From NCBI GenBank assembly GCA_022446905.1, contig JAKVBT010000006.1, positions 138,144 to 202,143 on the forward strand: 64,000 nt of DNA. The letters are read 5' to 3'. The DNA comes from Phycisphaerales bacterium. Lineage in GTDB: Bacteria; Planctomycetota; Phycisphaerae; Phycisphaerales; SM1A02. Each line of letters opens with the position of its first letter. Within the stretch, counting starts at the first letter, position 1. The notes under the pieces are model-generated. The model did no database searches and was not told where the DNA came from. It saw only the letters and a list, made by a program, of their open reading frames with translations. Below, in pieces: positions 1-64,000 of the stretch. The translations under genes were made by a program, and so were the position numbers.

Positions 1-182
1 GTATTCGATGTGATGGCTTGAGCGCCTGCTTCAAGATAAGCCTGATGTACCGCACTGAGAAGCTCCGGCGCATCGATCAGGACGCGTGCTGACCACAATG
101 GCAATGAGAGATCGGCGCCCCGTCGCTCCAATTCGGTTCCAGTGGCACCATCAAACAGCAGGATTTCATCACGGGGAATCAT
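1..182 (-). CDS. Homocysteine S-methyltransferase family protein, N-terminal part (cut by window edge)
   Basis: The first 60 codons of a minus-strand gene that runs off the left edge of the window. The ATG is at 180-182. The translation contains [15 protein letters not shown] followed by [20 protein letters not shown]. This is the usual opening of the homocysteine-binding domain shared by MmuM, BhmT and the MetH N-terminal half, which transfers a methyl group to homocysteine to make methionine. The Zn-binding cysteines lie beyond the edge, so MetH and a stand-alone enzyme cannot be told apart. The start overlaps the end of the upstream exonuclease-fold gene by 14 bp, which suggests co-transcription. 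Confidence 0.8.
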
Positions 183-1089
183 GTTGAGTTGTGTCTTTGG
201 TCTTGGGCAGCACCGTGGTAGTTCGTGGCAAGGTGAAGATGATTGGGTAGTGATCGGAGACCACTTCCAAGGCGCCGCCGCGGGGCAACTCAACAGTCAA
301 GCATGCACCAGCAGTGTTGGGATCCAACAAGACATAATCGATCCGTTCGATCCATTGTGGCTGTGATGTGGCGGTAGACGCGTGATCAAGCACGGTCGTT
401 GGATAAGTCCCCGCCCGATGTGGGTGCTCAGCCAGTCGGAGGTCACACACATCGACCAATGTGAGATCTGCAAATACTTGCATGACAGTGAAGTCGAATT
501 GGTGATCGCGCAGCTGTCCCCCAATGTCTCGAGCTTGACGAAGCAACTCTTGACCTGAGAGGTGGACCGCATCACGGGAACTATGAGCGTTGAAGTCGCC
601 TAGCACGCAGACGCGGCGTCCAGCTTGGATAGATGGAGCAATCGCCTTTGCCAGGGTGGTGGCTTCGCGATGCCGGAAGGCCCAGTCGCCAGGGTGTAGA
701 TGCACGACAAACCAGTCAATGTCAGCACATCGCGCATGGAGGAAGCCGTGATGCATGCCTTCTGTGCGTCGTTCGATGAGCTCAATGGGTTGATTGGAGG
801 TGAGTCCAACCGGATACCCGCCTTCTTTACAGATCAGGCTGTGGCGGTGTCCCCACCGTGCTGCAACGGCAGCAAGATCAGACGCGTCAAAACCGACCAG
901 TTCTTGCAGGGCTACGACATCTGGTTGCTGCTCTTTGATCCACTTCACAGCAGCATCAACCTGCGTATGTTGATGGAATCCATTCCACACATTCCAGGTG
1001 ATGGCTTTGATCGGCTGGGTTGCGGGTTCAGCAACAGCGACTTGTGGATCAGCGGCGAGAAGCAGGGCGGTCAGTGCGGTACACAGCAT
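169..1089 (-). CDS. Secreted endonuclease/exonuclease/phosphatase-fold protein
   Basis: A 306-residue protein of the EEP (DNase I-like) superfamily, which hydrolyses phosphodiester or phosphomonoester bonds with a divalent metal. Visible motifs are TWNVWNG (Asn33), LQELVGF (Glu63, the metal ligand), VVHLHPG near 128-134, LGDFNAHS (Asp165, Asn167) and SDHYPI near the C-terminus, so the catalytic set looks complete. The N-terminus is hydrophobic and ends in AVA, consistent with a signal peptide, although the n-region has no positive charge. The frame is open upstream to a stop near 1141 but contains no other good start codon. The substrate (nucleic acid, lipid or sugar phosphate) cannot be decided from sequence. 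Confidence 0.8.
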
Positions 1090-1179
1090 GCCTCGTATGG
1101 TAAAGCGGCGAAGGACGGTTGATCTGGCACCTCGTTCAGCTCACTGCTGCGATAGTCTGAAGCACATGGGAGTCTCGCC

Positions 1180-1521
1180 ATGAGATTTTTTGCAGCGGTG
1201 CTGATGTGGACTGGGCGGCTGATGTTGTCGATGTTTGCGGCCTTAGTGCTGCTGTTACTTGTCAGTGACGGCATGCCCAATTTCTCATCATTGCAATTCA
1301 GTGAGCTCATCGCGCTGCTTGGCGTGTTGATGCTGGTGATTGCTGGTGTGTGGTCATGGTCACACGGGTTGATTGCCGGGGTACTGGCAGTCTTGGGGTG
1401 GGGATTGGTGGCATCATGCACCGGCACCACCCTTTTGGGATGGTGGTTCTCAGCCGCCGCCGTGGCCGGCGTGTGTCTGATGTTGGGTGCGGTCGTTCAG
1501 GATGTCAGTCGTCAGCATTAG
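1180..1521 (+). CDS. Small hypothetical membrane protein
   Basis: A 113-residue protein made almost entirely of about four hydrophobic segments (roughly residues 4-28, 42-62, 64-80 and 84-106). No family was recognised. It is transcribed divergently from the exonuclease-fold gene. Its 3' end overlaps the end of the convergent membrane-protein gene by 17 bp. No catalytic or binding motif is visible. The regular hydrophobic pattern and plausible ATG support it being a real gene, but its function is unknown. Confidence 0.55.
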   Translation: MRFFAAVLMWTGRLMLSMFAALVLLLLVSDGMPNFSSLQFSELIALLGVLMLVIAGVWSWSHGLIAGVLAVLGWGLVASCTGTTLLGWWFSAAAVAGVCLMLGAVVQDVSRQH

Positions 1522-2686
1522 GTGGTGCTGGAGAAAGTGTTCCTCGCAGCAGGCCCGGCCACCAGATTTCTTTCGGGTCTTGCTCGTCGACAGCTTGTCG
1601 AAGCAGCAAGTACGAACGGGTTGATACGCCCATCACATATGCCAAGGACCACCCGGCGACCACCCATGTAGTCAAGGTAGCCCAGAAGGCCATACACCAA
1701 CCAGTGGCTGACGACCACCAAGAGATATCACCGAGATCGCCATTGGACTGCATGGTCTTGGCTGCGAGATGGGCATCATTGAATGTCCAAGTAGAAGTGA
1801 CCCCCGCTGTGATGTCGACCGTAAATCGCATGATGGTTGAGATCAGCAGCAGCCCCAGTGCCAGTCCGACCGCAGCAGTTGCAACATAGAGAATCCACCG
1901 GAGTGGACGATGGACCACGTAGGAGAAACTCCGGCTCATCGCATCACTGGCATCGCAGTTTTCAACGACCAGCGATGGAAGAAACAGCGGCCATGAAACC
2001 AGGCCGCCGAGGACCAGAAGCGTCATGCCGAGTCCAGCCAGCAGTGCAAGACCGTAGAGCAGGCCGCCAATGATGTTCAGTACAGGGATGTTCAGCAGCA
2101 ACAGACCAAAGAGCAGGAGCAGTGCACCAAGCATGCCCGCCACAATGAACGGCACCAGAAGGCCGACTGTGAACGACCACCAGTGGCGAGACACCATATG
2201 GACAGCATCCGAAACTGAGGCCGGACCAGGTTGCGACACCTCGACTGCTTCAAGCCTGCACAGGATGCCTCCCCCAAGTGCCATGACCATCGCGACCCAG
2301 CACCCATAGATGAGCATGAACCAGAAATATCCCCCCGCCCACAACGCTGCTGGGGTTCCCCATCCCATTGCGATCACCCCTTGAACGACACCGGCAGCGT
2401 CCAAAGTCAACGCGGCATGCGCCACTGTGTTGCCTTGCATTTCAAGATGGGTCATCATCATGGCAAAGGGGCCCATCTGTTCCGTTGCCGCTGTGGCGTC
2501 AGCGCCTGAGGTAGTCAAGCCGTCCCAGATGCGGCCGCCGCCGACAAGAAAGGCAAGGGTCAGAATGGCGATGCCCAGTCGTGCTGGCCTCAGGGCTGAA
2601 CCAATGGCACGCAGCAGTGAGCCGAAGGGAAACGCGGCGCGAAAGTCGATGTGGTCGACGCTGGTCACGGGGGAGTGGTCAGTCAT
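1505..2686 (-). CDS. Conserved-type multi-pass membrane protein of unknown function
   Basis: A 393-residue protein with a cytoplasmic-looking N-terminus of about 35 residues and then around seven long hydrophobic segments (for example near residues 37-50, 115-140, 170-200, 205-235 and 265-285). A polar loop near 290-330 carries WTFNDAHLAAKTMQ. It is rich in Gly, Leu and Trp with no enzymatic motif. It may resemble Yip1-like or other unassigned planctomycete membrane proteins, but no family is assigned here. The short tail after residue 370 (DEQDPKEIWW) looks cytosolic. It lies in line with the downstream-facing exonuclease-fold gene but is separated from it by the opposite-strand small membrane gene. 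Confidence 0.65.
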   Translation of the reverse strand: MTDHSPVTSVDHIDFRAAFPFGSLLRAIGSALRPARLGIAILTLAFLVGGGRIWDGLTTSGADATAATEQMGPFAMMMTHLEMQGNTVAHAALTLDAAGVVQGVIAMGWGTPAALWAGGYFWFMLIYGCWVAMVMALGGGILCRLEAVEVSQPGPASVSDAVHMVSRHWWSFTVGLLVPFIVAGMLGALLLLFGLLLLNIPVLNIIGGLLYGLALLAGLGMTLLVLGGLVSWPLFLPSLVVENCDASDAMSRSFSYVVHRPLRWILYVATAAVGLALGLLLISTIMRFTVDITAGVTSTWTFNDAHLAAKTMQSNGDLGDISWWSSATGWCMAFWATLTTWVVAGWSLAYVMGVSTRSYLLLRQAVDEQDPKEIWWPGLLRGTLSPAPPNADD

Positions 2687-2791
2687 GTCAAGGCTCCATC
2701 AGCTGCCAGTGCAACCCCTGAATGAGGCGCAGAGACAGCGGCGTGCTGGCGATGGTACATCGTGTTGGAAGAAGGCCTACGAAGACTGGGA

Positions 2792-3367
2792 TCAGTCTTC
2801 GTCCTCCTTGGTCACACCGGCCTGCATGATCGTTTGTGTACGCAGCACCAAGCCACAGTCGCCTCGGAGGTGGTATGACTGCAGGTGAATTTCATCACCA
2901 TAGCGCTGATACTCAAGAATCGAGAGGCTGGGGTGTTCGTCATCTGCCTGCCATGTAGTGGAGATGCAGTCAGGCTGCTCCCCATGCTCAAGCATCTCTT
3001 GGTAGGTCCCGAGATAGAGATGTTCAGAGAGTGTCTCGGTCTGCATGGAGGACATCAGCGTCACTCGTTCAGCAAAGACCTCGTCATATTCTCGTTCGCC
3101 CATGCATGGTATGGAGGTAACCAATCCACGTTCTGGAAGCACGGTGGGATTGGAGGTGATGACTTCAGACACAGTGGTCGAGGCGTGCTCGAACCGCAGT
3201 ACGTGACCGCCACGGAAGACCCAGCCCTCGAACTCGTAGTTCGGATGGGTGAGCTTTTTGCGGCCTGCGAGTTGGAAGAACTCAGGATGCAACGGGAGCC
3301 TGTAAACCATCATCTGGTACGACTGCAGGCTTCCGGTGATCTGTGTAGCTGACATGATCGAATCCAT
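2792..3367 (-). CDS. DUF2617-like protein
   Basis: A 191-residue soluble protein with no signal peptide. The pattern matches what I recall of DUF2617, a family of unknown function common in planctomycetes: an early LPLHPEFF block, a central GGHVLRFEH block, and a C-terminal YHLRGDCGLVLRTQTI block that corresponds to the usual 'Q-H-pd-vvktqsi' ending. The assignment is from memory of the family pattern. Two starts are possible, Met1 at 3367 or Met5 at 3355, and neither has a strong ribosome-binding site. It is divergent from the uracil-DNA glycosylase gene, with about 200 bp between them. Confidence 0.6.
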   Translation of the reverse strand: MDSIMSATQITGSLQSYQMMVYRLPLHPEFFQLAGRKKLTHPNYEFEGWVFRGGHVLRFEHASTTVSEVITSNPTVLPERGLVTSIPCMGEREYDEVFAERVTLMSSMQTETLSEHLYLGTYQEMLEHGEQPDCISTTWQADDEHPSLSILEYQRYGDEIHLQSYHLRGDCGLVLRTQTIMQAGVTKEDED

Positions 3368-3400
3368 TTCGGAGAGAGTCCGCTGACGCCTACCGCTGGG

Positions 3401-3420
3401 CGGTTACCCCTTGGTAACCG
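3401..3420. promoter_or_regulatory. Perfect 8-bp inverted repeat in a divergent promoter region
   Basis: CGGTTACC and GGTAACCG are separated by CCTT, giving a perfect two-fold symmetric element. It lies about 35 bp upstream of the DUF2617-like gene and 150 bp upstream of the glycosylase gene. There is no U-tract on either side, so it resembles an operator more than a terminator. The cognate regulator is unknown. Confidence 0.3.
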
Positions 3421-3568
3421 GGCAAATCCCCACATGGCGTCCCATGCGTATGGTCTGTATTGTCGCAGGCAATGACCAAATGGCAACCCGCTAAATCCAA
3501 TCAATTGAAGATCTCTCAAAGCAGGATCTCAACCTGCGGCACTGTCGGTTGTTGCGATCGAGGAAAAA

Positions 3569-4258
3569 ATGGGTAACTCAAAAAAGCCTGTAGCCGACCT
3601 CCGTTTGGCAGCCTTTGACGCTTTGATTGGGGCGAATCTGACGCCAATCGCCGCCCCAGCCGGAAGAGGCCCCCAGATCCCTCCCCAAGGGTCTTTGCAG
3701 GCCCTTCAAGCATTGCTTGAGGAAGGCTTCCCATGGTGTGCATCGCTGGCTGGGGCCACCCAGTGCGTATTTGGCGAAGGCAGCGAGACGGCGGAGGTGG
3801 TCTTTGTGGGGGAGGCTCCAGGGGCTGAGGAGGACCGGGTTGGCCGCCCATTTGTTGGCCCAGCGGGGCAGAAACTGGATGAAATCCTCAGCGCAATGGG
3901 GTTGAAGCGGTCCTCGGTGTATATCTGCAACGTGCTGAAAGCCCGCCCGCCGGGAAACCGAGCCCCATTGCCCGATGAAGTTGCATTGTCCGCCCCTTGG
4001 CTTGCAGCACAAATTCGACTGATTTGTCCACGTGTGATTGTGGCCCTTGGAGGGGCTGCCGCGAAGCACCTGTTGGACACCACCACCGGCATTACGCAAT
4101 TGCGGGGCCGTATGGCGAGTTGGGAGGACCCAGAATCGGACCTGGTGGTGCCAGTGATGCCAACCTTCCATCCTGCCTATCTGCTGCGGAATTACACGCC
4201 GGAAACCAGACGGGCCATGTGGGAGGACATGCAGCAGGTGACCAGACTTCTCGGGTAG
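3569..4258 (+). CDS. Uracil-DNA glycosylase, family 4-like, with most Fe-S cysteines missing
   Basis: A 229-residue protein of the uracil-DNA glycosylase superfamily, which removes uracil from DNA to start base excision repair. Motif 1 is GEAPGAEEDRVGRPFVG (residues 81-97), followed by YICNVLKARPPGNR (118-131), and motif 2 is TFHPAYLLR (199-207), all typical of family 4. Family 4 enzymes carry a 4Fe-4S cluster held by CxxC, the Cys in KCRPP and the Cys in AACxxxL. Here only Cys57 remains of the first pair, the second ligand is Ala125 and the third is Ser141, so a normal cluster is not expected. The ATG has GAGG 8 bases upstream. Residues 1-45 form a Pro/Ala-rich linker. Confidence 0.85.
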   Translation: MGNSKKPVADLRLAAFDALIGANLTPIAAPAGRGPQIPPQGSLQALQALLEEGFPWCASLAGATQCVFGEGSETAEVVFVGEAPGAEEDRVGRPFVGPAGQKLDEILSAMGLKRSSVYICNVLKARPPGNRAPLPDEVALSAPWLAAQIRLICPRVIVALGGAAAKHLLDTTTGITQLRGRMASWEDPESDLVVPVMPTFHPAYLLRNYTPETRRAMWEDMQQVTRLLG

Positions 4259-4317
4259 CTGTGCATTGCGCTTCGGCCTGATGGTTCAAAGCAGATTGGA
4301 ATGGGGGATTTGGGCGC

Positions 4318-4356
4318 AAAAAAAGAGCCCGACGTTGACCGCCAACGTGCAGGCTC
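4318..4356 (-). terminator. Rho-independent terminator downstream of the dtd operon
   Basis: On the minus strand a hairpin (GAGCC plus ACGTTG paired with CAACGT plus GGCTC, loop ACCG or its complement, small internal bulge) at 4325-4356 is followed directly by seven U residues (A-run at 4318-4324 on the plus strand). This is the classic intrinsic terminator arrangement for the MEMO-dtd transcript. Confidence 0.75.
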
Positions 4357-4486
4357 CTTGTGGGGGGCATGTGATGTACAGCCATATACGCTTCGCTGCG
4401 GAGGCGGTTTCGTTCAGAGCAGAATAAAAAGTCTGGGATCTGTCGGGCTTTGCCTACAGCCCCACCAAAGCGGCATCAAGCCCGCT

Positions 4487-4933
4487 TTAGGGACTCCGTA
4501 AGATCAGCGTGACGGGGCCGTCATTGACCAATGACACCTGCATGGAGGCGCCAAAAACGCCTGTGCGTGTGGTGATGCCATGGTTCTTGGACAGCGCCTC
4601 AGCGACGGTTTCGTAGAGGCGTTGGCCAAGTTCCGGGTTGGCAGCCCCAACAAAACTGGGCCGGTGTCCTTTGTGGCAATCGCCGGCCAAGGTGAATTGG
4701 CTGACCAGCAGCAATTGTCCACCAGTATCCAGGATGGATTGGTTCATGCGCCCTTGGTCATCGGCCATGACCCGCAAGTGGGCCAGTTTGTGGCTGATCC
4801 ACGCTGCAGTTTCATCCGTGTCATCTGGCTCTACGGCCAAGAGCACCACAAGACCCTCGTTGATGGAAGCAGTGTGGTTGGCCTCGGGCACATCGACCGA
4901 GGCCGATATGACCCGCTGGACCACAGCAATCAT
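4487..4933 (-). CDS. dtd: D-aminoacyl-tRNA deacylase
   Basis: A 148-residue protein of normal length for bacterial DTD, the homodimeric enzyme that hydrolyses D-amino acids (and Gly) mischarged on tRNA. The hallmarks are the N-terminal MIAVVQRVISASV, the SQFTLAGDC active-site strand at about 78-86, and the C-terminal cross-subunit motif NDGPVTL near residue 138. Its ATG overlaps the stop of the upstream MEMO-family gene by 4 bp (ATGA), so translation is probably coupled. An intrinsic terminator follows about 130 bp downstream. Confidence 0.93.
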   Translation of the reverse strand: MIAVVQRVISASVDVPEANHTASINEGLVVLLAVEPDDTDETAAWISHKLAHLRVMADDQGRMNQSILDTGGQLLLVSQFTLAGDCHKGHRPSFVGAANPELGQRLYETVAEALSKNHGITTRTGVFGASMQVSLVNDGPVTLILRSP

Positions 4934-6135
4934 GTGCCGAAAACCAGTCCAGCAGAAGACACGAGTGCCTGACCTTCTTCGCCGAGATCGTGTTGTCGAT
5001 AGTCAACGAGTTCGGCCTTGGTTGGCTTGAGAATGCCAAGCAATGCAGCCAGCGCACCAACCCCACTCCAGCGCGACTGATTCGAGTTCCACTTGATTGC
5101 TGAGAGAAACTCCTCCGGGTCGCCTTGAAGCACGGTGCTGAGCAGAGAACGGTCCGCTTGTTCGATGTCCTGACGCCGTTGATCATCGATGGCTCGTGGT
5201 TCGCCAAATTGAAGTCCTGCATGGCTCAGGTCACCAGTGGCAAGCACCAGCGTGCGACCACCATGTTCCTCCATCACACTTCGTGCAGCATCAATAAATG
5301 CCTGCGCTGTGACCTTCGGATGCTCATCGATGGGTTCGGACATAGGGTCGGGCAAGAGCACGCCGACCAGTGGTGTATTTGGGAGTGCGTGTTGAATCCA
5401 AGGCACCTGCATTTCAATGCCATGGTCTGCAATGTGATCCAACTCATCACTGATAAACCCATCACCAAGATGGTTCACCAGTGCGTCCATGAATGAGGTG
5501 TCACAGCCCAGCGTGCCAAGTGGAGACTGAAATCCCAACTGTGTGCCAACGGCACCATCACCCAGTCCATAGTGATTGTTGCCAAGTGCCAGGACGCGGT
5601 CATAGCCCCCATGGGCCACAGCTTGGTAGAGGGCTCCGTAGATCGGCCCTGCGAGGGGGTAGTCCATCCGTGGTGAAAACAGGCCGTCGATCTGAAAATC
5701 GATCTCCGGGTCTTCGCTTTGCTCAACTAACTGACGGAGTGCATTGCCGCACGCGGCCTCATCGCCGCCCAGCGACTGGCTCTGGCGCATTGGTAAGACG
5801 CCGCTTTGATGCATCTGGGTGCGCTTCTGCTTTTCGAGGGATTCGGCGGTTGGGCCCCATAACAACCCGACCTCATCGAGTTTGTTGACCAGTGTTTCGA
5901 CGGTCTCTGCTGGCACCTTGAGATTCGTGGCGATCTGGTCCAGCGTCCAGTCCCCATTGAAGTGCTGTATGGCCTGCATGGTCGGGGCCGGGACCACAAT
6001 CGTTTGCTCACTGAGCATGAGAGGGTCTCTTAGGGCCACACCCTGCTTCTCTTCCGCCGTCACAGGCTGTGGGATCACGCGACGCAGGTGGGGTCGGTCA
6101 ATGTGGGGAGGGCGGTCAGGAGAGGCCGATTCCAT
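4930..6135 (-). CDS. MEMO1-family protein (AmmeMemoRadiSam system protein B) with PqqD-like N-terminal domain
   Basis: The frame is open to 6231, but the ATG at 6133-6135 is preferred because GGAG lies 9 bases upstream. This gives 401 residues. Residues about 15-100 (ALRDPLMLSEQTIVV, then HFNGDWTLDQIA) resemble the winged-helix PqqD-like region often fused to MEMO. The rest is the MEMO domain, with LGNNHYG, ADHGIEMQVPW and LATGDLSHAG blocks that supply metal-binding or active-site positions. Human MEMO1 has Cys where GDLSHAG has Ser. In many bacteria MEMO is encoded beside AMMECR1 and a radical SAM protein. Neither is in this window, and instead it is coupled to dtd. Its biochemical role is unsettled. 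Confidence 0.85.
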   Translation of the reverse strand: MESASPDRPPHIDRPHLRRVIPQPVTAEEKQGVALRDPLMLSEQTIVVPAPTMQAIQHFNGDWTLDQIATNLKVPAETVETLVNKLDEVGLLWGPTAESLEKQKRTQMHQSGVLPMRQSQSLGGDEAACGNALRQLVEQSEDPEIDFQIDGLFSPRMDYPLAGPIYGALYQAVAHGGYDRVLALGNNHYGLGDGAVGTQLGFQSPLGTLGCDTSFMDALVNHLGDGFISDELDHIADHGIEMQVPWIQHALPNTPLVGVLLPDPMSEPIDEHPKVTAQAFIDAARSVMEEHGGRTLVLATGDLSHAGLQFGEPRAIDDQRRQDIEQADRSLLSTVLQGDPEEFLSAIKWNSNQSRWSGVGALAALLGILKPTKAELVDYRQHDLGEEGQALVSSAGLVFGT

Positions 6136-6400
6136 GCTGAGGGGCTCCAAGTGGGGGGATCGTCCGGAAAGCGTAACGACTGAATTGACCGAACCGTTGA
6201 GCCGATGAGGCAATAGACCTCTATGGCCCACGTTCGATGGGTGACCAATGCGACCGACATCCCTCCATTTCCTCGCGTCCAGGGCCAGATTGCCGCTACG
6301 ATGGCCGATCTGCCAGTTCGTGAGGGCCTGGGGGACCTCAGCGAGCTGAACACTCCCTCGGAAGGGGAGCTAGATACGACCTTATGTGATGAGGACTGCC

Positions 6401-8134
6401 ATGACCCGATTTCTTCGATTGAACACGCTGACGACGCTTACAGCTTTAATCATTGCCGGTAGTACGGCGATGAGCGCTCATGCGCAGAGCAAGCCTGAAC
6501 AGCCCGCTGACAAGCCGGCCCAGCCATTGCCGCTAGGCCCTGGTGGTGGCGTGCTTGGCCCAGCCCCAGGTGCTGCTGGCGATACCAATGCCGCGATGCG
6601 TGCACAGGTCATTACCGCGACTCCTACAGCCATCGAATTGGGCGAGTTCTCTACTTCTGAGACCAAAGCTGGCACAATCAAATTGAAGAACACCGCCGAT
6701 CAGGATGTGACCATTCGTTCTGCCAAGGCATCATGCGGATGCACGACTGCTGACTTCAAGCGCAATACCGTGCTGAAGCCCGGTGAGGAAACAGAAGTCA
6801 CTGTCCGTATGCGTGGCGGCCCGACTGCTCGTGTGTTGAACAAGACAGTCACTTTCACCATTGATGGGTATCCCCAACTCAAGGTGCCGGTCAAGGGCAA
6901 GTCAATCGCCTACGTCAAGAGCACTCCGGAACGGATCGGTGTGGTTGAGAATGCTGATGGCAAGATCGTCTTTGAGTCGATCGACGAGCAGCCCTTTAAG
7001 GTGCTCAATGTGCAGCCCAATGTGCTCAAAGGTGAGCTGCCCAAGGAGCCTGCTGCAAAGCACACGCTCAATCTTGACTGGGATAAGTTTCGTGAGACCG
7101 CGGTGAACACCCGCTTGACCTTCTACTTTGATCATCCAAAAGCCAGTCAGCACATGACCATTGTCAAGGTCGACCCAGCGACTCGCGCCGATATCCGTGC
7201 CAATGCGGAGGCCAATCGGCCCAATCGCAATACCACCACAACGAAGGCATCTGATAAGGGCCCGTTGGGCGCAGGCCTGACTGCTTCTGGCACTCCCGAT
7301 CCAAGTGTGGTCAATGTCCAGCCCCGACAACGCTCAATGACATCGCTGGTGCGTCGCGGGAGCACGGACGAGCTCAAGCAGCGCATCGCTGATGGTGGCG
7401 ATGTCAATGCCACGGACGATGGCGGCGTTTCTTTGCTTTCGCTGGCCTCCAAGGAAGGCAACGTCGAGATGATGACCATGCTGATTGAGTCGGGTGCGGA
7501 CGTGAATGCATTCGACAAGGTCGGCCGCACGGCATTGATGAATGCCGGCACCTCCAAGAGTGTTGAAGCGGTACGAGTGCTCATCGAGAGCGGTGCTGAT
7601 GTCAATGCTCGTGACAATTTCATCGGTGGCGCATTGGCTTGGACCAGTGCATTTGGTTCTGCCGAGTCGGTGCAAGATCTACTTGATGCTGGTGCTCAGG
7701 TCCAGACGGTCGGTAGTGCAACTGGATTTACGCCCCTGATCTGGGCATCTGGATTTGGTGATGAGAATTCGATTCCGCTGCTTCTTGAAGCAGGTGCCAA
7801 CATCGAGGCCACAGACGGTGTCGATCGCAGTCGTCCATTGATGCACGCTGCGAAGACGGGCAAGATTGGTGGCATGCGCATGCTGCTCACCGCTGGCGCT
7901 GACGTTAACGCGACGAATAACAATGGCCGGTCCGCTTTGCTTGAAGCAGCAAGCCACCCCAATGGGTCGCCCGAGAAGATTGCCCTGCTCATTGAGCAAG
8001 GTGCCGATCTGAACGCAACTGACAACTCAGGCAAGACAGCGCTCGATTTGGCACGCGGCCGAACCGATGGCAATGCTTCCAAGGTGTTGGTTGTGCTTGA
8101 GGAAGCTGGGACTCAGGCAGGTTCAGGCAAGTAG
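6401..8134 (+). CDS. Secreted DUF1573 protein with C-terminal ankyrin repeats
   Basis: The start at 6401 is chosen for GAGG 6 bases upstream. The frame also allows GTG at 6386. The 577-residue product begins with a signal peptide (basic MTRFLRLN, hydrophobic core, AHAQS cleavage region) and a Pro/Ala/Gly-rich linker. Residues about 75-260 hold a DUF1573 domain of the Ig-like ASPM-SPD-2-Hydin type, with the diagnostic SCGCTTADF (Cys112, Cys114) and KPGEETEVTV. From about residue 325 to the end there are around seven ankyrin repeats recognised by recurring 'LLxxGADVNAxDxxGxTAL' pattern pieces. It is probably a periplasmic or outer-membrane protein interaction scaffold. The fusion is unusual. 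A strong stem-loop follows. Confidence 0.88.
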   Translation: MTRFLRLNTLTTLTALIIAGSTAMSAHAQSKPEQPADKPAQPLPLGPGGGVLGPAPGAAGDTNAAMRAQVITATPTAIELGEFSTSETKAGTIKLKNTADQDVTIRSAKASCGCTTADFKRNTVLKPGEETEVTVRMRGGPTARVLNKTVTFTIDGYPQLKVPVKGKSIAYVKSTPERIGVVENADGKIVFESIDEQPFKVLNVQPNVLKGELPKEPAAKHTLNLDWDKFRETAVNTRLTFYFDHPKASQHMTIVKVDPATRADIRANAEANRPNRNTTTTKASDKGPLGAGLTASGTPDPSVVNVQPRQRSMTSLVRRGSTDELKQRIADGGDVNATDDGGVSLLSLASKEGNVEMMTMLIESGADVNAFDKVGRTALMNAGTSKSVEAVRVLIESGADVNARDNFIGGALAWTSAFGSAESVQDLLDAGAQVQTVGSATGFTPLIWASGFGDENSIPLLLEAGANIEATDGVDRSRPLMHAAKTGKIGGMRMLLTAGADVNATNNNGRSALLEAASHPNGSPEKIALLIEQGADLNATDNSGKTALDLARGRTDGNASKVLVVLEEAGTQAGSGK

Positions 8135-8161
8135 GCTCGCGTTCACAACTTAGATTCCGAT

Positions 8162-8192
8162 TACGCGGAGGTAGCTTGGCTGCCTCCGCGTA
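8162..8192 (+). terminator. Strong stem-loop terminator after the DUF1573-ankyrin gene
   Basis: A 14-bp stem (TACGCGGAGGTAGC paired with GCTGCCTCCGCGTA, one G-U pair, loop TTG) starts 27 bp after the stop codon. The U-rich tail is short (TCTCTTGG), so it is a likely but not ideal intrinsic terminator. Confidence 0.6.
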
Positions 8193-8236
8193 TCTCTTGG
8201 CACGGTGGTCTGTTAGTCTGGAGGGTCCGCTGAACA

Positions 8237-9784
8237 ATGGAGCCCAGCATGACCACCACGATGTCAACCGCAACCCACCCAACCTACGAAACCCTGACTA
8301 CCACCGTGACTGAAGGCGCCACGCTGCGCTCGTGCTTGTCGGTGCTGCATTGGGACCAGGAAACCTACATGCCTCCCGAAGGCATTGAGCCACGCGGTGC
8401 GCAGATTGCTCTGGTTGCAAGGTTGGCTCATGAACACTTTACATCCGACCAGATTGGCGAACTCATTGCTGCCTGTGAAGGCAACTCGGAACTGATGGAC
8501 GACCCTGTGAGTGAGACGTCAGTCAACGTGCGCCGGATCCGTCGCCAGTACGATCGAGCAACCAAACTCCCACCAGAATTGGTATCTGAGGAGGCGGAAC
8601 TTGCTTCTAAAGCGCAACATCACTGGGCTGAAGCGCGCCAATCGCAGGATTTTTCCAAGTTCCAGCCATGGCTGGAAAAGGTCGTCAGTGTGCTGCAGCG
8701 CAAGGCCGAGTGTTACGGTTGGGCGGAGGGCGGTGAGCCATGGGACGCACTGGCAGAAGACTATGAGCCGGGATGCACTGCTGCGTGGGTTGATTCGGTA
8801 TTTACGCCCCTGCGCACTCGATTGCAATCGCTACTGGATCGCATCATGGGCGCCACGCCGCCGAGCAACGCATTTAATGAAGTGCGTCTGCCCGTCGAAG
8901 CGCAGGAACGCTTTGTGCGGTTCGTTGCTGAATCGATCGGATTTGACTTTCAGCGTGGACGCATTGATGTCTCGACGCATCCATTCTGCTCTGGATTTTC
9001 GCCACGGGATGTTCGCCTGACAACACGCTTCCACGAAGACAATGTCAACGACGCGCTTGGTTCAACCATGCACGAGTGCGGCCATGGCATCTACGAACAA
9101 GGCCTCCGCATCGACCAGCCAGGTCTGCCGATGGGGAACTCGGTTTCGCTTGGTATTCACGAGTCTCAGAGCCGTCTGTGGGAGAATCAGGTTGGTCGCT
9201 CGCGTCAGTTTTGGGCGTGGTGCCAACCCAAACTCACGGACTTCTTTGGCGATGCTGTCAAGGGACTCGACTTGGAGACGGTCTACGCAGGGGCCAATAT
9301 CGTTCGTCCCGATTTCATCCGTGTAGAGGCGGATGAGGCGACTTACAACATGCACATCATGATTCGGTTCGAGATTGAACGCGCACTTATGAAGGGTGAA
9401 CTGGCGGTCGCTGATGTGCCCGCGGCCTGGAATGAAAAGTATCGAGAGTATCTCGGGCTTGAAGTCCCCAACGATTCGGTTGGCTGCATGCAGGACATTC
9501 ACTGGTCTATGTGTTCCATGGGCTACTTCCCAACGTATACGCTTGGCAACCTGTATTCGGCGCAGTTCTTCGATGCGGCTCGAAAGGCGATGCCGGGTCT
9601 TGAAGATGGATTTGCCAGCGGCACTTTTGCGCCGCTACGTGAATGGCTCAACGAGCACATCCACCAGCATGGCCAGCGCTATTTGGCAGCGGATCTGTGC
9701 GAGGTTGTGACTGGCGCGCCGCTGACGGCAGATCATCTCATGACTTACCTCGAAGAGAAGTACGGAGAGATCTACGGTCTTTGA
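8237..9784 (+). CDS. M32-family (Taq-type) metallocarboxypeptidase
   Basis: A 515-residue protein, the normal length for M32 carboxypeptidases, which are cytosolic Zn-dependent enzymes that trim C-terminal amino acids from peptides. The zinc site is HECGH at 279-283, with HESQS at 308-312 supplying the third ligand region. Other family blocks are VLHWDQET near 35, IRVEADEATYNMHI near 357 and GYFPTYTLGN near 432. HECGH has Cys where most relatives have Met. The start is uncertain: ATG 8237 has GGAGGG 11 bases upstream, while ATG 8249 has GGAG 6 bases upstream. Confidence 0.93.
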   Translation: MEPSMTTTMSTATHPTYETLTTTVTEGATLRSCLSVLHWDQETYMPPEGIEPRGAQIALVARLAHEHFTSDQIGELIAACEGNSELMDDPVSETSVNVRRIRRQYDRATKLPPELVSEEAELASKAQHHWAEARQSQDFSKFQPWLEKVVSVLQRKAECYGWAEGGEPWDALAEDYEPGCTAAWVDSVFTPLRTRLQSLLDRIMGATPPSNAFNEVRLPVEAQERFVRFVAESIGFDFQRGRIDVSTHPFCSGFSPRDVRLTTRFHEDNVNDALGSTMHECGHGIYEQGLRIDQPGLPMGNSVSLGIHESQSRLWENQVGRSRQFWAWCQPKLTDFFGDAVKGLDLETVYAGANIVRPDFIRVEADEATYNMHIMIRFEIERALMKGELAVADVPAAWNEKYREYLGLEVPNDSVGCMQDIHWSMCSMGYFPTYTLGNLYSAQFFDAARKAMPGLEDGFASGTFAPLREWLNEHIHQHGQRYLAADLCEVVTGAPLTADHLMTYLEEKYGEIYGL

Positions 9785-9803
9785 TGTTTGCCCTTGTCAG
9801 GTG

Positions 9804-10877
9804 TCAGGGCAGACTCGTATTGCGATCGGCGGGGTAGACCGTGGTTTGAATCATCTCATCGTCACGCTGTACTTGCACTCGACAGGCTTTGCCTGGCGGC
9901 GCAGTGGCGATGGCATGTCGTGCATCTGCAGCGGAACGTATGGCGCGATCGTTGATGCGGATCAATAGATCGCCTGAGAGCAGCCCGGCCTTTTGGGCGG
10001 GCATGTCTGCTACGACCCCACGGATGACACACAATGGCGTATCAGCATCGACCGTTGCCTCATCATTGGGGTCACGATCCCAGAGTCTGACGCCGAAGAA
10101 GCCACGCTGCACCGTGCCATAGTTGATCAGCGAGGAAGCCACGCGATGCACCATGTCGGCAGGGACGGCAAAGCCGACACCTGAGCTATCACCGGTGTTG
10201 GTTTTAATGGCCACATTGATGCCGATGACTCGGCCACGCAGGTCTACCAGTGGTCCGCCGCTATTTCCAGGGTTGATGGCGGCATCTGTCTGAATGAGAT
10301 GCTCGAATTCACTCAGGCCCAGATTGGAGCGGCCAGTCGCGCTGACGATGCCTGCCGAAAAGGAATGTCCCAAGCCATACGGACTGCCTACGGCAAGTAC
10401 CCATTGTCCAATCCGCGCGTTCTGGGTGTGTGCAAGTTCAGCCGGCTGCAGATTTGTCGCTTCGATTTGGAGCACGGCCAGATCAGCGCCTGCGTCCAAT
10501 CCAACCGGTGTTGCTTCAACGCGTCGACCGTCATGCAAGATGACGTTGATTACATCTGCATCTTGCACCACATGGGCATTGGTCAGGACGTGTCCATCTG
10601 CAGAAAGAATGACGCCAGATGCAGTGGCCTGCACCGTCATGCGTCCCCGACCTCTGGACCAAGGACCGCGACGCATGGACACCGCATCGGTGATTGCAAT
10701 CTTGACCACAGATGGTTTGATGCGGTCCGCGGCGGAGCCAAAGGCCAGCGACAATTGCTCTGCAGCCTCGACAGCCGCTGCGACACCAGGGCTGTCTTGT
10801 GTGACCTGATCACTGGCTCCAAGGAGCACAGCAGCAGACAGACTGATCGAAATGATGTGAAGCATTGTTCTTCCCAT
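9804..10877 (-). CDS. HtrA/DegP-like serine protease with one PDZ domain
   Basis: Starting at ATG 10877 gives a 357-residue envelope protease with an N-terminal signal or anchor segment (MGRTMLHIISISLSAAVLL). The frame is open to 11003, but that start would overlap anmK deeply. The trypsin-like triad is complete: His102 in LTNAHVV, Asp132 in GADLAVLQI and Ser206 in NPGNSGGPL. A single PDZ domain occupies about 265-345 and contains KAGLLSGDLLIRIND. An insertion rich in Arg and Gly (RRGPWSRGRGRM) precedes the protease strands. It probably degrades misfolded envelope proteins. It lies 11 bp after anmK, so the two form an operon. Confidence 0.9.
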   Translation of the reverse strand: MGRTMLHIISISLSAAVLLGASDQVTQDSPGVAAAVEAAEQLSLAFGSAADRIKPSVVKIAITDAVSMRRGPWSRGRGRMTVQATASGVILSADGHVLTNAHVVQDADVINVILHDGRRVEATPVGLDAGADLAVLQIEATNLQPAELAHTQNARIGQWVLAVGSPYGLGHSFSAGIVSATGRSNLGLSEFEHLIQTDAAINPGNSGGPLVDLRGRVIGINVAIKTNTGDSSGVGFAVPADMVHRVASSLINYGTVQRGFFGVRLWDRDPNDEATVDADTPLCVIRGVVADMPAQKAGLLSGDLLIRINDRAIRSAADARHAIATAPPGKACRVQVQRDDEMIQTTVYPADRNTSLP

Positions 10878-10888
10878 CCTACGTCCAC

Positions 10889-11977
10889 TTAGCAGGGTTG
10901 GCACCATTGAAAGCCAATCATTGTGCCTGCTCGCCGACCAGTAACGGCAGGAAGGGTCGGTGGCACACCATCGTGATGCAGCGCTCCCAGTGCTGCCAAG
11001 CAAGCTGCTTCGCGATAAGAATGAAAGGAATCCTGAGGGTCAGAAACTTCAATGTGAAGATCCGATGCGGATCGAATCGAATCGACCAAGACGCGGTGGT
11101 GGATGCCACCACCTGCCAACTTGATGGTTGTGCATGGGTGCTGTCTGGCTGCATGAGCAATCGTTGTTCCAATCGCATCAGCGGCGGTGGCGGCAATGTC
11201 TTCTGGTCTTTCCGCGGTGATGGTATGAAGCCAATCGAAACACTCGTCTGTGGTGCCAAGCGATCGATTGGCCTGTGCAAGATGCACAAGGCGTTCACGT
11301 AAATCGGTGTGTGGGTGAGGCAGGACGGTGCCTTCACCAGCATGGTTTCCATCCTGGTCCAATGGTGCGTTGAAGAACTGCCGCGCGATTTCATTGAGGA
11401 GTAAGTTGCAGGGGCAAATGTCGGCGCCGCGGATGTCCTCGATACAGCCGGTGTCGGGAAGCCAGGTGATGTTGCAGAAGCCACCGAGGTTGATGATGCA
11501 GACCGGTTGAGTCGACCGCCAGAGCATCCAGTCGCCCAGCGGAGTGATGGGAGCGCCACGCCCACCTGCGGCCAAGTCACCCGCGCGGAGATGAGTTGCG
11601 ACAGGACATTGGAGTTGATGGGCGATGTGCGCACCGTCGACGATCTGTACTGAGTACGGGGTCTGGTGAAAAAGCGTTTGGCCGTGGACCACGGTGCCAT
11701 CAATGGCAAAGTCGGCAGTGGCCTCCTCGAGCACGTCCGCGATGCACCGTGATAACGTTTCGGTTGCTGCGCCCCATGTGGCTGCCGGCAGCGGGGCGCC
11801 CCGGCTGAGATCGTGGAGTTCTGGCACATCGAGTGGGCCGGAGTGTGTTGCCACGATTTCACCGGTGGCCTGTACACCGTGGCCGTCCACACGGATCACA
11901 GCGGCATCAACCCCATCCAAACTCGTGCCAGTCATGGCGCCGGCGTAGAAACGGGTATGAGGGGGTGGTGGGGCCAT
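10889..11977 (-). CDS. anmK: Anhydro-N-acetylmuramic acid kinase
   Basis: A 362-residue protein from ATG 11977 (a TTG at 12013 would add 12 residues). AnmK opens the anhydro ring of 1,6-anhydroMurNAc and phosphorylates it, a step in peptidoglycan recycling. The opening GAMTGTSLDGVDAAV is the family signature. TVVHGQTLFH, INLGGFCNITWL and KLAGGGIHHRVL form the ATPase-fold phosphate-binding blocks. Its presence suggests recycling of cell-wall muropeptides, consistent with planctomycetes having peptidoglycan. The htrA gene follows directly. Confidence 0.93.
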   Translation of the reverse strand: MAPPPPHTRFYAGAMTGTSLDGVDAAVIRVDGHGVQATGEIVATHSGPLDVPELHDLSRGAPLPAATWGAATETLSRCIADVLEEATADFAIDGTVVHGQTLFHQTPYSVQIVDGAHIAHQLQCPVATHLRAGDLAAGGRGAPITPLGDWMLWRSTQPVCIINLGGFCNITWLPDTGCIEDIRGADICPCNLLLNEIARQFFNAPLDQDGNHAGEGTVLPHPHTDLRERLVHLAQANRSLGTTDECFDWLHTITAERPEDIAATAADAIGTTIAHAARQHPCTTIKLAGGGIHHRVLVDSIRSASDLHIEVSDPQDSFHSYREAACLAALGALHHDGVPPTLPAVTGRRAGTMIGFQWCQPC

Positions 11978-12081
11978 ACATGCGATGATGCCGCACAGCG
12001 GCGATCTCGGCAAGTGGCCGCGAAGTGCTCAATTCTGGTACAACGCCGCCCTGATCGCTAGCCAGAAAGGCTGTTTCTCCC

Positions 12082-13068
12082 ATGTCCAAGCGAATTGTCG
12101 TCACCGGCGGGGCCGGATTCATAGGAACGCACCTCGTTCAGCGATTGCTGGACGAAGGTGATCAGGTGTTCTGCATTGACAATTTTTTCTCGAGCAGTCG
12201 TCGAAACATCGAGCAGTTTGTCGGGCATTCTGGCTATGAGTTGATCGAGCACGACATTGTCGATCCCATCTACGTGCCCAACGTTGACCAGATCTACAAC
12301 CTCGCGTGTCCAGCTGCTCCAGGCCACTATCAGTTCAACCCAGTGCGAACGCTCAAGACGTCTACTGTTGGTGTGATCAACATGCTGGGGATGGCCCGTC
12401 GGACCGGGGCTCGGATTTTGCAGGCCTCCACCAGCGAGGTGTATGGCAATCCGACGACTTCACCGCAGGCGGAGAACTATTTAGGCAACGTCAATCAGAT
12501 TGGACGTCGTGCGTGCTACGACGAGGGAAAGCGGGCAGCTGAGACACTGTTCTTTGACTATCACCGTCGCCACAACGTCGACATTCGGGTGGTTCGGATC
12601 TTTAATACCTATGGCCCGATCATGCATCCATTTGATGGTCGCGTGGTTAGCAACTTTATCCGGCAGGCCATCGCTGGTGAGGACATCACCATCTTTGGGA
12701 CAGGTGATCAAACCCGGTCATTCTGTTACGTGTCTGATCTTGTGGAAGGTCTTCATCGCATGATGAATCAGGATGAGTTTCTCGGCCCAGTCAATCTTGG
12801 CAACCCCAACGAGCGCACCATTCAGGATCTCGCTGAGCATGTGCTGACCTCTACAGGGAGCACATCTACTCTGGTGCAGAAGCCGCTTCCGCCCGATGAC
12901 CCGGTGCAGCGGTGTCCCGACATTGCGCTGGCCAAGCAGACTCTGGGGTGGACTCCCAGCATTGGCCTTGATGAGGGTCTCAAAGCCACTGTCGAGTGGT
13001 TCCGCAGCTTGGATCTGGCTGAGTGGACGCCGCCCACGCCATATTGGGAAGCGCCACCAAGCGACTGA
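12082..13068 (+). CDS. UDP-glucuronic acid decarboxylase (UDP-xylose synthase)
   Basis: A 328-residue short-chain dehydrogenase/reductase of the extended type. [11 protein letters not shown] (8-18) binds NAD, STSEVYG holds the catalytic Ser/Thr region and CYDEGKR is the YxxxK motif. The block [15 protein letters not shown] followed by VRTLKT is typical of UXS enzymes, which convert UDP-glucuronate to UDP-xylose for surface polysaccharides. The length and the [18 protein letters not shown] segment also fit. It starts at ATG 12082 without a clear ribosome-binding site and is divergent from anmK. Confidence 0.9.
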
Positions 13069-13123
13069 GCGGGGTGGGGCTGGGCCCATTCTGACCACCC
13101 GAACAAAATCCAGAAAAGTGACC

Positions 13124-13138
13124 GAATATATCCCGAAC
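13124..13138 (+). promoter_or_regulatory. GAAY-N7-GAAY direct-repeat element upstream of recA (copy 1)
   Basis: GAAT-ATATCCC-GAAC, two half-sites with an 11-bp period (one helical turn). It resembles the GTTC-N7-GTTC LexA box of alphaproteobacteria read on the other strand. It lies about 100 bp upstream of the recA start and is inferred to be a candidate SOS operator. Confidence 0.4.
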
Positions 13139-13170
13139 ATCGCTTGCGATGGCCGATGGATTCAGCGACA

Positions 13171-13200
13171 CTGACTACCCGAACAGGACCCGAATAGGAT
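13171..13200 (+). promoter_or_regulatory. Candidate recA promoter
   Basis: CTGACT (13171-13176) as -35 and TAGGAT (13195-13200) as -10, with an 18-bp spacer. Transcription would begin near 13207, about 34 bases before the recA ATG. The second GAAY-N7-GAAY element lies inside the spacer, a natural place for a repressor. Confidence 0.45.
13181..13195 (+). promoter_or_regulatory. GAAY-N7-GAAY direct-repeat element upstream of recA (copy 2)
   Basis: GAAC-AGGACCC-GAAT, with the same half-site spacing as copy 1, 57 bp downstream of it. It sits between the proposed -35 and -10 of recA. The flanking CTGACTACCCGAACA also recurs with one mismatch at 13091-13105. Confidence 0.45.
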
Positions 13201-13240
13201 AGGTGCCTCATGCAGCCACACTGGCGAAAGGATTCGAACG

Positions 13241-14482
13241 ATGCCCATGGCCACACGAAATGGACGAAGAACAAAGGAAGCGACGACAGCCAAGGTCCGG
13301 GAACGTGGTACCGTTCGAGCTCGATCAGCCTCCGGCAGAGGAGCCGGGGCCAAGGATTCCACGGAAGGAAGGACAACCTCAGCCATGCCCAAAACATCAC
13401 CCGCCTCCAAAGCCGCCTCGACCAAGGAAGACAAAGCACGCGTTGAGTCGCTTGAGCGTGCGCTTGGACAAATTGACACCATGTTTGGTTCCGGATCGAT
13501 CATGCGCCTGGCAGGTGATCAGATTCGCGCGGTGGAAGGAATTGGCACCGGAACGCTCAGTCTCGATTTGGCTTTAGGTGGTCGTGGAGTCCCTCGTGGA
13601 CGTGTGGTTGAAGTCTACGGCCCAGAGTCATCGGGGAAGACGACCTTGGCACTGACGATTGTGGCCAATGCACAAAAGGAAGGCGGCACGGCCGCATTTA
13701 TTGATGCTGAGCATGCACTTGATCCAACCTGGGCCAAACGCATCGGTGTCAACCTTGGCGATCTGCTGGTATCTCAGCCGGACACTGGCGAGCAGGCTCT
13801 TGAAATCTGCGAATTGTTGGTTCGCTCCAACGCGGTCGATGTGATTGTGGTCGACTCGGTGGCGGCCTTGATCCCGCGTGCTGAAATTGAGGGTGATATG
13901 GGCGACAGTCATGTTGGCCTGCAGGCACGTTTGATGAGTCAGGCCCTTCGAAAACTCACTGGCGCAATTGCCAAGAGTAAGTGTGTGGTGATCTTTATCA
14001 ATCAGTTACGTGAGAAGATTGGTGTCATGTTCGGAAGTCCGGAGACGACGCCTGGTGGGCGCGCATTGAAGTTCTATTCATCGGTACGGATCGATATTCG
14101 ACGCATTGGCTCGATCAAAGATGGCGACCAAAATGTCGGTAACCGGATTCGCACCAAGGTGGTGAAGAACAAGATCGCACCACCATTCCGTGAAGCCGAA
14201 TTCGACATCATGTTCAACGAGGGCATCAGCGCTAGTGGCGACCTTTTGGACTTGGCTGTTGCCGAGAAGATCGTCAAGAAGTCAGGTGCGTGGTTCAGTT
14301 ACGGCGAGATTCGCCTTGGTCAAGGCCGAGAGAATTCCAAGACCTACATTCGTGAGCGTCCTGAGTTGTTTGAGGAAATTCAACAGCGCGTGCTTGAGGT
14401 CAAAGGTGTTTCTGGAGGGGGTGATGGTTCTGATGCTGAATCTGCCGCCGATACTGAAGCGGATACTGTGGCAGAGGCTTGA
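13241..14482 (+). CDS. recA: Recombinase RecA with a basic N-terminal extension
   Basis: A 413-residue RecA, the ATP-dependent strand-exchange protein and LexA co-protease. The core starts near residue 66 and has Walker [10 protein letters not shown], Walker [11 protein letters not shown] and the L2/signature region RALKFYSS. The C-terminal tail is acidic (Asp/Glu/Ala-rich), as usual. AAAGGA 8 bases before ATG 13241 supports this start. An internal ATG at 13385 would give 365 residues, nearer the family norm, but has a worse ribosome-binding site. The extension of about 65 residues is rich in Lys, Arg, Ser, Thr and Ala. A weak terminator and tRNA-Leu follow. Confidence 0.96.
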
Positions 14483-14487
14483 TCGGT

Positions 14488-14507
14488 CGAGCGTTGGTGC
14501 ACGCTCG
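14488..14507 (+). terminator. Weak stem-loop after recA
   Basis: CGAGCGT and ACGCTCG form a perfect 7-bp stem with loop TGGTGC, starting 6 bp after the recA stop and followed by a T-containing stretch (TTGATTGCTT). It is a plausible intrinsic terminator without a solid U-run. Confidence 0.45.
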
Positions 14508-14542
14508 TTGATTGCTTCGGGCCGATCTGTCGCTGGGATCGC

Positions 14543-14548
14543 TATACT
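14543..14548 (+). promoter_or_regulatory. Candidate -10 element for tRNA-Leu
   Basis: TATACT lies 15 bp before the tRNA 5' end. No convincing -35 hexamer is visible at the expected distance. Confidence 0.35.
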
Positions 14549-14563
14549 TCGCCGCTCGCCTTA

Positions 14564-14649
14564 GCGGCTGTGGCGGAATTGGCAGACGCGCTAGATTCAG
14601 GTTCTAGTGGGAGTAAAATCCCGTGGAGGTTCGACTCCTCTCAGCCGCA
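14564..14649 (+). tRNA. tRNA-Leu (CAG)
   Basis: The acceptor arm GCGGCTG pairs with CAGCCGC. The D-arm contains AATTGGCAGA. The anticodon stem CTAGA/TCTAG encloses TTCAGGT, giving anticodon CAG. A long variable arm (GGGAGTAAAATCCC) marks a class II tRNA, and the T-arm has GGTTCGACTCC. No CCA is encoded. All of this fits leucine. Confidence 0.95.
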
Positions 14650-14657
14650 TGAACTTG

Positions 14658-14689
14658 AACAGGGCCCAGCCACACGGTTGGGCCCTGTT
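14658..14689 (+). terminator. Stem-loop terminator after tRNA-Leu
   Basis: A 14-bp stem (AACAGGGCCCAGCC with GGTTGGGCCCTGTT, one G-U pair) with loop ACAC, ending in TTTC. It starts 9 bp after the tRNA. Confidence 0.6.
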
Positions 14690-14739
14690 TCATGGGCTCT
14701 TTGCCTCTGTCTCAGGGGCTTGCTCTACACTGGTGGACC

Positions 14740-15966
14740 ATGACGCGTTTATACCTCGATCACAATGCAACAACGCCTCAAAGTGAAGCAGTGACCACTG
14801 CCATGCTTGAGGTCATGCGATCGAATTGGTCGAACCCCTCGAGTATTCATCGCAGTGGCCAGGAAAGTCGGCGGGCGGTGGATGATGCCAGGGCTGTAGT
14901 CAGTGCTTTGATTGGTGGTTCGCCTGCGGAACTGACCTTTACTTCCGGAGGCACTGAGTCGGTCAATACAGCGATTCGTTCGCTTCTTCGTGCTCGCGCT
15001 CCAAGATCGCTTGTAGTGACTTCATCGGTGGAGCACTCTGCAGTTCGAGAGTTACTCGAAGTGCTTGGAGAGGACGGTGTGGACTGTGTCCATTTGGATA
15101 TGGATTCAGCTGGTCGTGTCGATCCTGCGTCACTTGCGCATCTTTTGTCGACCCGTGGCGATGACATCGCACTGGTCAGTGTGATGTGGGCCAACAATGA
15201 GACTGGTGTGATTGAGCCGATTGAAGCATTGGCGGCGATGTGTCACGATGCGGGTGTGCCGATGCACTCGGATGCGACGCAATGGGTTGGCAAGATGCCA
15301 ACCGACGTGTCTTCCCTGCCACTGGACATGATTAGCTTTGCGGGACATAAATTTCACGGTCCCAAGGGTATTGGTGGGCTCTGGGCACGCTCAGGAAGTG
15401 TGGTCGCTCCGCTGATTCGTGGTGGTGGGCAAGAGCGTGGCCGACGCGGTGGCACTGAGAATGTCCCTGGCATCGTGGGCATGGGTGTTGCGGCGCGTGA
15501 GGCGATGGATTGGTTGCAGGCCGGGGGCCATGATTCGATGGAGCCACTCCGAGAGTGTTTCGAGCAGTCAGTCAGGCGGCTGATTCCTAACGCTTGTGTC
15601 AATAGTGAATCAGCCCCTCGGATCTGGTCGACTTCCAGTATTGGTTTTCCAGGCATTGAAGCCGAGTTATTGCTGCTTGTGTTGTCTGAAGGGGGACTCG
15701 ATGCATCTGCTGGTTCGGCGTGTTCTTCTGGGGCAGTGAAAGATTCGTCGGTGCTTGAGGCCATGGGACGTCAGCCATGCCAAGTGGATCCAGCCGACTA
15801 TGGCTCTGTGCGATTCAGTTGGTGTCGTCATACGAGCGAGGCCATGTTGACTCAGGCTGCTGAGCATATTGATCGCGCCTGCAAAGGCATTGCGGGCATT
15901 CATCCACCCACCAAGAGTGATTTTGCAGATTCATCGACCCCATCGATGTCGAGTCCATCGGACTGA
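14740..15966 (+). CDS. Cysteine desulfurase (NifS/IscS-like)
   Basis: A 408-residue PLP enzyme of aminotransferase fold type I. It removes sulfur from cysteine as a protein persulfide for Fe-S clusters and tRNA thiolation. It opens with MTRLYLDHNATTP, the family start, so ATG 14740 is chosen over the upstream in-frame codon at 14692. The PLP lysine is in FAGHKFHGPKGIGGL, ANNETGVI holds the cofactor-binding Asn, and the catalytic loop Cys is in GSACSSGAV. The extended C-terminus after residue 380 is low in complexity (Ser/Pro/Asp). MnmA, a typical recipient of such sulfur, is encoded at 48.3 kb. Confidence 0.93.
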   Translation: MTRLYLDHNATTPQSEAVTTAMLEVMRSNWSNPSSIHRSGQESRRAVDDARAVVSALIGGSPAELTFTSGGTESVNTAIRSLLRARAPRSLVVTSSVEHSAVRELLEVLGEDGVDCVHLDMDSAGRVDPASLAHLLSTRGDDIALVSVMWANNETGVIEPIEALAAMCHDAGVPMHSDATQWVGKMPTDVSSLPLDMISFAGHKFHGPKGIGGLWARSGSVVAPLIRGGGQERGRRGGTENVPGIVGMGVAAREAMDWLQAGGHDSMEPLRECFEQSVRRLIPNACVNSESAPRIWSTSSIGFPGIEAELLLLVLSEGGLDASAGSACSSGAVKDSSVLEAMGRQPCQVDPADYGSVRFSWCRHTSEAMLTQAAEHIDRACKGIAGIHPPTKSDFADSSTPSMSSPSD

Positions 15967-16020
15967 GTCGGTTGCGTTTTCATGGCGGGGTGGTCCACAG
16001 CGTCTAGATAGGCCAGTGGC

Positions 16021-16026
16021 TACAAT
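16021..16026 (+). promoter_or_regulatory. Candidate -10 element for tRNA-Lys
   Basis: TACAAT lies 26 bp before the tRNA 5' end. The -35 region is not recognisable. Confidence 0.3.
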
Positions 16027-16052
16027 CGCTGCTTCATCCCTCAGGGGTTTCC

Positions 16053-16125
<73 letters not shown>

Positions 16126-16131
16126 TTGAAC

Positions 16132-16160
16132 ACAACGCCACGCCTCATGCGTGGCGTTGT
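16132..16160 (+). terminator. Stem-loop terminator after tRNA-Lys
   Basis: A perfect 12-bp stem (ACAACGCCACGC with GCGTGGCGTTGT, loop CTCAT) starts 6 bp after the tRNA. It is followed by CATTGG, so there is little U-tract. Confidence 0.55.
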
Positions 16161-16246
16161 CATTGGTACTTGTTGTCGCAAATTAGGTTGCGCGCATGAT
16201 CCTCAAGCGTACCTTCTAGCGGATTAGGAACAGCCCGCCTGTGACC

Positions 16247-16275
16247 TTGTGTCGATGCATGGGGGGCTTTAGTAT
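16247..16275 (+). promoter_or_regulatory. Candidate promoter for the cold-shock-like gene
   Basis: TTGTGT (16247-16252) and TAGTAT (16270-16275), 17-bp spacing, upstream of the GTG at 16315. Each hexamer matches four of six consensus positions. Confidence 0.35.
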
Positions 16276-16314
16276 CAATCCGACCCAGCGGATCTGACTT
16301 GGAGGAGGATTGGC

Positions 16315-16533
16315 GTGCCACACGGAACGGTGACTCGACTGTTCGCACAACGTGGCTTTGGGTACATCACTCCTGATGACAGCGATCGAGATGTCTTGCT
16401 GACGATGGATGTCATTCCAGAAACGATGAATGCATTAGTCGAAGGGCAGCGGGTCGAGTTTGAGACCATTGAGATCGAGAGTGGGGTCAAGGCGTCCTCG
16501 CTGCATCTACTGGCACAGTCTGTGGCGATCTGA
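16315..16533 (+). CDS. Cold-shock-domain-like protein
   Basis: A 72-residue protein starting at GTG 16315, chosen because GGAGGAGG lies 6 bases upstream. The sequence GTVTRLFAQRGFGYITPDD covers the first strands and the RNP-1-like RGFGYI of an OB-fold cold-shock domain, and VEGQRVEFETIE fits the later strand. The second aromatic motif (VFVH type) is replaced by DVLLTMD, so nucleic-acid binding may be altered. It sits 4 bp before an RNA methyltransferase gene, so the pair may be co-translated and act on RNA. Confidence 0.8.
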   Translation: MPHGTVTRLFAQRGFGYITPDDSDRDVLLTMDVIPETMNALVEGQRVEFETIEIESGVKASSLHLLAQSVAI

Positions 16534-16537
16534 CACG

Positions 16538-17491
16538 GTGGATGATTCACTTCCTGAGGTTTTTCTCCAACGTTGTGCTGCGATTCTTTCAGCAGAAGAT
16601 TTAGCAGCGCTTCTGTCTGCGCATGCATCACCCCCGGTTGCTGTTCGCTGGACTGGTTGCCCCGAGTCTCTCCACGAGGGTTCTGCCTATTTGCAGGCGC
16701 ATGAGATTTCTACAACCCCGGTAGCGTGGTATGACCACGCCTGGCGTGTGCAATTTGCGGATCGTGAAGTATTGGTTCGGCTGCCCTGGGTCGAATCACA
16801 GCAGATTTTCGTGCAATCACTTTCCAGCATGGCTGCTGTACTGAACATGGGGATCTTGCCGGGCATGGACATCCTTGACCTTTGCGCTGCGCCCGGGGCC
16901 AAGACCTCTTTGATTCGTCGCTTACAGCAGGGTTCTGGTGTGCTCGTTGCCAATGATGTAAGTCAGGGGCGTACTCAGCGGCTCAAGCATCTCCTCAGCA
17001 TGCAGGGCTTTGATGGCATTGATGTGCAAACTGGTGACGCACGATCACTTGGTGGCGTGATGGAATCCTGTTTTGACCGCGTCCTTGCTGATGTGCCTTG
17101 CAGTGGTGAAGGTCGGTTTGTTCGAGCTCGCCCCGAATCGTGGTCGACTTGGAGCGAGCGTTCTATTTCAATGCTGGCCAAGCGGCAGTTGAAACTTCTT
17201 GAATCAGCCTGTCGCTGCCTGCGTGTTGGCGGAGAGGTGTTGTACGCGACGTGTACGATGGCACCGGAAGAAAATGAAGGTGTGTTGCACCAATTTTTCG
17301 ATCGTCGAGCACGGCGTGGCGACTTTGGCATGTCCATGGTGCCGATTGAATGGCACGTTGATCAACGACGGCCGCCACTGTCGCAATGGCGTGGCGTTGT
17401 TTTTCGCGATGAGGTCATGGAGTCGGTGCGAGTAGTGGCTGGCGATGGAATGACCCCTTTCTTTATGGCTCGTTTGAGGCGTGAGAGTTAG
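16538..17491 (+). CDS. RsmB/NOP-family RNA cytosine-C5 methyltransferase
   Basis: Starting at GTG 16538 gives 317 residues. Codons further upstream in the frame overlap the cold-shock gene and are unlikely to be used. The SAM-binding motif I is LDLCAAPGAKTSLI. The two catalytic cysteines of the NOL1/NOP2/Sun family are both present, in ADVPCSGEGRF (motif IV) and ATCTMAPEENE (motif VI). The N-terminal 100 residues are a short RNA-contact region, without a NusB domain. The target could be 16S rRNA (RsmF/RsmB type) or tRNA, which cannot be fixed from sequence. Confidence 0.87.
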   Translation: MDDSLPEVFLQRCAAILSAEDLAALLSAHASPPVAVRWTGCPESLHEGSAYLQAHEISTTPVAWYDHAWRVQFADREVLVRLPWVESQQIFVQSLSSMAAVLNMGILPGMDILDLCAAPGAKTSLIRRLQQGSGVLVANDVSQGRTQRLKHLLSMQGFDGIDVQTGDARSLGGVMESCFDRVLADVPCSGEGRFVRARPESWSTWSERSISMLAKRQLKLLESACRCLRVGGEVLYATCTMAPEENEGVLHQFFDRRARRGDFGMSMVPIEWHVDQRRPPLSQWRGVVFRDEVMESVRVVAGDGMTPFFMARLRRES

Positions 17492-17564
17492 ATGATGATT
17501 GGGCGTGTACGAGTAGCACGCTTGTAAGCATGATTGCGGACATCGCAACTGATACAGTGCCAGC

Positions 17565-18383
17565 ATGTGTCGTTGGATTGCCTATCTCGGACCTGCGCTT
17601 CGATTGGACTCACTCTTGGTGCAGCCAAGTCACTCGCTGCTCATGCAGTCCAAGCATGCGCTGGAATCGACCTATGCCATCAATGCCGATGGCTTTGGCG
17701 TCGGTTGGTACACCTCAGAAAGCGAACGTCCCGGTCTCTATCACGAGACCAGACCAGCATGGAATGACGAGAACCTCAAGAGTCTGGCGTCGCATCTCAG
17801 TTCACACATGTTCATGGCTCATATCCGGGCTGCGACCAGTGTGGTGTCCCGGTCGAATTGCCATCCGTTTGCGCACGACAAGTGGCTGTTTCAACACAAT
17901 GGTGTGATTGGTGGCTTCGATCGCATTCGCCAGCATCTTGATTGCCAGATTGATGATTCGATCTATGCGCGCAAACGCGGTAACACCGACAGTGAAACCA
18001 TGTTCGGACTGTGTCTGACCGAGGGCCTCAAGGAAGATGTGCCTGGGGCTATCGAGCGCATGATTGGCCGTGTGGAAGCAGCGCGCAGACAATTCAATAT
18101 TGAAGAGGCCTTCCGGATGACGGTAGCCATCGCTGATGGTCACCAACTTTGGGCCGCCAGATACCAATCCGATGGAGACGGTCCAAGTCTGTATCACACC
18201 GCAGATCACAGTGGGGTGGCTGGGGCTGTCGGGGTCGATGCGCAGATCGAATCGGAAGCTACGATCGTTGTTTCTGAGCCTCTTGATGAGGTCTCAAATC
18301 ACTGGGTTGAGGTGCCAACTCGGAGCGTGTTGATCGCATCGGCCTCTGGGGCCACCTTACAACCCTTCAAAACGGCCTTTTAG
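17565..18383 (+). CDS. Class II glutamine amidotransferase (YafJ/EgtC-like)
   Basis: A 272-residue Ntn-hydrolase that starts MCRWIAYLG, so Cys2 becomes the N-terminal nucleophile after Met removal. Family blocks are NADGFGVGWYT, FMAHIRAATS, NCHPFAHDKW, FQHNGVIGG and NTDSETMFG. Relatives include YafJ and EgtC, which cleaves the gamma-glutamyl bond during ergothioneine synthesis. No other ergothioneine gene lies nearby, so the substrate is open. It is a stand-alone glutaminase domain with no synthase domain. The ATG overlaps no neighbour and the gene seems monocistronic. Confidence 0.88.
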   Translation: MCRWIAYLGPALRLDSLLVQPSHSLLMQSKHALESTYAINADGFGVGWYTSESERPGLYHETRPAWNDENLKSLASHLSSHMFMAHIRAATSVVSRSNCHPFAHDKWLFQHNGVIGGFDRIRQHLDCQIDDSIYARKRGNTDSETMFGLCLTEGLKEDVPGAIERMIGRVEAARRQFNIEEAFRMTVAIADGHQLWAARYQSDGDGPSLYHTADHSGVAGAVGVDAQIESEATIVVSEPLDEVSNHWVEVPTRSVLIASASGATLQPFKTAF

Positions 18384-18502
18384 GCATTGAAACCGCAGTT
18401 CAGGCGGATCCAAAGACCACTCCTGGGAGTATCCTAGAGAGCCCTGTGTTTTCTGCGATCTTTGTTCTGTAGGGTCGCGTAGCACCTATCGGAGTAGTTG
18501 AC

Positions 18503-21500
18503 TTGATGCGTATTGCCCTGCTTGTGGCTGGAATTGGCCTGTTCGTTGCAGATGCCATTGGCGGTGTCATGACTGTCCGACCATCCCCAGTGCGTTCGCT
18601 CGGGGCCGGTGGTGTCGCTGCAGCCCGCGCCATGCGTGTCGAACCCACACTCATTGACGCGCTCGATGGTCTCACAGAAGTGCTCATTGACGATTTCCGA
18701 CTTCCCGATGGCGAGCCTGTCACCCTGCACTTGACCCCGGTGATCATGGACGTGGGCCCCACTTGGATTGTGGATGACTCTGGCGCCACAGCGCCTCGCC
18801 GACTTCCTCCCGAGCCTGTCAAAGCCTGGACTGGAAGCGTGTTGGGTGAACCAGATTCGCGTGTCTTCCTTGGATTTGCTGGAAGCACAGCCCACGGTTG
18901 GGTTGAGACGACCCGTGGCTTGGACATGCTGGTGACGGACCCCTCCAACACTCAGATTTCTTTCTATCGCGTTGGTCAGGCCCGTGGCGGTGTAGAAGTC
19001 CAGCCACCAGGCACTGCCTTGAAGGATGTCTCGTCAAGCGCGCGCAATGGGTCATGGTCGCCTCCGGCTACCGAAGAGGCGCTGATTCGCAGTGAACTGA
19101 GGCGCTTGCTGCAAGATATGGATGGTGATGGCCCATTAAGCGATCGAATGGATCCCGAAACCTATCTCAACCTGTACCGCTTGCTCGATGCGGATGATGA
19201 TTCTGTGAACATCTTTGCCAGCGGAGGCTGTTGTTTAGCTCCTGGTTATTGCTACACGCTCACTGAAGCACTGTGCGCTGAGTTATGTGCTGGTGCTCCC
19301 GATGATCTTGGGGTGCGTTGTGACAACTTGGCAATTGCATTAGACCCAAGTGACCCATCTAGCGGCACGGACTATGCGCCATGTTGGCTGGGGGCGGGAG
19401 TGCCCTGTAATGCGCAGTGGGTCTGCTTTGAGGCTGGCACAGGTGAGTATGACGGTGCTTGGGTGGGGGCGTGTTGCTATCCAGATCCCGTGAATCCCGG
19501 GGTGCAGGTGCTTGGTGACCTGCAGGCGTGTGAGTGCGCCATTCTTGGCGGCCGTTTCTTGCTGCCACCAAAGCCCTGTGTGAGTGATGGGAAGCCTTGG
19601 GAGATTCCAGCAGATCGGTTCTTGTCGGCAGCGGCATTAGCTGATGTGATTTGTGTGGACAACGACGGCGATCCGCTGCCATTGGATGAATGCCAGATCT
19701 GTTACGAACCTTCCGGTGCTTGTTGCCTCGACCAAGGCTTGTTCTGCCAAGATGTAGTTGATGAGGGCGAGTTCCCGAATCTCTCCTCCGTGCGTTGCGC
19801 ACAACTGCCACGAAGTGTGTGTGAAAGCGATGATGAAAATGTTCTGGCAGTACTCAACGCATCAGTGCCTGGCTACTTCATTCAAGAGTGCATGCCATGC
19901 ATTGATCAGACTGACCTTGCCCTCTACGAGGATGACGACTTGCCACCGCCGACCATCGTGATAGCTGGCACGCCGCCAGTCTGCAGCAGCGTGACGCCAG
20001 TGGTGGAGTATGCCGACCCTGAAAATCCACTGTCGGGTTCAGTGGTCGAATTGCTTGGCCCGAGAAGTCTGATATGTGAAGGCAAAGGGGTGTTGATTGA
20101 CAGTGATCCCTTCTTTGTCCAACTTTTCGGTGGGGACTATGTGGCAGCGTCCGGCTATGCCCGAATTCTTGCGGCAAGTGTTTTCTCGACGATCGAACGT
20201 GATGCAGCCGTCCAGTTTTCAATCGCAGGAGTTGTGCTTCATGATTGGTTGGTAACGGACCCAGATCCGGCAGGCATTGGTGATTTGCCAGACATAGATG
20301 GCAACCAACTATCCATTGGCGCTTGTTGTTTGTCCGGCGCCTACTGCTACGAAAATATCTCTGCCTACCAATGCGCAGAGTACGCGGGTGATTGGCTTGG
20401 AGAAGGCGCATCATGCTGGACCAATGAGTGTGGCGATGGCGTTTCATCCCCGAATGATATTTTGCAACACGCACCCTTGGACATCACCCAAGCCATTGAT
20501 CGATTGCAGGAAGCCTGGACCGTTGACCTTGATGAATGGGCAGGTCCCAATCCTGACAACAACAATGAGGCGCTCGCCGAACTGTTTTGCACCGCCACCG
20601 CAGTTGTGGCACTTGGTGCAGCGCCCTATTACGTTCCCTCGGATTCGAGCGAGGGTCCTGCAGATGGTGTCTATCGACAGGGTGTGGCTACTTCTGGGGT
20701 TGGGGTGCTGTGTCAGCGCGAGGATGCATTTGCGCTTGTGCCGGTGCGTGGGGGCTTTGCGCCGCCACCGTCATCTCATCCGCCACCTGCAGAAGAGGGC
20801 ATGTGGGACTTTGTGCAATTTGCACGTGCCATGGGCTTGCTTGCGGGAGTCAATGCGACTTCGCTCTATGGTTATGACAGTTGTATCACCTTTCCCTGTG
20901 ATTCAATGGCCGCACTTCCAGATTGCACACTTCGTTATGAAGATCCAGCGGCCTCAGCGCTTGGGGTGATGCCATCGACCATCATGTCCAACTGTCTGAC
21001 CTGCGACGGTGGATTGGCAAACATTCAGCTTCGCTATCGAAATGAGATTGCAGCGCGGATCTATTCAAGTGTTGCGGCGCTGGAATGCGGCCCCGAGGCG
21101 GCTGGTGCGTGGCCTCCAATCTGTGTTGCCAACCTCGGCAGTGGCAGCGACTATGTAGCGGATCAGCAATATCCAATTCCAATCAGTGATGTGTTGATTG
21201 TTCCTGATCTTGTCAGTACGACACTCGATGTTCTGGCAAATGACATCCCTTGCAACTGCAATGGGACATCGGACGGGGATGCCATCAAGATCATCCAGGG
21301 TTCGGGGAGTATGATCGATTGCAGTAGTGGTTCGGTTCTAACCACGCTTGGCGGTGCTGTTTGTCTGACAGAACTCCCGTCCGGGGTTGAGGTAGTTGAA
21401 TATACGCCGCCGGTTGACTGGTGTGGCATTGACTCCTTTGTCTATGAAGTTGAGAACTGCAATGCAAGTCAGCCAAATCCTGCAACGACGGTGTATTTGG

Positions 21501-23209
21501 TTCCAGATACGGGCGATCTGCCTTTGTCGCCTTTGGCAGGCTCCTTCTCATGCGTCAGCATTTCGAGCATTGCGGAAAGCTCCTTTGTTCCCGCCAGTAT
21601 TCTCGATGCGCCGCCTCCAATTACGGCTTGTGGCTCTGATCCCACGGTGATCTGCTATCGAGCCAACAATGTTGGCGCTTCGATCAAGCGAATCCGCTGG
21701 GACAATGCCCGGTTGGTTGTGCATGCTGGACATCAATCTGAATCGATTCTGCGGTTCTGGTTTGCCAGTGTGCCTGGTGGTGCCGCAGATGTGTTCTTCG
21801 ATGTCAGTCCCTTTGCCCCGGCCGATCCAAGTGATCCATATCCATATTGCGCGACTGCGACTGGTACTTTGTCGCTGCCGAATATTGAAAGCGTCTTTGT
21901 GCCAGTTGGCGGTTTGATTACGGTCCAATGCTATGAAACGTTTGATGATGGTGCGTTGCCAGACGCAGAATGGAAGTCATTCAATATCGACATCGATTTA
22001 GGATCCAACTCAAGTGTTTTGGGTGTGTGCTGTGTCGAAGGCCTCTGCTTAGATGAGTTGACAGCCAACGAATGTGCTGACTTCCACTGGAGGTGGGATG
22101 AGGAAGCAGGGGTAGCAGGGGAATGGGTCGAAGATCTTACGGTCAGTGGTTTCTTCTATGGTGCGGGGAAAACCTGCGATGACTTGGATTGGTGCACGCG
22201 GCGAGCGCCTTGTTGTCTTGGATCAGTGGCTTGTGTTGAGGTTGCACCTGACGTGTGTACCAATGATCTTGACGGCACCGTGCTGACTCTGCCCGACAAT
22301 GTGTTTAATCCAGACGAGCCATTGTGGGGGTATCCCTGCACATTTACGGTGTGCGACCTAGATCCGACCGTCGATGTGATTGGTGGTTGTTGTTTGAACA
22401 ACAATGCAACAGGCTTGGCATTCTGTACAGATACCACGATGGATATCTGTGATGGCTTGCCAGCACTGCTCCCTGGGGCTGCATGGGAGTCCACTTGGCA
22501 GGTGCGTGCCAAATGCACTGCAACCGCTTGTGGAACGGGCAATGGGCCCACTGGAGGCGTTGGGGCATGCTGTTTCGATGATTTGAATTGTTGCACTGAT
22601 GGTCTCACTGCAGCAGTTTGTGCAGAGGCCTACGGCCTCTTTATGGGAACAGGAAGCACTTGTGCGGATACCTGTCCAACATCCAATCCAGTTGACGGCG
22701 TCTGCTGCTTTGACTCGAGCAGCATTGGTGGCTGGGCCTGTATTGAAGGGCTTCCAGCGTCACAGTGCACGCTGATTGGTGGTAATCACAACACCACATT
22801 GACCAGTTGCTCTGGACTTCTGCCGTGTGATCCCGGCGTACCCATCATCAATTGTTGTGTGGATTATCAACTGCTGGTTGTGGATAGCGCCCAAACCTGC
22901 TGGGAGGCTGGTGGTCTCTTGGCTGGGGTTGATGGTGTTGACCCAGATTGTGACCCGCTCGATGGTGTCATTGCAGTGAACGGCAACACAACGAGCTATA
23001 CAGTTTGGGCCCCGACCTTTGGTGGAACTCCATTAGGATTTTTCAACGCTGCAGACTTTGATCGGGACGGACGCGTTGGGGTTCCTGATTTGCTCATGCT
23101 GCTGGACTTCTGGCTCGGCGATGGTCCAAATAGTCCTGCTGGCGATCTCGATGGAGACGGCATGACGGGTGTGGTTGATCTCCTGCTCCTGTTTGAGAAC
23201 TGGGGTTAA
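18503..23209 (+). CDS. Giant secreted Cys-rich repeat protein with cadherin-like and dockerin-like regions
   Basis: A 1568-residue exported protein. A TTG at 18503 (GGAG 8 bases upstream) and the adjacent ATG at 18506 are both possible starts. A signal peptide (ALLVAGIGLFVADAIGG) comes first. Residues about 30-160 resemble the propeptide-like region ahead of planctomycete metalloproteases (VLGEPDSRVFLGF), but no HExxH motif follows. About ten GxCC-type repeats begin near residues 241, 322, 405, 606, 1174, 1235, 1294, 1354, 1399 and 1450. Residues about 890-990 look like a cadherin/Big-type beta domain (VLANDIP ... WCGIDSFVYEV). Residues 1514-1568 form two Asp-rich, calcium-binding-type dockerin-like halves (ADFDRDGRVGVPDLL and GDLDGDGMTGVVDLL) ending in ENWG. 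A role at the cell surface is inferred and the function is unknown. Confidence 0.85.
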   Translation: MMRIALLVAGIGLFVADAIGGVMTVRPSPVRSLGAGGVAAARAMRVEPTLIDALDGLTEVLIDDFRLPDGEPVTLHLTPVIMDVGPTWIVDDSGATAPRRLPPEPVKAWTGSVLGEPDSRVFLGFAGSTAHGWVETTRGLDMLVTDPSNTQISFYRVGQARGGVEVQPPGTALKDVSSSARNGSWSPPATEEALIRSELRRLLQDMDGDGPLSDRMDPETYLNLYRLLDADDDSVNIFASGGCCLAPGYCYTLTEALCAELCAGAPDDLGVRCDNLAIALDPSDPSSGTDYAPCWLGAGVPCNAQWVCFEAGTGEYDGAWVGACCYPDPVNPGVQVLGDLQACECAILGGRFLLPPKPCVSDGKPWEIPADRFLSAAALADVICVDNDGDPLPLDECQICYEPSGACCLDQGLFCQDVVDEGEFPNLSSVRCAQLPRSVCESDDENVLAVLNASVPGYFIQECMPCIDQTDLALYEDDDLPPPTIVIAGTPPVCSSVTPVVEYADPENPLSGSVVELLGPRSLICEGKGVLIDSDPFFVQLFGGDYVAASGYARILAASVFSTIERDAAVQFSIAGVVLHDWLVTDPDPAGIGDLPDIDGNQLSIGACCLSGAYCYENISAYQCAEYAGDWLGEGASCWTNECGDGVSSPNDILQHAPLDITQAIDRLQEAWTVDLDEWAGPNPDNNNEALAELFCTATAVVALGAAPYYVPSDSSEGPADGVYRQGVATSGVGVLCQREDAFALVPVRGGFAPPPSSHPPPAEEGMWDFVQFARAMGLLAGVNATSLYGYDSCITFPCDSMAALPDCTLRYEDPAASALGVMPSTIMSNCLTCDGGLANIQLRYRNEIAARIYSSVAALECGPEAAGAWPPICVANLGSGSDYVADQQYPIPISDVLIVPDLVSTTLDVLANDIPCNCNGTSDGDAIKIIQGSGSMIDCSSGSVLTTLGGAVCLTELPSGVEVVEYTPPVDWCGIDSFVYEVENCNASQPNPATTVYLVPDTGDLPLSPLAGSFSCVSISSIAESSFVPASILDAPPPITACGSDPTVICYRANNVGASIKRIRWDNARLVVHAGHQSESILRFWFASVPGGAADVFFDVSPFAPADPSDPYPYCATATGTLSLPNIESVFVPVGGLITVQCYETFDDGALPDAEWKSFNIDIDLGSNSSVLGVCCVEGLCLDELTANECADFHWRWDEEAGVAGEWVEDLTVSGFFYGAGKTCDDLDWCTRRAPCCLGSVACVEVAPDVCTNDLDGTVLTLPDNVFNPDEPLWGYPCTFTVCDLDPTVDVIGGCCLNNNATGLAFCTDTTMDICDGLPALLPGAAWESTWQVRAKCTATACGTGNGPTGGVGACCFDDLNCCTDGLTAAVCAEAYGLFMGTGSTCADTCPTSNPVDGVCCFDSSSIGGWACIEGLPASQCTLIGGNHNTTLTSCSGLLPCDPGVPIINCCVDYQLLVVDSAQTCWEAGGLLAGVDGVDPDCDPLDGVIAVNGNTTSYTVWAPTFGGTPLGFFNAADFDRDGRVGVPDLLMLLDFWLGDGPNSPAGDLDGDGMTGVVDLLLLFENWG
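19223..22930 (+). repeat. Dispersed GxCC protein-repeat region
   Basis: At least ten divergent copies of a 30-45 residue unit, G-[A/G/V]-C-C, short spacer, C, 6-8 residues, C, then usually a Gly-rich stretch and a final Cys. The copies are encoded at about 19223, 19466, 19715, 20318, 22022, 22205, 22382, 22562, 22697 and 22850. The DNA copies are diverged, so this is an old protein repeat and not a recent tandem duplication. Copies cluster at both ends of the protein, leaving the 20.5-22.0 kb middle free. Confidence 0.75.
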
Positions 23210-23214
23210 TCGGC

Positions 23215-23559
23215 GTGGGCTCGGCAAGTCGCCGTGGAATCATCTTGACATCGGTTGCTGCAGCGTGTGTTGCAGAAGGCCTGCTCGCCGTAGCGTGGTG
23301 GCGCTTTGCCGAAGATCCATCCGCTCGAGGACTGAGTTTGGCCTTGTGGGTGTGGCCACTGTCGTGGTTGGGATGCCTAGTGCTGGGGTGGATCTGTCTT
23401 TGGCTGGCACGTCGATGGGATGACGGACCCTTCGGTGTTGGCTGGAGCACATCGATGTGTGACTTGTTTGCCCGCGCCTTGCTTCTGGGTGTGCCACTGG
23501 TGGTCTGCGGCTACGCAGCGCTCATGGCGATTGTCGCTTGGTCAACCCTACCGAAGTGA
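23215..23559 (+). CDS. Small hypothetical membrane protein
   Basis: A 114-residue protein from GTG 23215, 5 bp after the giant gene, with about three hydrophobic segments (residues 9-29, 41-66 and 85-108) and a charged loop RRWDDGPFG. Its 3' end overlaps the end of purD, on the opposite strand, by 12 bp. No family was recognised. The close spacing suggests co-transcription with the giant secreted protein, but any functional link is a guess. Confidence 0.5.
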   Translation: MGSASRRGIILTSVAAACVAEGLLAVAWWRFAEDPSARGLSLALWVWPLSWLGCLVLGWICLWLARRWDDGPFGVGWSTSMCDLFARALLLGVPLVVCGYAALMAIVAWSTLPK

Positions 23560-25017
23560 GGCCATGGTCTCGATGCGGTGCCCAATGTCGCGGCGAAAGA
23601 ATCCACCTGGCATCTGAATGGCATCAAGGGCTGCATTGGCACGGTTTCGTGCCTCGACAAGACTGGCGTCCAATGCCGTGACTGAAAGGACCCGACCGCC
23701 GCTCGAGGCCAATTTGCCGGAAGCATCACGGGTAGTTCCTGCATGGAACAGGATCATGTCGTCATTGGATACTTCATCAGCACCCTCAATGGGTCGTCCC
23801 TTCTCATAACTCCCGGGATATCCCTCGCTGCACAGCACGACACAGCAGGCGTGTCTTGGGTCAAAGGAAATGTCCGCATCAATTAACGTGCCAGCGGCAG
23901 TGCGCCAGAGTGTGTCAAGCAAGTCGCCTTGAAAGCGAGCCATCAAGGGTTGGCACTCGGGGTCACCAAATCGGCAGTTGAACTCCAGCACTTTGGGGCC
24001 ACCCGGAGTCAGCATCATCCCGGCATAAATGACGCCGCGGTAATCGATTTTGTTTCGCCGCAGTGCATCAACCAATGGGATCAATACCGTGCGTTCGATC
24101 AGGTCGAGCATGGCTTCATCCACGACGGGAGTGGGGCAGTAGGCGCCCATGCCACCAGTGTTTGGGCCTGTGTCACCTTCGCCGACCTGTTTGTGGTCTT
24201 GGCAGGGATCAAGAATCCAAATCGTCTCGCCGTCATACAGGGCAAGAATGCTGGCCTCCTGACCTTCCAGCATTTCTTCGATGATGATCCGATCTCCAGC
24301 TTCGCCGAAACATCGTTCAACCATGATGGCTTGGATTGCCTCGACCGCTTCCAGCGCGGTACGGCATACGACTACGCCCTTGCCGGCAGCTAGCCCGGCA
24401 GCTTTGACCACCATGGGTTCTTCGCGTGAGGTCAGTAGGTCGCGTATGTGCGTATCCAAGGCGGGCATTGGGCGTTCGCCACGATCATCACTTCCGCGAA
24501 GCCACCAGAGCAGCGGCTCGAAAGTCATATCGCCGGCTTCCACCTTGGCGTCTAGTTCCGGCTCGAAACTTCGCATTGCCCAGCGCAAGGCAGCGTTGGC
24601 TGTTTGCAAAGTCCGGCTTTCAGCAGTGGGTATGGCTGCCTGCCGCATGATTTCTTTGGCAAAGGCCTTGTCTGATTCAAGTTGAGCGCCAGCCTGAGTT
24701 GGGCCAAACACGCGAATGCCATGTTCGATCATGACATCAGCGACACCCTCTGCCAAGGGCTGCTCAGGTCCGATCACTACCAGATCAATCGCATTCTTCG
24801 TGCACCAGGTGGTGAGTGGATAAAAGTTGGTTGGATCCCAGCAGAATTCGCATGGCTTGGCGACGGCATCAATTCCTGGATTGCCTGGATGCGTTGTCCA
24901 CAGTGTGCCGCACCGTGGTGATTGATGTAGGCGCCATGCGAGGGCGTGTTCGCGCCCACCGCCCCCAATTAAAAGGACATTGCATGACTCTGGGCATGGG
25001 TGGTTGGTTCCAGACAT
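23548..25017 (-). CDS. purD: Phosphoribosylamine-glycine ligase with an extra internal segment
   Basis: A 489-residue GARS, an ATP-grasp enzyme that joins glycine to phosphoribosylamine in purine synthesis. [15 protein letters not shown] (14-28), [46 protein letters not shown] and [12 protein letters not shown] are all standard. Typical PurD is about 420-430 residues. The excess is mostly an acidic, Trp-rich insertion at about 151-200, just before the ATP-binding [13 protein letters not shown]. That motif usually reads [11 protein letters not shown], so Asp is replaced by Ala206. Otherwise the enzyme looks intact. It is convergent with the small membrane gene. Confidence 0.94.
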
Positions 25018-25058
25018 CTCTGAATCCTACCGCGAGCATCAGAGATCTGCCCTAAATT

Positions 25059-27131
<2,073 letters not shown>

Positions 27132-27142
27132 GGCCTGCAGGC

Positions 27143-27523
27143 TCAGTTTGTGTAGCGCTCGTCGTATCCGGCGGCGTCCATCAACGTCTCAAGTGGGGTC
27201 ATATCACTGGTGCGAATGCGAACCAGCCATCCGTCCCCCTGGGGGTCACGATTTAGGATCGCCGGGTCTTCAGAGGCAGTGTCATTGATCTCGATGATTT
27301 CTCCACCGACTGCTGAGAACACATCGCTGGTGGTTTTGACTGACTCCACCTCGGCCACAGCATCGCCTGCTTGGACTGCCGTTCCTACAGGTCGCATTTC
27401 GACGTAGGTCACATCGGTCAACTCCGCAGCAGCGTGGGGGGTGATGCCGAGCGTGACCACATCACCATCGATGCGAAACCACTCATGTGAGTCGGAATAG
27501 CGGCAATCGTCAGGACTGGGCAT
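27143..27523 (-). CDS. gcvH: Glycine cleavage system H protein
   Basis: ATG 27523 is preferred (GGAG 6 bases upstream) over an in-frame codon at 27577. This gives 126 residues, the usual size. H protein carries the lipoyl-bound aminomethyl group between the P, T and L proteins. The lipoylated lysine is in [12 protein letters not shown], preceded by [11 protein letters not shown] and [18 protein letters not shown], both characteristic. No gcvT or gcvP is in the window. The pairing with uvrB is probably positional only. Confidence 0.93.
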
Positions 27524-27607
27524 GGGGTACTCCAGGCGGTTCGAGATGCTTGGGCTAGCTCCAAATTCGCAGTCCACCAGAGGCGGGGCCAGCCATGTCA
27601 GGCGGAC

Positions 27608-28462
27608 ATGGTATCAGGCGTCCGTCGATCTCTGGACGCTTGCGGTATGCTCCGACACCTCGCTATGACCCTGCTGCTCTCACTCACCACCGGCTCCATT
27701 CGTTCGCTGCTTGATCCCAAGGCAGATCCGCCTCGAACACTCCACGATGCGCCCTCCTATGCTTGTGGTGAATTCGGGCTCCGGGGCCTCAGTGTGGAGG
27801 CGGACATGCTTGCGGGTTGGTCAGTGGCCGATCTGGAGTTGATGCGGAACCGGGCGGATCAGGCGGGGTGTCCCTGCCTGGTTCTTATCGACCGCACGCC
27901 GCTTCTGGTTGCTGAGGCGGTCGAAGATACCCGGACAGATGCCGCAGCCAGATTGGGCCGGTTGGCGCAGGGGGCCAGTCGGCTTGGGTGCAACAGTGTG
28001 GCAGTCGAAATCGCGGTACCCACAGGTGATGAGGATGCTTTGGAGCGGGCGATCGACACCATGCAAGGAGTCATGACGGCCGTGGAGCGGCTTGAACTCA
28101 ATCTCCTCTTAGCACCATCAAGTGGAATGACCGCCAGTGCTGAGGGCCTGTCCGATTTGATTAAACGCGTTGGTGGATTCCGCATCGGCGCACTGCCGAC
28201 CTACGGAGATCCCGTATCGTCAGATGACCCCATTGCCCAGATGCGTCACCTCGCGCCCTATGCCGGGGCTGTGCATGTCCGCGTGGAAGGGTTTAATAAG
28301 AAGGGGGCGCATACCGGGCTGGATCTCGCTGCGGGGGTCGCTGCGGCCAAGGCCGTGGGCTATCAGAGCAATATTGCCATCGACTATGTCGGTGCATCGC
28401 CAGCTAAGGATCTTCCACGCGCTGTTGAAGTTCTGCAGGCCGCGGTAGAAGCCGAGGGCTGA
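27608..28462 (+). CDS. Xylose-isomerase-like TIM-barrel protein
   Basis: A 284-residue protein that looks like the sugar phosphate isomerase/epimerase (AP endonuclease 2-like) TIM-barrel superfamily. The supporting blocks are GEFGLRGLSVEADMLAGW, RADQAGCPCLVLID, LNLLLAPSSG, FRIGALPTYGDP, AGAVHVRVEGFNKKG and IAIDYVGASPA, in the order expected for barrel strands. Metal ligands are not clearly conserved, so catalysis is uncertain. ATG 27608 has GGCGG close upstream, and ATG 27647 or 27665 are alternatives. cmk follows 5 bp downstream, so it probably heads that operon. Confidence 0.6.
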   Translation: MVSGVRRSLDACGMLRHLAMTLLLSLTTGSIRSLLDPKADPPRTLHDAPSYACGEFGLRGLSVEADMLAGWSVADLELMRNRADQAGCPCLVLIDRTPLLVAEAVEDTRTDAAARLGRLAQGASRLGCNSVAVEIAVPTGDEDALERAIDTMQGVMTAVERLELNLLLAPSSGMTASAEGLSDLIKRVGGFRIGALPTYGDPVSSDDPIAQMRHLAPYAGAVHVRVEGFNKKGAHTGLDLAAGVAAAKAVGYQSNIAIDYVGASPAKDLPRAVEVLQAAVEAEG

Positions 28463-28467
28463 TCCTC

Positions 28468-29172
28468 GTGACCACCGCGTCGTCCGTCATCATCACAATC
28501 GATGGTCCGGCCGGAACCGGCAAGTCGTCGGTCAGCCACCAACTCGCCAAACGACTTGGACTTCAGTGTCTGGATACTGGGGCCATGTACCGGTGTGTCA
28601 CGCTGATGTCGATTCGCGAGTCGATTGATCCGTTGGATGGGGACGCGCTTGTGGCAGCCCTAGAGCAGCACTCCATCGAATTTGACTGGGATGTCACGCC
28701 CCCACAGGTGTTGCTGGACGGATTGGGCGTTGAGGATGAAATCCGCGGGCCAGAGGTGGCCCAGCGGGTTTCGATTGTGGCCACGGTCGGTGTCGTCCGG
28801 GAGGCCATGGTGACGGCTCAGCGGCGCATTGCAGCAGCACATCGAGGGATTATTAGTGAGGGTCGAGATCAGGGATCGGTCGTTTTCCCAGATGCAGATG
28901 TGCGTTTCTTTCTCATTGCAGATGCTTCGATCAGGGCACGGCGTCGGGTGAGTCAATTGCAGGCACAGGGCAAGCATGCAGACCTGGACACCATCGAAGC
29001 CGAGATTCGATCTCGAGATGAAATCGATTCAGGTCGGGCCATCGGACCATTGGTATGTCCGGATGGAGCAGTAGAGATTGATACCACAGAACTGACGCTG
29101 CATCAGGTGGTTGACCGTCTGGAGCACGAAGTTCGCCATCGTGTGGATGCGGCGGTCCTTGCATCATGCTGA
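28468..29172 (+). CDS. cmk: Cytidylate kinase
   Basis: A 234-residue P-loop kinase starting at GTG 28468, which phosphorylates CMP and dCMP. The P-loop is DGPAGTGKSSVSHQLAK. CLDTGAMYRCVT is the CMP-binding signature, and EGRDQGSVVFPDADVRFFL and RDEIDSGRAIGPL follow in normal order. EGRDQGSVV is a slight variant of the usual GRDIGTVV. It lies 5 bp after the TIM-barrel gene and overlaps plsC by 7 bp, so the run is an operon linking nucleotide and phospholipid metabolism. Confidence 0.93.
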   Translation: MTTASSVIITIDGPAGTGKSSVSHQLAKRLGLQCLDTGAMYRCVTLMSIRESIDPLDGDALVAALEQHSIEFDWDVTPPQVLLDGLGVEDEIRGPEVAQRVSIVATVGVVREAMVTAQRRIAAAHRGIISEGRDQGSVVFPDADVRFFLIADASIRARRRVSQLQAQGKHADLDTIEAEIRSRDEIDSGRAIGPLVCPDGAVEIDTTELTLHQVVDRLEHEVRHRVDAAVLASC

Positions 29173-29918
29173 GTTTGTTTCAATTCCGCCGCCGCAACAG
29201 TGACCGCTCATGGTTTGCGATGATCTTGTGGTGGGGGATCGTTCCCTGGTCTGTGGGAACCATTGGGCGATTGCTGTGGGGCTATCGCACAGTGGGTATT
29301 CAACGGGTTCCTCGAACTGGACCAGCTTTGGTGATTGCCAACCATCAGTCCCACTTGGATCCCATGTTCGTCGGAGTTGCTGTGCGTGATCGCGGCTTTC
29401 GTGCGCTGGCAAGGCGAACGCTGATGCAGGACTTGCCACGATTCATCGCGTGGTGCATGCGCGTCGGCTATCAGACAATTCAACTGGATCAAGATGGACC
29501 TGATCCAGCCTCGCTGAAGGCTTCGGTCCATGAACTCAAGTCGGGCCGCTTGTCAGTGATCTTTCCAGAAGGCGAGCGTTCCAAAGACGGCACGGTGCAG
29601 CCATTTCAGCGTGGTGTCTGGTTGTTGATCAAGCGCAGTGGAGCGCCAGTTCTGCCGATGGGGGTGGAAGGCACCTTGGATGCATGGCCAAGCGGAGGAC
29701 GTCCAACGCGTCACGCAAGGGCGCTACTGCACATTGGTGAGCTCATTCCGCACCAGACGTTGATTGACATGGGCCCTGATGAGGGTCTGTCCTATCTGCG
29801 GCAAGTCATTGATGACCTGCGTATGGAGGCTCGCGCCGACATTCGTCGCAGAAGCCGCGGGCGCTATCCGCGACCCGGACCTGCTGATCAGCCATTGCAA
29901 ATGGAGCCTCCCGCGTGA
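29166..29918 (+). CDS. plsC: 1-acyl-sn-glycerol-3-phosphate acyltransferase
   Basis: A 250-residue membrane-associated acyltransferase that makes phosphatidic acid. The catalytic HX4D is ANHQSHLDPM, and the acceptor-binding blocks are FPEGERSKDG and PVLPMGVEGT. A hydrophobic segment near residues 18-38 probably anchors it. The tail from about 220 is Arg/Pro-rich. The order cmk-plsC is common in bacteria. It overlaps cmk by 7 bp and the antiporter gene by 4 bp (GTGA), so the three are probably translated together. Confidence 0.92.
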   Translation: MLSLFQFRRRNSDRSWFAMILWWGIVPWSVGTIGRLLWGYRTVGIQRVPRTGPALVIANHQSHLDPMFVGVAVRDRGFRALARRTLMQDLPRFIAWCMRVGYQTIQLDQDGPDPASLKASVHELKSGRLSVIFPEGERSKDGTVQPFQRGVWLLIKRSGAPVLPMGVEGTLDAWPSGGRPTRHARALLHIGELIPHQTLIDMGPDEGLSYLRQVIDDLRMEARADIRRRSRGRYPRPGPADQPLQMEPPA

Positions 29919-31573
29919 CTGGTTGGGAGTTCGTTACCGATCTGGTCATTCTGCTCTCATCTGCCTCCCTGTTGGCCGTCATAGCGGAGCGCATTGGGCT
30001 CAGCGCTATTATTGGCGCCATTGTGGCGGGGATGTTGGTCGGTCCCGGAGTGCTGGGATGGGTGCGCAATGATCACCTAGAAGTGCAGTACGTCGCTGAG
30101 TTTGGCGTGGCCTTGCTCCTCTTTACGATCGGTTTGGAGATTACACGCGACCGCTTGCGGGCTTTTGGCCTGCCGGGTGCTGGCGCAGGCATTCTTCAAG
30201 TTTCATTGACCACCATTTTGGCTGCAGTGGTAGCCATGCTCATCGGCTGGGATGGTGCAGGGGCGATTGCAATTGGTGCCATGGTGGCGCTCAGTAGTAC
30301 AGCTGCAGTTGCGCGATCATTGACCGATGGCGGACATCTCGAGTCGGCGCACGGACGCATGGCTATAGCCATGTTGTTGGTTCAGGACCTGGCCATTGTG
30401 CCGTTGGTGGTTTTGTTAGCGGTGCTTGGCGGGCCGGTGGAAGTTGAACAAGTTGCGGCTGAACTTGGATCCGCTGGTGTGCGAATGGTCGCGGCGGTAC
30501 TCATTATTGGATTGATATCTGTGTTGCTGCTTCCACGATTGCTTCAGAGTTCACGGGTCAGTGGCAATCGTGAACTCCCGGTGGTGTTGGCCGTGGTAAC
30601 TGGCATTCTGGCAGCCTGGTTGTCACATGAAATGGGACTCTCCGCAGCGTTGGGCGCGTTTGTTGCCGGGTTAGCACTGGCGAACTCACCATTTGCGCGG
30701 CAGATTCGAGTGGATGTCACGGGACTGAAAGCCATTTTTCTCACCATTTTCTTTGCCAGCATTGGTTCGCTTGCAGACCTTGCGTGGATGCTCGATGGCA
30801 ATCGTCTCTTCGTCATTTTGCTGTTAGCGGGTCTGGTGATCAGCGGCAAGACGCTCTTGGCTGCGGTGAGTGTGCGTCTGATTGGCATCGCCCCAGCCAC
30901 TGGCCTGGCCGCCGGCATCTGTGTCGCGCAGATTGGGGAGTTCTCATTTGTACTTGGTGGTGTCGCGCGTGCAGAAGGACTGTTGGGAGATCACACACTC
31001 AACCTTTTCATCGGCACATCGGTGGTGACCCTCTTGTTCGTGCCACTGATGGTCAATGTGGCAAGTCGGATCGCTGGACAGGCGCGATCTAGCCGGTCTC
31101 CAGTCGCCGCTAGCGGAGATGCCCCACGCGTTGTGGTCATCGGCATCGGCCCATCTGCAACGCAGAGCATCGAATTGGTGAGTGCTTCTGGGCATGCCTT
31201 GTCGGTCATTGATCTCAATGATCGTGCAGTGATGCGGATGCGGCAGGAGGGGGTTGTTGGTCTGGTAGGCGATGCTCGACGTGAGGAAATGTTGCTCGCG
31301 GCGGGTGTGGCGCTGGCGCCGATGGTGGTGGTGACCTTGCCAGATCCGGTAGCAACAGCAGCGGTGGTCGAACGGGTGCGCGTTTTGGCACCAGAGACCC
31401 GCATTGTGGCCCGATGCAGCTACAACCGAGCTGAATCTTTGTTGCGTCGTGCTGGCGTGGATGACCTCATCCTCGAAGAGGATGCGGTGGGTGACATGTT
31501 GGCACAGGCAGTCGCAGACGGGCTTCTACCTCTAGCCGATGCGACCGAGCAGTCGGCCGACTCCAGCGCATAA
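29915..31573 (+). CDS. CPA2-family cation/proton antiporter with C-terminal RCK-like domain
   Basis: A 552-residue protein. Residues 1-385 contain about twelve hydrophobic segments typical of monovalent cation:proton antiporter-2 (Kef-type) carriers, including LLFTIGLEITRDRL, MVALSSTAAVARSL, VQDLAIVPLVVLLAVLG and LGAFVAGLALANSPF. Residues about 400-520 form a Rossmann-like RCK/TrkA-N domain starting VVVIGIGPSATQS. Its nucleotide loop is degenerate (GxGxxA in place of GxGxxG), but DLNDRAV and GDARREEMLLAAGV are standard. It probably exports K+ or Na+ in exchange for H+. GTG start coupled to plsC. Confidence 0.88.
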   Translation: MTGWEFVTDLVILLSSASLLAVIAERIGLSAIIGAIVAGMLVGPGVLGWVRNDHLEVQYVAEFGVALLLFTIGLEITRDRLRAFGLPGAGAGILQVSLTTILAAVVAMLIGWDGAGAIAIGAMVALSSTAAVARSLTDGGHLESAHGRMAIAMLLVQDLAIVPLVVLLAVLGGPVEVEQVAAELGSAGVRMVAAVLIIGLISVLLLPRLLQSSRVSGNRELPVVLAVVTGILAAWLSHEMGLSAALGAFVAGLALANSPFARQIRVDVTGLKAIFLTIFFASIGSLADLAWMLDGNRLFVILLLAGLVISGKTLLAAVSVRLIGIAPATGLAAGICVAQIGEFSFVLGGVARAEGLLGDHTLNLFIGTSVVTLLFVPLMVNVASRIAGQARSSRSPVAASGDAPRVVVIGIGPSATQSIELVSASGHALSVIDLNDRAVMRMRQEGVVGLVGDARREEMLLAAGVALAPMVVVTLPDPVATAAVVERVRVLAPETRIVARCSYNRAESLLRRAGVDDLILEEDAVGDMLAQAVADGLLPLADATEQSADSSA

Positions 31574-31640
31574 GCGCATGGCTGGGGCCATACGGAGTGC
31601 CCCCGGCGTGAGAGCATCAATGTAAGCGATAGATTCTCTG

Positions 31641-34637
31641 CTACAGCCCTGGTGCAAATCCGCGGCGCATTGTGTTCTCACAGATGGCACGTGGAACCGT
31701 GAATTGGGCGAGGTACTCATCACCACCAGCCTTGGCCCCGACACCAGACATGCCAAATCCTCCGAAAGGCTGGCGTCCAACCAGAGCGCCGGTGCTGCCG
31801 CGGTTGAGGTACAGGTTGCCAACCCGGAATGCCTGTCGAGCTCGATCAAGATTGGCGGGTTTGCGGCTGTATACCGCACCAGTCAGCTTGTAGTCAGTGC
31901 TGTTGGCAATCTCAAGAGCTTGCTCAAATGACTCGGCACGCATCACCGCGAGCACAGGACCAAAAATCTCCTCCCGGGCAAGACGATGATGCGGCTCAAT
32001 GCCAGTAAAGACATGAGGGGCGACAAATGGTTTTCCAACTTCTGCCTCCAGCCCAGCAGGCACTGGAAGTGTGGCAGCGAGAGTCCCTTCTTGTCGGCCA
32101 ATCTCCACATACGACCGGATCTTCTCAGCGGCTTCTTGGTCAATGACCGGGCCAACATCCGTTCCGGGCAGCAGTGGGTTGCCAATGCTGAGTGTTTCAA
32201 CTGACGGACAAAGACGATCGACAAATGGCTGCCAGGCTGTGCCAACAACAATTACGCGACTGCAGGCTGAGCACTTCTGTCCCTGGAAATTGAAAGCGCT
32301 ATCACGTACCCCGAGCACCGCTTCATCCAAGTCCGCAGAGGTGTCAACAATGATCGCGTTCTTGCCGCCCATCTCACACACAACCCGCTTGACGAAGGGC
32401 TGGTCAGCAGTCACTTGGCCACATGCTTCCACAATGTCTAGGCCCACAGCCTTCGAGCCAGTGAATGCCACCAGTGAAGTGAGGGGGTGCCGGACCAAAG
32501 AAGCGCCAACGGTTTCGCCACGACCGGGCACAAAGTGCAAGACATCCTTTGGAATGCCAACTTCGTGCAGTAGATCCACCATCACCTTGGCAATGGCGGG
32601 CGTTTGCTCTGCGGGTTTGACGATCGCAGTATTGCCAGTCACCAAGGCTGCAACGGTCATGCCACAGCAAATGGCAAGTGGGAAGTTCCACGGCGAAATC
32701 ACAACAGCGACTCCGCGCGGCTCATGGAAGTGTTGGTCGAGCTCGCCGATGAACTGCCCCAGCCGACGCGGTGCAAACATTGGGATCGCTTGACGAGCGT
32801 AGTACTCGCAAAAGTCGATGGCTTCACATACATCAGCGTCGGCTTCACGCCAGGTCTTGCCAGACTCGCGAATGATGATGCCTGCAAGCGTGTCACGTCG
32901 CTGTCGCATTGCCGCAGCAGCTGCGACGAGCAGATTGGCTCGCTCCGTTACCGGCGTATCGCGCCAAGCAGGAAATGCTCGATGGGCGGCTTCAACGGCT
33001 TGTGTCGCTTGTGCCTCCGTGGCATCAATGGCCACATGAGGCACTGCAGAGGCCTCGACGGCCTGTGTGAAAGCCTCGCGCTGAGATGCATCGGAGAAAT
33101 CATGCATGGACTCAGAGAAGAAAGGTCGGCCATCAGCGAAGCCCTCAACGCTATTTGAAAGTGCATGTCGTTCAGGGGCGCTAGCGATGCGGGCAATGCC
33201 CGGATCTTCGCCATCGAAGGACTCATGGGGAGAAGCCAGTTGGGTTTCAACTGAGGACGTTCCAGTACTACTGCCCCGGAGCCATGACTCATTGGAGGTA
33301 TTTTCAAGTAGACGTCGCACCAGATAGGCCATGCCCGGGATCATCTCGCCGACGGGGACATATTCACGCAATCGGATCTTGCGTTCCACCATGACCGCCT
33401 TGAGTTGGTCGGCCATGCCATGCAGCATTTGCAATTCGAGTGCTTCCGGTGGCAATCCCCGCTGCTCAAGCAGTGCCATGGCTGTGGCAATGGAGCGAAG
33501 ATTGTGGGAGCCCAGCGCGAGTTTGACACCGCCTTCGGTTGTGTCACGAGGCATGCCAGCGATGAACGCCGAGGTCATGCGTTCAAAGCACGCATCCGTT
33601 TCGACCTTGCGTGACCAGACTGGCACAGGCCAGCCATGCATTTCAGCTTCAATTGTCTCCGCATCCCAGTACGCGCCCTTGACCAGACGCACCGTGACCT
33701 GCCGGCCGATGCGTTGTGACCATTCAATGATGCGACGGGCATCCTCATCGCCACTACGCAAATAGGCCTGCATGGCTAGCCCAGCAGGGAAGTCCACCTG
33801 TTCTACGCAGCGTTGGAACAGATCAATTGTCAGATCCTTAAATGCATGGTGCTCCATGTCAAAGTTGATCAGGACGTTCTTTTTGGCAGCGCATTCCAGT
33901 ACCGGCCGTAATGCTTCGATCAAGCCCTCAAGCGTGTGCTCGTAGTCAACTGGATCTGTTCGGGCATACAAAGAACTGATCTTGATGGACACATTGGCTC
34001 TCGGAATCGGGCCGAGGTAGTCGGTGTCCAGAAGCGGGTTGTCAGCCCAGGTTGCGGTCTCATCAGGGAGGTGCTCAACCAGATCGAGATAGCGGGCTTG
34101 ATATTGCGCAGCCTCCTGATCACTCAGACATGCCTCTCCGAGCAAATCCACAGAGAAGGCCATGCCTTGTGACCGAAGTTTCTGAAGCATCGGTGTTGCC
34201 GACGCAGCGTCAGTTCCGGCAATGAACCGTTTGGCCATGGCTTCGATGCGACCAGCAACGGTCTTGGACATCGCGCCCTTGGCAAGACCGCCAGCTTTCA
34301 GCCCGAGACCAAGGCCGGATGGAAGGGTGACCCCGGGTTGGGTGAGGTAATCAACGAGATGCTCGTGGATGTCGTGTTTGGTGTGCAGTGATGGGAAGCA
34401 GTCGATGAATCGGAATAACTGCACCTTGAATGCGTCATCCTTCATCGCCCAGTCCATCAATTTGTCCGACCAGAAGGCGGCCGAGAGCAGCCCGCTGGCA
34501 TGTCGATCAGCCTCGCGGAGGAGATCGCCGCCAATGCGGTGAATCGCCGCCTCAGTAGCGCTGCCAAATGGGCTGCTGGCGCTTGGTGCGGTCGAGTTGA
34601 CTTCAGGCGTACGAGATTTTCGGGCAAAGAGCGACAT
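31641..34637 (-). CDS. putA: Bifunctional proline dehydrogenase/L-glutamate gamma-semialdehyde dehydrogenase
   Basis: ATG 34637 gives 998 residues. A longer frame to 34739 would overlap prmC and is rejected. The N-terminal PRODH TIM barrel (about 100-440) oxidises proline with FAD and contains VRLVKGAYWD and REYVPVGEMIPGMAYLVRR. The aldehyde dehydrogenase half (about 530-970) has ISPWNFPLAI, KPAEQTPAIAK, VCEMGGKNAIIV, the catalytic Cys in FQGQKCSACSR and EIFGPVLAVM. There is no ribbon-helix-helix DNA-binding domain, so it is the non-regulatory, shorter PutA type that turns proline into glutamate. Confidence 0.94.
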   Translation of the reverse strand: MSLFARKSRTPEVNSTAPSASSPFGSATEAAIHRIGGDLLREADRHASGLLSAAFWSDKLMDWAMKDDAFKVQLFRFIDCFPSLHTKHDIHEHLVDYLTQPGVTLPSGLGLGLKAGGLAKGAMSKTVAGRIEAMAKRFIAGTDAASATPMLQKLRSQGMAFSVDLLGEACLSDQEAAQYQARYLDLVEHLPDETATWADNPLLDTDYLGPIPRANVSIKISSLYARTDPVDYEHTLEGLIEALRPVLECAAKKNVLINFDMEHHAFKDLTIDLFQRCVEQVDFPAGLAMQAYLRSGDEDARRIIEWSQRIGRQVTVRLVKGAYWDAETIEAEMHGWPVPVWSRKVETDACFERMTSAFIAGMPRDTTEGGVKLALGSHNLRSIATAMALLEQRGLPPEALELQMLHGMADQLKAVMVERKIRLREYVPVGEMIPGMAYLVRRLLENTSNESWLRGSSTGTSSVETQLASPHESFDGEDPGIARIASAPERHALSNSVEGFADGRPFFSESMHDFSDASQREAFTQAVEASAVPHVAIDATEAQATQAVEAAHRAFPAWRDTPVTERANLLVAAAAAMRQRRDTLAGIIIRESGKTWREADADVCEAIDFCEYYARQAIPMFAPRRLGQFIGELDQHFHEPRGVAVVISPWNFPLAICCGMTVAALVTGNTAIVKPAEQTPAIAKVMVDLLHEVGIPKDVLHFVPGRGETVGASLVRHPLTSLVAFTGSKAVGLDIVEACGQVTADQPFVKRVVCEMGGKNAIIVDTSADLDEAVLGVRDSAFNFQGQKCSACSRVIVVGTAWQPFVDRLCPSVETLSIGNPLLPGTDVGPVIDQEAAEKIRSYVEIGRQEGTLAATLPVPAGLEAEVGKPFVAPHVFTGIEPHHRLAREEIFGPVLAVMRAESFEQALEIANSTDYKLTGAVYSRKPANLDRARQAFRVGNLYLNRGSTGALVGRQPFGGFGMSGVGAKAGGDEYLAQFTVPRAICENTMRRGFAPGL

Positions 34638-34705
34638 GAGACCGCAAGTATAGAGGCAGGGGTGGCCTGCCTTGCTGCTGACCTGCCGTGGTAGCCTGCG
34701 TTTCA

Positions 34706-35617
34706 ATGGCACAGGCTGCTGGTACAGGACCCGACACATGGACCACCCGCACGCTTCTGGAGTGGATTGAAGGTCATCTGGCGAACAAGGAGGTTCAAGA
34801 GCCCTTGATTACCTCCCGGTGGCTCGTAGCACACGTGATCGGGACAGACCCGATTCACCTCTACACCGATCTGGATCGGCCTGCGTCACCAGATGAACTC
34901 GGGCAATTGCGCTCACTTGTCCAGCGGGCAGCCCAGCATGAACCTGTGCAGTACATGCTTGGTGAGGCGGGCTTTCTTGGGCGCCACTTCAGCGTGACTC
35001 CAGCAGTGCTTATCCCCCGAACCGCCACTGAGTTGCTGGTGCAGATCTTCGATACCTGGTGGCGTCATCTCGATCCAGAAATGCGGCCTGACCCAATTCA
35101 CATTGCTGACATTGGCACAGGCAGTGGGTGCATCGCAATCAGCGTCGCGTTGCAGCGGCCCGAAGCGATTGTGATTGCAGCTGACCTCCAGTCTGATGCA
35201 CTTGAAGTCGCAGCTGCCAATGTCGAGCGTCATGGTGTGAGCGACCGGGTGACGCTGGTGACTGCTGATGCCTGTGCTGGCCTAGAGGGACGGGGCCAAA
35301 AAGGACGCTTTCACGCCATCCTCTCGAATCCGCCCTACATCGATGATCAGCGGTATGCGCAACTCGATCCCAACGTTCAGCAGCATGAGCCTGAGGTCGC
35401 CTTGCGCGGTGGGGCAGATGGCCTAGAGGTGGTCCGCCAAGTGATCGCCCAGGCTCCAGAACATCTCCTGCCCGGTGGACTGCTCGCTATTGAAGTCGAC
35501 GATCATCACGCAGACACAGCACGGTCACTTCTTGAGCAGGCTGGCTTGCAGGACGCTCGCGTGGTGACCGATGAACATGGTGATGACCGCTTTGTTGTCG
35601 GATCTCAGGGTGACTGA
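34706..35617 (+). CDS. prmC: Peptide chain release factor N5-glutamine methyltransferase
   Basis: Starting at ATG 34706 gives 303 residues (an in-frame GTG at 34688 is the alternative). PrmC methylates the Gln of the GGQ motif in release factors. The N-terminal helical domain has EPVQYMLGEAGFLG. The SAM-binding block is IADIGTGSGCIAIS, and the catalytic NPPY motif is in ILSNPPYIDDQRYAQL, followed by EVALRGGADGLEVV. All elements are intact. No Shine-Dalgarno sequence is seen. It is divergent from putA and its 3' end overlaps the GAF-receiver gene by 13 bp. Confidence 0.95.
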   Translation: MAQAAGTGPDTWTTRTLLEWIEGHLANKEVQEPLITSRWLVAHVIGTDPIHLYTDLDRPASPDELGQLRSLVQRAAQHEPVQYMLGEAGFLGRHFSVTPAVLIPRTATELLVQIFDTWWRHLDPEMRPDPIHIADIGTGSGCIAISVALQRPEAIVIAADLQSDALEVAAANVERHGVSDRVTLVTADACAGLEGRGQKGRFHAILSNPPYIDDQRYAQLDPNVQQHEPEVALRGGADGLEVVRQVIAQAPEHLLPGGLLAIEVDDHHADTARSLLEQAGLQDARVVTDEHGDDRFVVGSQGD

Positions 35618-37080
35618 GTCGAATTGCACAGCAGTGCATGCCGAATGGCTTCGATGAACTGATCAGTTCGGAACGGCTTGAGCAGAATGCCCTGTACGCC
35701 GTCGGCGCTGGCACGGACGATGGTGTGGTCTGGGTCGTAGCCAAAGCCAGTCATCAGCACAACTGGCACATCAGGCAACACCTCTCGAGCTTTTGTGAAT
35801 ACTTCGTAGCCGTTGGCATCAGGCAGTTTGATGTCAGAGAGAACCAAGTCGAACGCGCGGTTCTGACCAGCGGATTCAATGGCCTGAAACGCGTCGGTGC
35901 CACATGCGGCAGCGCAAACCGTGCAACCGATTTGTTCAAGGACCTGTGTGGTTTCAGTTCGGATCCGTTCTTCATCATCGACGACCAGCACCAGACTGCC
36001 CTGAAGTTCTGGATCAATCGTCAGTGATCGCAATTCGTGCTCCGCGTCAATGAGCGAGCGTGGCCCGCTGGCGCACGCATCAACTCGACTGCGAATCTCT
36101 GCCGCAACTGCGGCGACATGTTGTGCTTCATCGGTGCGTCCTTGGTCACGCAGCGTGACCGCCATCTGGTGCAACATGTTCAGAGGATCTTCGAGGCCGA
36201 CCTCGATGCTGCGGGCGGCTTGCTCGCGTGTGGTTGTTCGTTCCACGACCAGCAGGTCGAGCATGTGCATAACACTAGCGACGTATTCACCAAAACGTTC
36301 AGCTGCGACCCGATCGTCGTCGTCAAAGACGCCAACGGTGTCGGACTCAATGTTAAATACACCTATCACCTGTTCATGCAGCATGAGCGGTACTGTCAAG
36401 CTGCTCATGGCATTGTCAAGACCCTCACGATAGAGAGCATCTTGCCGGACATCAGCACAGACATAACTGCGACCGGTCGCGGCAACCCATCCAGAGATGC
36501 CGTTGCCAGTTTCAGATGCGTGAATAAACTCGCCTATACGAAGTGGCGACAAGCTCTGCGAAATGACAAGCTCAAGTCGATCGCTTCCCGGACTGCGGAG
36601 CCGAATCTCGAAGTGGTCAAACTTCAAGTCGCGGCGCACGCTGGTGACAATGCGCTGTTCCAACATGCGCAGCCGATCCGCGACTGTCATGTGACGGATC
36701 TCGTCGCGGTTAAAGTGCAGGAGCAATAGCCCAGCTGCTTCAACTGCTTCGAGTCGGAGTTGTCTGATGCGGTCCGCAGTTGTTTCTAAGAGAACGCAAC
36801 AAGCAGTGCTTTCATCGAAGCGTCTGAGGATGACCTCCCAGTGGCGGCCACCGCCTTCCAAGTAGGTGCGACCAGTTTCATCACGCTGAGCACACCAGCG
36901 GCAACACTGTTCCTGCACGGTCTTGGGTAACTGAGAGAATCGTGCATCAGTCCATACAAGACTGGCGTCATAGCCGATCAACGCCACAGCGTCACCGACC
37001 GCTTGCAGGGCTGACTGCATGTTGGAGCGGCCATCAGACGAGTCCTGGCCGAAATCAGATGTTCTTGAATCCTGGTCCAT
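35605..37080 (-). CDS. GAF-domain signalling protein with C-terminal receiver and histidine-less DHp remnant
   Basis: A 491-residue cytosolic protein. Residues about 20-105 look PAS-like (LIGYDASLVWTDARFSQL). Residues 135-280 form a GAF domain (GISGWVAATGRSYVCADVRQD, VPLMLHEQVIGVFNIES). Residues 284-335 resemble the dimerisation helices of a histidine kinase, but the usual HExxNPL reads VGLEDPL, so the phospho-His is missing, and no ATPase domain follows. Residues 362-486 are a complete receiver domain with Asp368/Asp369, phospho-acceptor Asp416 (LSDIKLPD), Thr444 and Lys468. It therefore probably receives a phosphate from another kinase, gated by GAF sensing. Confidence 0.85.
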   Translation of the reverse strand: MDQDSRTSDFGQDSSDGRSNMQSALQAVGDAVALIGYDASLVWTDARFSQLPKTVQEQCCRWCAQRDETGRTYLEGGGRHWEVILRRFDESTACCVLLETTADRIRQLRLEAVEAAGLLLLHFNRDEIRHMTVADRLRMLEQRIVTSVRRDLKFDHFEIRLRSPGSDRLELVISQSLSPLRIGEFIHASETGNGISGWVAATGRSYVCADVRQDALYREGLDNAMSSLTVPLMLHEQVIGVFNIESDTVGVFDDDDRVAAERFGEYVASVMHMLDLLVVERTTTREQAARSIEVGLEDPLNMLHQMAVTLRDQGRTDEAQHVAAVAAEIRSRVDACASGPRSLIDAEHELRSLTIDPELQGSLVLVVDDEERIRTETTQVLEQIGCTVCAAACGTDAFQAIESAGQNRAFDLVLSDIKLPDANGYEVFTKAREVLPDVPVVLMTGFGYDPDHTIVRASADGVQGILLKPFRTDQFIEAIRHALLCNSTQSP

Positions 37081-37212
37081 GTCGGACCCTCAACTGCACT
37101 ACCGTGTGGGAAGCGTACTCCATCATGGGGTTCTCGCAAGCTATTCGTCTTGACAGAGTGGCCAAGGGACGAAACCATCACGGCCCACGACCCGGTTCTC
37201 TGGAGTTGATTC

Positions 37213-38124
37213 TTGATTGAAGCTGACCATCTGACCAGACGTTTTGGCGACCTGATGGCGGTCGAGGATGTGTCTATGGAGATCCCTCGCGGCCAGATTG
37301 CCGGTTTTCTCGGTCCTAATGGGGCTGGAAAGACCACTTGCATGCGCATGCTCTGTGGAGTGCTCTCGCCCACGGGTGGGCGTGCACGAATTGATGGTCA
37401 TGACATGGCAGATCCACAATCGCCTGGTCGGCGTTTGCTGGGTTGGCTTCCAGAGGGTGCTCCGGCTAGGGATGAACTGCGAGTGGCCGAGTATCTGAAG
37501 TATCACGCGGCCCTCTGGGGGGGCGTGCCGGCAGGTCGGATCGGCCAGATGATGGAGCGTTGTGATATCGGGGATGTCCAGGGACGTCTGGTCGGTCAGT
37601 TGTCTCGCGGATACCGCCAGCGCGTGGGGTTGGCTGCAGCCATGCTGCATGATCCACCAGCGTTGATCCTCGATGAGCCAGGAACGGGTCTAGATCCCAT
37701 GCAGCAGCAGACATTTCAGGCTTTGCTCAAAGACCTGTCTGCAGATCGGGCCATTCTCCTTTCCACCCATCAACTCTCAGAAGCAGCAGCAGTCTGTGAT
37801 GTGCTGCATGTGATGGTCGGTGGCCGGATCCAAGCGGCTCGGCGGGTCGATCACGCCGGAGACTCGGGGCAGATCATCGTGGAGGCACGCGGAATTGATC
37901 TAGACGCCTGTCTCAAGACGGTTGGATCCATTCAGGGTGTGCATGTGGAGTCAGTCACACCCCCATGGCAGCAGGCCAAGTGTGAAACTGCAGATCCGGA
38001 GGATGCCATGATGGCTATTGCGGAAGCAGTGGCCACAGCGGGAGGCGTGATCCGCCGACTCGCTATGGAAGAGCATGGCTTGGACCAGTGGGTGCACCAG
38101 GCGCTTGAAGGGCGGCAGTCATGA
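37213..38124 (+). CDS. ABC transporter ATP-binding protein (GldA-like)
   Basis: A 303-residue ABC ATPase. The TTG start at 37213 is supported by GGAG 7 bases upstream. Walker A is GPNGAGKTTC, the signature is QLSRGYRQRVG (SRG variant of SGG), Walker B is ALILDEPGTGLD and the switch is STHQLSEA. Residues 215-303 form the C-terminal extension seen in DrrA/GldA/NatA-type exporters. It overlaps the permease-GldG gene by 4 bp and heads a three-gene cassette. GldA homologues drive gliding or secretion in Bacteroidetes. Here the exported substrate is unknown. Confidence 0.88.
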   Translation: MIEADHLTRRFGDLMAVEDVSMEIPRGQIAGFLGPNGAGKTTCMRMLCGVLSPTGGRARIDGHDMADPQSPGRRLLGWLPEGAPARDELRVAEYLKYHAALWGGVPAGRIGQMMERCDIGDVQGRLVGQLSRGYRQRVGLAAAMLHDPPALILDEPGTGLDPMQQQTFQALLKDLSADRAILLSTHQLSEAAAVCDVLHVMVGGRIQAARRVDHAGDSGQIIVEARGIDLDACLKTVGSIQGVHVESVTPPWQQAKCETADPEDAMMAIAEAVATAGGVIRRLAMEEHGLDQWVHQALEGRQS

Positions 38125-40811
38125 AGGCGGTGTGGGCCATCGCATGGACACAGTGGCGTGCCTTCTACTTGGCCCCAGCCGGGTGGATTGTGCCGGCGCT
38201 TTTTCTTGCGGGTTCAGGCCTGGTCTTTATGCAATCTGTTTTTCGTAGTGGTCAGCCCGCAGAACTCGGACCCGTGTTCGGATTCAATGCCCTCTTTTTG
38301 ATGGTGGCCGCGCCGGCGGTCACGATGGCTGCCATCTGTCAGGAACGACATCGTGGGACACTGGCTTTGGTGCAGTCTTCGCCAGTGGGGCCATGGCGTG
38401 TGGCATGTGGAAAGTGGCTGGGTTGTCTTGGTGTGCTGCTTGTGCTGCTGCTGCCCACACTCATGCAGGTTGGTTTGCTGGAAGTCTTCGGGCGTCCAGA
38501 TATGGGGGCGATCGCGGCTGGATACTTAGGCCTGATCTTGTTGTGTGGCGCGCTGGTTGCTACGGGTCTTGCAGTGTCTGCGGTTGCAGGAAGCCAAGCA
38601 GTGGCTTTTTTGGTGACCTGTCTTGGGTGGATTGGCCTGGCAGTCATTCTGGAGGTTGCGCTGCCCACCGTACTCGGGCCGACATGGCGTGCCGCACTGG
38701 GTGAGGCAGATCCACTGCGACGCTTGCAGGACTTTTCTTCGGGGCTGCTTGACTCAGCCAATGTCATCTACTTCCTATCGATCATTTTCGCCTTTGTTGT
38801 TGGCGCGGCGTTGTTGTTACGCACAGATGGCCGACTGGCAGGGCGTGTGATTTGGTGGGCTGGACTGGTAACAGCGCTGATCGCCGTGAATGTTCTCGTG
38901 ATGTCTCCGTCCTGGCGATGGCGCATTGATGCCACCAAGTCACGGGCCTATTCGCTGAGTCCACGAACGCTGGCCATGATGGAAACGCTTGAAGGGGACT
39001 GGCGGATCACGATGGCGCTTGCAGAAGATCAAAGTGAGCCAGCCATGCTTCGCCAAGTCGACGAGGTGCTTGGCCGCTTTGAGGCAGCGTCGCCATCGAT
39101 CATGGCCCGTCGGATTGATCCGACCCGTCCTGATCAGTTGATGGACTGGGAGGCGTTGCTGCTGGAACTGGACCGGGGCCAAGAAACAGAGTTGGGTGTG
39201 TGGCAGTCAGCTATTGACTCAGCGCGCGCCAGCTTTGCAGATCTCATTGGCTTTGCTGGAGCAGCAGCGGGGCCGTGGCGTGCATTGCAGCGTGACGGCA
39301 TGCGGCCACTCCAATCACAGGCTGCCGCCATGGCGATCCTTGCTGCGCAGGGCGATCAAGTTCTTGACGCGGTGGATGCAGCCTTGGAGACAGCACCACA
39401 TCAGCCACTTGCAGACTTGGAAGCAGCGCGGGCGATTTTGCAACAAGGTCTCTCGTCGTGGGCAGTACAGTTGGATGGGGCCAGTCGCCTGGTGTCGACC
39501 TTCGAAACTGGATTGCCTCCAGGGGCGGATCACCAGGCCTGCCAAGATATGGCGGCACGACTAGCACTCGATGCTGATCGTCTGGCTCGACTGGAGCCGT
39601 TGCCCCGCGCAGCACTGGGTCGACGGTTGGCCGAGGGGGAGGCTGCTGTGGTCTCTGGTCCGATGGGCGCCCATGTCATCCCAGCATCTCAGATTGTGCC
39701 AAGGCGTTTACAAACAGCCCGTGATGGTCAGATCAGCTTTGATCAGCGGTTCCGAGGGGAGCAGATCATCAGTGCGGCCATTCGCAGCCTGCTTGACCAG
39801 GCGCAGCCTCGTGTGGTGTTTGTTCATGACGGTGATGAATCGATGCTTCAAGGGGGGCAGGATCAGATTGACGTCGCTGGTGTGGCCGACATGTTGCGGG
39901 CCTCTCGTATTGCGGTTGATCAGTGGCAACCACACCGTGACCCGCAACCACCAGAATGGAGTCATGGGCCGACCTCATGGGTTGTGGTTCCCCCTATGCG
40001 CCGAAGTGGACCAGGGGGCTCCGCTGGCGAGTCATCGCTCCGGCGTGCCACGCAACGCTTGATTGATCAAGGTGAAGGGGTACTGGTCAACCTCTATCCC
40101 AGTCCAGCGTCAGCCTTGGGGCAACCTGATCCATGGGCAACGATGCTGGCAGCCTATGGCATTGAAGTAGACACGGCACAGGTCCTGTTGCGTGATGTGC
40201 CTGAGATTGATGCGCCATTGTCGGCCATGGAATTGGCCGACTTTCCTGAGGACCATGCAGTGGCAGCTGCAATGCACGGGCAATCCCTTTTGCTTCCATT
40301 GGCGATGCCTATGAGTGTCGTGCCGGCACAGGGTGCAACCCCATTGGCACAGGTTGCGGCGACACCAGACCTGTGGATTGAGCCGAATTGGCGGGCTTTG
40401 GTCAGTGTCGATCCTCGTCTTCGCCGACGTGTTCCTACCTTTGATGCGGCCAAGGTGCCCAGTGGCCCAGTCACTGTGATGGCAGCTACGAAGACGCATG
40501 CTGGTGGTCGACTTCTGGTCGTTGGTAGTGGTAATTGGCTTCGTACAGCGGTGGCCGACGCCGCTGTAGCCGCCGGAGGTGACCGTGTGGCATTGGCCCA
40601 CCCAGGAAATCATGAGTTGATGATGGTTGCGACGAGTTGGTTGGCAGGCCTGGACGATCGGCTGGCACGCGGGGCACTGAGTCAAGAAGTGGGGCGAATT
40701 GGCAGTCTGTCAGGCAGTGTGCGACAAGGATGGGGCTGGGTGCTCCTTGGTGGGTGGCCTGCGGCGTCTTTGGCGCTTGGCTGGGCTGTGTGGTTCAGGA
40801 GGCGTGCCTGA
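38121..40811 (+). CDS. ABC-2 permease fused to a GldG-like auxiliary domain
   Basis: An 896-residue fusion. Residues 1-260 hold about six membrane segments of an ABC-2 permease (GldF-like), containing ICQERHRGTLALVQSSPVG. After NVLVMSPSWRWRIDATKSR, residues 270-860 make a large extracytoplasmic GldG/ABC_transp_aux-type domain that begins with the characteristic RAYSLSPRTLAMMETLEG. A final membrane helix (WVLLGGWPAASLALGWAVWF) ends the chain. In Bacteroidetes GldF and GldG are separate proteins, so here they are one polypeptide. It overlaps the ATPase gene by 4 bp and the DUF4340 gene by 1 bp (TGATG). Confidence 0.85.
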   Translation: MKAVWAIAWTQWRAFYLAPAGWIVPALFLAGSGLVFMQSVFRSGQPAELGPVFGFNALFLMVAAPAVTMAAICQERHRGTLALVQSSPVGPWRVACGKWLGCLGVLLVLLLPTLMQVGLLEVFGRPDMGAIAAGYLGLILLCGALVATGLAVSAVAGSQAVAFLVTCLGWIGLAVILEVALPTVLGPTWRAALGEADPLRRLQDFSSGLLDSANVIYFLSIIFAFVVGAALLLRTDGRLAGRVIWWAGLVTALIAVNVLVMSPSWRWRIDATKSRAYSLSPRTLAMMETLEGDWRITMALAEDQSEPAMLRQVDEVLGRFEAASPSIMARRIDPTRPDQLMDWEALLLELDRGQETELGVWQSAIDSARASFADLIGFAGAAAGPWRALQRDGMRPLQSQAAAMAILAAQGDQVLDAVDAALETAPHQPLADLEAARAILQQGLSSWAVQLDGASRLVSTFETGLPPGADHQACQDMAARLALDADRLARLEPLPRAALGRRLAEGEAAVVSGPMGAHVIPASQIVPRRLQTARDGQISFDQRFRGEQIISAAIRSLLDQAQPRVVFVHDGDESMLQGGQDQIDVAGVADMLRASRIAVDQWQPHRDPQPPEWSHGPTSWVVVPPMRRSGPGGSAGESSLRRATQRLIDQGEGVLVNLYPSPASALGQPDPWATMLAAYGIEVDTAQVLLRDVPEIDAPLSAMELADFPEDHAVAAAMHGQSLLLPLAMPMSVVPAQGATPLAQVAATPDLWIEPNWRALVSVDPRLRRRVPTFDAAKVPSGPVTVMAATKTHAGGRLLVVGSGNWLRTAVADAAVAAGGDRVALAHPGNHELMMVATSWLAGLDDRLARGALSQEVGRIGSLSGSVRQGWGWVLLGGWPAASLALGWAVWFRRRA

Positions 40812-42160
40812 TGCGGGTCTCCCAAATTCTGTGGATGTGGGTCGTGGCGTTACTGCTTGGTGTGGCCGCTTGGCAGTGGGGTCCGTCTTGGACGTCAGGT
40901 CAATCGAACGTTCAGACGATTAGCTTTGTGGGTTCAGATCTCTCACATGTTGCGGAAGTCACTGCCTTGGTGTTGGAACGTGATGGTGAGCATTGGCGTT
41001 TTGAGCGTGAAGCTGACGGATGGTGGCAGGTAGAGCCATTTCAGCATCGCATGCATGCGGATTTGCTCATGAACTTGGCCGCAGTGGCATTGGAGATTGA
41101 AGTCTTCGATGTGGCAGATGACCGAGTCGATGTTGATCCTGCCCGCTTAGGGCTCGACCCGCCGCTGGCCGCGCTGACCCTGTCAACTCCAGACACCAGC
41201 ACCACACTTCATTTAGGTCGTCGTGGGCTCGCGGGTCGTGCCTGGGCAAAGCGGGGACATGAGGGGCCTGTCTTTGTAGTCGATTCAACCTTGCATGATG
41301 CATTGCTGTTGGAACACCCAGCGTCGTGGCGTGACCTGCGGTTCTATCCCGGTCTGTCAGTTGATGCGACACGCCTTGAACGCACGGTTCAGGGGGAGTC
41401 GATGGTGTTGGAAAGACAAGGTCGTGATTGGCAGATCACCGCACCGATCAACACGCGGGCGGATGCTGAGGCGACATCAGAACATCTTGTGGCATTGGCT
41501 TCCGCGTCCGGTGAGACCGTGTTGATGGATCAGCCTGATGATCCCGCTGCTTTTGGATTGGATCCTGCTGTTGCCCGAATTGAAGTCACCACTGTTGATG
41601 GCACTCGGACCTTATTGGTGGGGGATGTCATTGCGGGATCTGATCAGGCGCGATATGCCATGGTGGAGGGCGCACCATCCGTGGTACGCATGGGAGCGCG
41701 TGATGTTGCGCGTCTTCTGGGTGATCCCATGGGCCTCGTTGAGCGATCTGGGACTGATGTCACTCCGATGGATGTGCACCAAATTACGATTGCGCAGGAT
41801 GGCAAGCAACTGGTGCTGGAACGCTCACTCGATCGTTGGCTGGCTGGCGATCTGGATGGGGCGGTGGCGTCAACGGATGTGGTCGACAGTCTTCTTGGTT
41901 TGCTGACTCAGTCACTGGCGACTGAACTGCTCCTGGTCAAGCAGTACCCCAGCGACTTGGAGGTGGCCGTCATCACCCTGAGTGATCGCAAAGGTGGGCC
42001 TATTGATACCGTGCGGCTACTTCGTGAACTTCCTCCCCCAGACGGGCAAGGCCGTTGGGCGATGGAGAATGGAGATGGTGTGTTGCGGGTGCTGCCGGAG
42101 GGGACTCAGTGGCCGCTGTCGCCGGAATCCTTTGGGTTGCTCACTGGTTCGACCAGATAG
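40811..42160 (+). CDS. DUF4340-domain membrane-anchored protein
   Basis: A 449-residue protein that starts at ATG 40811, within the TGATG junction after the permease stop. The N-terminal helix (LWMWVVALLLGVAAWQW) anchors a large outer domain. The repeated pattern 'LERDGEHWRFER..DGWWQVEPF' and 'GLDPPLAALTLSTPD' near 45-130, then LERQGRDWQITAPINTRAD and FGLDPAVARIEVTTVDG near 195-270, marks two DUF4340 units. DUF4340 genes often follow GldG-type genes, and this one completes the cassette. The role is presumably structural or substrate handling for the ABC complex. Its last 55 bp overlap the convergent ribD gene. Confidence 0.82.
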   Translation: MRVSQILWMWVVALLLGVAAWQWGPSWTSGQSNVQTISFVGSDLSHVAEVTALVLERDGEHWRFEREADGWWQVEPFQHRMHADLLMNLAAVALEIEVFDVADDRVDVDPARLGLDPPLAALTLSTPDTSTTLHLGRRGLAGRAWAKRGHEGPVFVVDSTLHDALLLEHPASWRDLRFYPGLSVDATRLERTVQGESMVLERQGRDWQITAPINTRADAEATSEHLVALASASGETVLMDQPDDPAAFGLDPAVARIEVTTVDGTRTLLVGDVIAGSDQARYAMVEGAPSVVRMGARDVARLLGDPMGLVERSGTDVTPMDVHQITIAQDGKQLVLERSLDRWLAGDLDGAVASTDVVDSLLGLLTQSLATELLLVKQYPSDLEVAVITLSDRKGGPIDTVRLLRELPPPDGQGRWAMENGDGVLRVLPEGTQWPLSPESFGLLTGSTR

Positions 42161-43269
42161 CGAAGGAGCACATCATCATCGCGGCGATGCATTGAGCACA
42201 ATTCAAGTCGGGTAGCTTGGATCACGCGCAGTGGTGAGCGTCCTCGGAGTGGTGGGATGGCCTCTTGGTCACCCATGAGCAGTGGGGAAGCAAAGACAGC
42301 CAATTCACGAACCAGATCTTCCTTGACCAGGTAGCGCATGAGTCCCGGTCCACACTCCACCATCACATTGGTGAGATCGTGACGTGCGGCAAGCGTCTTG
42401 AGTGCTGGCCGAAGTGGAACGACGTCCTGTTCAGCTGCTTGTGTGAGCACCTCGACGCCACGCGACTCCAATGCGGCACGGCGTGAGGTATCCGCGGTGG
42501 GACTGGCAACAACTGAGAGCGGTGCATCAGGCAGGGTGTCAATCAGATTGCTATCGAGAGGAAGTTGGAGATCGGGATCAATGACGATGCGACGAGCTGA
42601 ACGACGAAGTCGAACATGTCTGGCCGTCAATTGTGGGTCGTCAGCAAGCACAGTGCCAATGCCTGTCATGATGGCGTCCACGCGTCCGCGATGACGATGT
42701 ACCAAAGCGCGACTTCGACCTGACGAAATCCACTGGCTGTCACCTGTTCGCGTGGCAATCGCTCCATCAAGCGTCTGTGCCCATTTGGCGATCAGCCAGG
42801 GCAGGCCGGTATCTAGCCGATAGCGGAAAGGCGCGGTGAGTAGATCGCTAGCACGATGATTCACTAAATCAACCCGAATGTTCGCCTGCTCAAGTGCGGC
42901 GACCCCGTCACCTGACAGTACATGCGAATCGAGGCATCCCACAACCACCCGTGCAATCCCTGCATCGACAATGGCTGAGGTACAGGGTGGAGTGCGGCCT
43001 GTGTGGTGGCATGGCTCTAGTGTGACATACAGCGTGCCCCCTCTTGCACGATCGCCCGCTTGCTGCAAGGCATTGACTTCTGCATGGGGGCCACCGCATT
43101 CTCGATGAAAGCCGGCAGATAGAAAGGCGCCATCTGCATCGAGCACAATGCACCCAACAAGCGGGTTGGGGGCAACATGACCGTATCCACGCACCGCCAA
43201 GGCCGCTGCTCGATCAAGCCAGAAGCGATCGAGGGTCGGCACACGGGGCGGTGTCTGAAGTGGACTCAC
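42106..43269 (-). CDS. ribD: Bifunctional riboflavin deaminase/reductase RibD
   Basis: A 387-residue bifunctional enzyme of riboflavin synthesis starting at GTG 43269, which overlaps the fusA stop by 4 bp (GTGA). The N-terminal deaminase has the zinc motif [10 protein letters not shown] and [22 protein letters not shown] is the family opening. The C-terminal reductase has [43 protein letters not shown] and [14 protein letters not shown], which bind NADPH and substrate. The 55-bp tail overlap with the DUF4340 gene is longer than usual. The extension after about residue 365 ([14 protein letters not shown]) is not a known conserved part. Confidence 0.93.
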
Positions 43270-45380
43270 GAGTGCTGCAAAACCTCGTCACTGAGATTGG
43301 TGGGCATGACACGATATTCGGCGGGCTCCATAGTGGAACTCGCTCGGCCCTGGGTCATACCACGAAGCACAGTGGTGTATCCAAACATTTCCGAAAGGGG
43401 AACTTCGCACGTGATGATGCGGGCATTCCCGCGCATTTCAGATTCCACCACGTGTCCACGACGGCTCGAGATGTCGCCGGTGACAGAACCAAAGAAGTCC
43501 TCAGGGGTCGTAATGGTCACGAGCATAATTGGCTCAAGCAGTGCCAGACCAGCCTGCGTGCACGCCTGTCGGAATGCCAGACTTCCGGCTTGTTCAAATG
43601 CGACCTGACTGGAATCGACATCGTGATAGGAGCCATCAACCAGTTCGACCATGACATTGACCATCGGATAGCCACCAAGGATTCCAGACATCGCAGCGCT
43701 GCGGGCACCAGATTCCACTGAGGGAATGTACTCGCGGGGAATCGCACCTTGGGTGATCGAATCCTTGAAGGCCATGCCATCCTTGTACTTGAGTTCCATG
43801 TCGATGGCTTCTGCTTCAGTACAGGGACGGACATTGACGATGGCATCGCCATACTGACCACGGCCACCAGTCTGCTTGACAAACTTGCCGCGGACACCTT
43901 CGGCCGGACCAACGATGGTCTCGCGGTACGACACCCGTGGTGTACCGATATTGACGCCGATGTTGAGATCGCGCACCAACTTGTTTTTGACGATCTCAAG
44001 GTGGAGTTCGCCCATGCCTGAGATGATGGTCTCGCCGGTTTCCTCGTTGTATCGGGCACGGAAGGAGGGATCCTCGCGTGTGATCGTGCTTAGCGCTTCA
44101 GACAACTTCTTTTTGTCTTCAGTCGTCTTGGGTTCAATGGACATGGAGATCACCGGCTCTGGGAACTCCATGCGTTCCAGCACGATGGGATCATTGGTGT
44201 CGCACAGAGTGTCACCAGTCATACTGTTCTTCAGTCCGATCAAAGCGACAATCATGCCAGCTTCGGCCTGATCCAGTGCCTCGCGATCCTTGGCATGCAT
44301 CTCGTAGATGCGGGAGATATTTTCCTTGCGGCCATTGCCGGGATTGAGCACCCGAGAACCCTTCGGGAGCACGCCGGAATAGATGCGTGCATATGTCAAG
44401 TCGCCGTGCGTATCAGCGACCACTTTGAACACCAATGCAGAGAAGGGTTCATCCACACTGCTCTGTCGATTCATTTTCTTGTCGTCATCACGAGGGTCAC
44501 AGCCCTCGACCGCCGGGACCTCGGTGGGGTCCGGCAGGTAATCAATGACCGCATTGAGTAGTCGCTGAATGCCAATATTGCGTAGCGCAGCGCCGCACAG
44601 CGTTGGTACACAGGCGTGGCTAAGTGTGCCCTTCCGAATGGCAGCCATAATCTCATCTGAAGTGATGGAGTGCTCATCTTCGATGTACTTCTCGGTGAGC
44701 GTGTCGTCGAGCTCAGCTGCTTTCTCGATCAGATCGTGTCGCCAGAGTTCTGCCATATCCTGCATATCTTCTGGGATGTCACGCTGTTCAACGACGGCAC
44801 CAAGTTCTCCACTGTCGAAGTAGTAGGCCTTCATTTCGATCAGATCAACAAGCCCCTCAAAAGTGTCGCCGTCACCGATGGGAATTTGCAGCGCGATTGG
44901 ATTGGCTCCAAGGCGTTCTCGGATGGTGTTAAATGAGAACTCAAAGTTGGCGCCGATCTTGTCCATCTTGTTGATGAAGCACATGCGAGGCACGTTGTAT
45001 CGCTCAGCCTGTCGCCAGACGGTCTCACTCTGAGCTTCCACACCTTCCTTGGCATCAAAGACGGCAACAGCACCATCAAGCACACGCATGGATCGCTCGA
45101 CTTCAATCGTGAAGTCAACGTGTCCTGGGGTGTCAATCAGATTGACGGTGTATGTCTTGCCATGGTGATCCCAGGGGCAGGTGGTTGCGGCCGACTGAAT
45201 GGTGATGCCACGCTGCTGTTCTTCCTCAAGGAAGTCCATCGTGGCAGTGCCTTCGTGCACTTCACCGAGCTTGTAGTTCTTGCCGGTGTAATACAGGACG
45301 CGTTCAGTAACGGTGGTCTTGCCCGCGTCGATGTGGGCGCAAATGCCGATGTTGCGTACGAGTGTCAGATCGGTAGCCAT
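43266..45380 (-). CDS. fusA: Translation elongation factor G
   Basis: ATG 45380 gives 704 residues, the usual EF-G size. The frame stays open upstream to 45581, but those 67 codons are low in complexity and not EF-G-like. The sequence starts [23 protein letters not shown] (G1). [13 protein letters not shown] and [21 protein letters not shown] (G3), then [10 protein letters not shown] (G4) follow. Domain IV with VNVRP and [21 protein letters not shown], and domain V with [10 protein letters not shown], are intact. It translocates tRNA-mRNA on the ribosome. It is translationally coupled to ribD. Confidence 0.96.
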
Positions 45381-45703
45381 TGGTCTGCTCTCTAGGTCAC
45401 CCGCATCATTCTGCGGGTTGATTGGGAGGGCGGTGCCCTCTGGAAGGGGTGATCGATCCGATGCCACTGCATCGGTGTCGTCGTCAAATTGGTCGGTGGC
45501 TGCCAGAGGCAGCTGGGGCTGAGGCCCGGCATCACGCCGGACAGGAGTCTCAGCGAGGCCGGGCGTCGTCGTCCTCTTCATTTGGCATGGTGGGGTCCTC
45601 CCGACGCGTTCCGGTCTTGATTGGTTGTGCGATCACCGTCGATCGCACGAACGAGGAATTGTATCTTGAGCCGCTTCGAGAACCAAGCGTGCTATCGGCA
45701 AAT
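45381..45703 (-). other. Leader region upstream of fusA (no supported gene)
   Basis: About 320 bp between the RNase HII-like gene and the preferred fusA start. It contains three small perfect stem-loops: 45399-45418 (ACCCGCA/TGCGGGT), 45499-45513 (GCTGCC/GGCAGC) and 45526-45540 (CCGGC/GCCGG). The fusA frame is open through most of it, and other frames hold only short Asp/Arg-rich ORFs. It may be a structured 5' leader. Confidence 0.4.
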
Positions 45704-46681
45704 TCAACAGGATCGCACCAGATCCTGGACGGTGATACCAGTGGTTTCGATGACCGGTTCGATTTCTCGGAGGTATCGTCGGCCATCCTGAACGTATCCA
45801 GCGGTTGGGGCGAGGTCTGGAAGATGACTCATAAAGAAGCGGTTGAGGCGAAGCATGAGCAGTTCCCGTGCATACTTGGCGGTCATCGAGGCCAAGGCCA
45901 CAGGCAGGTGCCGCTGGTCTGCTTGCGCCTCAAATCGAAGTTCCAGTGGCCCCCGACCCTGAAGCGAGAGGATGTAATGGCTGGCCTCAGGTGTTTCGGT
46001 CATCACCCGCCGATTGGCTGATGGCCATGCAATACCCAGATCCTCAAGATAGCGCATGCGTCCACCTTGACGGTCAATGGCCAGGATGAGTGGTCTTCCA
46101 TCCGCACGAATCCAGCAGCGTTCGATCAGGGCCAAGATCTGCTCCCAGTTGACGATGGCTTTGGATCCTGCGGTCTCCACTCGCTGGTTGAATTCTGCGG
46201 CTCCAATGGCGCGACCACCAACCCAGACACATCGCATCTGAGCATCGTCAAAACAACGACATAGGCGGTTGCGGTCAATGCGCAGTTGTTCAACAGTGCG
46301 GCCGAGCGGGAGATCGGTGGTCGAGTTGTACCACTGGCCGTGAATTGGCTCGATGCCCAGTGTGTCCAGTAGGTGCTGGTCATCAAGCGCATCAAGCCAG
46401 TGCCCGTTTTCTTCGATCGTTGATGCGAACGTCAGTACCCCGCGTTCGAGCCAAGTCAGCGGATGAGCTTTGCCGTGTGATCCCTTGAGTTTCTTGGAGT
46501 CATTGACGGCGATGCGATCACGAGTGTCCCGGCGGCCTCTGACCACAACTCGATCCAAAGTCTGCCAGAGACATGGGAGGGCGCCATCAGCAAGATCGGG
46601 AATCTCAAAGACAGCAACACCAGCGCACAGGGGCCCAAACATGGGTCCATAGCCGGCTTCGTCAATGCCTCCGTAGAGCAT
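45704..46681 (-). CDS. RNase HII-like protein with altered substrate motif
   Basis: A 325-residue protein whose opening GGIDEAGYGPMFGPLCAG matches RNase HII (usually GIDEAGRGP). Asp7 and Glu8, the first catalytic acidic pair, are present. NDSKKLK matches the second conserved block. ILAIDRQGG offers a later acidic residue, and ASMTAKYARELLM aligns with the ASIxAKVxRD block. The Arg of the GRG motif that reads the RNA-DNA junction is Tyr11. The protein is longer than typical RNase HII (about 200-230 residues), with an added middle segment. It may degrade RNA:DNA hybrids with changed specificity, or may be a paralogue. Confidence 0.72.
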   Translation of the reverse strand: MLYGGIDEAGYGPMFGPLCAGVAVFEIPDLADGALPCLWQTLDRVVVRGRRDTRDRIAVNDSKKLKGSHGKAHPLTWLERGVLTFASTIEENGHWLDALDDQHLLDTLGIEPIHGQWYNSTTDLPLGRTVEQLRIDRNRLCRCFDDAQMRCVWVGGRAIGAAEFNQRVETAGSKAIVNWEQILALIERCWIRADGRPLILAIDRQGGRMRYLEDLGIAWPSANRRVMTETPEASHYILSLQGRGPLELRFEAQADQRHLPVALASMTAKYARELLMLRLNRFFMSHLPDLAPTAGYVQDGRRYLREIEPVIETTGITVQDLVRSC

Positions 46682-46698
46682 GAACGGAATGGTATCGA

Positions 46699-48294
46699 TC
46701 AGCGTGTGACTGCTTGCCCATCACGGCGGCCATCACTGCCGCCGCACCAGTTGTCCCCAACACGCATCGCGATTTGTCCACCACCAAAGGACACATCGCG
46801 ATGGGGGGCTACGACCACATCGTGGCCAATATTGCGAAGATAGGCGATGCTGTTTGCAGGAAGGTCCGGTTCAACGGTCACACGGCGGGGTCCTTCCACT
46901 CGCCATCGCGGGGCATCGAGGGCTGCTTGTGGGTCCCACCCGTGCGACACGATGCGACAGAGCACCTGTAAGTGCCCCTGAGGTTGCATGGGCCCACCCA
47001 TCACACCAAAGGCCATGTGTGGCGCGCCGTCCTTGGTGGTGAAACCGGGAATGATGGTGTGATAGGGACGCTTGCCACCGTCGATGTCGTTGGGGTGGCC
47101 TGGCTGGTTGGCAAAGCCTGCCCCCCGATTCTGCATGGCGATGCCGGTGCCTGGAATAACTACACCACTGCCAAAGCCCTCATAGTTGGATTGGATCAAG
47201 GACACGGCGCGGCCCTGGTCATCACCGACGCACAGATACACGGTGCTGCTCCATGCTGGTACTGACACATCCTCTGTGCTCACGGAATCTGCAGAGATAG
47301 CATTAGCCAATGCATCGAGTCGGGCTGGATCGAGGCACTGGGCCAGCAGTTCGTCAATGTGGTCTGGATCGGCCACATGCGCATCCGCATGAGCGAATCC
47401 AATCTTCATTGCTTCGATCTGGAGGTGCAGCAATGTGGGGTCATCTGCATCTAACTGGTCTGGGCAGAGTCGATTCAGCACCCCGGCTGCAATCAAGGCC
47501 GCCAGACCTTGGCCGTTGGGCGGTAGTTCGTGCAGAAGGACATCCCCATAGGGCACTGACCAAGGTTCAACGTCTAAGGTCTGATGTCCTTCTAAGTCGG
47601 ATTTCTGCAGTGCGGCTCCATGTCGCTTCGCATCGGCGGCGATCGCATCGGCAAGTGCGCCGCTGTAGAAGGCAGCACCCTCTGTTTCGGCAATCAACTG
47701 CAGCGTGTTGGCGTGATCCGGCAGGCGCCACGTTTCCCCGATCTCTGGTGTTCGACCATGGTCGGTAAACGTGTCTTGCCACGCTTGGTAGCCCTTATAG
47801 CGGTCTGCTGCGCGTTTCCAACCAGCAGCACATTGGGGTGATACAGCGAACCCCTCACGGGCAAGATCAATGGCAGGTTGAAGGAGGGATGGCAGTGGCA
47901 TGGTGCCATGTGCTCGCCAAAGATCCATCCATGCGGAAACACAACCGGGCACCGTGACCGAGGGCCAGCCAAGTCGCGGCATCCCCTGAGCCCGTATCTG
48001 GTCGACCGGGAGGGCAACTGGGGATTTGCCAGAGGCATTCAGTCCATGGAGACGATGGCCATCCCAGGTGATGGCGAAGGCATCGCTTCCCAAACCGTTG
48101 GCAGTGGGCTCGGCCACTGTCAAGGCGGCGGCTGTAGCGATGGCAGCATCGACCGCTGTCCCCCCAAGGCCCAAAATGTCCAAACCAACCTGTGCAGCCA
48201 GCGGCTGACTGGTGGCGACTACCTGACGCCCAATCATGGGCATACGGGCGGCTGGTCGGGCGCCTGCTGGCAAGCTGTGTGACCAATCAATCAT
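46699..48294 (-). CDS. Gamma-glutamyltransferase family protein
   Basis: A 531-residue Ntn-hydrolase that as a family self-cleaves and transfers or hydrolyses gamma-glutamyl groups of glutathione-like compounds. The N-terminal MIGRQVVATSQPLAAQVG and LGGTAVDAAIATAAALTVAEP are standard. The presumed nucleophile Thr is in WSSTVYLCVGD. SLIQSNYEGFGSGVV, GIAMQNRGAGF and FGVMGGPMQPQGH are the YwrD-type blocks. No signal peptide is visible, unlike the periplasmic E. coli enzyme. ATG 48294 overlaps the mnmA stop by 4 bp (ATGA). Confidence 0.9.
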   Translation of the reverse strand: MIDWSHSLPAGARPAARMPMIGRQVVATSQPLAAQVGLDILGLGGTAVDAAIATAAALTVAEPTANGLGSDAFAITWDGHRLHGLNASGKSPVALPVDQIRAQGMPRLGWPSVTVPGCVSAWMDLWRAHGTMPLPSLLQPAIDLAREGFAVSPQCAAGWKRAADRYKGYQAWQDTFTDHGRTPEIGETWRLPDHANTLQLIAETEGAAFYSGALADAIAADAKRHGAALQKSDLEGHQTLDVEPWSVPYGDVLLHELPPNGQGLAALIAAGVLNRLCPDQLDADDPTLLHLQIEAMKIGFAHADAHVADPDHIDELLAQCLDPARLDALANAISADSVSTEDVSVPAWSSTVYLCVGDDQGRAVSLIQSNYEGFGSGVVIPGTGIAMQNRGAGFANQPGHPNDIDGGKRPYHTIIPGFTTKDGAPHMAFGVMGGPMQPQGHLQVLCRIVSHGWDPQAALDAPRWRVEGPRRVTVEPDLPANSIAYLRNIGHDVVVAPHRDVSFGGGQIAMRVGDNWCGGSDGRRDGQAVTR

Positions 48295-49406
48295 GTTGCT
48301 CTGGTGACCTGATCAATCCACCCGCCACAGATCACAGCATTTTGGTCGTAACAGACAACTGCTTGGCCTGGTGCAGCGGCTTCCTGTGGGGTGGTGAATT
48401 CAACCTCAATGAGGTTCCCATCAGCACGAACCCGCGCAGGCATTGGATCACCATGTGCTCGAATCTGGGCATGGCAAGAGATCCAGGCATCCGAGGCATC
48501 AACATGCCAACTGACTTGGTTGGCACGGCAAGATGCTGCCATCAGTTGTGATTTATCGCCGACCACCACGGTGTTGTCGTGTGCGTTCTTATCTATGACA
48601 TACAGCGGGATTCCCACAGCTACCCCGAGGCCACGGCGTTGGCCAATCGTGAAGTGTTGATGTCCCTGGTGGGTTCCAAGTTCACGCCCACTGGTATCCA
48701 TCATCTGTCCTTGGTCAAACTGCTGCTCGTCGCGTCGTCGAAGCAGCCCAGCATAATCATCATCATGCACAAAGCAGATTTCCTGAGAGTCCGGTTTGGA
48801 ATGTACGCCAAGCCCGAGCGCCTTAGCTCGTTCTCGCACTTCTGCTTTGGTGAGCGATCCAACTGGCAAGAGCATGTCGTCCAGTCGGCGAGGTCGCTCG
48901 CCTGGAATACCGGCGGCTCCAAAGAGCACATACGACTGATCTTTTCCCATATCGACGCCACGTCGCAATCGTGCTTGGCCGCTTGTGCGGTCAATTTGTG
49001 CATAGTGTCCACTCGCGACCCATTTCGCGCCGATGCCTTCAGCGTATTCATGCAAGCGGCCAAACTTGAGCCAGTCATTGCACCGCACGCATGGATTGGG
49101 CGTGCGACCAGCGTGATACTCCGACTCGAAGTAGTTGATGATGCGATCAAAGGCATCACTGAAGTTCAGTGAGTAGAAGGGGATACCGAGATGATCGGCA
49201 ACCCGCCGAGCATCGTGGGCATCATTGATCGAGCAGCATCCCTTGTGTCCAAGGGTGGTTCCGGCGACTTCTTCGCCAGGAGAACCAAGCCGCATGAAAC
49301 ATCCCACAACATCAAAGCCCTGCTCTTTGAGCATGGCAGCGGCTACGCTGGAGTCCACGCCACCAGACATGGCCACGAGCACTCGATCACCGGGGGTTGG
49401 TTCCAT
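48291..49406 (-). CDS. mnmA: tRNA-specific 2-thiouridylase MnmA
   Basis: A 371-residue enzyme that thiolates U34 of tRNA-Lys, -Glu and -Gln using ATP and a relayed persulfide. The PP-loop is AMSGGVDSS. The catalytic cysteines are in [12 protein letters not shown] and [11 protein letters not shown], and [12 protein letters not shown] and [11 protein letters not shown] are conserved MnmA blocks. The insertion [18 protein letters not shown] is also normal. The sulfur donor could be the cysteine desulfurase at 14.7 kb. It is coupled to the gamma-glutamyltransferase gene and divergent from the aldolase. Confidence 0.96.
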
Positions 49407-49439
49407 AACCGACGATCATAGGTGGTGGGCACGGTCTGA

Positions 49440-49445
49440 TAGAAT
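49440..49445 (+). promoter_or_regulatory. Candidate extended -10 element for the aldolase gene
   Basis: TAGAAT preceded by TGA (TGnTAGAAT form) at 49437-49445, with no clear -35. Transcription starting near 49452 would leave a short leader that begins at the AGGAGG ribosome-binding site (49453-49458). Confidence 0.4.
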
Positions 49446-49467
49446 CTTCTTCAGGAGGTTGCTGCCA

Positions 49468-50538
49468 ATGACCACTGCGACTGCCAATATCACCGATCTG
49501 CTTGGCTCTGAAGCCGATGATCTGCTCGGACACGAATGTGTGCTGCCAGCGAGCATGCTGCATCTGCCAGGGGGCGACTTCGTCGACCGCATCGTGACCG
49601 ACACTGACCGCTCCCCACAGGTACTGCGATCCATGCAGGCCTTGTACGGGCACGGACGTCTTGGGGGGAGCGGCTACCTCTCCATTCTTCCGGTGGATCA
49701 GGGCATTGAGCATTCTGCCGCAGCGTCCTTTACGCCCAACCCGATCTACTTCGATCCCGCCAAGATCGTGGAGTTGGCTATTGAAGGTGGCTGCAATGCA
49801 GTGGCCAGTACCTATGGGGTTCTTGGCGCGGTGGCGCGCAAGTATGCCCACCGGATTCCGTTCATTGTCAAAATCAACCACAACGAATTGCTCACCAGCC
49901 CAAACCAATTCGATCAAGTCATGTTTGGCACCATCGATGAGGCATGGAACATGGGGGCTGTGGCGGTCGGGGCGACGATCTACTTTGGTAGTGAAGAGTC
50001 GCGGCGCCAGATCGTCGAAGTGGCAGAGGCATTCAACTACGCGCATGAGCGTGGACTTGCCACCGTGTTGTGGTGCTATCTTCGTAACAGTGATTTTAAA
50101 GTTGATGGCACCGACTATCACGCTGCTGCGGACCTCACCGCTCAGGCCAACCACCTTGGCGTCACGATTCAGGCTGACATCATCAAACAGAAGCAGCCCA
50201 CCAACAATCGTGGTTATGTGGCGATGAATACGAACAACTCATTCGGCAAGTACGACAAGTCGATGTACGACTCTCTGTGCACGGATCACCCCATAGATTT
50301 GTGCCGTTGGCAGGTCGCTAATTGCTACATGGGCCGTAGTGGCCTGATCAACTCCGGTGGCGCCAGCGGCGACAACGATCTTGCTCAGGCGGTGCGTACG
50401 GCGGTGATCAACAAACGTGCCGGTGGCTGTGGACTCATCTCCGGGCGCAAGGCCTTTCAGCGACCGATGGCTGAGGGCGTGCAATTGCTCAATGCCATTC
50501 AGAACGTGTTCCTTGACGACACGGTCACGATTGCCTGA
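49468..50538 (+). CDS. Class I fructose-bisphosphate aldolase (FbaB/DhnA type)
   Basis: ATG 49468 is selected because AGGAGG stands 9 bases upstream. The frame is open far upstream, but that part overlaps mnmA. The product has 356 residues. The Schiff-base class I aldolases of the archaeal/FbaB type cleave fructose-1,6-bisphosphate. Here [37 protein letters not shown] (candidate lysine region), [22 protein letters not shown] and [12 protein letters not shown] are in the usual order. Function in glycolysis or gluconeogenesis is expected. It is probably monocistronic and divergent from mnmA. Confidence 0.9.
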
Positions 50539-50547
50539 TCAATTCCC

Positions 50548-52617
50548 TCAGCCGCCTGAGGCGGCAATTCGAGCGCGGCGGGCTTCACTAGCTTGAGCGC
50601 GGCGTTCCTGCGCCTGCTGACGAGCGGCGCGGCTCTGTTCCGCTTCGCTGTATTCCTCACCAAACCGCACCAGTCGCAAGCTGTTGGCGATCACGACTAC
50701 GTATCCCAAGGCGTAGTAGAAGGGCGCCATCCAGAGAGTCAAGAGTGTGCCGGTGGCAGCCAGTGCTAGGCCAACCGCAGCAAGCAGCAGCGACATGCCG
50801 ATGTTTTGGCTAATCACGTTTCGCGCCCTGCGAGCGAGTGAAAGTAGGAAGGGAATATGCCGCAGATCATCGTTCATCAGCGCAACACCAGCGGAGTTTG
50901 TAGCGATGTCTGATCCACTAAGCCCCATGGCCACACCGACGTCAGCAGTGGCAAGCATCGGTCCATCATTGATGCCGTCGCCGACCACCATGGTGCGGTG
51001 GCCACGGGACATGAGGTGCTTGAGTTCCTCATGTTTTTCTTCTGGCAGGCACTCTGCTTCCACACTGTCGACACCGATGGTTTCAGCGACACGTGTCGCC
51101 ACGGCCAGTCGGTCGCCCGTGAACATTGCAACGCGGCGACAGCCGAGTTCTCGGAGTTCTGCGATGGCTTCCTGAGCATTGCTTCGCAGTGCATCTTCAA
51201 GTCCCACCGCGCCGAGATAAGTGTCGCCACGCATGACATGCACGCTTGACATGCCGTCGATCTTTGCCTCGACCTCTTGCAAGGCTGTGGCGATGCTAGG
51301 CTCGAGTTCAAGAAGCCAGGCTGCGCGTCCAGCACGTAATTGGTGTCCATCGGCAGCGCCGACGACGCCTCGGCCATGGAGTTCTTCGTACCCGGTAATG
51401 GATGCTGGCTCGATGCGAGCGCGTTCTGCGGTCTCAAGGATGGCTCTGGCCAGTGGGTGGTTGGAGTGCTGCTCGGCGTCGGCAGCAGCTTGCAGCAGGT
51501 CAACACCTTCAATGTCGCCAGCGGGTGCCAGTCGAGATACAGCAAAGTTGCCTGTGGTCAGCGTGCCGGTCTTATCCATGACAACGGTATCGATATCTGC
51601 AGCAGCTTCGAGTGTTCTGGTCTGCTTGATCATGATGCCCAGTCGGGCAGCTGCAGCAAAGGCAGCAACCATCGCCGTTGGGTGCGAGATCAGCAGGCCA
51701 CCAGGGCAGGTCACTACAAGCACCGTGATGGCTCGGATGGAGGCCTGCGCGCGGACGACTTCATCGCCACTGCGGGTTGCGAAGAACCACACCAATGCTG
51801 CCACCATGATGACAACCCAAAAGTAGTAGCCCGCAAGTTGTTCAATGACTTCCTGGCGTCTCGTTTTGCTCGACTCTGCTTCGCGGATCAGTTCTTCGAC
51901 TTTGCCAATGGTGGTATCACCCGCGATGGCTGTGACTTCGATGTCGATCTGTCCAGTGAGGTTGGTGGTACCTGCGTAGACCGAAGCGCCAGTAGCAGCT
52001 TCGATGGGAACAGCTTCACCGGTGAGCGATGCTTGGTTGATGTCTGATTCACCAGCGATGATGCGTCCATCCACTGGAAGGTTTTCGCCGGGCCGGACGC
52101 GGACGGTGTCACCAAGTTGCAGTTGTGCCAGGCCAACGGTTGATTCACCGCCGTCAGCGGCTACACGCCGAGCAGTATCGGGCGTAAGGTGGACCAGATC
52201 ACGGATGGCGCGCTGCGCGCCCCATGCAGTACGGCTCAGGACCAGATTGGCAGTCCAAAGAAAGAGCGCAAGGAAGCCAGCGGCCAGATACATCTCGGAT
52301 GACATGGCAGCCAGTACAGCGAGACTGGCCAGGGCGTCGCCACTGGGACGTCCCATCCCAATCTCGCGCCAGGCGCCGGCAAGCAATGGGATGACGAGGG
52401 TCACACCACCGAGGAAGGCGGGGATTTGGGCAATCTGCGCATCTAGGCCAAGAAGACCCCCAATCCATGCAGTAGCAAGCAGCACGCCACCACTCAATGC
52501 AATGAGCAACCGGCGTTCGAGTCCGGCAGCACTGCGAAGATCATCGTTTCCTAGGGCGGGCGGAGCATCCCCAAGGGCGGGGGCGGTAGCCTCGATCTCA
52601 CTCATCTCAGACTCCAT
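50548..52617 (-). CDS. P1B-type heavy-metal ATPase with a CPG membrane motif
   Basis: A 689-residue P-type ATPase. The actuator loop has SLTGEAVP. The phosphorylated Asp348 is in DKTGTLTTG. HP at 387-388 (SNHPLA) is the P1B hallmark, and GDGINDGPMLA holds the hinge. About six to eight membrane helices are predicted. There is no N-terminal metal-binding domain. The ion-binding motif in the sixth helix, normally CPC, SPC, CPH or TPC, reads TCPGGLLIS (Cys304-Pro-Gly), so ion selectivity is unclear. The last 35 residues are a charged Ala/Arg/Glu-rich tail. A 52634-52655 inverted repeat lies just upstream. Confidence 0.9.
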   Translation of the reverse strand: MESEMSEIEATAPALGDAPPALGNDDLRSAAGLERRLLIALSGGVLLATAWIGGLLGLDAQIAQIPAFLGGVTLVIPLLAGAWREIGMGRPSGDALASLAVLAAMSSEMYLAAGFLALFLWTANLVLSRTAWGAQRAIRDLVHLTPDTARRVAADGGESTVGLAQLQLGDTVRVRPGENLPVDGRIIAGESDINQASLTGEAVPIEAATGASVYAGTTNLTGQIDIEVTAIAGDTTIGKVEELIREAESSKTRRQEVIEQLAGYYFWVVIMVAALVWFFATRSGDEVVRAQASIRAITVLVVTCPGGLLISHPTAMVAAFAAAARLGIMIKQTRTLEAAADIDTVVMDKTGTLTTGNFAVSRLAPAGDIEGVDLLQAAADAEQHSNHPLARAILETAERARIEPASITGYEELHGRGVVGAADGHQLRAGRAAWLLELEPSIATALQEVEAKIDGMSSVHVMRGDTYLGAVGLEDALRSNAQEAIAELRELGCRRVAMFTGDRLAVATRVAETIGVDSVEAECLPEEKHEELKHLMSRGHRTMVVGDGINDGPMLATADVGVAMGLSGSDIATNSAGVALMNDDLRHIPFLLSLARRARNVISQNIGMSLLLAAVGLALAATGTLLTLWMAPFYYALGYVVVIANSLRLVRFGEEYSEAEQSRAARQQAQERRAQASEARRARIAASGG

Positions 52618-52633
52618 CGTTGGTCGGCCTTGT

Positions 52634-52655
52634 CAGGACGCATAGAGGCATCCTG
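52634..52655. promoter_or_regulatory. Inverted repeat upstream of the P-type ATPase gene
   Basis: CAGGACGC and GCATCCTG are separated by ATAGAG: 8-bp arms with one mismatch, 17 bp upstream of the ATPase start. It may be a metalloregulator operator or a hairpin in the leader. A second, shorter repeat (CCGGA-N6-TCCGG) lies at 52745-52760. Confidence 0.25.
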
Positions 52656-52811
52656 ATGGGGTGAGAAGTATAAAGCCAGATCGGGTTCTTCCCACACCAT
52701 GACGCCATGAGTTCGCTACGCCAGTTGCCCTGCTGGGGTTCACACCGGAGAATCATCCGGGCGGGTACCCTCCATTGACGCCTGTAGAGGGCATCTAGGA
52801 GGTTTGTCAGC

Positions 52812-53822
52812 GTGTCAGAGAAGGTGACCATCATTGGAGATGGGCAGATGGGCTTGGTTCTTGCCGATGCATTGGCATGGGCGGGGGTGCCAACCACGGT
52901 CTGGGGTCCATTTCCTGAGGTAGTTGGTCATCTGGCAACGCACCGTGAGAATCCAGGGCGGTTCCCGGGATACCGACTTCCAGATTCAGTCCATGTGGAG
53001 GTTGATCCACCACTGGCCTTGGATGGCGCGATGCTCGCCATCAACGCAATTCCGAGTCAATTTGTGCGGCCTGTCTGGACCAATTTGGCATCTCATGTGC
53101 CAAATGGTTGTCCGATCATCAGCGTCGCCAAGGGTGTCGAGAATGACACATTGTTGCGACCCACCGAAGTTCTTTCCGCATGTGTCCCAAGTGCTGGCGC
53201 AACTGGTGTGTTGTCTGGGCCCTCGATTGCGCGCGAACTGGCGGATCACTTGCCGGCCGTACTGGTGTCGGCTTCTAGTGACGAGGCGGTGGCCAACACG
53301 GTGCGATCGCTTTTTGATGTGCCTTGGCTGCGCGTCTACACCTCCACAGATGTGCTTGGAGTTGAACTGGCCGGCGCATGCAAAAACGTGATCGCGCTAG
53401 CAGCGGGGATCTGTGATGGACTCGAACTGGGTGACAATGCCAAGTCAGCTGTGTTGGCTCGTGGTTTGGCGGAGATCACGCGTCTTGGACTGGCGATGGG
53501 TGCGCATGCGTCCACCTTTGCAGGGGTGGCGGGCGTTGGTGATTTAGCGACGACATGCTTTAGCCCACATGGGCGCAATCGATCATGTGGTGAAGCGCTC
53601 GGGCGTGGGGAATCGCTTGAAGGGTATGAAGCCCGCGTTCACTCTGTGGTGGAAGGTGTGGCGACGACCCGCAGCGTGATGGCACTAGCGGCGCAATGGG
53701 AGGTCGACATGCCGATCGCCCAAGTGCTGCATGAGATTCTTTTTGAAGGGCGGTCTCCAGCCAGCGGGGTGGAGTCGTTGATGTCGCGGGAATCAGGACG
53801 AGAATCGAATCAGGCCTCTTGA
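52812..53822 (+). CDS. gpsA: NAD(P)-dependent glycerol-3-phosphate dehydrogenase
   Basis: A 336-residue enzyme that reduces dihydroxyacetone phosphate to glycerol-3-phosphate for phospholipid synthesis, feeding PlsC upstream of lipid assembly. The GTG start has AGGAGG 9 bases upstream. IIGDGQMGLVLADAL is the NAD loop. ISVAKGVENDTLL, LSGPSIARELAD, LAGACKNVIALAAGICDGL (catalytic Lys) and GVAGVGDLATTCFSPHGRNR are all standard GpsA blocks. Its end overlaps the HPr gene, on the opposite strand, by 13 bp. Confidence 0.95.
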   Translation: MSEKVTIIGDGQMGLVLADALAWAGVPTTVWGPFPEVVGHLATHRENPGRFPGYRLPDSVHVEVDPPLALDGAMLAINAIPSQFVRPVWTNLASHVPNGCPIISVAKGVENDTLLRPTEVLSACVPSAGATGVLSGPSIARELADHLPAVLVSASSDEAVANTVRSLFDVPWLRVYTSTDVLGVELAGACKNVIALAAGICDGLELGDNAKSAVLARGLAEITRLGLAMGAHASTFAGVAGVGDLATTCFSPHGRNRSCGEALGRGESLEGYEARVHSVVEGVATTRSVMALAAQWEVDMPIAQVLHEILFEGRSPASGVESLMSRESGRESNQAS

Positions 53823-54091
53823 AACCCAGCTTGCACCAGTGTTTCGATGGCGTTGACGGCCTCAGAAGCGTCTGGGCCATCCGCAGCGACTTCGAGTTTG
53901 GTGCCAGTAGTTGCTGCGAGCATCATGAGTTGCATGATTGACTTGGCATCAACAGCATTGCTTTGATCCAGACGCCGCACTGTGACGGATGAGCGGTACT
54001 GCTGTGCAAGTTCAGCCAATAGCATCGCCGGTCGGGCGTGCATGCCCAGCCGGTTGGATATCTCCACCTTGGCAGATGCTTTTGAACTCAC
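53810..54091 (-). CDS. ptsH: HPr phosphocarrier protein
   Basis: A 93-residue HPr. The phospho-accepting His18 is in NRLGMHARPAMLLAEL. VDAKSIMQLMMLAA holds the Ser46-equivalent, and the remaining fold is normal. HPr receives phosphate from Enzyme I and passes it to EIIA proteins. It lies 38 bp after an EIIA-Ntr-like gene, with no Enzyme I or sugar EIIBC in the window, which points to a regulatory phosphotransfer chain. Confidence 0.92.
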   Translation of the reverse strand: MSSKASAKVEISNRLGMHARPAMLLAELAQQYRSSVTVRRLDQSNAVDAKSIMQLMMLAATTGTKLEVAADGPDASEAVNAIETLVQAGFQEA

Positions 54092-54129
54092 GGGAGTCTC
54101 CGCGTGAACGAATCGGGAGTGGGGGTGTG

Positions 54130-54609
54130 TCAGGACGTCAGTTGGCTCGAGTCAGCATCTGTGAGCAGTGTGGCGACTTCTTCTACGGTCGTTGCTTGCC
54201 GTAGGAAACGTCGGAAGGTCTCTTGGCTCAAGTTGCCAAAGATCGCCTCCATTGCTTCAAGGTGGGCTTCTGGCTGATCTTCGGGGCTCAAAAGCAGAAC
54301 GATGGAGTGCACCGGTTGTCCGTCGAGGGCATTGAAATCGATGCCTCCTTCCACATTGGCAATGGCTGATACCGGTTTCTCGATCGAGGCATGTTTGACG
54401 TGTGGAACCGCTACTCCATGGCCGAACCCAGTTGATCCACGCTGCTCGCGGTCGATGATGGCTTTGAGGTAGGCCTTGCGGTCATCCCCCTTGCCACACC
54501 CAGCAGCGAGCAGCATGTCGAGCATGGCTGCGATGCTGTCATCGCGTGTGCTCGTCTTGAGCGCCGGGTCAATGGCGTCGGGGTGAATAATCTCGCCAAG
54601 CTTCATCAT
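54130..54609 (-). CDS. ptsN: PTS EIIA-Ntr-like protein
   Basis: A 159-residue EIIA domain of the fructose/mannitol-Ntr type. The phospho-His is in GFGHGVAVPHVKH, with EQRGSTGFGHG upstream and VHSIVLLLSPEDQPEAHLEAM and ETFRRFLRQA downstream. The gene begins ATGATG, with AGGAG just upstream inside the hpf 3' end, and overlaps hpf by 4 bp. EIIA-Ntr proteins regulate nitrogen, potassium or stress responses. The pairing with HPr suggests the same here. Confidence 0.9.
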   Translation of the reverse strand: MMKLGEIIHPDAIDPALKTSTRDDSIAAMLDMLLAAGCGKGDDRKAYLKAIIDREQRGSTGFGHGVAVPHVKHASIEKPVSAIANVEGGIDFNALDGQPVHSIVLLLSPEDQPEAHLEAMEAIFGNLSQETFRRFLRQATTVEEVATLLTDADSSQLTS

Positions 54610-54926
54610 GTAGCTCCTGGGTTGTTTGAATGATGTTTGTCGTCGCGAAGTCTACTCTTGTGGTCAGTCAATTGTCGGACGGCGCGATCCGTACATAGAT
54701 CAATGGCAGCGTAGAGGTCATCACTATTTGCATGTGAAACAAGATCATCGGCGTGGTCGACGCACACGATGCACTCGACACTGTGTTCATTGCGCTGTTG
54801 ATCGAGAATGACTTCGACGGATGAGATCTGATCAAAAAAACGTGGCAATCGGGAGATCTTCTTCTCAATATAGGTGTCAATCGCAGGTGTTCCCGACCCG
54901 TGTCGGTGTGTAATTTGAATGTTCAT
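54606..54926 (-). CDS. hpf: Ribosome hibernation promoting factor (short form)
   Basis: A 106-residue protein with the HPF/RaiA fold start MNIQITHRHG, the VEVILDQQRNEHSVECIV strand block and DDLYAAIDLCTDRAVRQLTDHK, which is the alpha-helix that inserts into the 30S subunit. There is no long C-terminal dimerisation domain, so it is the short type that works with RMF-like factors or alone. It overlaps both DUF502 upstream and ptsN downstream by 4 bp, and is placed like the hpf-ptsN pair in many proteobacteria. Confidence 0.9.
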   Translation of the reverse strand: MNIQITHRHGSGTPAIDTYIEKKISRLPRFFDQISSVEVILDQQRNEHSVECIVCVDHADDLVSHANSDDLYAAIDLCTDRAVRQLTDHKSRLRDDKHHSNNPGAT

Positions 54927-55798
54927 GAGGCACTTCCTTCTGAGCCAGCGGGGTCTTCTGCTTTCATGGCTTCAGCATCGATCAGGGTTTGGTCGGTATA
55001 TTCGGAAGGTGGTCGCAATACACCTGCACTAATCGTAAAACCAATGGCCTCCTCGACTGTCAGTGGGAGATTAATGGTGTCCTTGCGAGGTACGGTGATG
55101 GTGTATCCGGTAAATGGGGTTGGTGAACTCGGGATGAACACCGTGATGGCATCATCATCGGTTGAATCTGCCATGCTTTTCATGACATGCCCAGTTTGGA
55201 ATCCAACTGACCAGATGCCACGCCGTGGATACTGAACGGCCACAACCCGGCTGAAGTTGATGGGATTTTCCCGTTGGTTGAATAGAAAGTCGACGACCTG
55301 CTTGATCCAACTGTAGATCTTCTTAACAACGGGGACTGAAGAAATGAGTCGCTCAATCCACCGGTATCCGGCGCGTCCCATCCAGCCGCCGACAAATCGT
55401 CCTGCGAGATAGACCGCGACAACTGCCACAAGCAGACCGATCATCCGCACAGGCCAGTAGTTCGCCCACCAACTTTCCACGACACCCATGCGGTAGTCCG
55501 TGATGATGGTGGCATCGCTCACCGTATTCCCGGCAGGCAGATCCAAGGCAGCCCTTGCCATTTTGAGTTCTTCTGGCGATGGCGTGATGCCGAGGCCTTC
55601 AGGAATGGCCGGCCAAGCAGCAAAGACTTGTTGCATGGCAAATTGAATGCCAGAATTGATTGGCGAGGCAATGGAATCATTGACCCAGAGATAGGCCTGC
55701 ACCAGAATCCATAGGGTCAGTGTGGCGGGCAGCACCACTGCCAGACCGCGCAGGAATGACCGGCGGAAATTACCTCGAGATGACGCACGATTGCCCAT
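54923..55798 (-). CDS. DUF502 membrane protein
   Basis: A 291-residue protein with two membrane helices: LRGLAVVLPATLTLWILV (about residues 16-40) and a second near MIGLLVAVVAVYLAGRFVG (about 118-137). DUF502 features are LAGRFVGG, IPVVKKIYSWIKQV-like (SSVPVVKKIYSWIKQVVDF), VAVQYPRRGIWSVGF and ITVFIPSSPTPFTGY. The function of DUF502 is not established. A 4-bp overlap places it first in the DUF502-hpf-ptsN-HPr run, with the start at ATG 55798. Confidence 0.9.
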   Translation of the reverse strand: MGNRASSRGNFRRSFLRGLAVVLPATLTLWILVQAYLWVNDSIASPINSGIQFAMQQVFAAWPAIPEGLGITPSPEELKMARAALDLPAGNTVSDATIITDYRMGVVESWWANYWPVRMIGLLVAVVAVYLAGRFVGGWMGRAGYRWIERLISSVPVVKKIYSWIKQVVDFLFNQRENPINFSRVVAVQYPRRGIWSVGFQTGHVMKSMADSTDDDAITVFIPSSPTPFTGYTITVPRKDTINLPLTVEEAIGFTISAGVLRPPSEYTDQTLIDAEAMKAEDPAGSEGSAS

Positions 55799-55844
55799 TC
55801 AGTGACATCGTCAATGGTACCGGTGTGGCACGCTGTGGGTTTCT

Positions 55845-56435
55845 CTAGTCAGTTTGGCCTGCCCTGCGGTCCTCTGCAATCTGCTGGACCGCCTCTGGGA
55901 GCGCAAGGCACTCCTCTTCAAAGACCCGAGCAGCGAGGGTTTGGGCATCATCATTGGGTAGGACAGGACACTGTCGCTGGAGGATGGTTGGGCCGTGGTC
56001 ATAGCGTTCGTCGACGTAGTGCACCGTACAGCCCGACTCGTTCATTCCCGCGGCTAGGACAGCCTCATGGACGTGATGTCCATACATGCCAGGGCCACCG
56101 AAATCAGGAAGCAGGGCGGGATGGATGTTGATCACACGTCCATGGAGCCATGCGGGCATCGGAAGCAGCCGGAGGTAGCCGCACAGACACACCAGATCGG
56201 GCTGACGATCGTGCAGTTGCTCAAGTATCCAGTCATCGAGATCTCCATGAGTTGGTGGGGCCAGTGTTGTGAGGCCCGCATCGCGGCAGCGGGAACTGGC
56301 TGCTACCTCGGCGCGTGAGACGAGCACCGCCTCAATCGTTGCTTGTACACGACCGTCCTGAATGGCCTGCTGCAAGTTGAGCACAGTGCGGCCACCGCCA
56401 CTGGCCAGACAGACCAGTCCCAGAGGTTTGGTCAT
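55845..56435 (-). CDS. purN: Phosphoribosylglycinamide formyltransferase
   Basis: A 196-residue formyl transferase of purine synthesis (GART). LVCLASGGGRTVLNL is the N-terminal phosphate-binding block, CGYLRLLPMPAWLHGRVINIHPALLPDFGG holds the catalytic Asn-His pair in pieces, GMYGHHVHEAVL and SGCTVHYVDERYDHGP contain the conserved His and Asp. The latter is usually SGVTVHFVDEGxDxGP. Its ATG overlaps the thioesterase stop by 4 bp. It works after PurD (23.5 kb) in the same pathway. Confidence 0.95.
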   Translation of the reverse strand: MTKPLGLVCLASGGGRTVLNLQQAIQDGRVQATIEAVLVSRAEVAASSRCRDAGLTTLAPPTHGDLDDWILEQLHDRQPDLVCLCGYLRLLPMPAWLHGRVINIHPALLPDFGGPGMYGHHVHEAVLAAGMNESGCTVHYVDERYDHGPTILQRQCPVLPNDDAQTLAARVFEEECLALPEAVQQIAEDRRAGQTD

Positions 56436-56875
56436 TTGAGGTGATCCGGTGGGTCGATGGAGGGTGGGGAGTCAAATGGAATCGGTCGGGAGTTCCGATC
56501 AACGCTGACCATTGTCAGATTCGCAACGGTGACCGAGACGACTTCATTGCTTTCATATCGTTCTGCTTGAACAAACACATTGATGTTGACACTGGTGCGA
56601 CCGGGTCGAACGGTCTGGGCGTAGAGGCTGACCACATCACCGCTGAATACAGGCTGGCGAAACTCGACACCATCCATGGCCACGGTGACCCATCGATGAA
56701 GACCATATCGTTTCGCTTCATAGAAACCTGCTTGGTCAATCAGTGAGAGAATGGTGCCTCCGAAAACGGTGCCTTGGGGGTTGAGTTCACTGGGCATCAT
56801 GTGCACTCGAAGTGCTAGATTGGCGTCGGCAGGGAGGTCTTCTGGGGCACACCGATCATTGGGTCGATTGCTCAT
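56432..56875 (-). CDS. Hotdog-fold acyl-CoA thioesterase (YciA-like)
   Basis: A 147-residue single hotdog domain. MMPSELNPQGTVFGGTILSLIDQAG contains the catalytic Asn/Asp and Gly-rich block of the YciA/BFIT group. VTVAMDGVEFRQPVFSGDVVSLYAQ and GRTSVNINVFVQAER follow as expected. It hydrolyses acyl-CoA thioesters. It comes after the dxs gene with a stem-loop between them and is coupled to purN by a 4-bp overlap. Confidence 0.9.
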   Translation of the reverse strand: MSNRPNDRCAPEDLPADANLALRVHMMPSELNPQGTVFGGTILSLIDQAGFYEAKRYGLHRWVTVAMDGVEFRQPVFSGDVVSLYAQTVRPGRTSVNINVFVQAERYESNEVVSVTVANLTMVSVDRNSRPIPFDSPPSIDPPDHLK

Positions 56876-56972
56876 GTCGACATATTGCCCGGCAATGCCC
56901 GCTCTGGCAATGCCGCTGATGAAGATGTCTGCCCTGATTCGTTCAACAGAGTCAGATTGTGAAAGTCTGTCG

Positions 56973-56993
56973 GGCCGAAAGGGTGTTTCGGCC
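56973..56993 (-). terminator. Stem-loop downstream of dxs
   Basis: GGCCGAAA and TTTCGGCC form a perfect 8-bp stem with a 5-base loop, 51 bp after the dxs stop on the minus strand. No U-run follows, so termination would be partial. About 60 bp later two copies of GGCAATGCC (56891-56899 and 56906-56914) precede the thioesterase gene. Confidence 0.4.
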
Positions 56994-57043
56994 TTGAACC
57001 ACCCAGCATGGGCGGTCTCGTTGGGGGTGACAGGGGGCTGTAA

Positions 57044-58993
57044 TCAGGCGGGCTGCACTTGGACTTGGGAGGTCGTGATCACCGGCGTTTCGGTATGGGC
57101 GGCTGTGCGAATGAGATCAATCAGCCCATTGACGTCAATCCCAGCTTGGGCCAGTTGCTCGCCTCGTGAACCCTGATGGATCCAATCATCAGGGAGGCCC
57201 GCTCGGAATACCTTCGAGGTGTCCAAATGCAAATCGCTGGCAGCTTCGATCACGGCGGCGCCGAATCCGCCGGTGACTCCATGATCTTCCACAGTGATGA
57301 TCGGAATCCCTGCATTGATTAGTCGTGCGATCAGATCGCTGTCGACCGGTTTGGCAAATCGAGCATCCCAGACCTCAACATTGCACTGACCATCGAGCTG
57401 GGCGGCGGCATCCAGCGCAGTCATGGCTGTGACACCATAGGCAAGCACAGCGACGTCAGCTCGCTCCGCACTGCGTAAGCAGCGTGCTCGGCCAAGTTCA
57501 AATGGAGGACAGCCGGCGTCGTCAAGTCGGGTATCGACATCATCTCGCGGATAACGCACACAAGACAGACTTTTATCCCAAGTGCGCATGAACTCCAGAG
57601 ATGCCTGCAGACTCGCTTCGTCGATGGCGGCCATGAGAACCGCACCTGGTAGCGTCCGAAGAATGGAGATGTCACAGAAGCCATGATGCACGGCGCCATC
57701 GCCGCCGACAAGGCCAGCCCGATCTAAACACAGACGGAGTGGAAGGCCTTGTAGTGATGCCTCTTGGAAACATTGATCAAAGGCTCGCTGCAGGAAGGTT
57801 GAGTACACCGCAAAGAACGGCCGCAGGCCTGACTTGGCCATGCCAGACATCATGTCACAAGCATGTGATTCACAAATGCCCGTGTCCCAAGTGCGGTCGG
57901 GGAAGCGTTCCAATGCCTTGACGATGCCAGTGCCGTCTGGCATCGCAGCAGTGCATGCTGTGACCGTCTCATCGCGTTCCATCAGCATGCACATCGCTTC
58001 GCCGAAGGCAGTAGTGAAACTTCGTCCTCCAGACTTCACTTCGACGCGGCAGCCAGTGACAGAAAACGGCTTGGGAGAGTGGAAAGCCGTGGCGTCACCC
58101 TCTGTGTATTCAAAACCTTTGCCCTTGACGGTGTGCGCATGCAGCACCAGAGGCCGATCGACGTCCTTGACCATCGTCAGGATGTCGATCAGAGATGGCA
58201 GATCATGTCCATCAATCGGTCCGACCTGAAGCAGTCCAAACTTTTCGAACCACGGATCTTCTGTAACAGCATCTTTGGCGATTTCGCCAAGACGGTGTCC
58301 GATGTCGCGGAGTTTGCTGCCGCCAGGAAGATGTCGGCAGAGGTCCTTGGCCGATGCCTTGACGGATCGGTAAGTATCACTGACTCGAAGTCGATCGAAA
58401 TATCCCGCAACTGCGCCTTGGGGGCGCGCAATGCTCATGCCGTTGTCATTGAGTACAACCAAGAATTGACGGCCGAGTGTGCCTGCGTGATTGAGTCCTT
58501 CCATAGCGACGCCATTGACAATGCTTGCGTCGCCAATAAAGGCGACAGCGCGACGTCCACTGGGATTTTCAGGAGACCAGCCTTCGCCACGGATCGTGTC
58601 ACCTCGGGCCATACCAGTGGCCGTCGAGATTGCGGTGCCTGCATGGCCGACCATGAACAGGTCGTAATCGCTTTCATTTGGATCGGGGAAGCCGCCCATG
58701 CCATCACGTTGGCGCAAACGATCAAGCAGATTGAGGCGGCCGGTCATGAGTTTGTGTGGATAGCACTGGTGACCAACATCGAACAGCAGCCGATCATGCG
58801 AGAAATCGAACACACGGTGCAAGGCGATGAACAACTCCACCACACCGAGATTGGGTGCGAGGTGCCCTCCAGATTTTTGGACCTGCTCGCAGATCACGTG
58901 CCGGATCTCGGCGGCCAGAGTTGGCAACTGATCAAGATCCAGTGCCTTGACATCGGCCGGCGAGGTGATGCCGGGAAGCAGTTCGAGGTGCAT
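57044..58993 (-). CDS. dxs: 1-deoxy-D-xylulose-5-phosphate synthase
   Basis: ATG 58993 is chosen for AGGAG 6 bases upstream, giving 649 residues (the frame is open to 59059). DXS condenses pyruvate and glyceraldehyde-3-phosphate with thiamine diphosphate, the first MEP-pathway step. Key blocks are GGHLAPNLGVVELFIALH, VGHQCYPHKLMTGR, GHAGTAISTATGMA, FIGDASIVNGVAMEGLNHAG (ThDP Mg motif), DNGMSIA and PVHHGFCD-like AVHHGFCDIS. The blocks are intact. It is encoded 76 bp after the polyprenyl synthase on the same strand. Confidence 0.96.
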   Translation of the reverse strand: MHLELLPGITSPADVKALDLDQLPTLAAEIRHVICEQVQKSGGHLAPNLGVVELFIALHRVFDFSHDRLLFDVGHQCYPHKLMTGRLNLLDRLRQRDGMGGFPDPNESDYDLFMVGHAGTAISTATGMARGDTIRGEGWSPENPSGRRAVAFIGDASIVNGVAMEGLNHAGTLGRQFLVVLNDNGMSIARPQGAVAGYFDRLRVSDTYRSVKASAKDLCRHLPGGSKLRDIGHRLGEIAKDAVTEDPWFEKFGLLQVGPIDGHDLPSLIDILTMVKDVDRPLVLHAHTVKGKGFEYTEGDATAFHSPKPFSVTGCRVEVKSGGRSFTTAFGEAMCMLMERDETVTACTAAMPDGTGIVKALERFPDRTWDTGICESHACDMMSGMAKSGLRPFFAVYSTFLQRAFDQCFQEASLQGLPLRLCLDRAGLVGGDGAVHHGFCDISILRTLPGAVLMAAIDEASLQASLEFMRTWDKSLSCVRYPRDDVDTRLDDAGCPPFELGRARCLRSAERADVAVLAYGVTAMTALDAAAQLDGQCNVEVWDARFAKPVDSDLIARLINAGIPIITVEDHGVTGGFGAAVIEAASDLHLDTSKVFRAGLPDDWIHQGSRGEQLAQAGIDVNGLIDLIRTAAHTETPVITTSQVQVQPA

Positions 58994-59069
58994 GTCGGTC
59001 TCCTGAGCCCGTGTTCGGGAACGGCGAAAGTGTATCAATGAAGCTTGATTTGGCCTCACTCAAACTGGA

Positions 59070-59984
59070 TTAACGGGTGCGAATGGCCATGAATTTGGCC
59101 AGAACGGCTAGGTCATCCGCTGCGTTGCCCAGAGGTGACAGGGCTTCAATGGCTTCTTGGAGCAGCCGTTCGACCTGCTCATGGCAGGCATCGATGCCGA
59201 GCACCTCCGGATAAGTCAGTTTGCCTAGATCAGCATCCTTCCCGGTTGCTTTGCCGACATGTTCTGCGGATTGGGTGACATCAATGAGATCATCTACGAT
59301 CTGGAACATTAGCCCCATGGCATCGCCATAGTTGGTCAGCGCCCGCATGGTGTCTGTTTCAGCATTTCCACAGATGGCACCCATGCGGCAGGCGCATCGG
59401 ATCAGCGCGCCAGTCTTATTCTGATGCACCAGTTGCACTTGCTCGATGGCAGATCGTTCTTCCGGAAGCCCGCCAAGCGTGTCGTAGACTTGGCCAGCGA
59501 CCATATCGGTGGTGCTGCGTGCGAGCTCGTCGACTAGCGCGATGCGTTTTTCGGCGGAAAGATCAGCCTTGGCCAGTTCGGCGAAGGCCATTGTCAGCGT
59601 TAAGTCCCCGGCCAGAATGGCCATCGCTTCACCAGAGTGCACATGGAGCGTCGGGCGATTGCGGCGGAGTAGGTCATTGTCCAGTGCCGGGAGGTCGTCA
59701 TGGATCAGGCTGAAGCAGTGCACCAATTCCAGTGCTCCAGCCGCAGGCAATGCCTGTTCGACCTGTCCTCCTACACAGCGGCATGACATAAGGACCAATA
59801 CCGGGCGTAGCCGTTTGCCGCCGCTGAGGACGCTGTAACGACCAGCTTCAGCCAAATTTGCCGGGAGGCCGGACCAATCGATGCCATGATCCAACCAGGC
59901 ATCAATGGTGTCATTGAACTCCTTGAGGATCACCTCTCCGGATCTGTCCGCTAGGTCATTGTGCATCGTCTTGATCTCTCGCAT
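59070..59984 (-). CDS. Polyprenyl diphosphate synthase (IspA-like, FPP or GGPP synthase)
   Basis: A 304-residue trans-prenyltransferase (ATG 59966 would trim six residues). The first Asp-rich motif is HDDLPALDNDLLRRNRPTLH and the second is FQIVDDLIDVT, both binding Mg-diphosphate. SLIHDDLPALDND has the two extra residues (DDxxxxD type) of bacterial FPPS. LSGGKRLRPVL is the substrate-binding block. The product chain length is probably C15 or C20. The order with dxs just after it is a classic isoprenoid operon. Confidence 0.92.
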   Translation of the reverse strand: MREIKTMHNDLADRSGEVILKEFNDTIDAWLDHGIDWSGLPANLAEAGRYSVLSGGKRLRPVLVLMSCRCVGGQVEQALPAAGALELVHCFSLIHDDLPALDNDLLRRNRPTLHVHSGEAMAILAGDLTLTMAFAELAKADLSAEKRIALVDELARSTTDMVAGQVYDTLGGLPEERSAIEQVQLVHQNKTGALIRCACRMGAICGNAETDTMRALTNYGDAMGLMFQIVDDLIDVTQSAEHVGKATGKDADLGKLTYPEVLGIDACHEQVERLLQEAIEALSPLGNAADDLAVLAKFMAIRTR

Positions 59985-60022
59985 CCCGTGCCGGAGTGCC
60001 CAACCTCCTACTATAGCCCGTC

Positions 60023-60700
60023 ATGTTGGCAACGACCTCCGAGATGATGGTGCAGGCAGCAGGAGCAGGCGGCTGGGCGGACTCGCTTGGCTCATTGTTG
60101 ACACGTGGCGGCTACGTCATGATTCCGCTCCTCGCCCTCAGTGTTGTGACGATCGCCCTGATCGTGGAACGGCTCATCTTCTGGATTGCCGTTAATGGCA
60201 AGACTTCGCTGCGACGACTGGGCCGACTCAATCAAGCGCTTCGCACTGGTGATGGAGCGCTCGTGCAAGGCCTCGTGTCTGATGATCAAACGCCTTATGG
60301 CTGTGTGGCCAGGCGACTCGTAGAAGAGGGTGCCAATGATGCAGTTGCTTTGGAGGTGGTCGAAGATCAGCGTGGGCGGCTCGATCGGTACTTGGTGACC
60401 ATGTCGACCATTATCACAGCGGCCCCGTTGCTTGGCATTCTCGGCACGGTCATTGGCATCATTCAGAGTTTTGAATTGCTCGGAGGACAATCAACCTTGA
60501 CGGATCCTACCGAGGTCGCCGGAGGTATTGCCGCTGCGCTTTTGACAACAGCATTCGGTTTGATTGTTGCGCTTGTCACGCTGTTTCCGTACATGTCATT
60601 CCGAGGCCAGTCCAATCGGGCAATGGGTCGACTAGAGGCCTTGGTAGCTGCAGCGCAAGAAGGTGAGCAGCGACGAACTGGGCATGGGGACACGCCATAA
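60023..60700 (+). CDS. MotA/TolQ/ExbB proton-channel family protein
   Basis: A 225-residue inner-membrane protein with a first helix near residues 32-55, and two later helices in the conserved core LVTMSTIITAAPLLGILGTV and TTAFGLIVALVTLFPYMSF. Family members form pentameric proton channels that energise outer-membrane or flagellar machines with an ExbD/TolR/MotB partner. No such partner is next to it. The ATG at 60023 has no Shine-Dalgarno sequence and follows a TACTAT -10-like element by 8 bp, so it might be leaderless. Its stop overlaps the next ATG (TAATG). Confidence 0.88.
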   Translation: MLATTSEMMVQAAGAGGWADSLGSLLTRGGYVMIPLLALSVVTIALIVERLIFWIAVNGKTSLRRLGRLNQALRTGDGALVQGLVSDDQTPYGCVARRLVEEGANDAVALEVVEDQRGRLDRYLVTMSTIITAAPLLGILGTVIGIIQSFELLGGQSTLTDPTEVAGGIAAALLTTAFGLIVALVTLFPYMSFRGQSNRAMGRLEALVAAAQEGEQRRTGHGDTP

Positions 60701-61905
60701 TGTGGCTTGTCGCTTCGATCCTTGCGCTGACATCGGTTTCTGATGATGCTTGGATTCGCTCGCAGTGGACTGATCAGCATGGGCAGTTGGAAGTGGCGGC
60801 CCGTCGCTATGAGCCGGCCGATGCACAGACCGAGCAGCCGGCTGTCTGGCTCATTGGCGTGACCCACATTGGCGATGCGGCGTTCTACTCCGCATTGGAA
60901 GACCTGATGGATGGGATGGATGTGGTGATTTACGAATCTGTCCTTCCTCCCGGCGGGACACCGCCACAGCTTGAAAACGAGGGGAAACGTTCTGAAGCTA
61001 CGTTGGCAACGGCCAAGTTGCTGGCTTCGCTGTACGCCGGTTCAGAGCCCTCTGACATGTCTACATGGACCCATGCACATCAGGCACTCAGCCAACGGGA
61101 TGCACGCTTGGGCAATATGGCAAGGGATCTGTCTCGAGACGGTTGGGGTGTTCCATGGCACTTTGTTCATGATCCCGAGGGAGTAGTCTGGATCGAGTCA
61201 TGGGGCGCTGATGCCCAGCCGGGCGGCAAGGATGATTCCACGGATATTCGTGTAGTTGTGCCTGCAGAAAGTCCCGAAGAAGATCATGGTGAGTTGCAGC
61301 GCAAGCTCGGCGATATGTTGGATCTTTCCTTTCAACTCGATGCGCTGAACTACGGGGATCCACGCTGGGTCCCCGGTGACCTTCGCATGGACCAAGTCGC
61401 TGCAGCGTTTGAGGATCGAGGCGAATCAGTGCAGGAGCTCACAGGCCTGATGTCTGGCACTGGCTTTGCTGGGCGCATGGTGCACGGCATGGTCGAGGCC
61501 ATGCCGATGATCGATGCGATGTTTGGAGGTCGCGTCGTCGACACGTTCCATGTCGTCCTGATCGAAATGCTTGGCCAGGAATCGCTCGTGGAAGGCGCTT
61601 TGAGTGTGTACGGCGACACGTTTCGTGAGGTCATCATCGATCTGCGGAATGAGGCGGCATTAGCTGCTATGGACCGTGCTGTGTTTGAGCGAGCCGATGT
61701 GGCGGAGGTTGGCGTGCTCTATGGCGGTGGTCATATGGCCCATATGGCCCAACTGATGCAGGGACCGAGGAACTACCAATTAGTTGAGACCCGCTGGTTT
61801 CCTGCAATCACATTTGACGTGAATGCCTCGCCTCTGTCCGCGATGGAAGTCGCCATGCTGCGCAACTGGTTCGGGGCCATGGGCGCACGGATGTTTGCCC
61901 AATAG
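60700..61905 (+). CDS. TraB/PrgY (TIKI/GumN-like) superfamily protein
   Basis: A 401-residue protein with a short hydrophobic N-terminus (MWLVASILALTSV) that could be a signal peptide. The superfamily motif at the first strand is VWLIGVTHIGDAAFY (His56), with VIYES (Glu79) and a C-terminal GGGHMAHMAQLM. The TIKI-type members are metal-dependent proteases, and these blocks match the GxxH and E positions. The rest is less conserved, with a long acidic helix-rich middle. It starts within the stop codon of the ExbB-type gene, so the pair is translated together. Proteolytic activity is inferred. Confidence 0.7.
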   Translation: MWLVASILALTSVSDDAWIRSQWTDQHGQLEVAARRYEPADAQTEQPAVWLIGVTHIGDAAFYSALEDLMDGMDVVIYESVLPPGGTPPQLENEGKRSEATLATAKLLASLYAGSEPSDMSTWTHAHQALSQRDARLGNMARDLSRDGWGVPWHFVHDPEGVVWIESWGADAQPGGKDDSTDIRVVVPAESPEEDHGELQRKLGDMLDLSFQLDALNYGDPRWVPGDLRMDQVAAAFEDRGESVQELTGLMSGTGFAGRMVHGMVEAMPMIDAMFGGRVVDTFHVVLIEMLGQESLVEGALSVYGDTFREVIIDLRNEAALAAMDRAVFERADVAEVGVLYGGGHMAHMAQLMQGPRNYQLVETRWFPAITFDVNASPLSAMEVAMLRNWFGAMGARMFAQ

Positions 61906-61910
61906 GCCAA

Positions 61911-62840
61911 CTACTCAGCTTCGTGTGTGAAGTCACGAGTAGGGATCTCGTTGATTTCGCGGGCCCCATCAATCCATTTGCTCTGGTCACCAAACGACTC
62001 GATGCCCAGCGCCTTGGTGTGGCCATCGCCGTGGTACACGGGGGCTTTGTCAGTGCCGCGTCCGGTTGGCGCGGCAGCACCTGCACTCATCCCTTGAATC
62101 TGACCTGGCACGGGCGCACTCCATTGTTCCTCATCAGCGAGAAAGCGTGGGGTCACTTCAAACCACGGGTTGAATTCAGTTGAGTCCATCCGCACAGAAC
62201 CAGGCTCCTCAAAGCGATGGCCTTGCGTGAAGACAATGACTTCACTGGGGCGGCGAAAGCGCGAGCGTGAATCGACGACCAAATTCGCATACTGGCGAAC
62301 GCCCAGTCGCGCTTTGACAAATGCTGGGGTTGGATTCGGGCGGTCTGGTTCGATGCGGATATGCCCGCCTACATACCACCCGTTGTATGCATAGGCTGGT
62401 TCATAGGCAATCTCCTGGGCAATGTCCACGTCATCGCTATAGGGAGCATCCGGGTTCAATGAAGCGCTCCGAAGCAGGGTCAGATCTTGGTCGAGGTAGG
62501 GAACCAGATGCCATGTCCACGGTCCGGCAATATTCGGTTCGGCAGTTGAGAATGTCGGGGCCGGAGGGATAGGTCGCATGTCGGGATAAGCCAAGTACAA
62601 CTTGTGCCATGATTGCGCTTCGGGCGTGATGAAACCGGGAACAAATCGGTCAAGGTGATCAACGGAATACTGTTCCCAAGCAAGTCCAAGCTGACGGACA
62701 TTGCTTGATGCTTCTGATTGTCTTGCAGCGCGGCCAGCAACACTTACGGCAGCGAGTGAGAGTGCCAGCAGCAGGCCAATGATTCCCAGAACGACAAGTA
62801 ACTCAACGAGCGTGAAGCCACGACCTGATCGTGAGTTCAT
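61911..62840 (-). CDS. Type II secretion pseudopilin-like protein
   Basis: A 309-residue protein with a prepilin N-terminus: GRGFTLVELLVVLGIIG, with cleavage after the Gly before FTLVELL and a long hydrophobic helix. The following region, up to residue 309, resembles the DUF1559-type planctomycete pseudopilins, including the late HGDGHTKALGI block that stands where others have a 'H-x-G-x-ADGH' ending. Such proteins are processed by PilD-type peptidase and form pseudopili or surface layers. ATG 62840 overlaps the ispG stop by 4 bp. Confidence 0.82.
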   Translation of the reverse strand: MNSRSGRGFTLVELLVVLGIIGLLLALSLAAVSVAGRAARQSEASSNVRQLGLAWEQYSVDHLDRFVPGFITPEAQSWHKLYLAYPDMRPIPPAPTFSTAEPNIAGPWTWHLVPYLDQDLTLLRSASLNPDAPYSDDVDIAQEIAYEPAYAYNGWYVGGHIRIEPDRPNPTPAFVKARLGVRQYANLVVDSRSRFRRPSEVIVFTQGHRFEEPGSVRMDSTEFNPWFEVTPRFLADEEQWSAPVPGQIQGMSAGAAAPTGRGTDKAPVYHGDGHTKALGIESFGDQSKWIDGAREINEIPTRDFTHEAE

Positions 62841-64000
62841 GACTCCCCGACCGTAATCTGCTCAACCTCACCGGCCGCGATGCGTTCAGCGCCGCTACCG
62901 AGGGCTCCAATGGGATCAGGGGGCACGATTTCCACCGACTTTTCGCCGAGTTTGGCTTCGCCAGAACGGACCCGCTCTTGGAAGGCCAGACACTCTTGGA
63001 GAAGACGGTCAAGGATTTCCTCTTCTGGAACGTTGGCGACACGTTCCCCTTGAACATAGATGATGCCACGGCGATCTCCGGCAAAGATGGCGATATCGGC
63101 GCCCTCTGCTTCGCCAGGTCCATTCACCACGCAGCCCATGACAGCCACTTTCATAGGTACTTCGACTTCGTCAGCAAGCCGCGAGCGGACCTCTTGTACC
63201 AGCGTGAACAAGTCCACCTGGATACGCCCACAGGTTGGGCATGCAATCAGTTCGGCGCCTTTCCGCTCACGTAGTCCCAGCGACCAGAGCATTTCTAGGC
63301 CATCTTCAACTTCATAGATCGGATCGCTTGCATAGCTGATCCGTAGCGTGTCGCCGATGCCTTCAGCCAGCAGCGTCCCCAGCGCCACGACACTGCGAAT
63401 GCTCCCGGTTTCGCGTGGCCCGGCATGAGTGACACCTAGATGCAAGGGATAGTCAAACCGTTTTGAAATCTCCCGGTAGGTTTCGATCGCGAGACGGGCA
63501 TCCATGGACTTGGCGCTGATGCACACGTCGTGGAAGTCACGCGCTTCGAAGATTTCCATGTACTCTTCAAGTTTGGCGATCATGAGGGCCATGAGGTGTC
63601 CCTGTTGGTGATCGGCAAAGAACTTGCCGAGTTCTTCCATGCGGCGCTGTTTGTCTTTGCGCTCGATGATCGATCCTTCATTCACGCCGACGCGAATTGG
63701 AATGCCTCGCTCCGCGCAAGCATCGATGACGGCATTGACTTGATCGCGATCCGAGATATTGCCAGGGTTCAGTCGAATCTTGTGGATTCCGGCTTCGACG
63801 GCTTCTAATGCACGTTGATAGTGAAAGTGCACATCTGCGACGATGGGTACTTGGGTCTGAGCAAGAATTTCGGGGAGGGCCTCGGTGTCAGCCCGCTTAG
63901 GGACTGCGACACGGACAATGTCCGCTCCAGCAGCCGCCAACCGATTGATTTCAGCCACACAGGCGTCGATCTCATAGGTGTACCCAGACGTCATGGTCTG
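62837..64000 (-). CDS. ispG: 4-hydroxy-3-methylbut-2-en-1-yl diphosphate synthase, C-terminal part (cut by window edge)
   Basis: The gene runs off the right edge, and the visible part covers 387 residues. IspG is a 4Fe-4S enzyme of the MEP pathway that reduces methylerythritol cyclodiphosphate. The first visible residues read QTMTSGYTYEID, matching the QSMTNT block of the family start. IVADVHFHYQRALEAVEAG, KIRLNPGNI, LGVTHAGPRET and ACPTCGR and MGCVVNGPGE supply the substrate and cluster cysteines. The C-terminal extension after about residue 325 is charged. With dxs and the polyprenyl synthase it completes three isoprenoid steps within this window. It is coupled to a pseudopilin gene. Confidence 0.95.
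   Translation of the reverse strand, partial: QTMTSGYTYEIDACVAEINRLAAAGADIVRVAVPKRADTEALPEILAQTQVPIVADVHFHYQRALEAVEAGIHKIRLNPGNISDRDQVNAVIDACAERGIPIRVGVNEGSIIERKDKQRRMEELGKFFADHQQGHLMALMIAKLEEYMEIFEARDFHDVCISAKSMDARLAIETYREISKRFDYPLHLGVTHAGPRETGSIRSVVALGTLLAEGIGDTLRISYASDPIYEVEDGLEMLWSLGLRERKGAELIACPTCGRIQVDLFTLVQEVRSRLADEVEVPMKVAVMGCVVNGPGEAEGADIAIFAGDRRGIIYVQGERVANVPEEEILDRLLQECLAFQERVRSGEAKLGEKSVEIVPPDPIGALGSGAERIAAGEVEQITVGES

Follow-up and report, generated by a model that had tools for sequence, protein, structure and literature searches.

The question raised by this locus is what a very large, cysteine-rich and apparently exported protein is, and what it might do. In the window (the whole stretch of DNA analysed, 64,000 nucleotides of a Phycisphaerales bacterium), the gene is a single intact open frame at 18503–23209 (+) encoding 1568 aa, as the initial annotation stated. 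The TTG read there as the start (18503) immediately precedes an ATG at 18506; hence, the latter is the likelier start, and the whole gene is placed at 18506–23209 (+). Its N-terminus, MRIALLVAGIGLFVADAIGG (18506–18565, +), judged by eye from the letters, resembles a signal peptide, and 87 cysteines (5.5%) bear out the remark that the Cys content is very high for an exported protein. The whole protein matched nothing in NCBIfam or among PDB sequences, and a whole-protein search of named genomes returned no relatives. In Pfam, only Big_9 and Dockerin_1 were matched, each below threshold, and neither the prodomain nor the catalytic remnant described below was recognized. Since Pfam and NCBIfam gave almost no matches, whether with the whole protein, the N-terminal part or the catalytic remnant, we built our own profiles.

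Using a profile of related M12B proteases, we found three matches in the open frame: a prodomain at 18578–18979 (+; iE 1e-11), the N half of a catalytic domain at 19916–20227 (+; iE 9.5e-6) and its C half, with the Met-turn IMSNC, at 20696–21097 (+; iE 7.8e-10). The corresponding hhalign E-values were 3.6e-25 (stretching to ~19225), 7.5e-16 and 3.3e-24. Profile-profile comparison of seven orthologs with the M12B profile gave a colinear match from the prodomain to the Met-turn (E 4.5e-50), and the catalytic-domain homology including the Met-turn (IMSNC..C at aa 826) reached E 5e-37 by hhalign. The metalloprotease-propeptide-like N-terminus noticed earlier is thus a true M12B-type prodomain, whereas the accompanying claim that no protease domain is present does not hold: a degenerate M12B catalytic domain is there, split by one of the GxCC units (unit 4).

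The zinc site of this domain is lost, with HExxHxxGxxH replaced by RAMGLLAGVNA; sequence comparison places FARAMGLLAGVN at 20819–20854 (+) against FAHELGHNFGTLH in active relatives. Over aa ~769–860 the window protein reads MWDFVQFARAMGLLAGVNATSLYGYDSC ... STIMSNCLTCDGGLANIQLRYRNEIAARIY, and its counterpart in L083, an active M12B protease of the same genome, reads NWDLMVFAHELGHNFGTLHTHDG ... GTIMSYCHICEGGLANIQLNFHP. L083 consists of Reprolysin_5 (Pfam E 6e-22), then Big_9, then a dockerin-like tail, and the active relatives combine Reprolysin_5 (E ~1e-20 to 1e-22) with a prodomain, Big_9 and a dockerin tail. The window protein lacks the catalytic Glu and each of the three zinc histidines; the prodomain, the catalytic-domain sequence and the Met-turn are retained. 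Hence, with the zinc site absent, this is a pseudoprotease homolog and not an active M12B member. The comparisons show a conserved M12B (ADAM/reprolysin-type) protease homolog that is predicted to be catalytically dead. Big_9 comes after Reprolysin in the active paralogs, and a Big_9-like domain occupies the same position here (aa 892–985; 21176–21457, +); the cadherin/Big-like domain proposed initially therefore stands as a Big_9 match, but with a score (E 0.0084) under the Pfam cut-off.

The ten diverged GxCC units of the initial annotation are real as ten CC units, at aa 243, 324, 407, 608, 1176, 1237, 1296, 1356, 1401 and 1451 (TTG numbering), but the strict GxCC motif occurs in eight of them, the other two being APCC and INCC. 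Units 1–3 lie at the junction of prodomain and catalytic domain (19223–19900, +), unit 4 is an insert in the catalytic domain (20318–20431, +; 31.6 bits with the unit profile), and units 5–10 follow at 22022–22951 (+). The family profile scores clearly for units 4, 8 and 9; the remaining seven are too diverged, and their cysteines are still nearly invariant in orthologs. Across seven orthologs, the invariant Cys number 22/24, 6/6 and 33/35 in the three blocks.

Orthologs were found in most of the searched genomes of the genus and, outside it, in one more genus of the family (G336). Those of full length have 1511–1876 aa, with frames kept, the tail at the end and CC units at matching places, and share 34–42% identity. 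HExxH, and with it the zinc ligands and the catalytic Glu, is absent from every ortholog that covers the zinc-site region; conserved instead are a GV..T..YGYD.C-like stretch and IMS.C..C..G...N.Q[LM]R[FY]R.E.AAR.Y. Near-invariant unit cysteines and kept motifs at such identity point to selection on the pseudoprotease rather than decay. The gene is preceded by a class II glutamine amidotransferase (window 17565–18383) and followed by purD (window 23548–25017), and the same two genes flank the orthologs in related genomes. As a separate observation, a 7994-aa open frame of a relative (G319:C64, near 21896–22273) matches the PA14-domain part of L083.

We found no Pfam or NCBIfam model that matches the GxCC unit, whose consensus is roughly GACCLPDGxCxxxTxxxCxxxGGxxxGDGTxCxxxxC, with six Cys in ~40 aa. 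Profile search of the same genome gave 83 units in 39 ORFs, 36 of which carry the tail, and 11 of 294 sampled genomes of the phylum had a match at 1e-5. Among named genomes, the DNA pattern for GACCxPDGxC led to 80 loci with 445 units in 85 ORFs, mostly from Phycisphaerae and other Planctomycetota, with some Zixiibacteriota and a Myxococcales bin. By these profile and pattern searches, GxCC is an uncatalogued, abundant Cys-rich domain family that is widespread in Planctomycetota. Contigs of Klebsiella and FCB were rejected as signs of a wide spread, having no unit by profile, as were those of Chitinophagaceae and Bacteroidia, which may be mis-binned planctomycete DNA.

GxCC units accompany M12B (L116, L195), trypsin-like, esterase, beta-helix, FG-GAP and plastocyanin domains, and also form pure arrays. 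Hence, occurring beside many kinds of domain or alone, the module is general. A 692-aa ORF (L133:3529-5604, +; genome G003) is almost wholly made of 15 canonical units and offers a convenient natural array for structural study. A recurrent protein of ~500–550 aa with four units was seen in L154, L161, L162, L165, L174, L179, L200, L208 and L223 and in the same genome as the window (L108:8940-10421); most copies have the dockerin-like tail, and in those scanned the N-terminal part lacks a Pfam match. Also in that genome, an M12B protease (L116:1493-3919, -; contig C45; Reprolysin_5 E 5e-20) has three units right after its catalytic domain, the position at which ADAMs carry their disintegrin/Cys-rich part. 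We looked for enrichment of GxCC with M12B and did not find it: units occur in two of the five ORFs that match the M12B profile in the same genome, and none of the 85 named GxCC carriers matches that profile, one of them (L195) being Reprolysin_4/5 by Pfam. Hence, the link between GxCC and M12B may be coincidence.

Whether the repeats belong to a named, characterized family has a divided answer: no Pfam or NCBIfam family fits, but they match the extracellular domain of human iRhom, which controls ADAM17, a protease in inflammation. We searched the GxCC profiles against 177,635 distinct PDB sequences, the PDB being the eukaryote side covered, and found iRhom1/iRhom2 to be the top family with each of four profiles. 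E-values were 5e-4 (14 units), 8.3e-6 (73 units), and 3.4e-4 and 1.4e-4 (two sets, mostly of named-genome units); the 73- and 80-unit profiles matched no PDB family besides iRhom at E 1. Each iRhom was matched at two places, one per half of the iRhom homology domain (IRHD), the first match being a half-unit, ACCVRNDRSGC...EEEC, and the second a full unit with six of six Cys in register. When the non-Cys columns were permuted, the second-half score fell from 26–32 to ~5 bits and none of 100 permutations reached the original, a control on iRhom segments preselected by the real profile that locates the signal and not its significance. Hence, Cys spacing alone does not explain the iRhom match.

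Corresponding results came from modelled folds. Template-free AlphaFold2 models had a pLDDT of 85 for unit 4 of the window protein and 95 for a canonical GxCC unit. In a Foldseek search over 350,542 PDB chains, unit 4 had three matches at E <= 10, led by iRhom1 (TM 0.72, probability 0.80) and then iRhom2 (TM 0.71), with E > 0.1. With the canonical unit, four iRhom entries ranked 1–4 (probabilities 0.98, 0.94, 0.66 and 0.51; TM 0.61; E > 0.1), and the next unrelated match had a probability <= 0.07. The weak E-values reflect the tiny size of the domain (42 residues). VIA-align superposed the units on iRhom1 593–640 and iRhom2 565–612, the same residues as those matched by sequence, with Z only ~4; on 9xy4 it aligned a stretch from 497–498 to 593, which starts at the site of copy 1. 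The VIA-align short list with Z >= 2 was iRhom alone, a list in which the absence of other folds is not evidence. Given Foldseek E > 0.1 and VIA-align Z ~4, fold alone would not prove kinship; the case for iRhom likeness is made by the agreement of independent routes, sequence and modelled fold, on the same residues.

Since bacterial units match in both halves, the IRHD appears to hold two GxCC-type units. The IRHD has been called unique among known domains (PMC8233286), described as a unique fold (PMC10148629) and termed unprecedented (PMC11248996). In the structure of ADAM17 with iRhom2, for which the construct is iRhom2 isoform 2, the prodomain of ADAM17 is contacted by the IRHD, and D475 is the key residue (PMC11248996). 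Copy 1 starts at C470-C471 in the 827-residue chain, so D475 falls in the loop that follows these two cysteines and one of the two apparent units would contain it. Searching the literature for iRhom together with Planctomycetes turned up no report of this connection. As far as the literature shows, the GxCC family and its IRHD match are new; the M12B fold and the dockerin-like tail are of already known kinds. A bacterial family that matches both IRHD halves would suggest where the IRHD may have come from and provide natural variants of it by the hundred, and GxCC would supply small, soluble single units for studying the iRhom-ADAM17 contact. On the bacterial side, an uncatalogued Cys-rich domain is defined, together with a class of pseudoproteases that carry the tail and are conserved in Phycisphaerae.

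At the other end of the protein, the dockerin-like tail ending in ENWG was confirmed at aa 1517–1568 (23051–23206, +), with two loops of Ca-binding type. Dockerin_1 scored it at 12.8 bits against a gathering score of 22.9 (E 0.14, under the cut-off). A 56-residue tail query found ~120 related places in the 2.58-Mb genome, and an iterated tail profile over the fetched regions found 129 ORFs, 108 of which end within 15 aa of the domain, typically in ...LLAxWGPC(P); the expectation that the tail occurs on many secreted proteins was thus borne out. The NCBIfam model NF041540, 'GC-type dockerin domain-anchored protein', matches 43 places in the genome, 17 over its cut-off of 29 bits, and does not match the window protein at E <= 1. 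By sequence, the window tail is a diverged member of this GC-type population: it resembles the others in its paired Ca-loop-type repeats, its place at the extreme C-terminus and its occurrence on many exported proteins, but lacks the terminal G-C. We found no paper that uses the term 'GC-type dockerin'.

Neither partner suggested earlier for the tail turned up. Cohesin (PF00963) is absent at E <= 10 from the same genome (96% complete), and of 61 genomes of the family, 6 have cohesins above the cut-off; nor was a sortase detected in the same genome. With no cohesin or sortase detected, surface anchoring by the tail stands as an inference. The genome has one exosortase (PF09721, E 5e-46; G000:C4:40694-41485, -) with no obvious tie to the dockerin-like tails. 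The second Ca-loop helix is where the tails stop; with neither a membrane helix nor a basic end, they have no PEP-CTERM-like end, and we therefore rejected the exosortase as their partner.

The most likely reading, and one we consider probable, is that of an M12B pseudoprotease with ten GxCC units and a common tail, working as a surface-held, non-enzymatic scaffold. The protein would be exported and folded with many disulfides, its tail would tether it to the cell surface or to an extracellular complex, and the dead protease domain and the GxCC units would bind partners. The likeliest partners would be substrates, or active M12B proteases of the same cell that share both tail and prodomain with the window protein. 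If the hold of the IRHD on the prodomain of ADAM17 is a guide, GxCC units may bind the prodomains of M12B proteases, either in cis or in trans, and in the window protein they adjoin an M12B prodomain in one chain. An appealing but unproven further step would be that the protein binds or restrains the active M12B proteases of its cell. GxCC units mostly occur without M12B, and a dedicated role in protease control is therefore unproven. That the animal IRHD descends from a bacterial GxCC module already working with M12B proteases and their prodomains, with the window protein a distant iRhom-ADAM17-like regulator, we regard as unlikely.

The scaffold has to be weighed against a plainer account, a serious possibility though not the one we favor, in which planctomycete exoproteins use GxCC units quite generally as disulfide-stapled spacers or binding knobs. 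The dead protease domain would then be a leftover, and the protein would be a structural part of the surface, unconnected with the control of proteases. Units beside unrelated domains (beta-helix, FG-GAP, esterase, plastocyanin) and pure arrays such as the 15 units in 692 aa fit that account. The pseudo-active region is nevertheless kept over orthologs at 34–42% identity with invariant motifs of its own, unlike a decaying leftover, and units 1–4 are similarly placed in and around the protease domain in orthologs. Nor is the likeness to iRhom easily put down to convergence of Cys-rich mini-folds without homology, which seems improbable: the small size of the unit (six Cys in ~40 aa), the Foldseek values of E > 0.1 and a eukaryote search over the PDB leave room for it. 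Against it, the profile reaches E 8e-6 and brings up no further Cys-rich protein of the PDB at E <= 1, the signal lies in the non-Cys columns, both IRHD halves are matched, and the same residues are picked by sequence and by structure.

Equally doubtful is membership in the 'planctosome', a cohesin-dockerin protease complex proposed for freshwater Nemodlikiaceae in the Phycisphaerae (PMC6461901), with the window protein as a dockerin-borne component. Similar genome size, dockerin-tailed M12B proteases and the cohesins in some same-family genomes speak for it; a 96%-complete genome free of cohesin matches at E <= 10 and a tail under the Dockerin_1 cut-off speak against it. The window protein can be set beside several known systems. 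Its genome shares dockerin-bearing M12B proteases of Phycisphaerae with the planctosome, but has no detected cohesin, and GxCC units and pseudoproteases go unmentioned in the available parts of that account (PMC6461901). The M12B proteases of Phycisphaerales (Reprolysin_3/4/5, e.g. L083 and L081 of the same genome) resemble it in prodomain, domain order, the IMS-C-C Met-turn region, the Big_9 that comes next and the dockerin-like tail; unlike them, it has a destroyed HExxHxxGxxH, GxCC units between and inside its domains and a C-terminal GxCC block.

The IRHD of iRhom1/iRhom2 (8snl, 9o58, 9xy4, 9q7y) has the CC-x-C-x-C-x-C-x-C pattern of GxCC with non-Cys residues in register, and IRHD and GxCC models appear to share a beta-beta-alpha-beta unit (0.9–2.4 A over 28–45 residues), present in two copies in the IRHD. 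In iRhom, a rhomboid-like membrane protein, that domain is flanked by TMD1 and TMD2, and its copy 1 has a long insertion; unlike iRhom, the window protein appears from its sequence to be of soluble type and exported, has ten units and is itself M12B-type, its layout being M12B-type multi-domain with no rhomboid core by Pfam. The IRHD binds an M12B protease, touching its prodomain via D475 in copy 1 (PMC11248996), and the context of a catalytically dead protease is common to the IRHD and the window protein.
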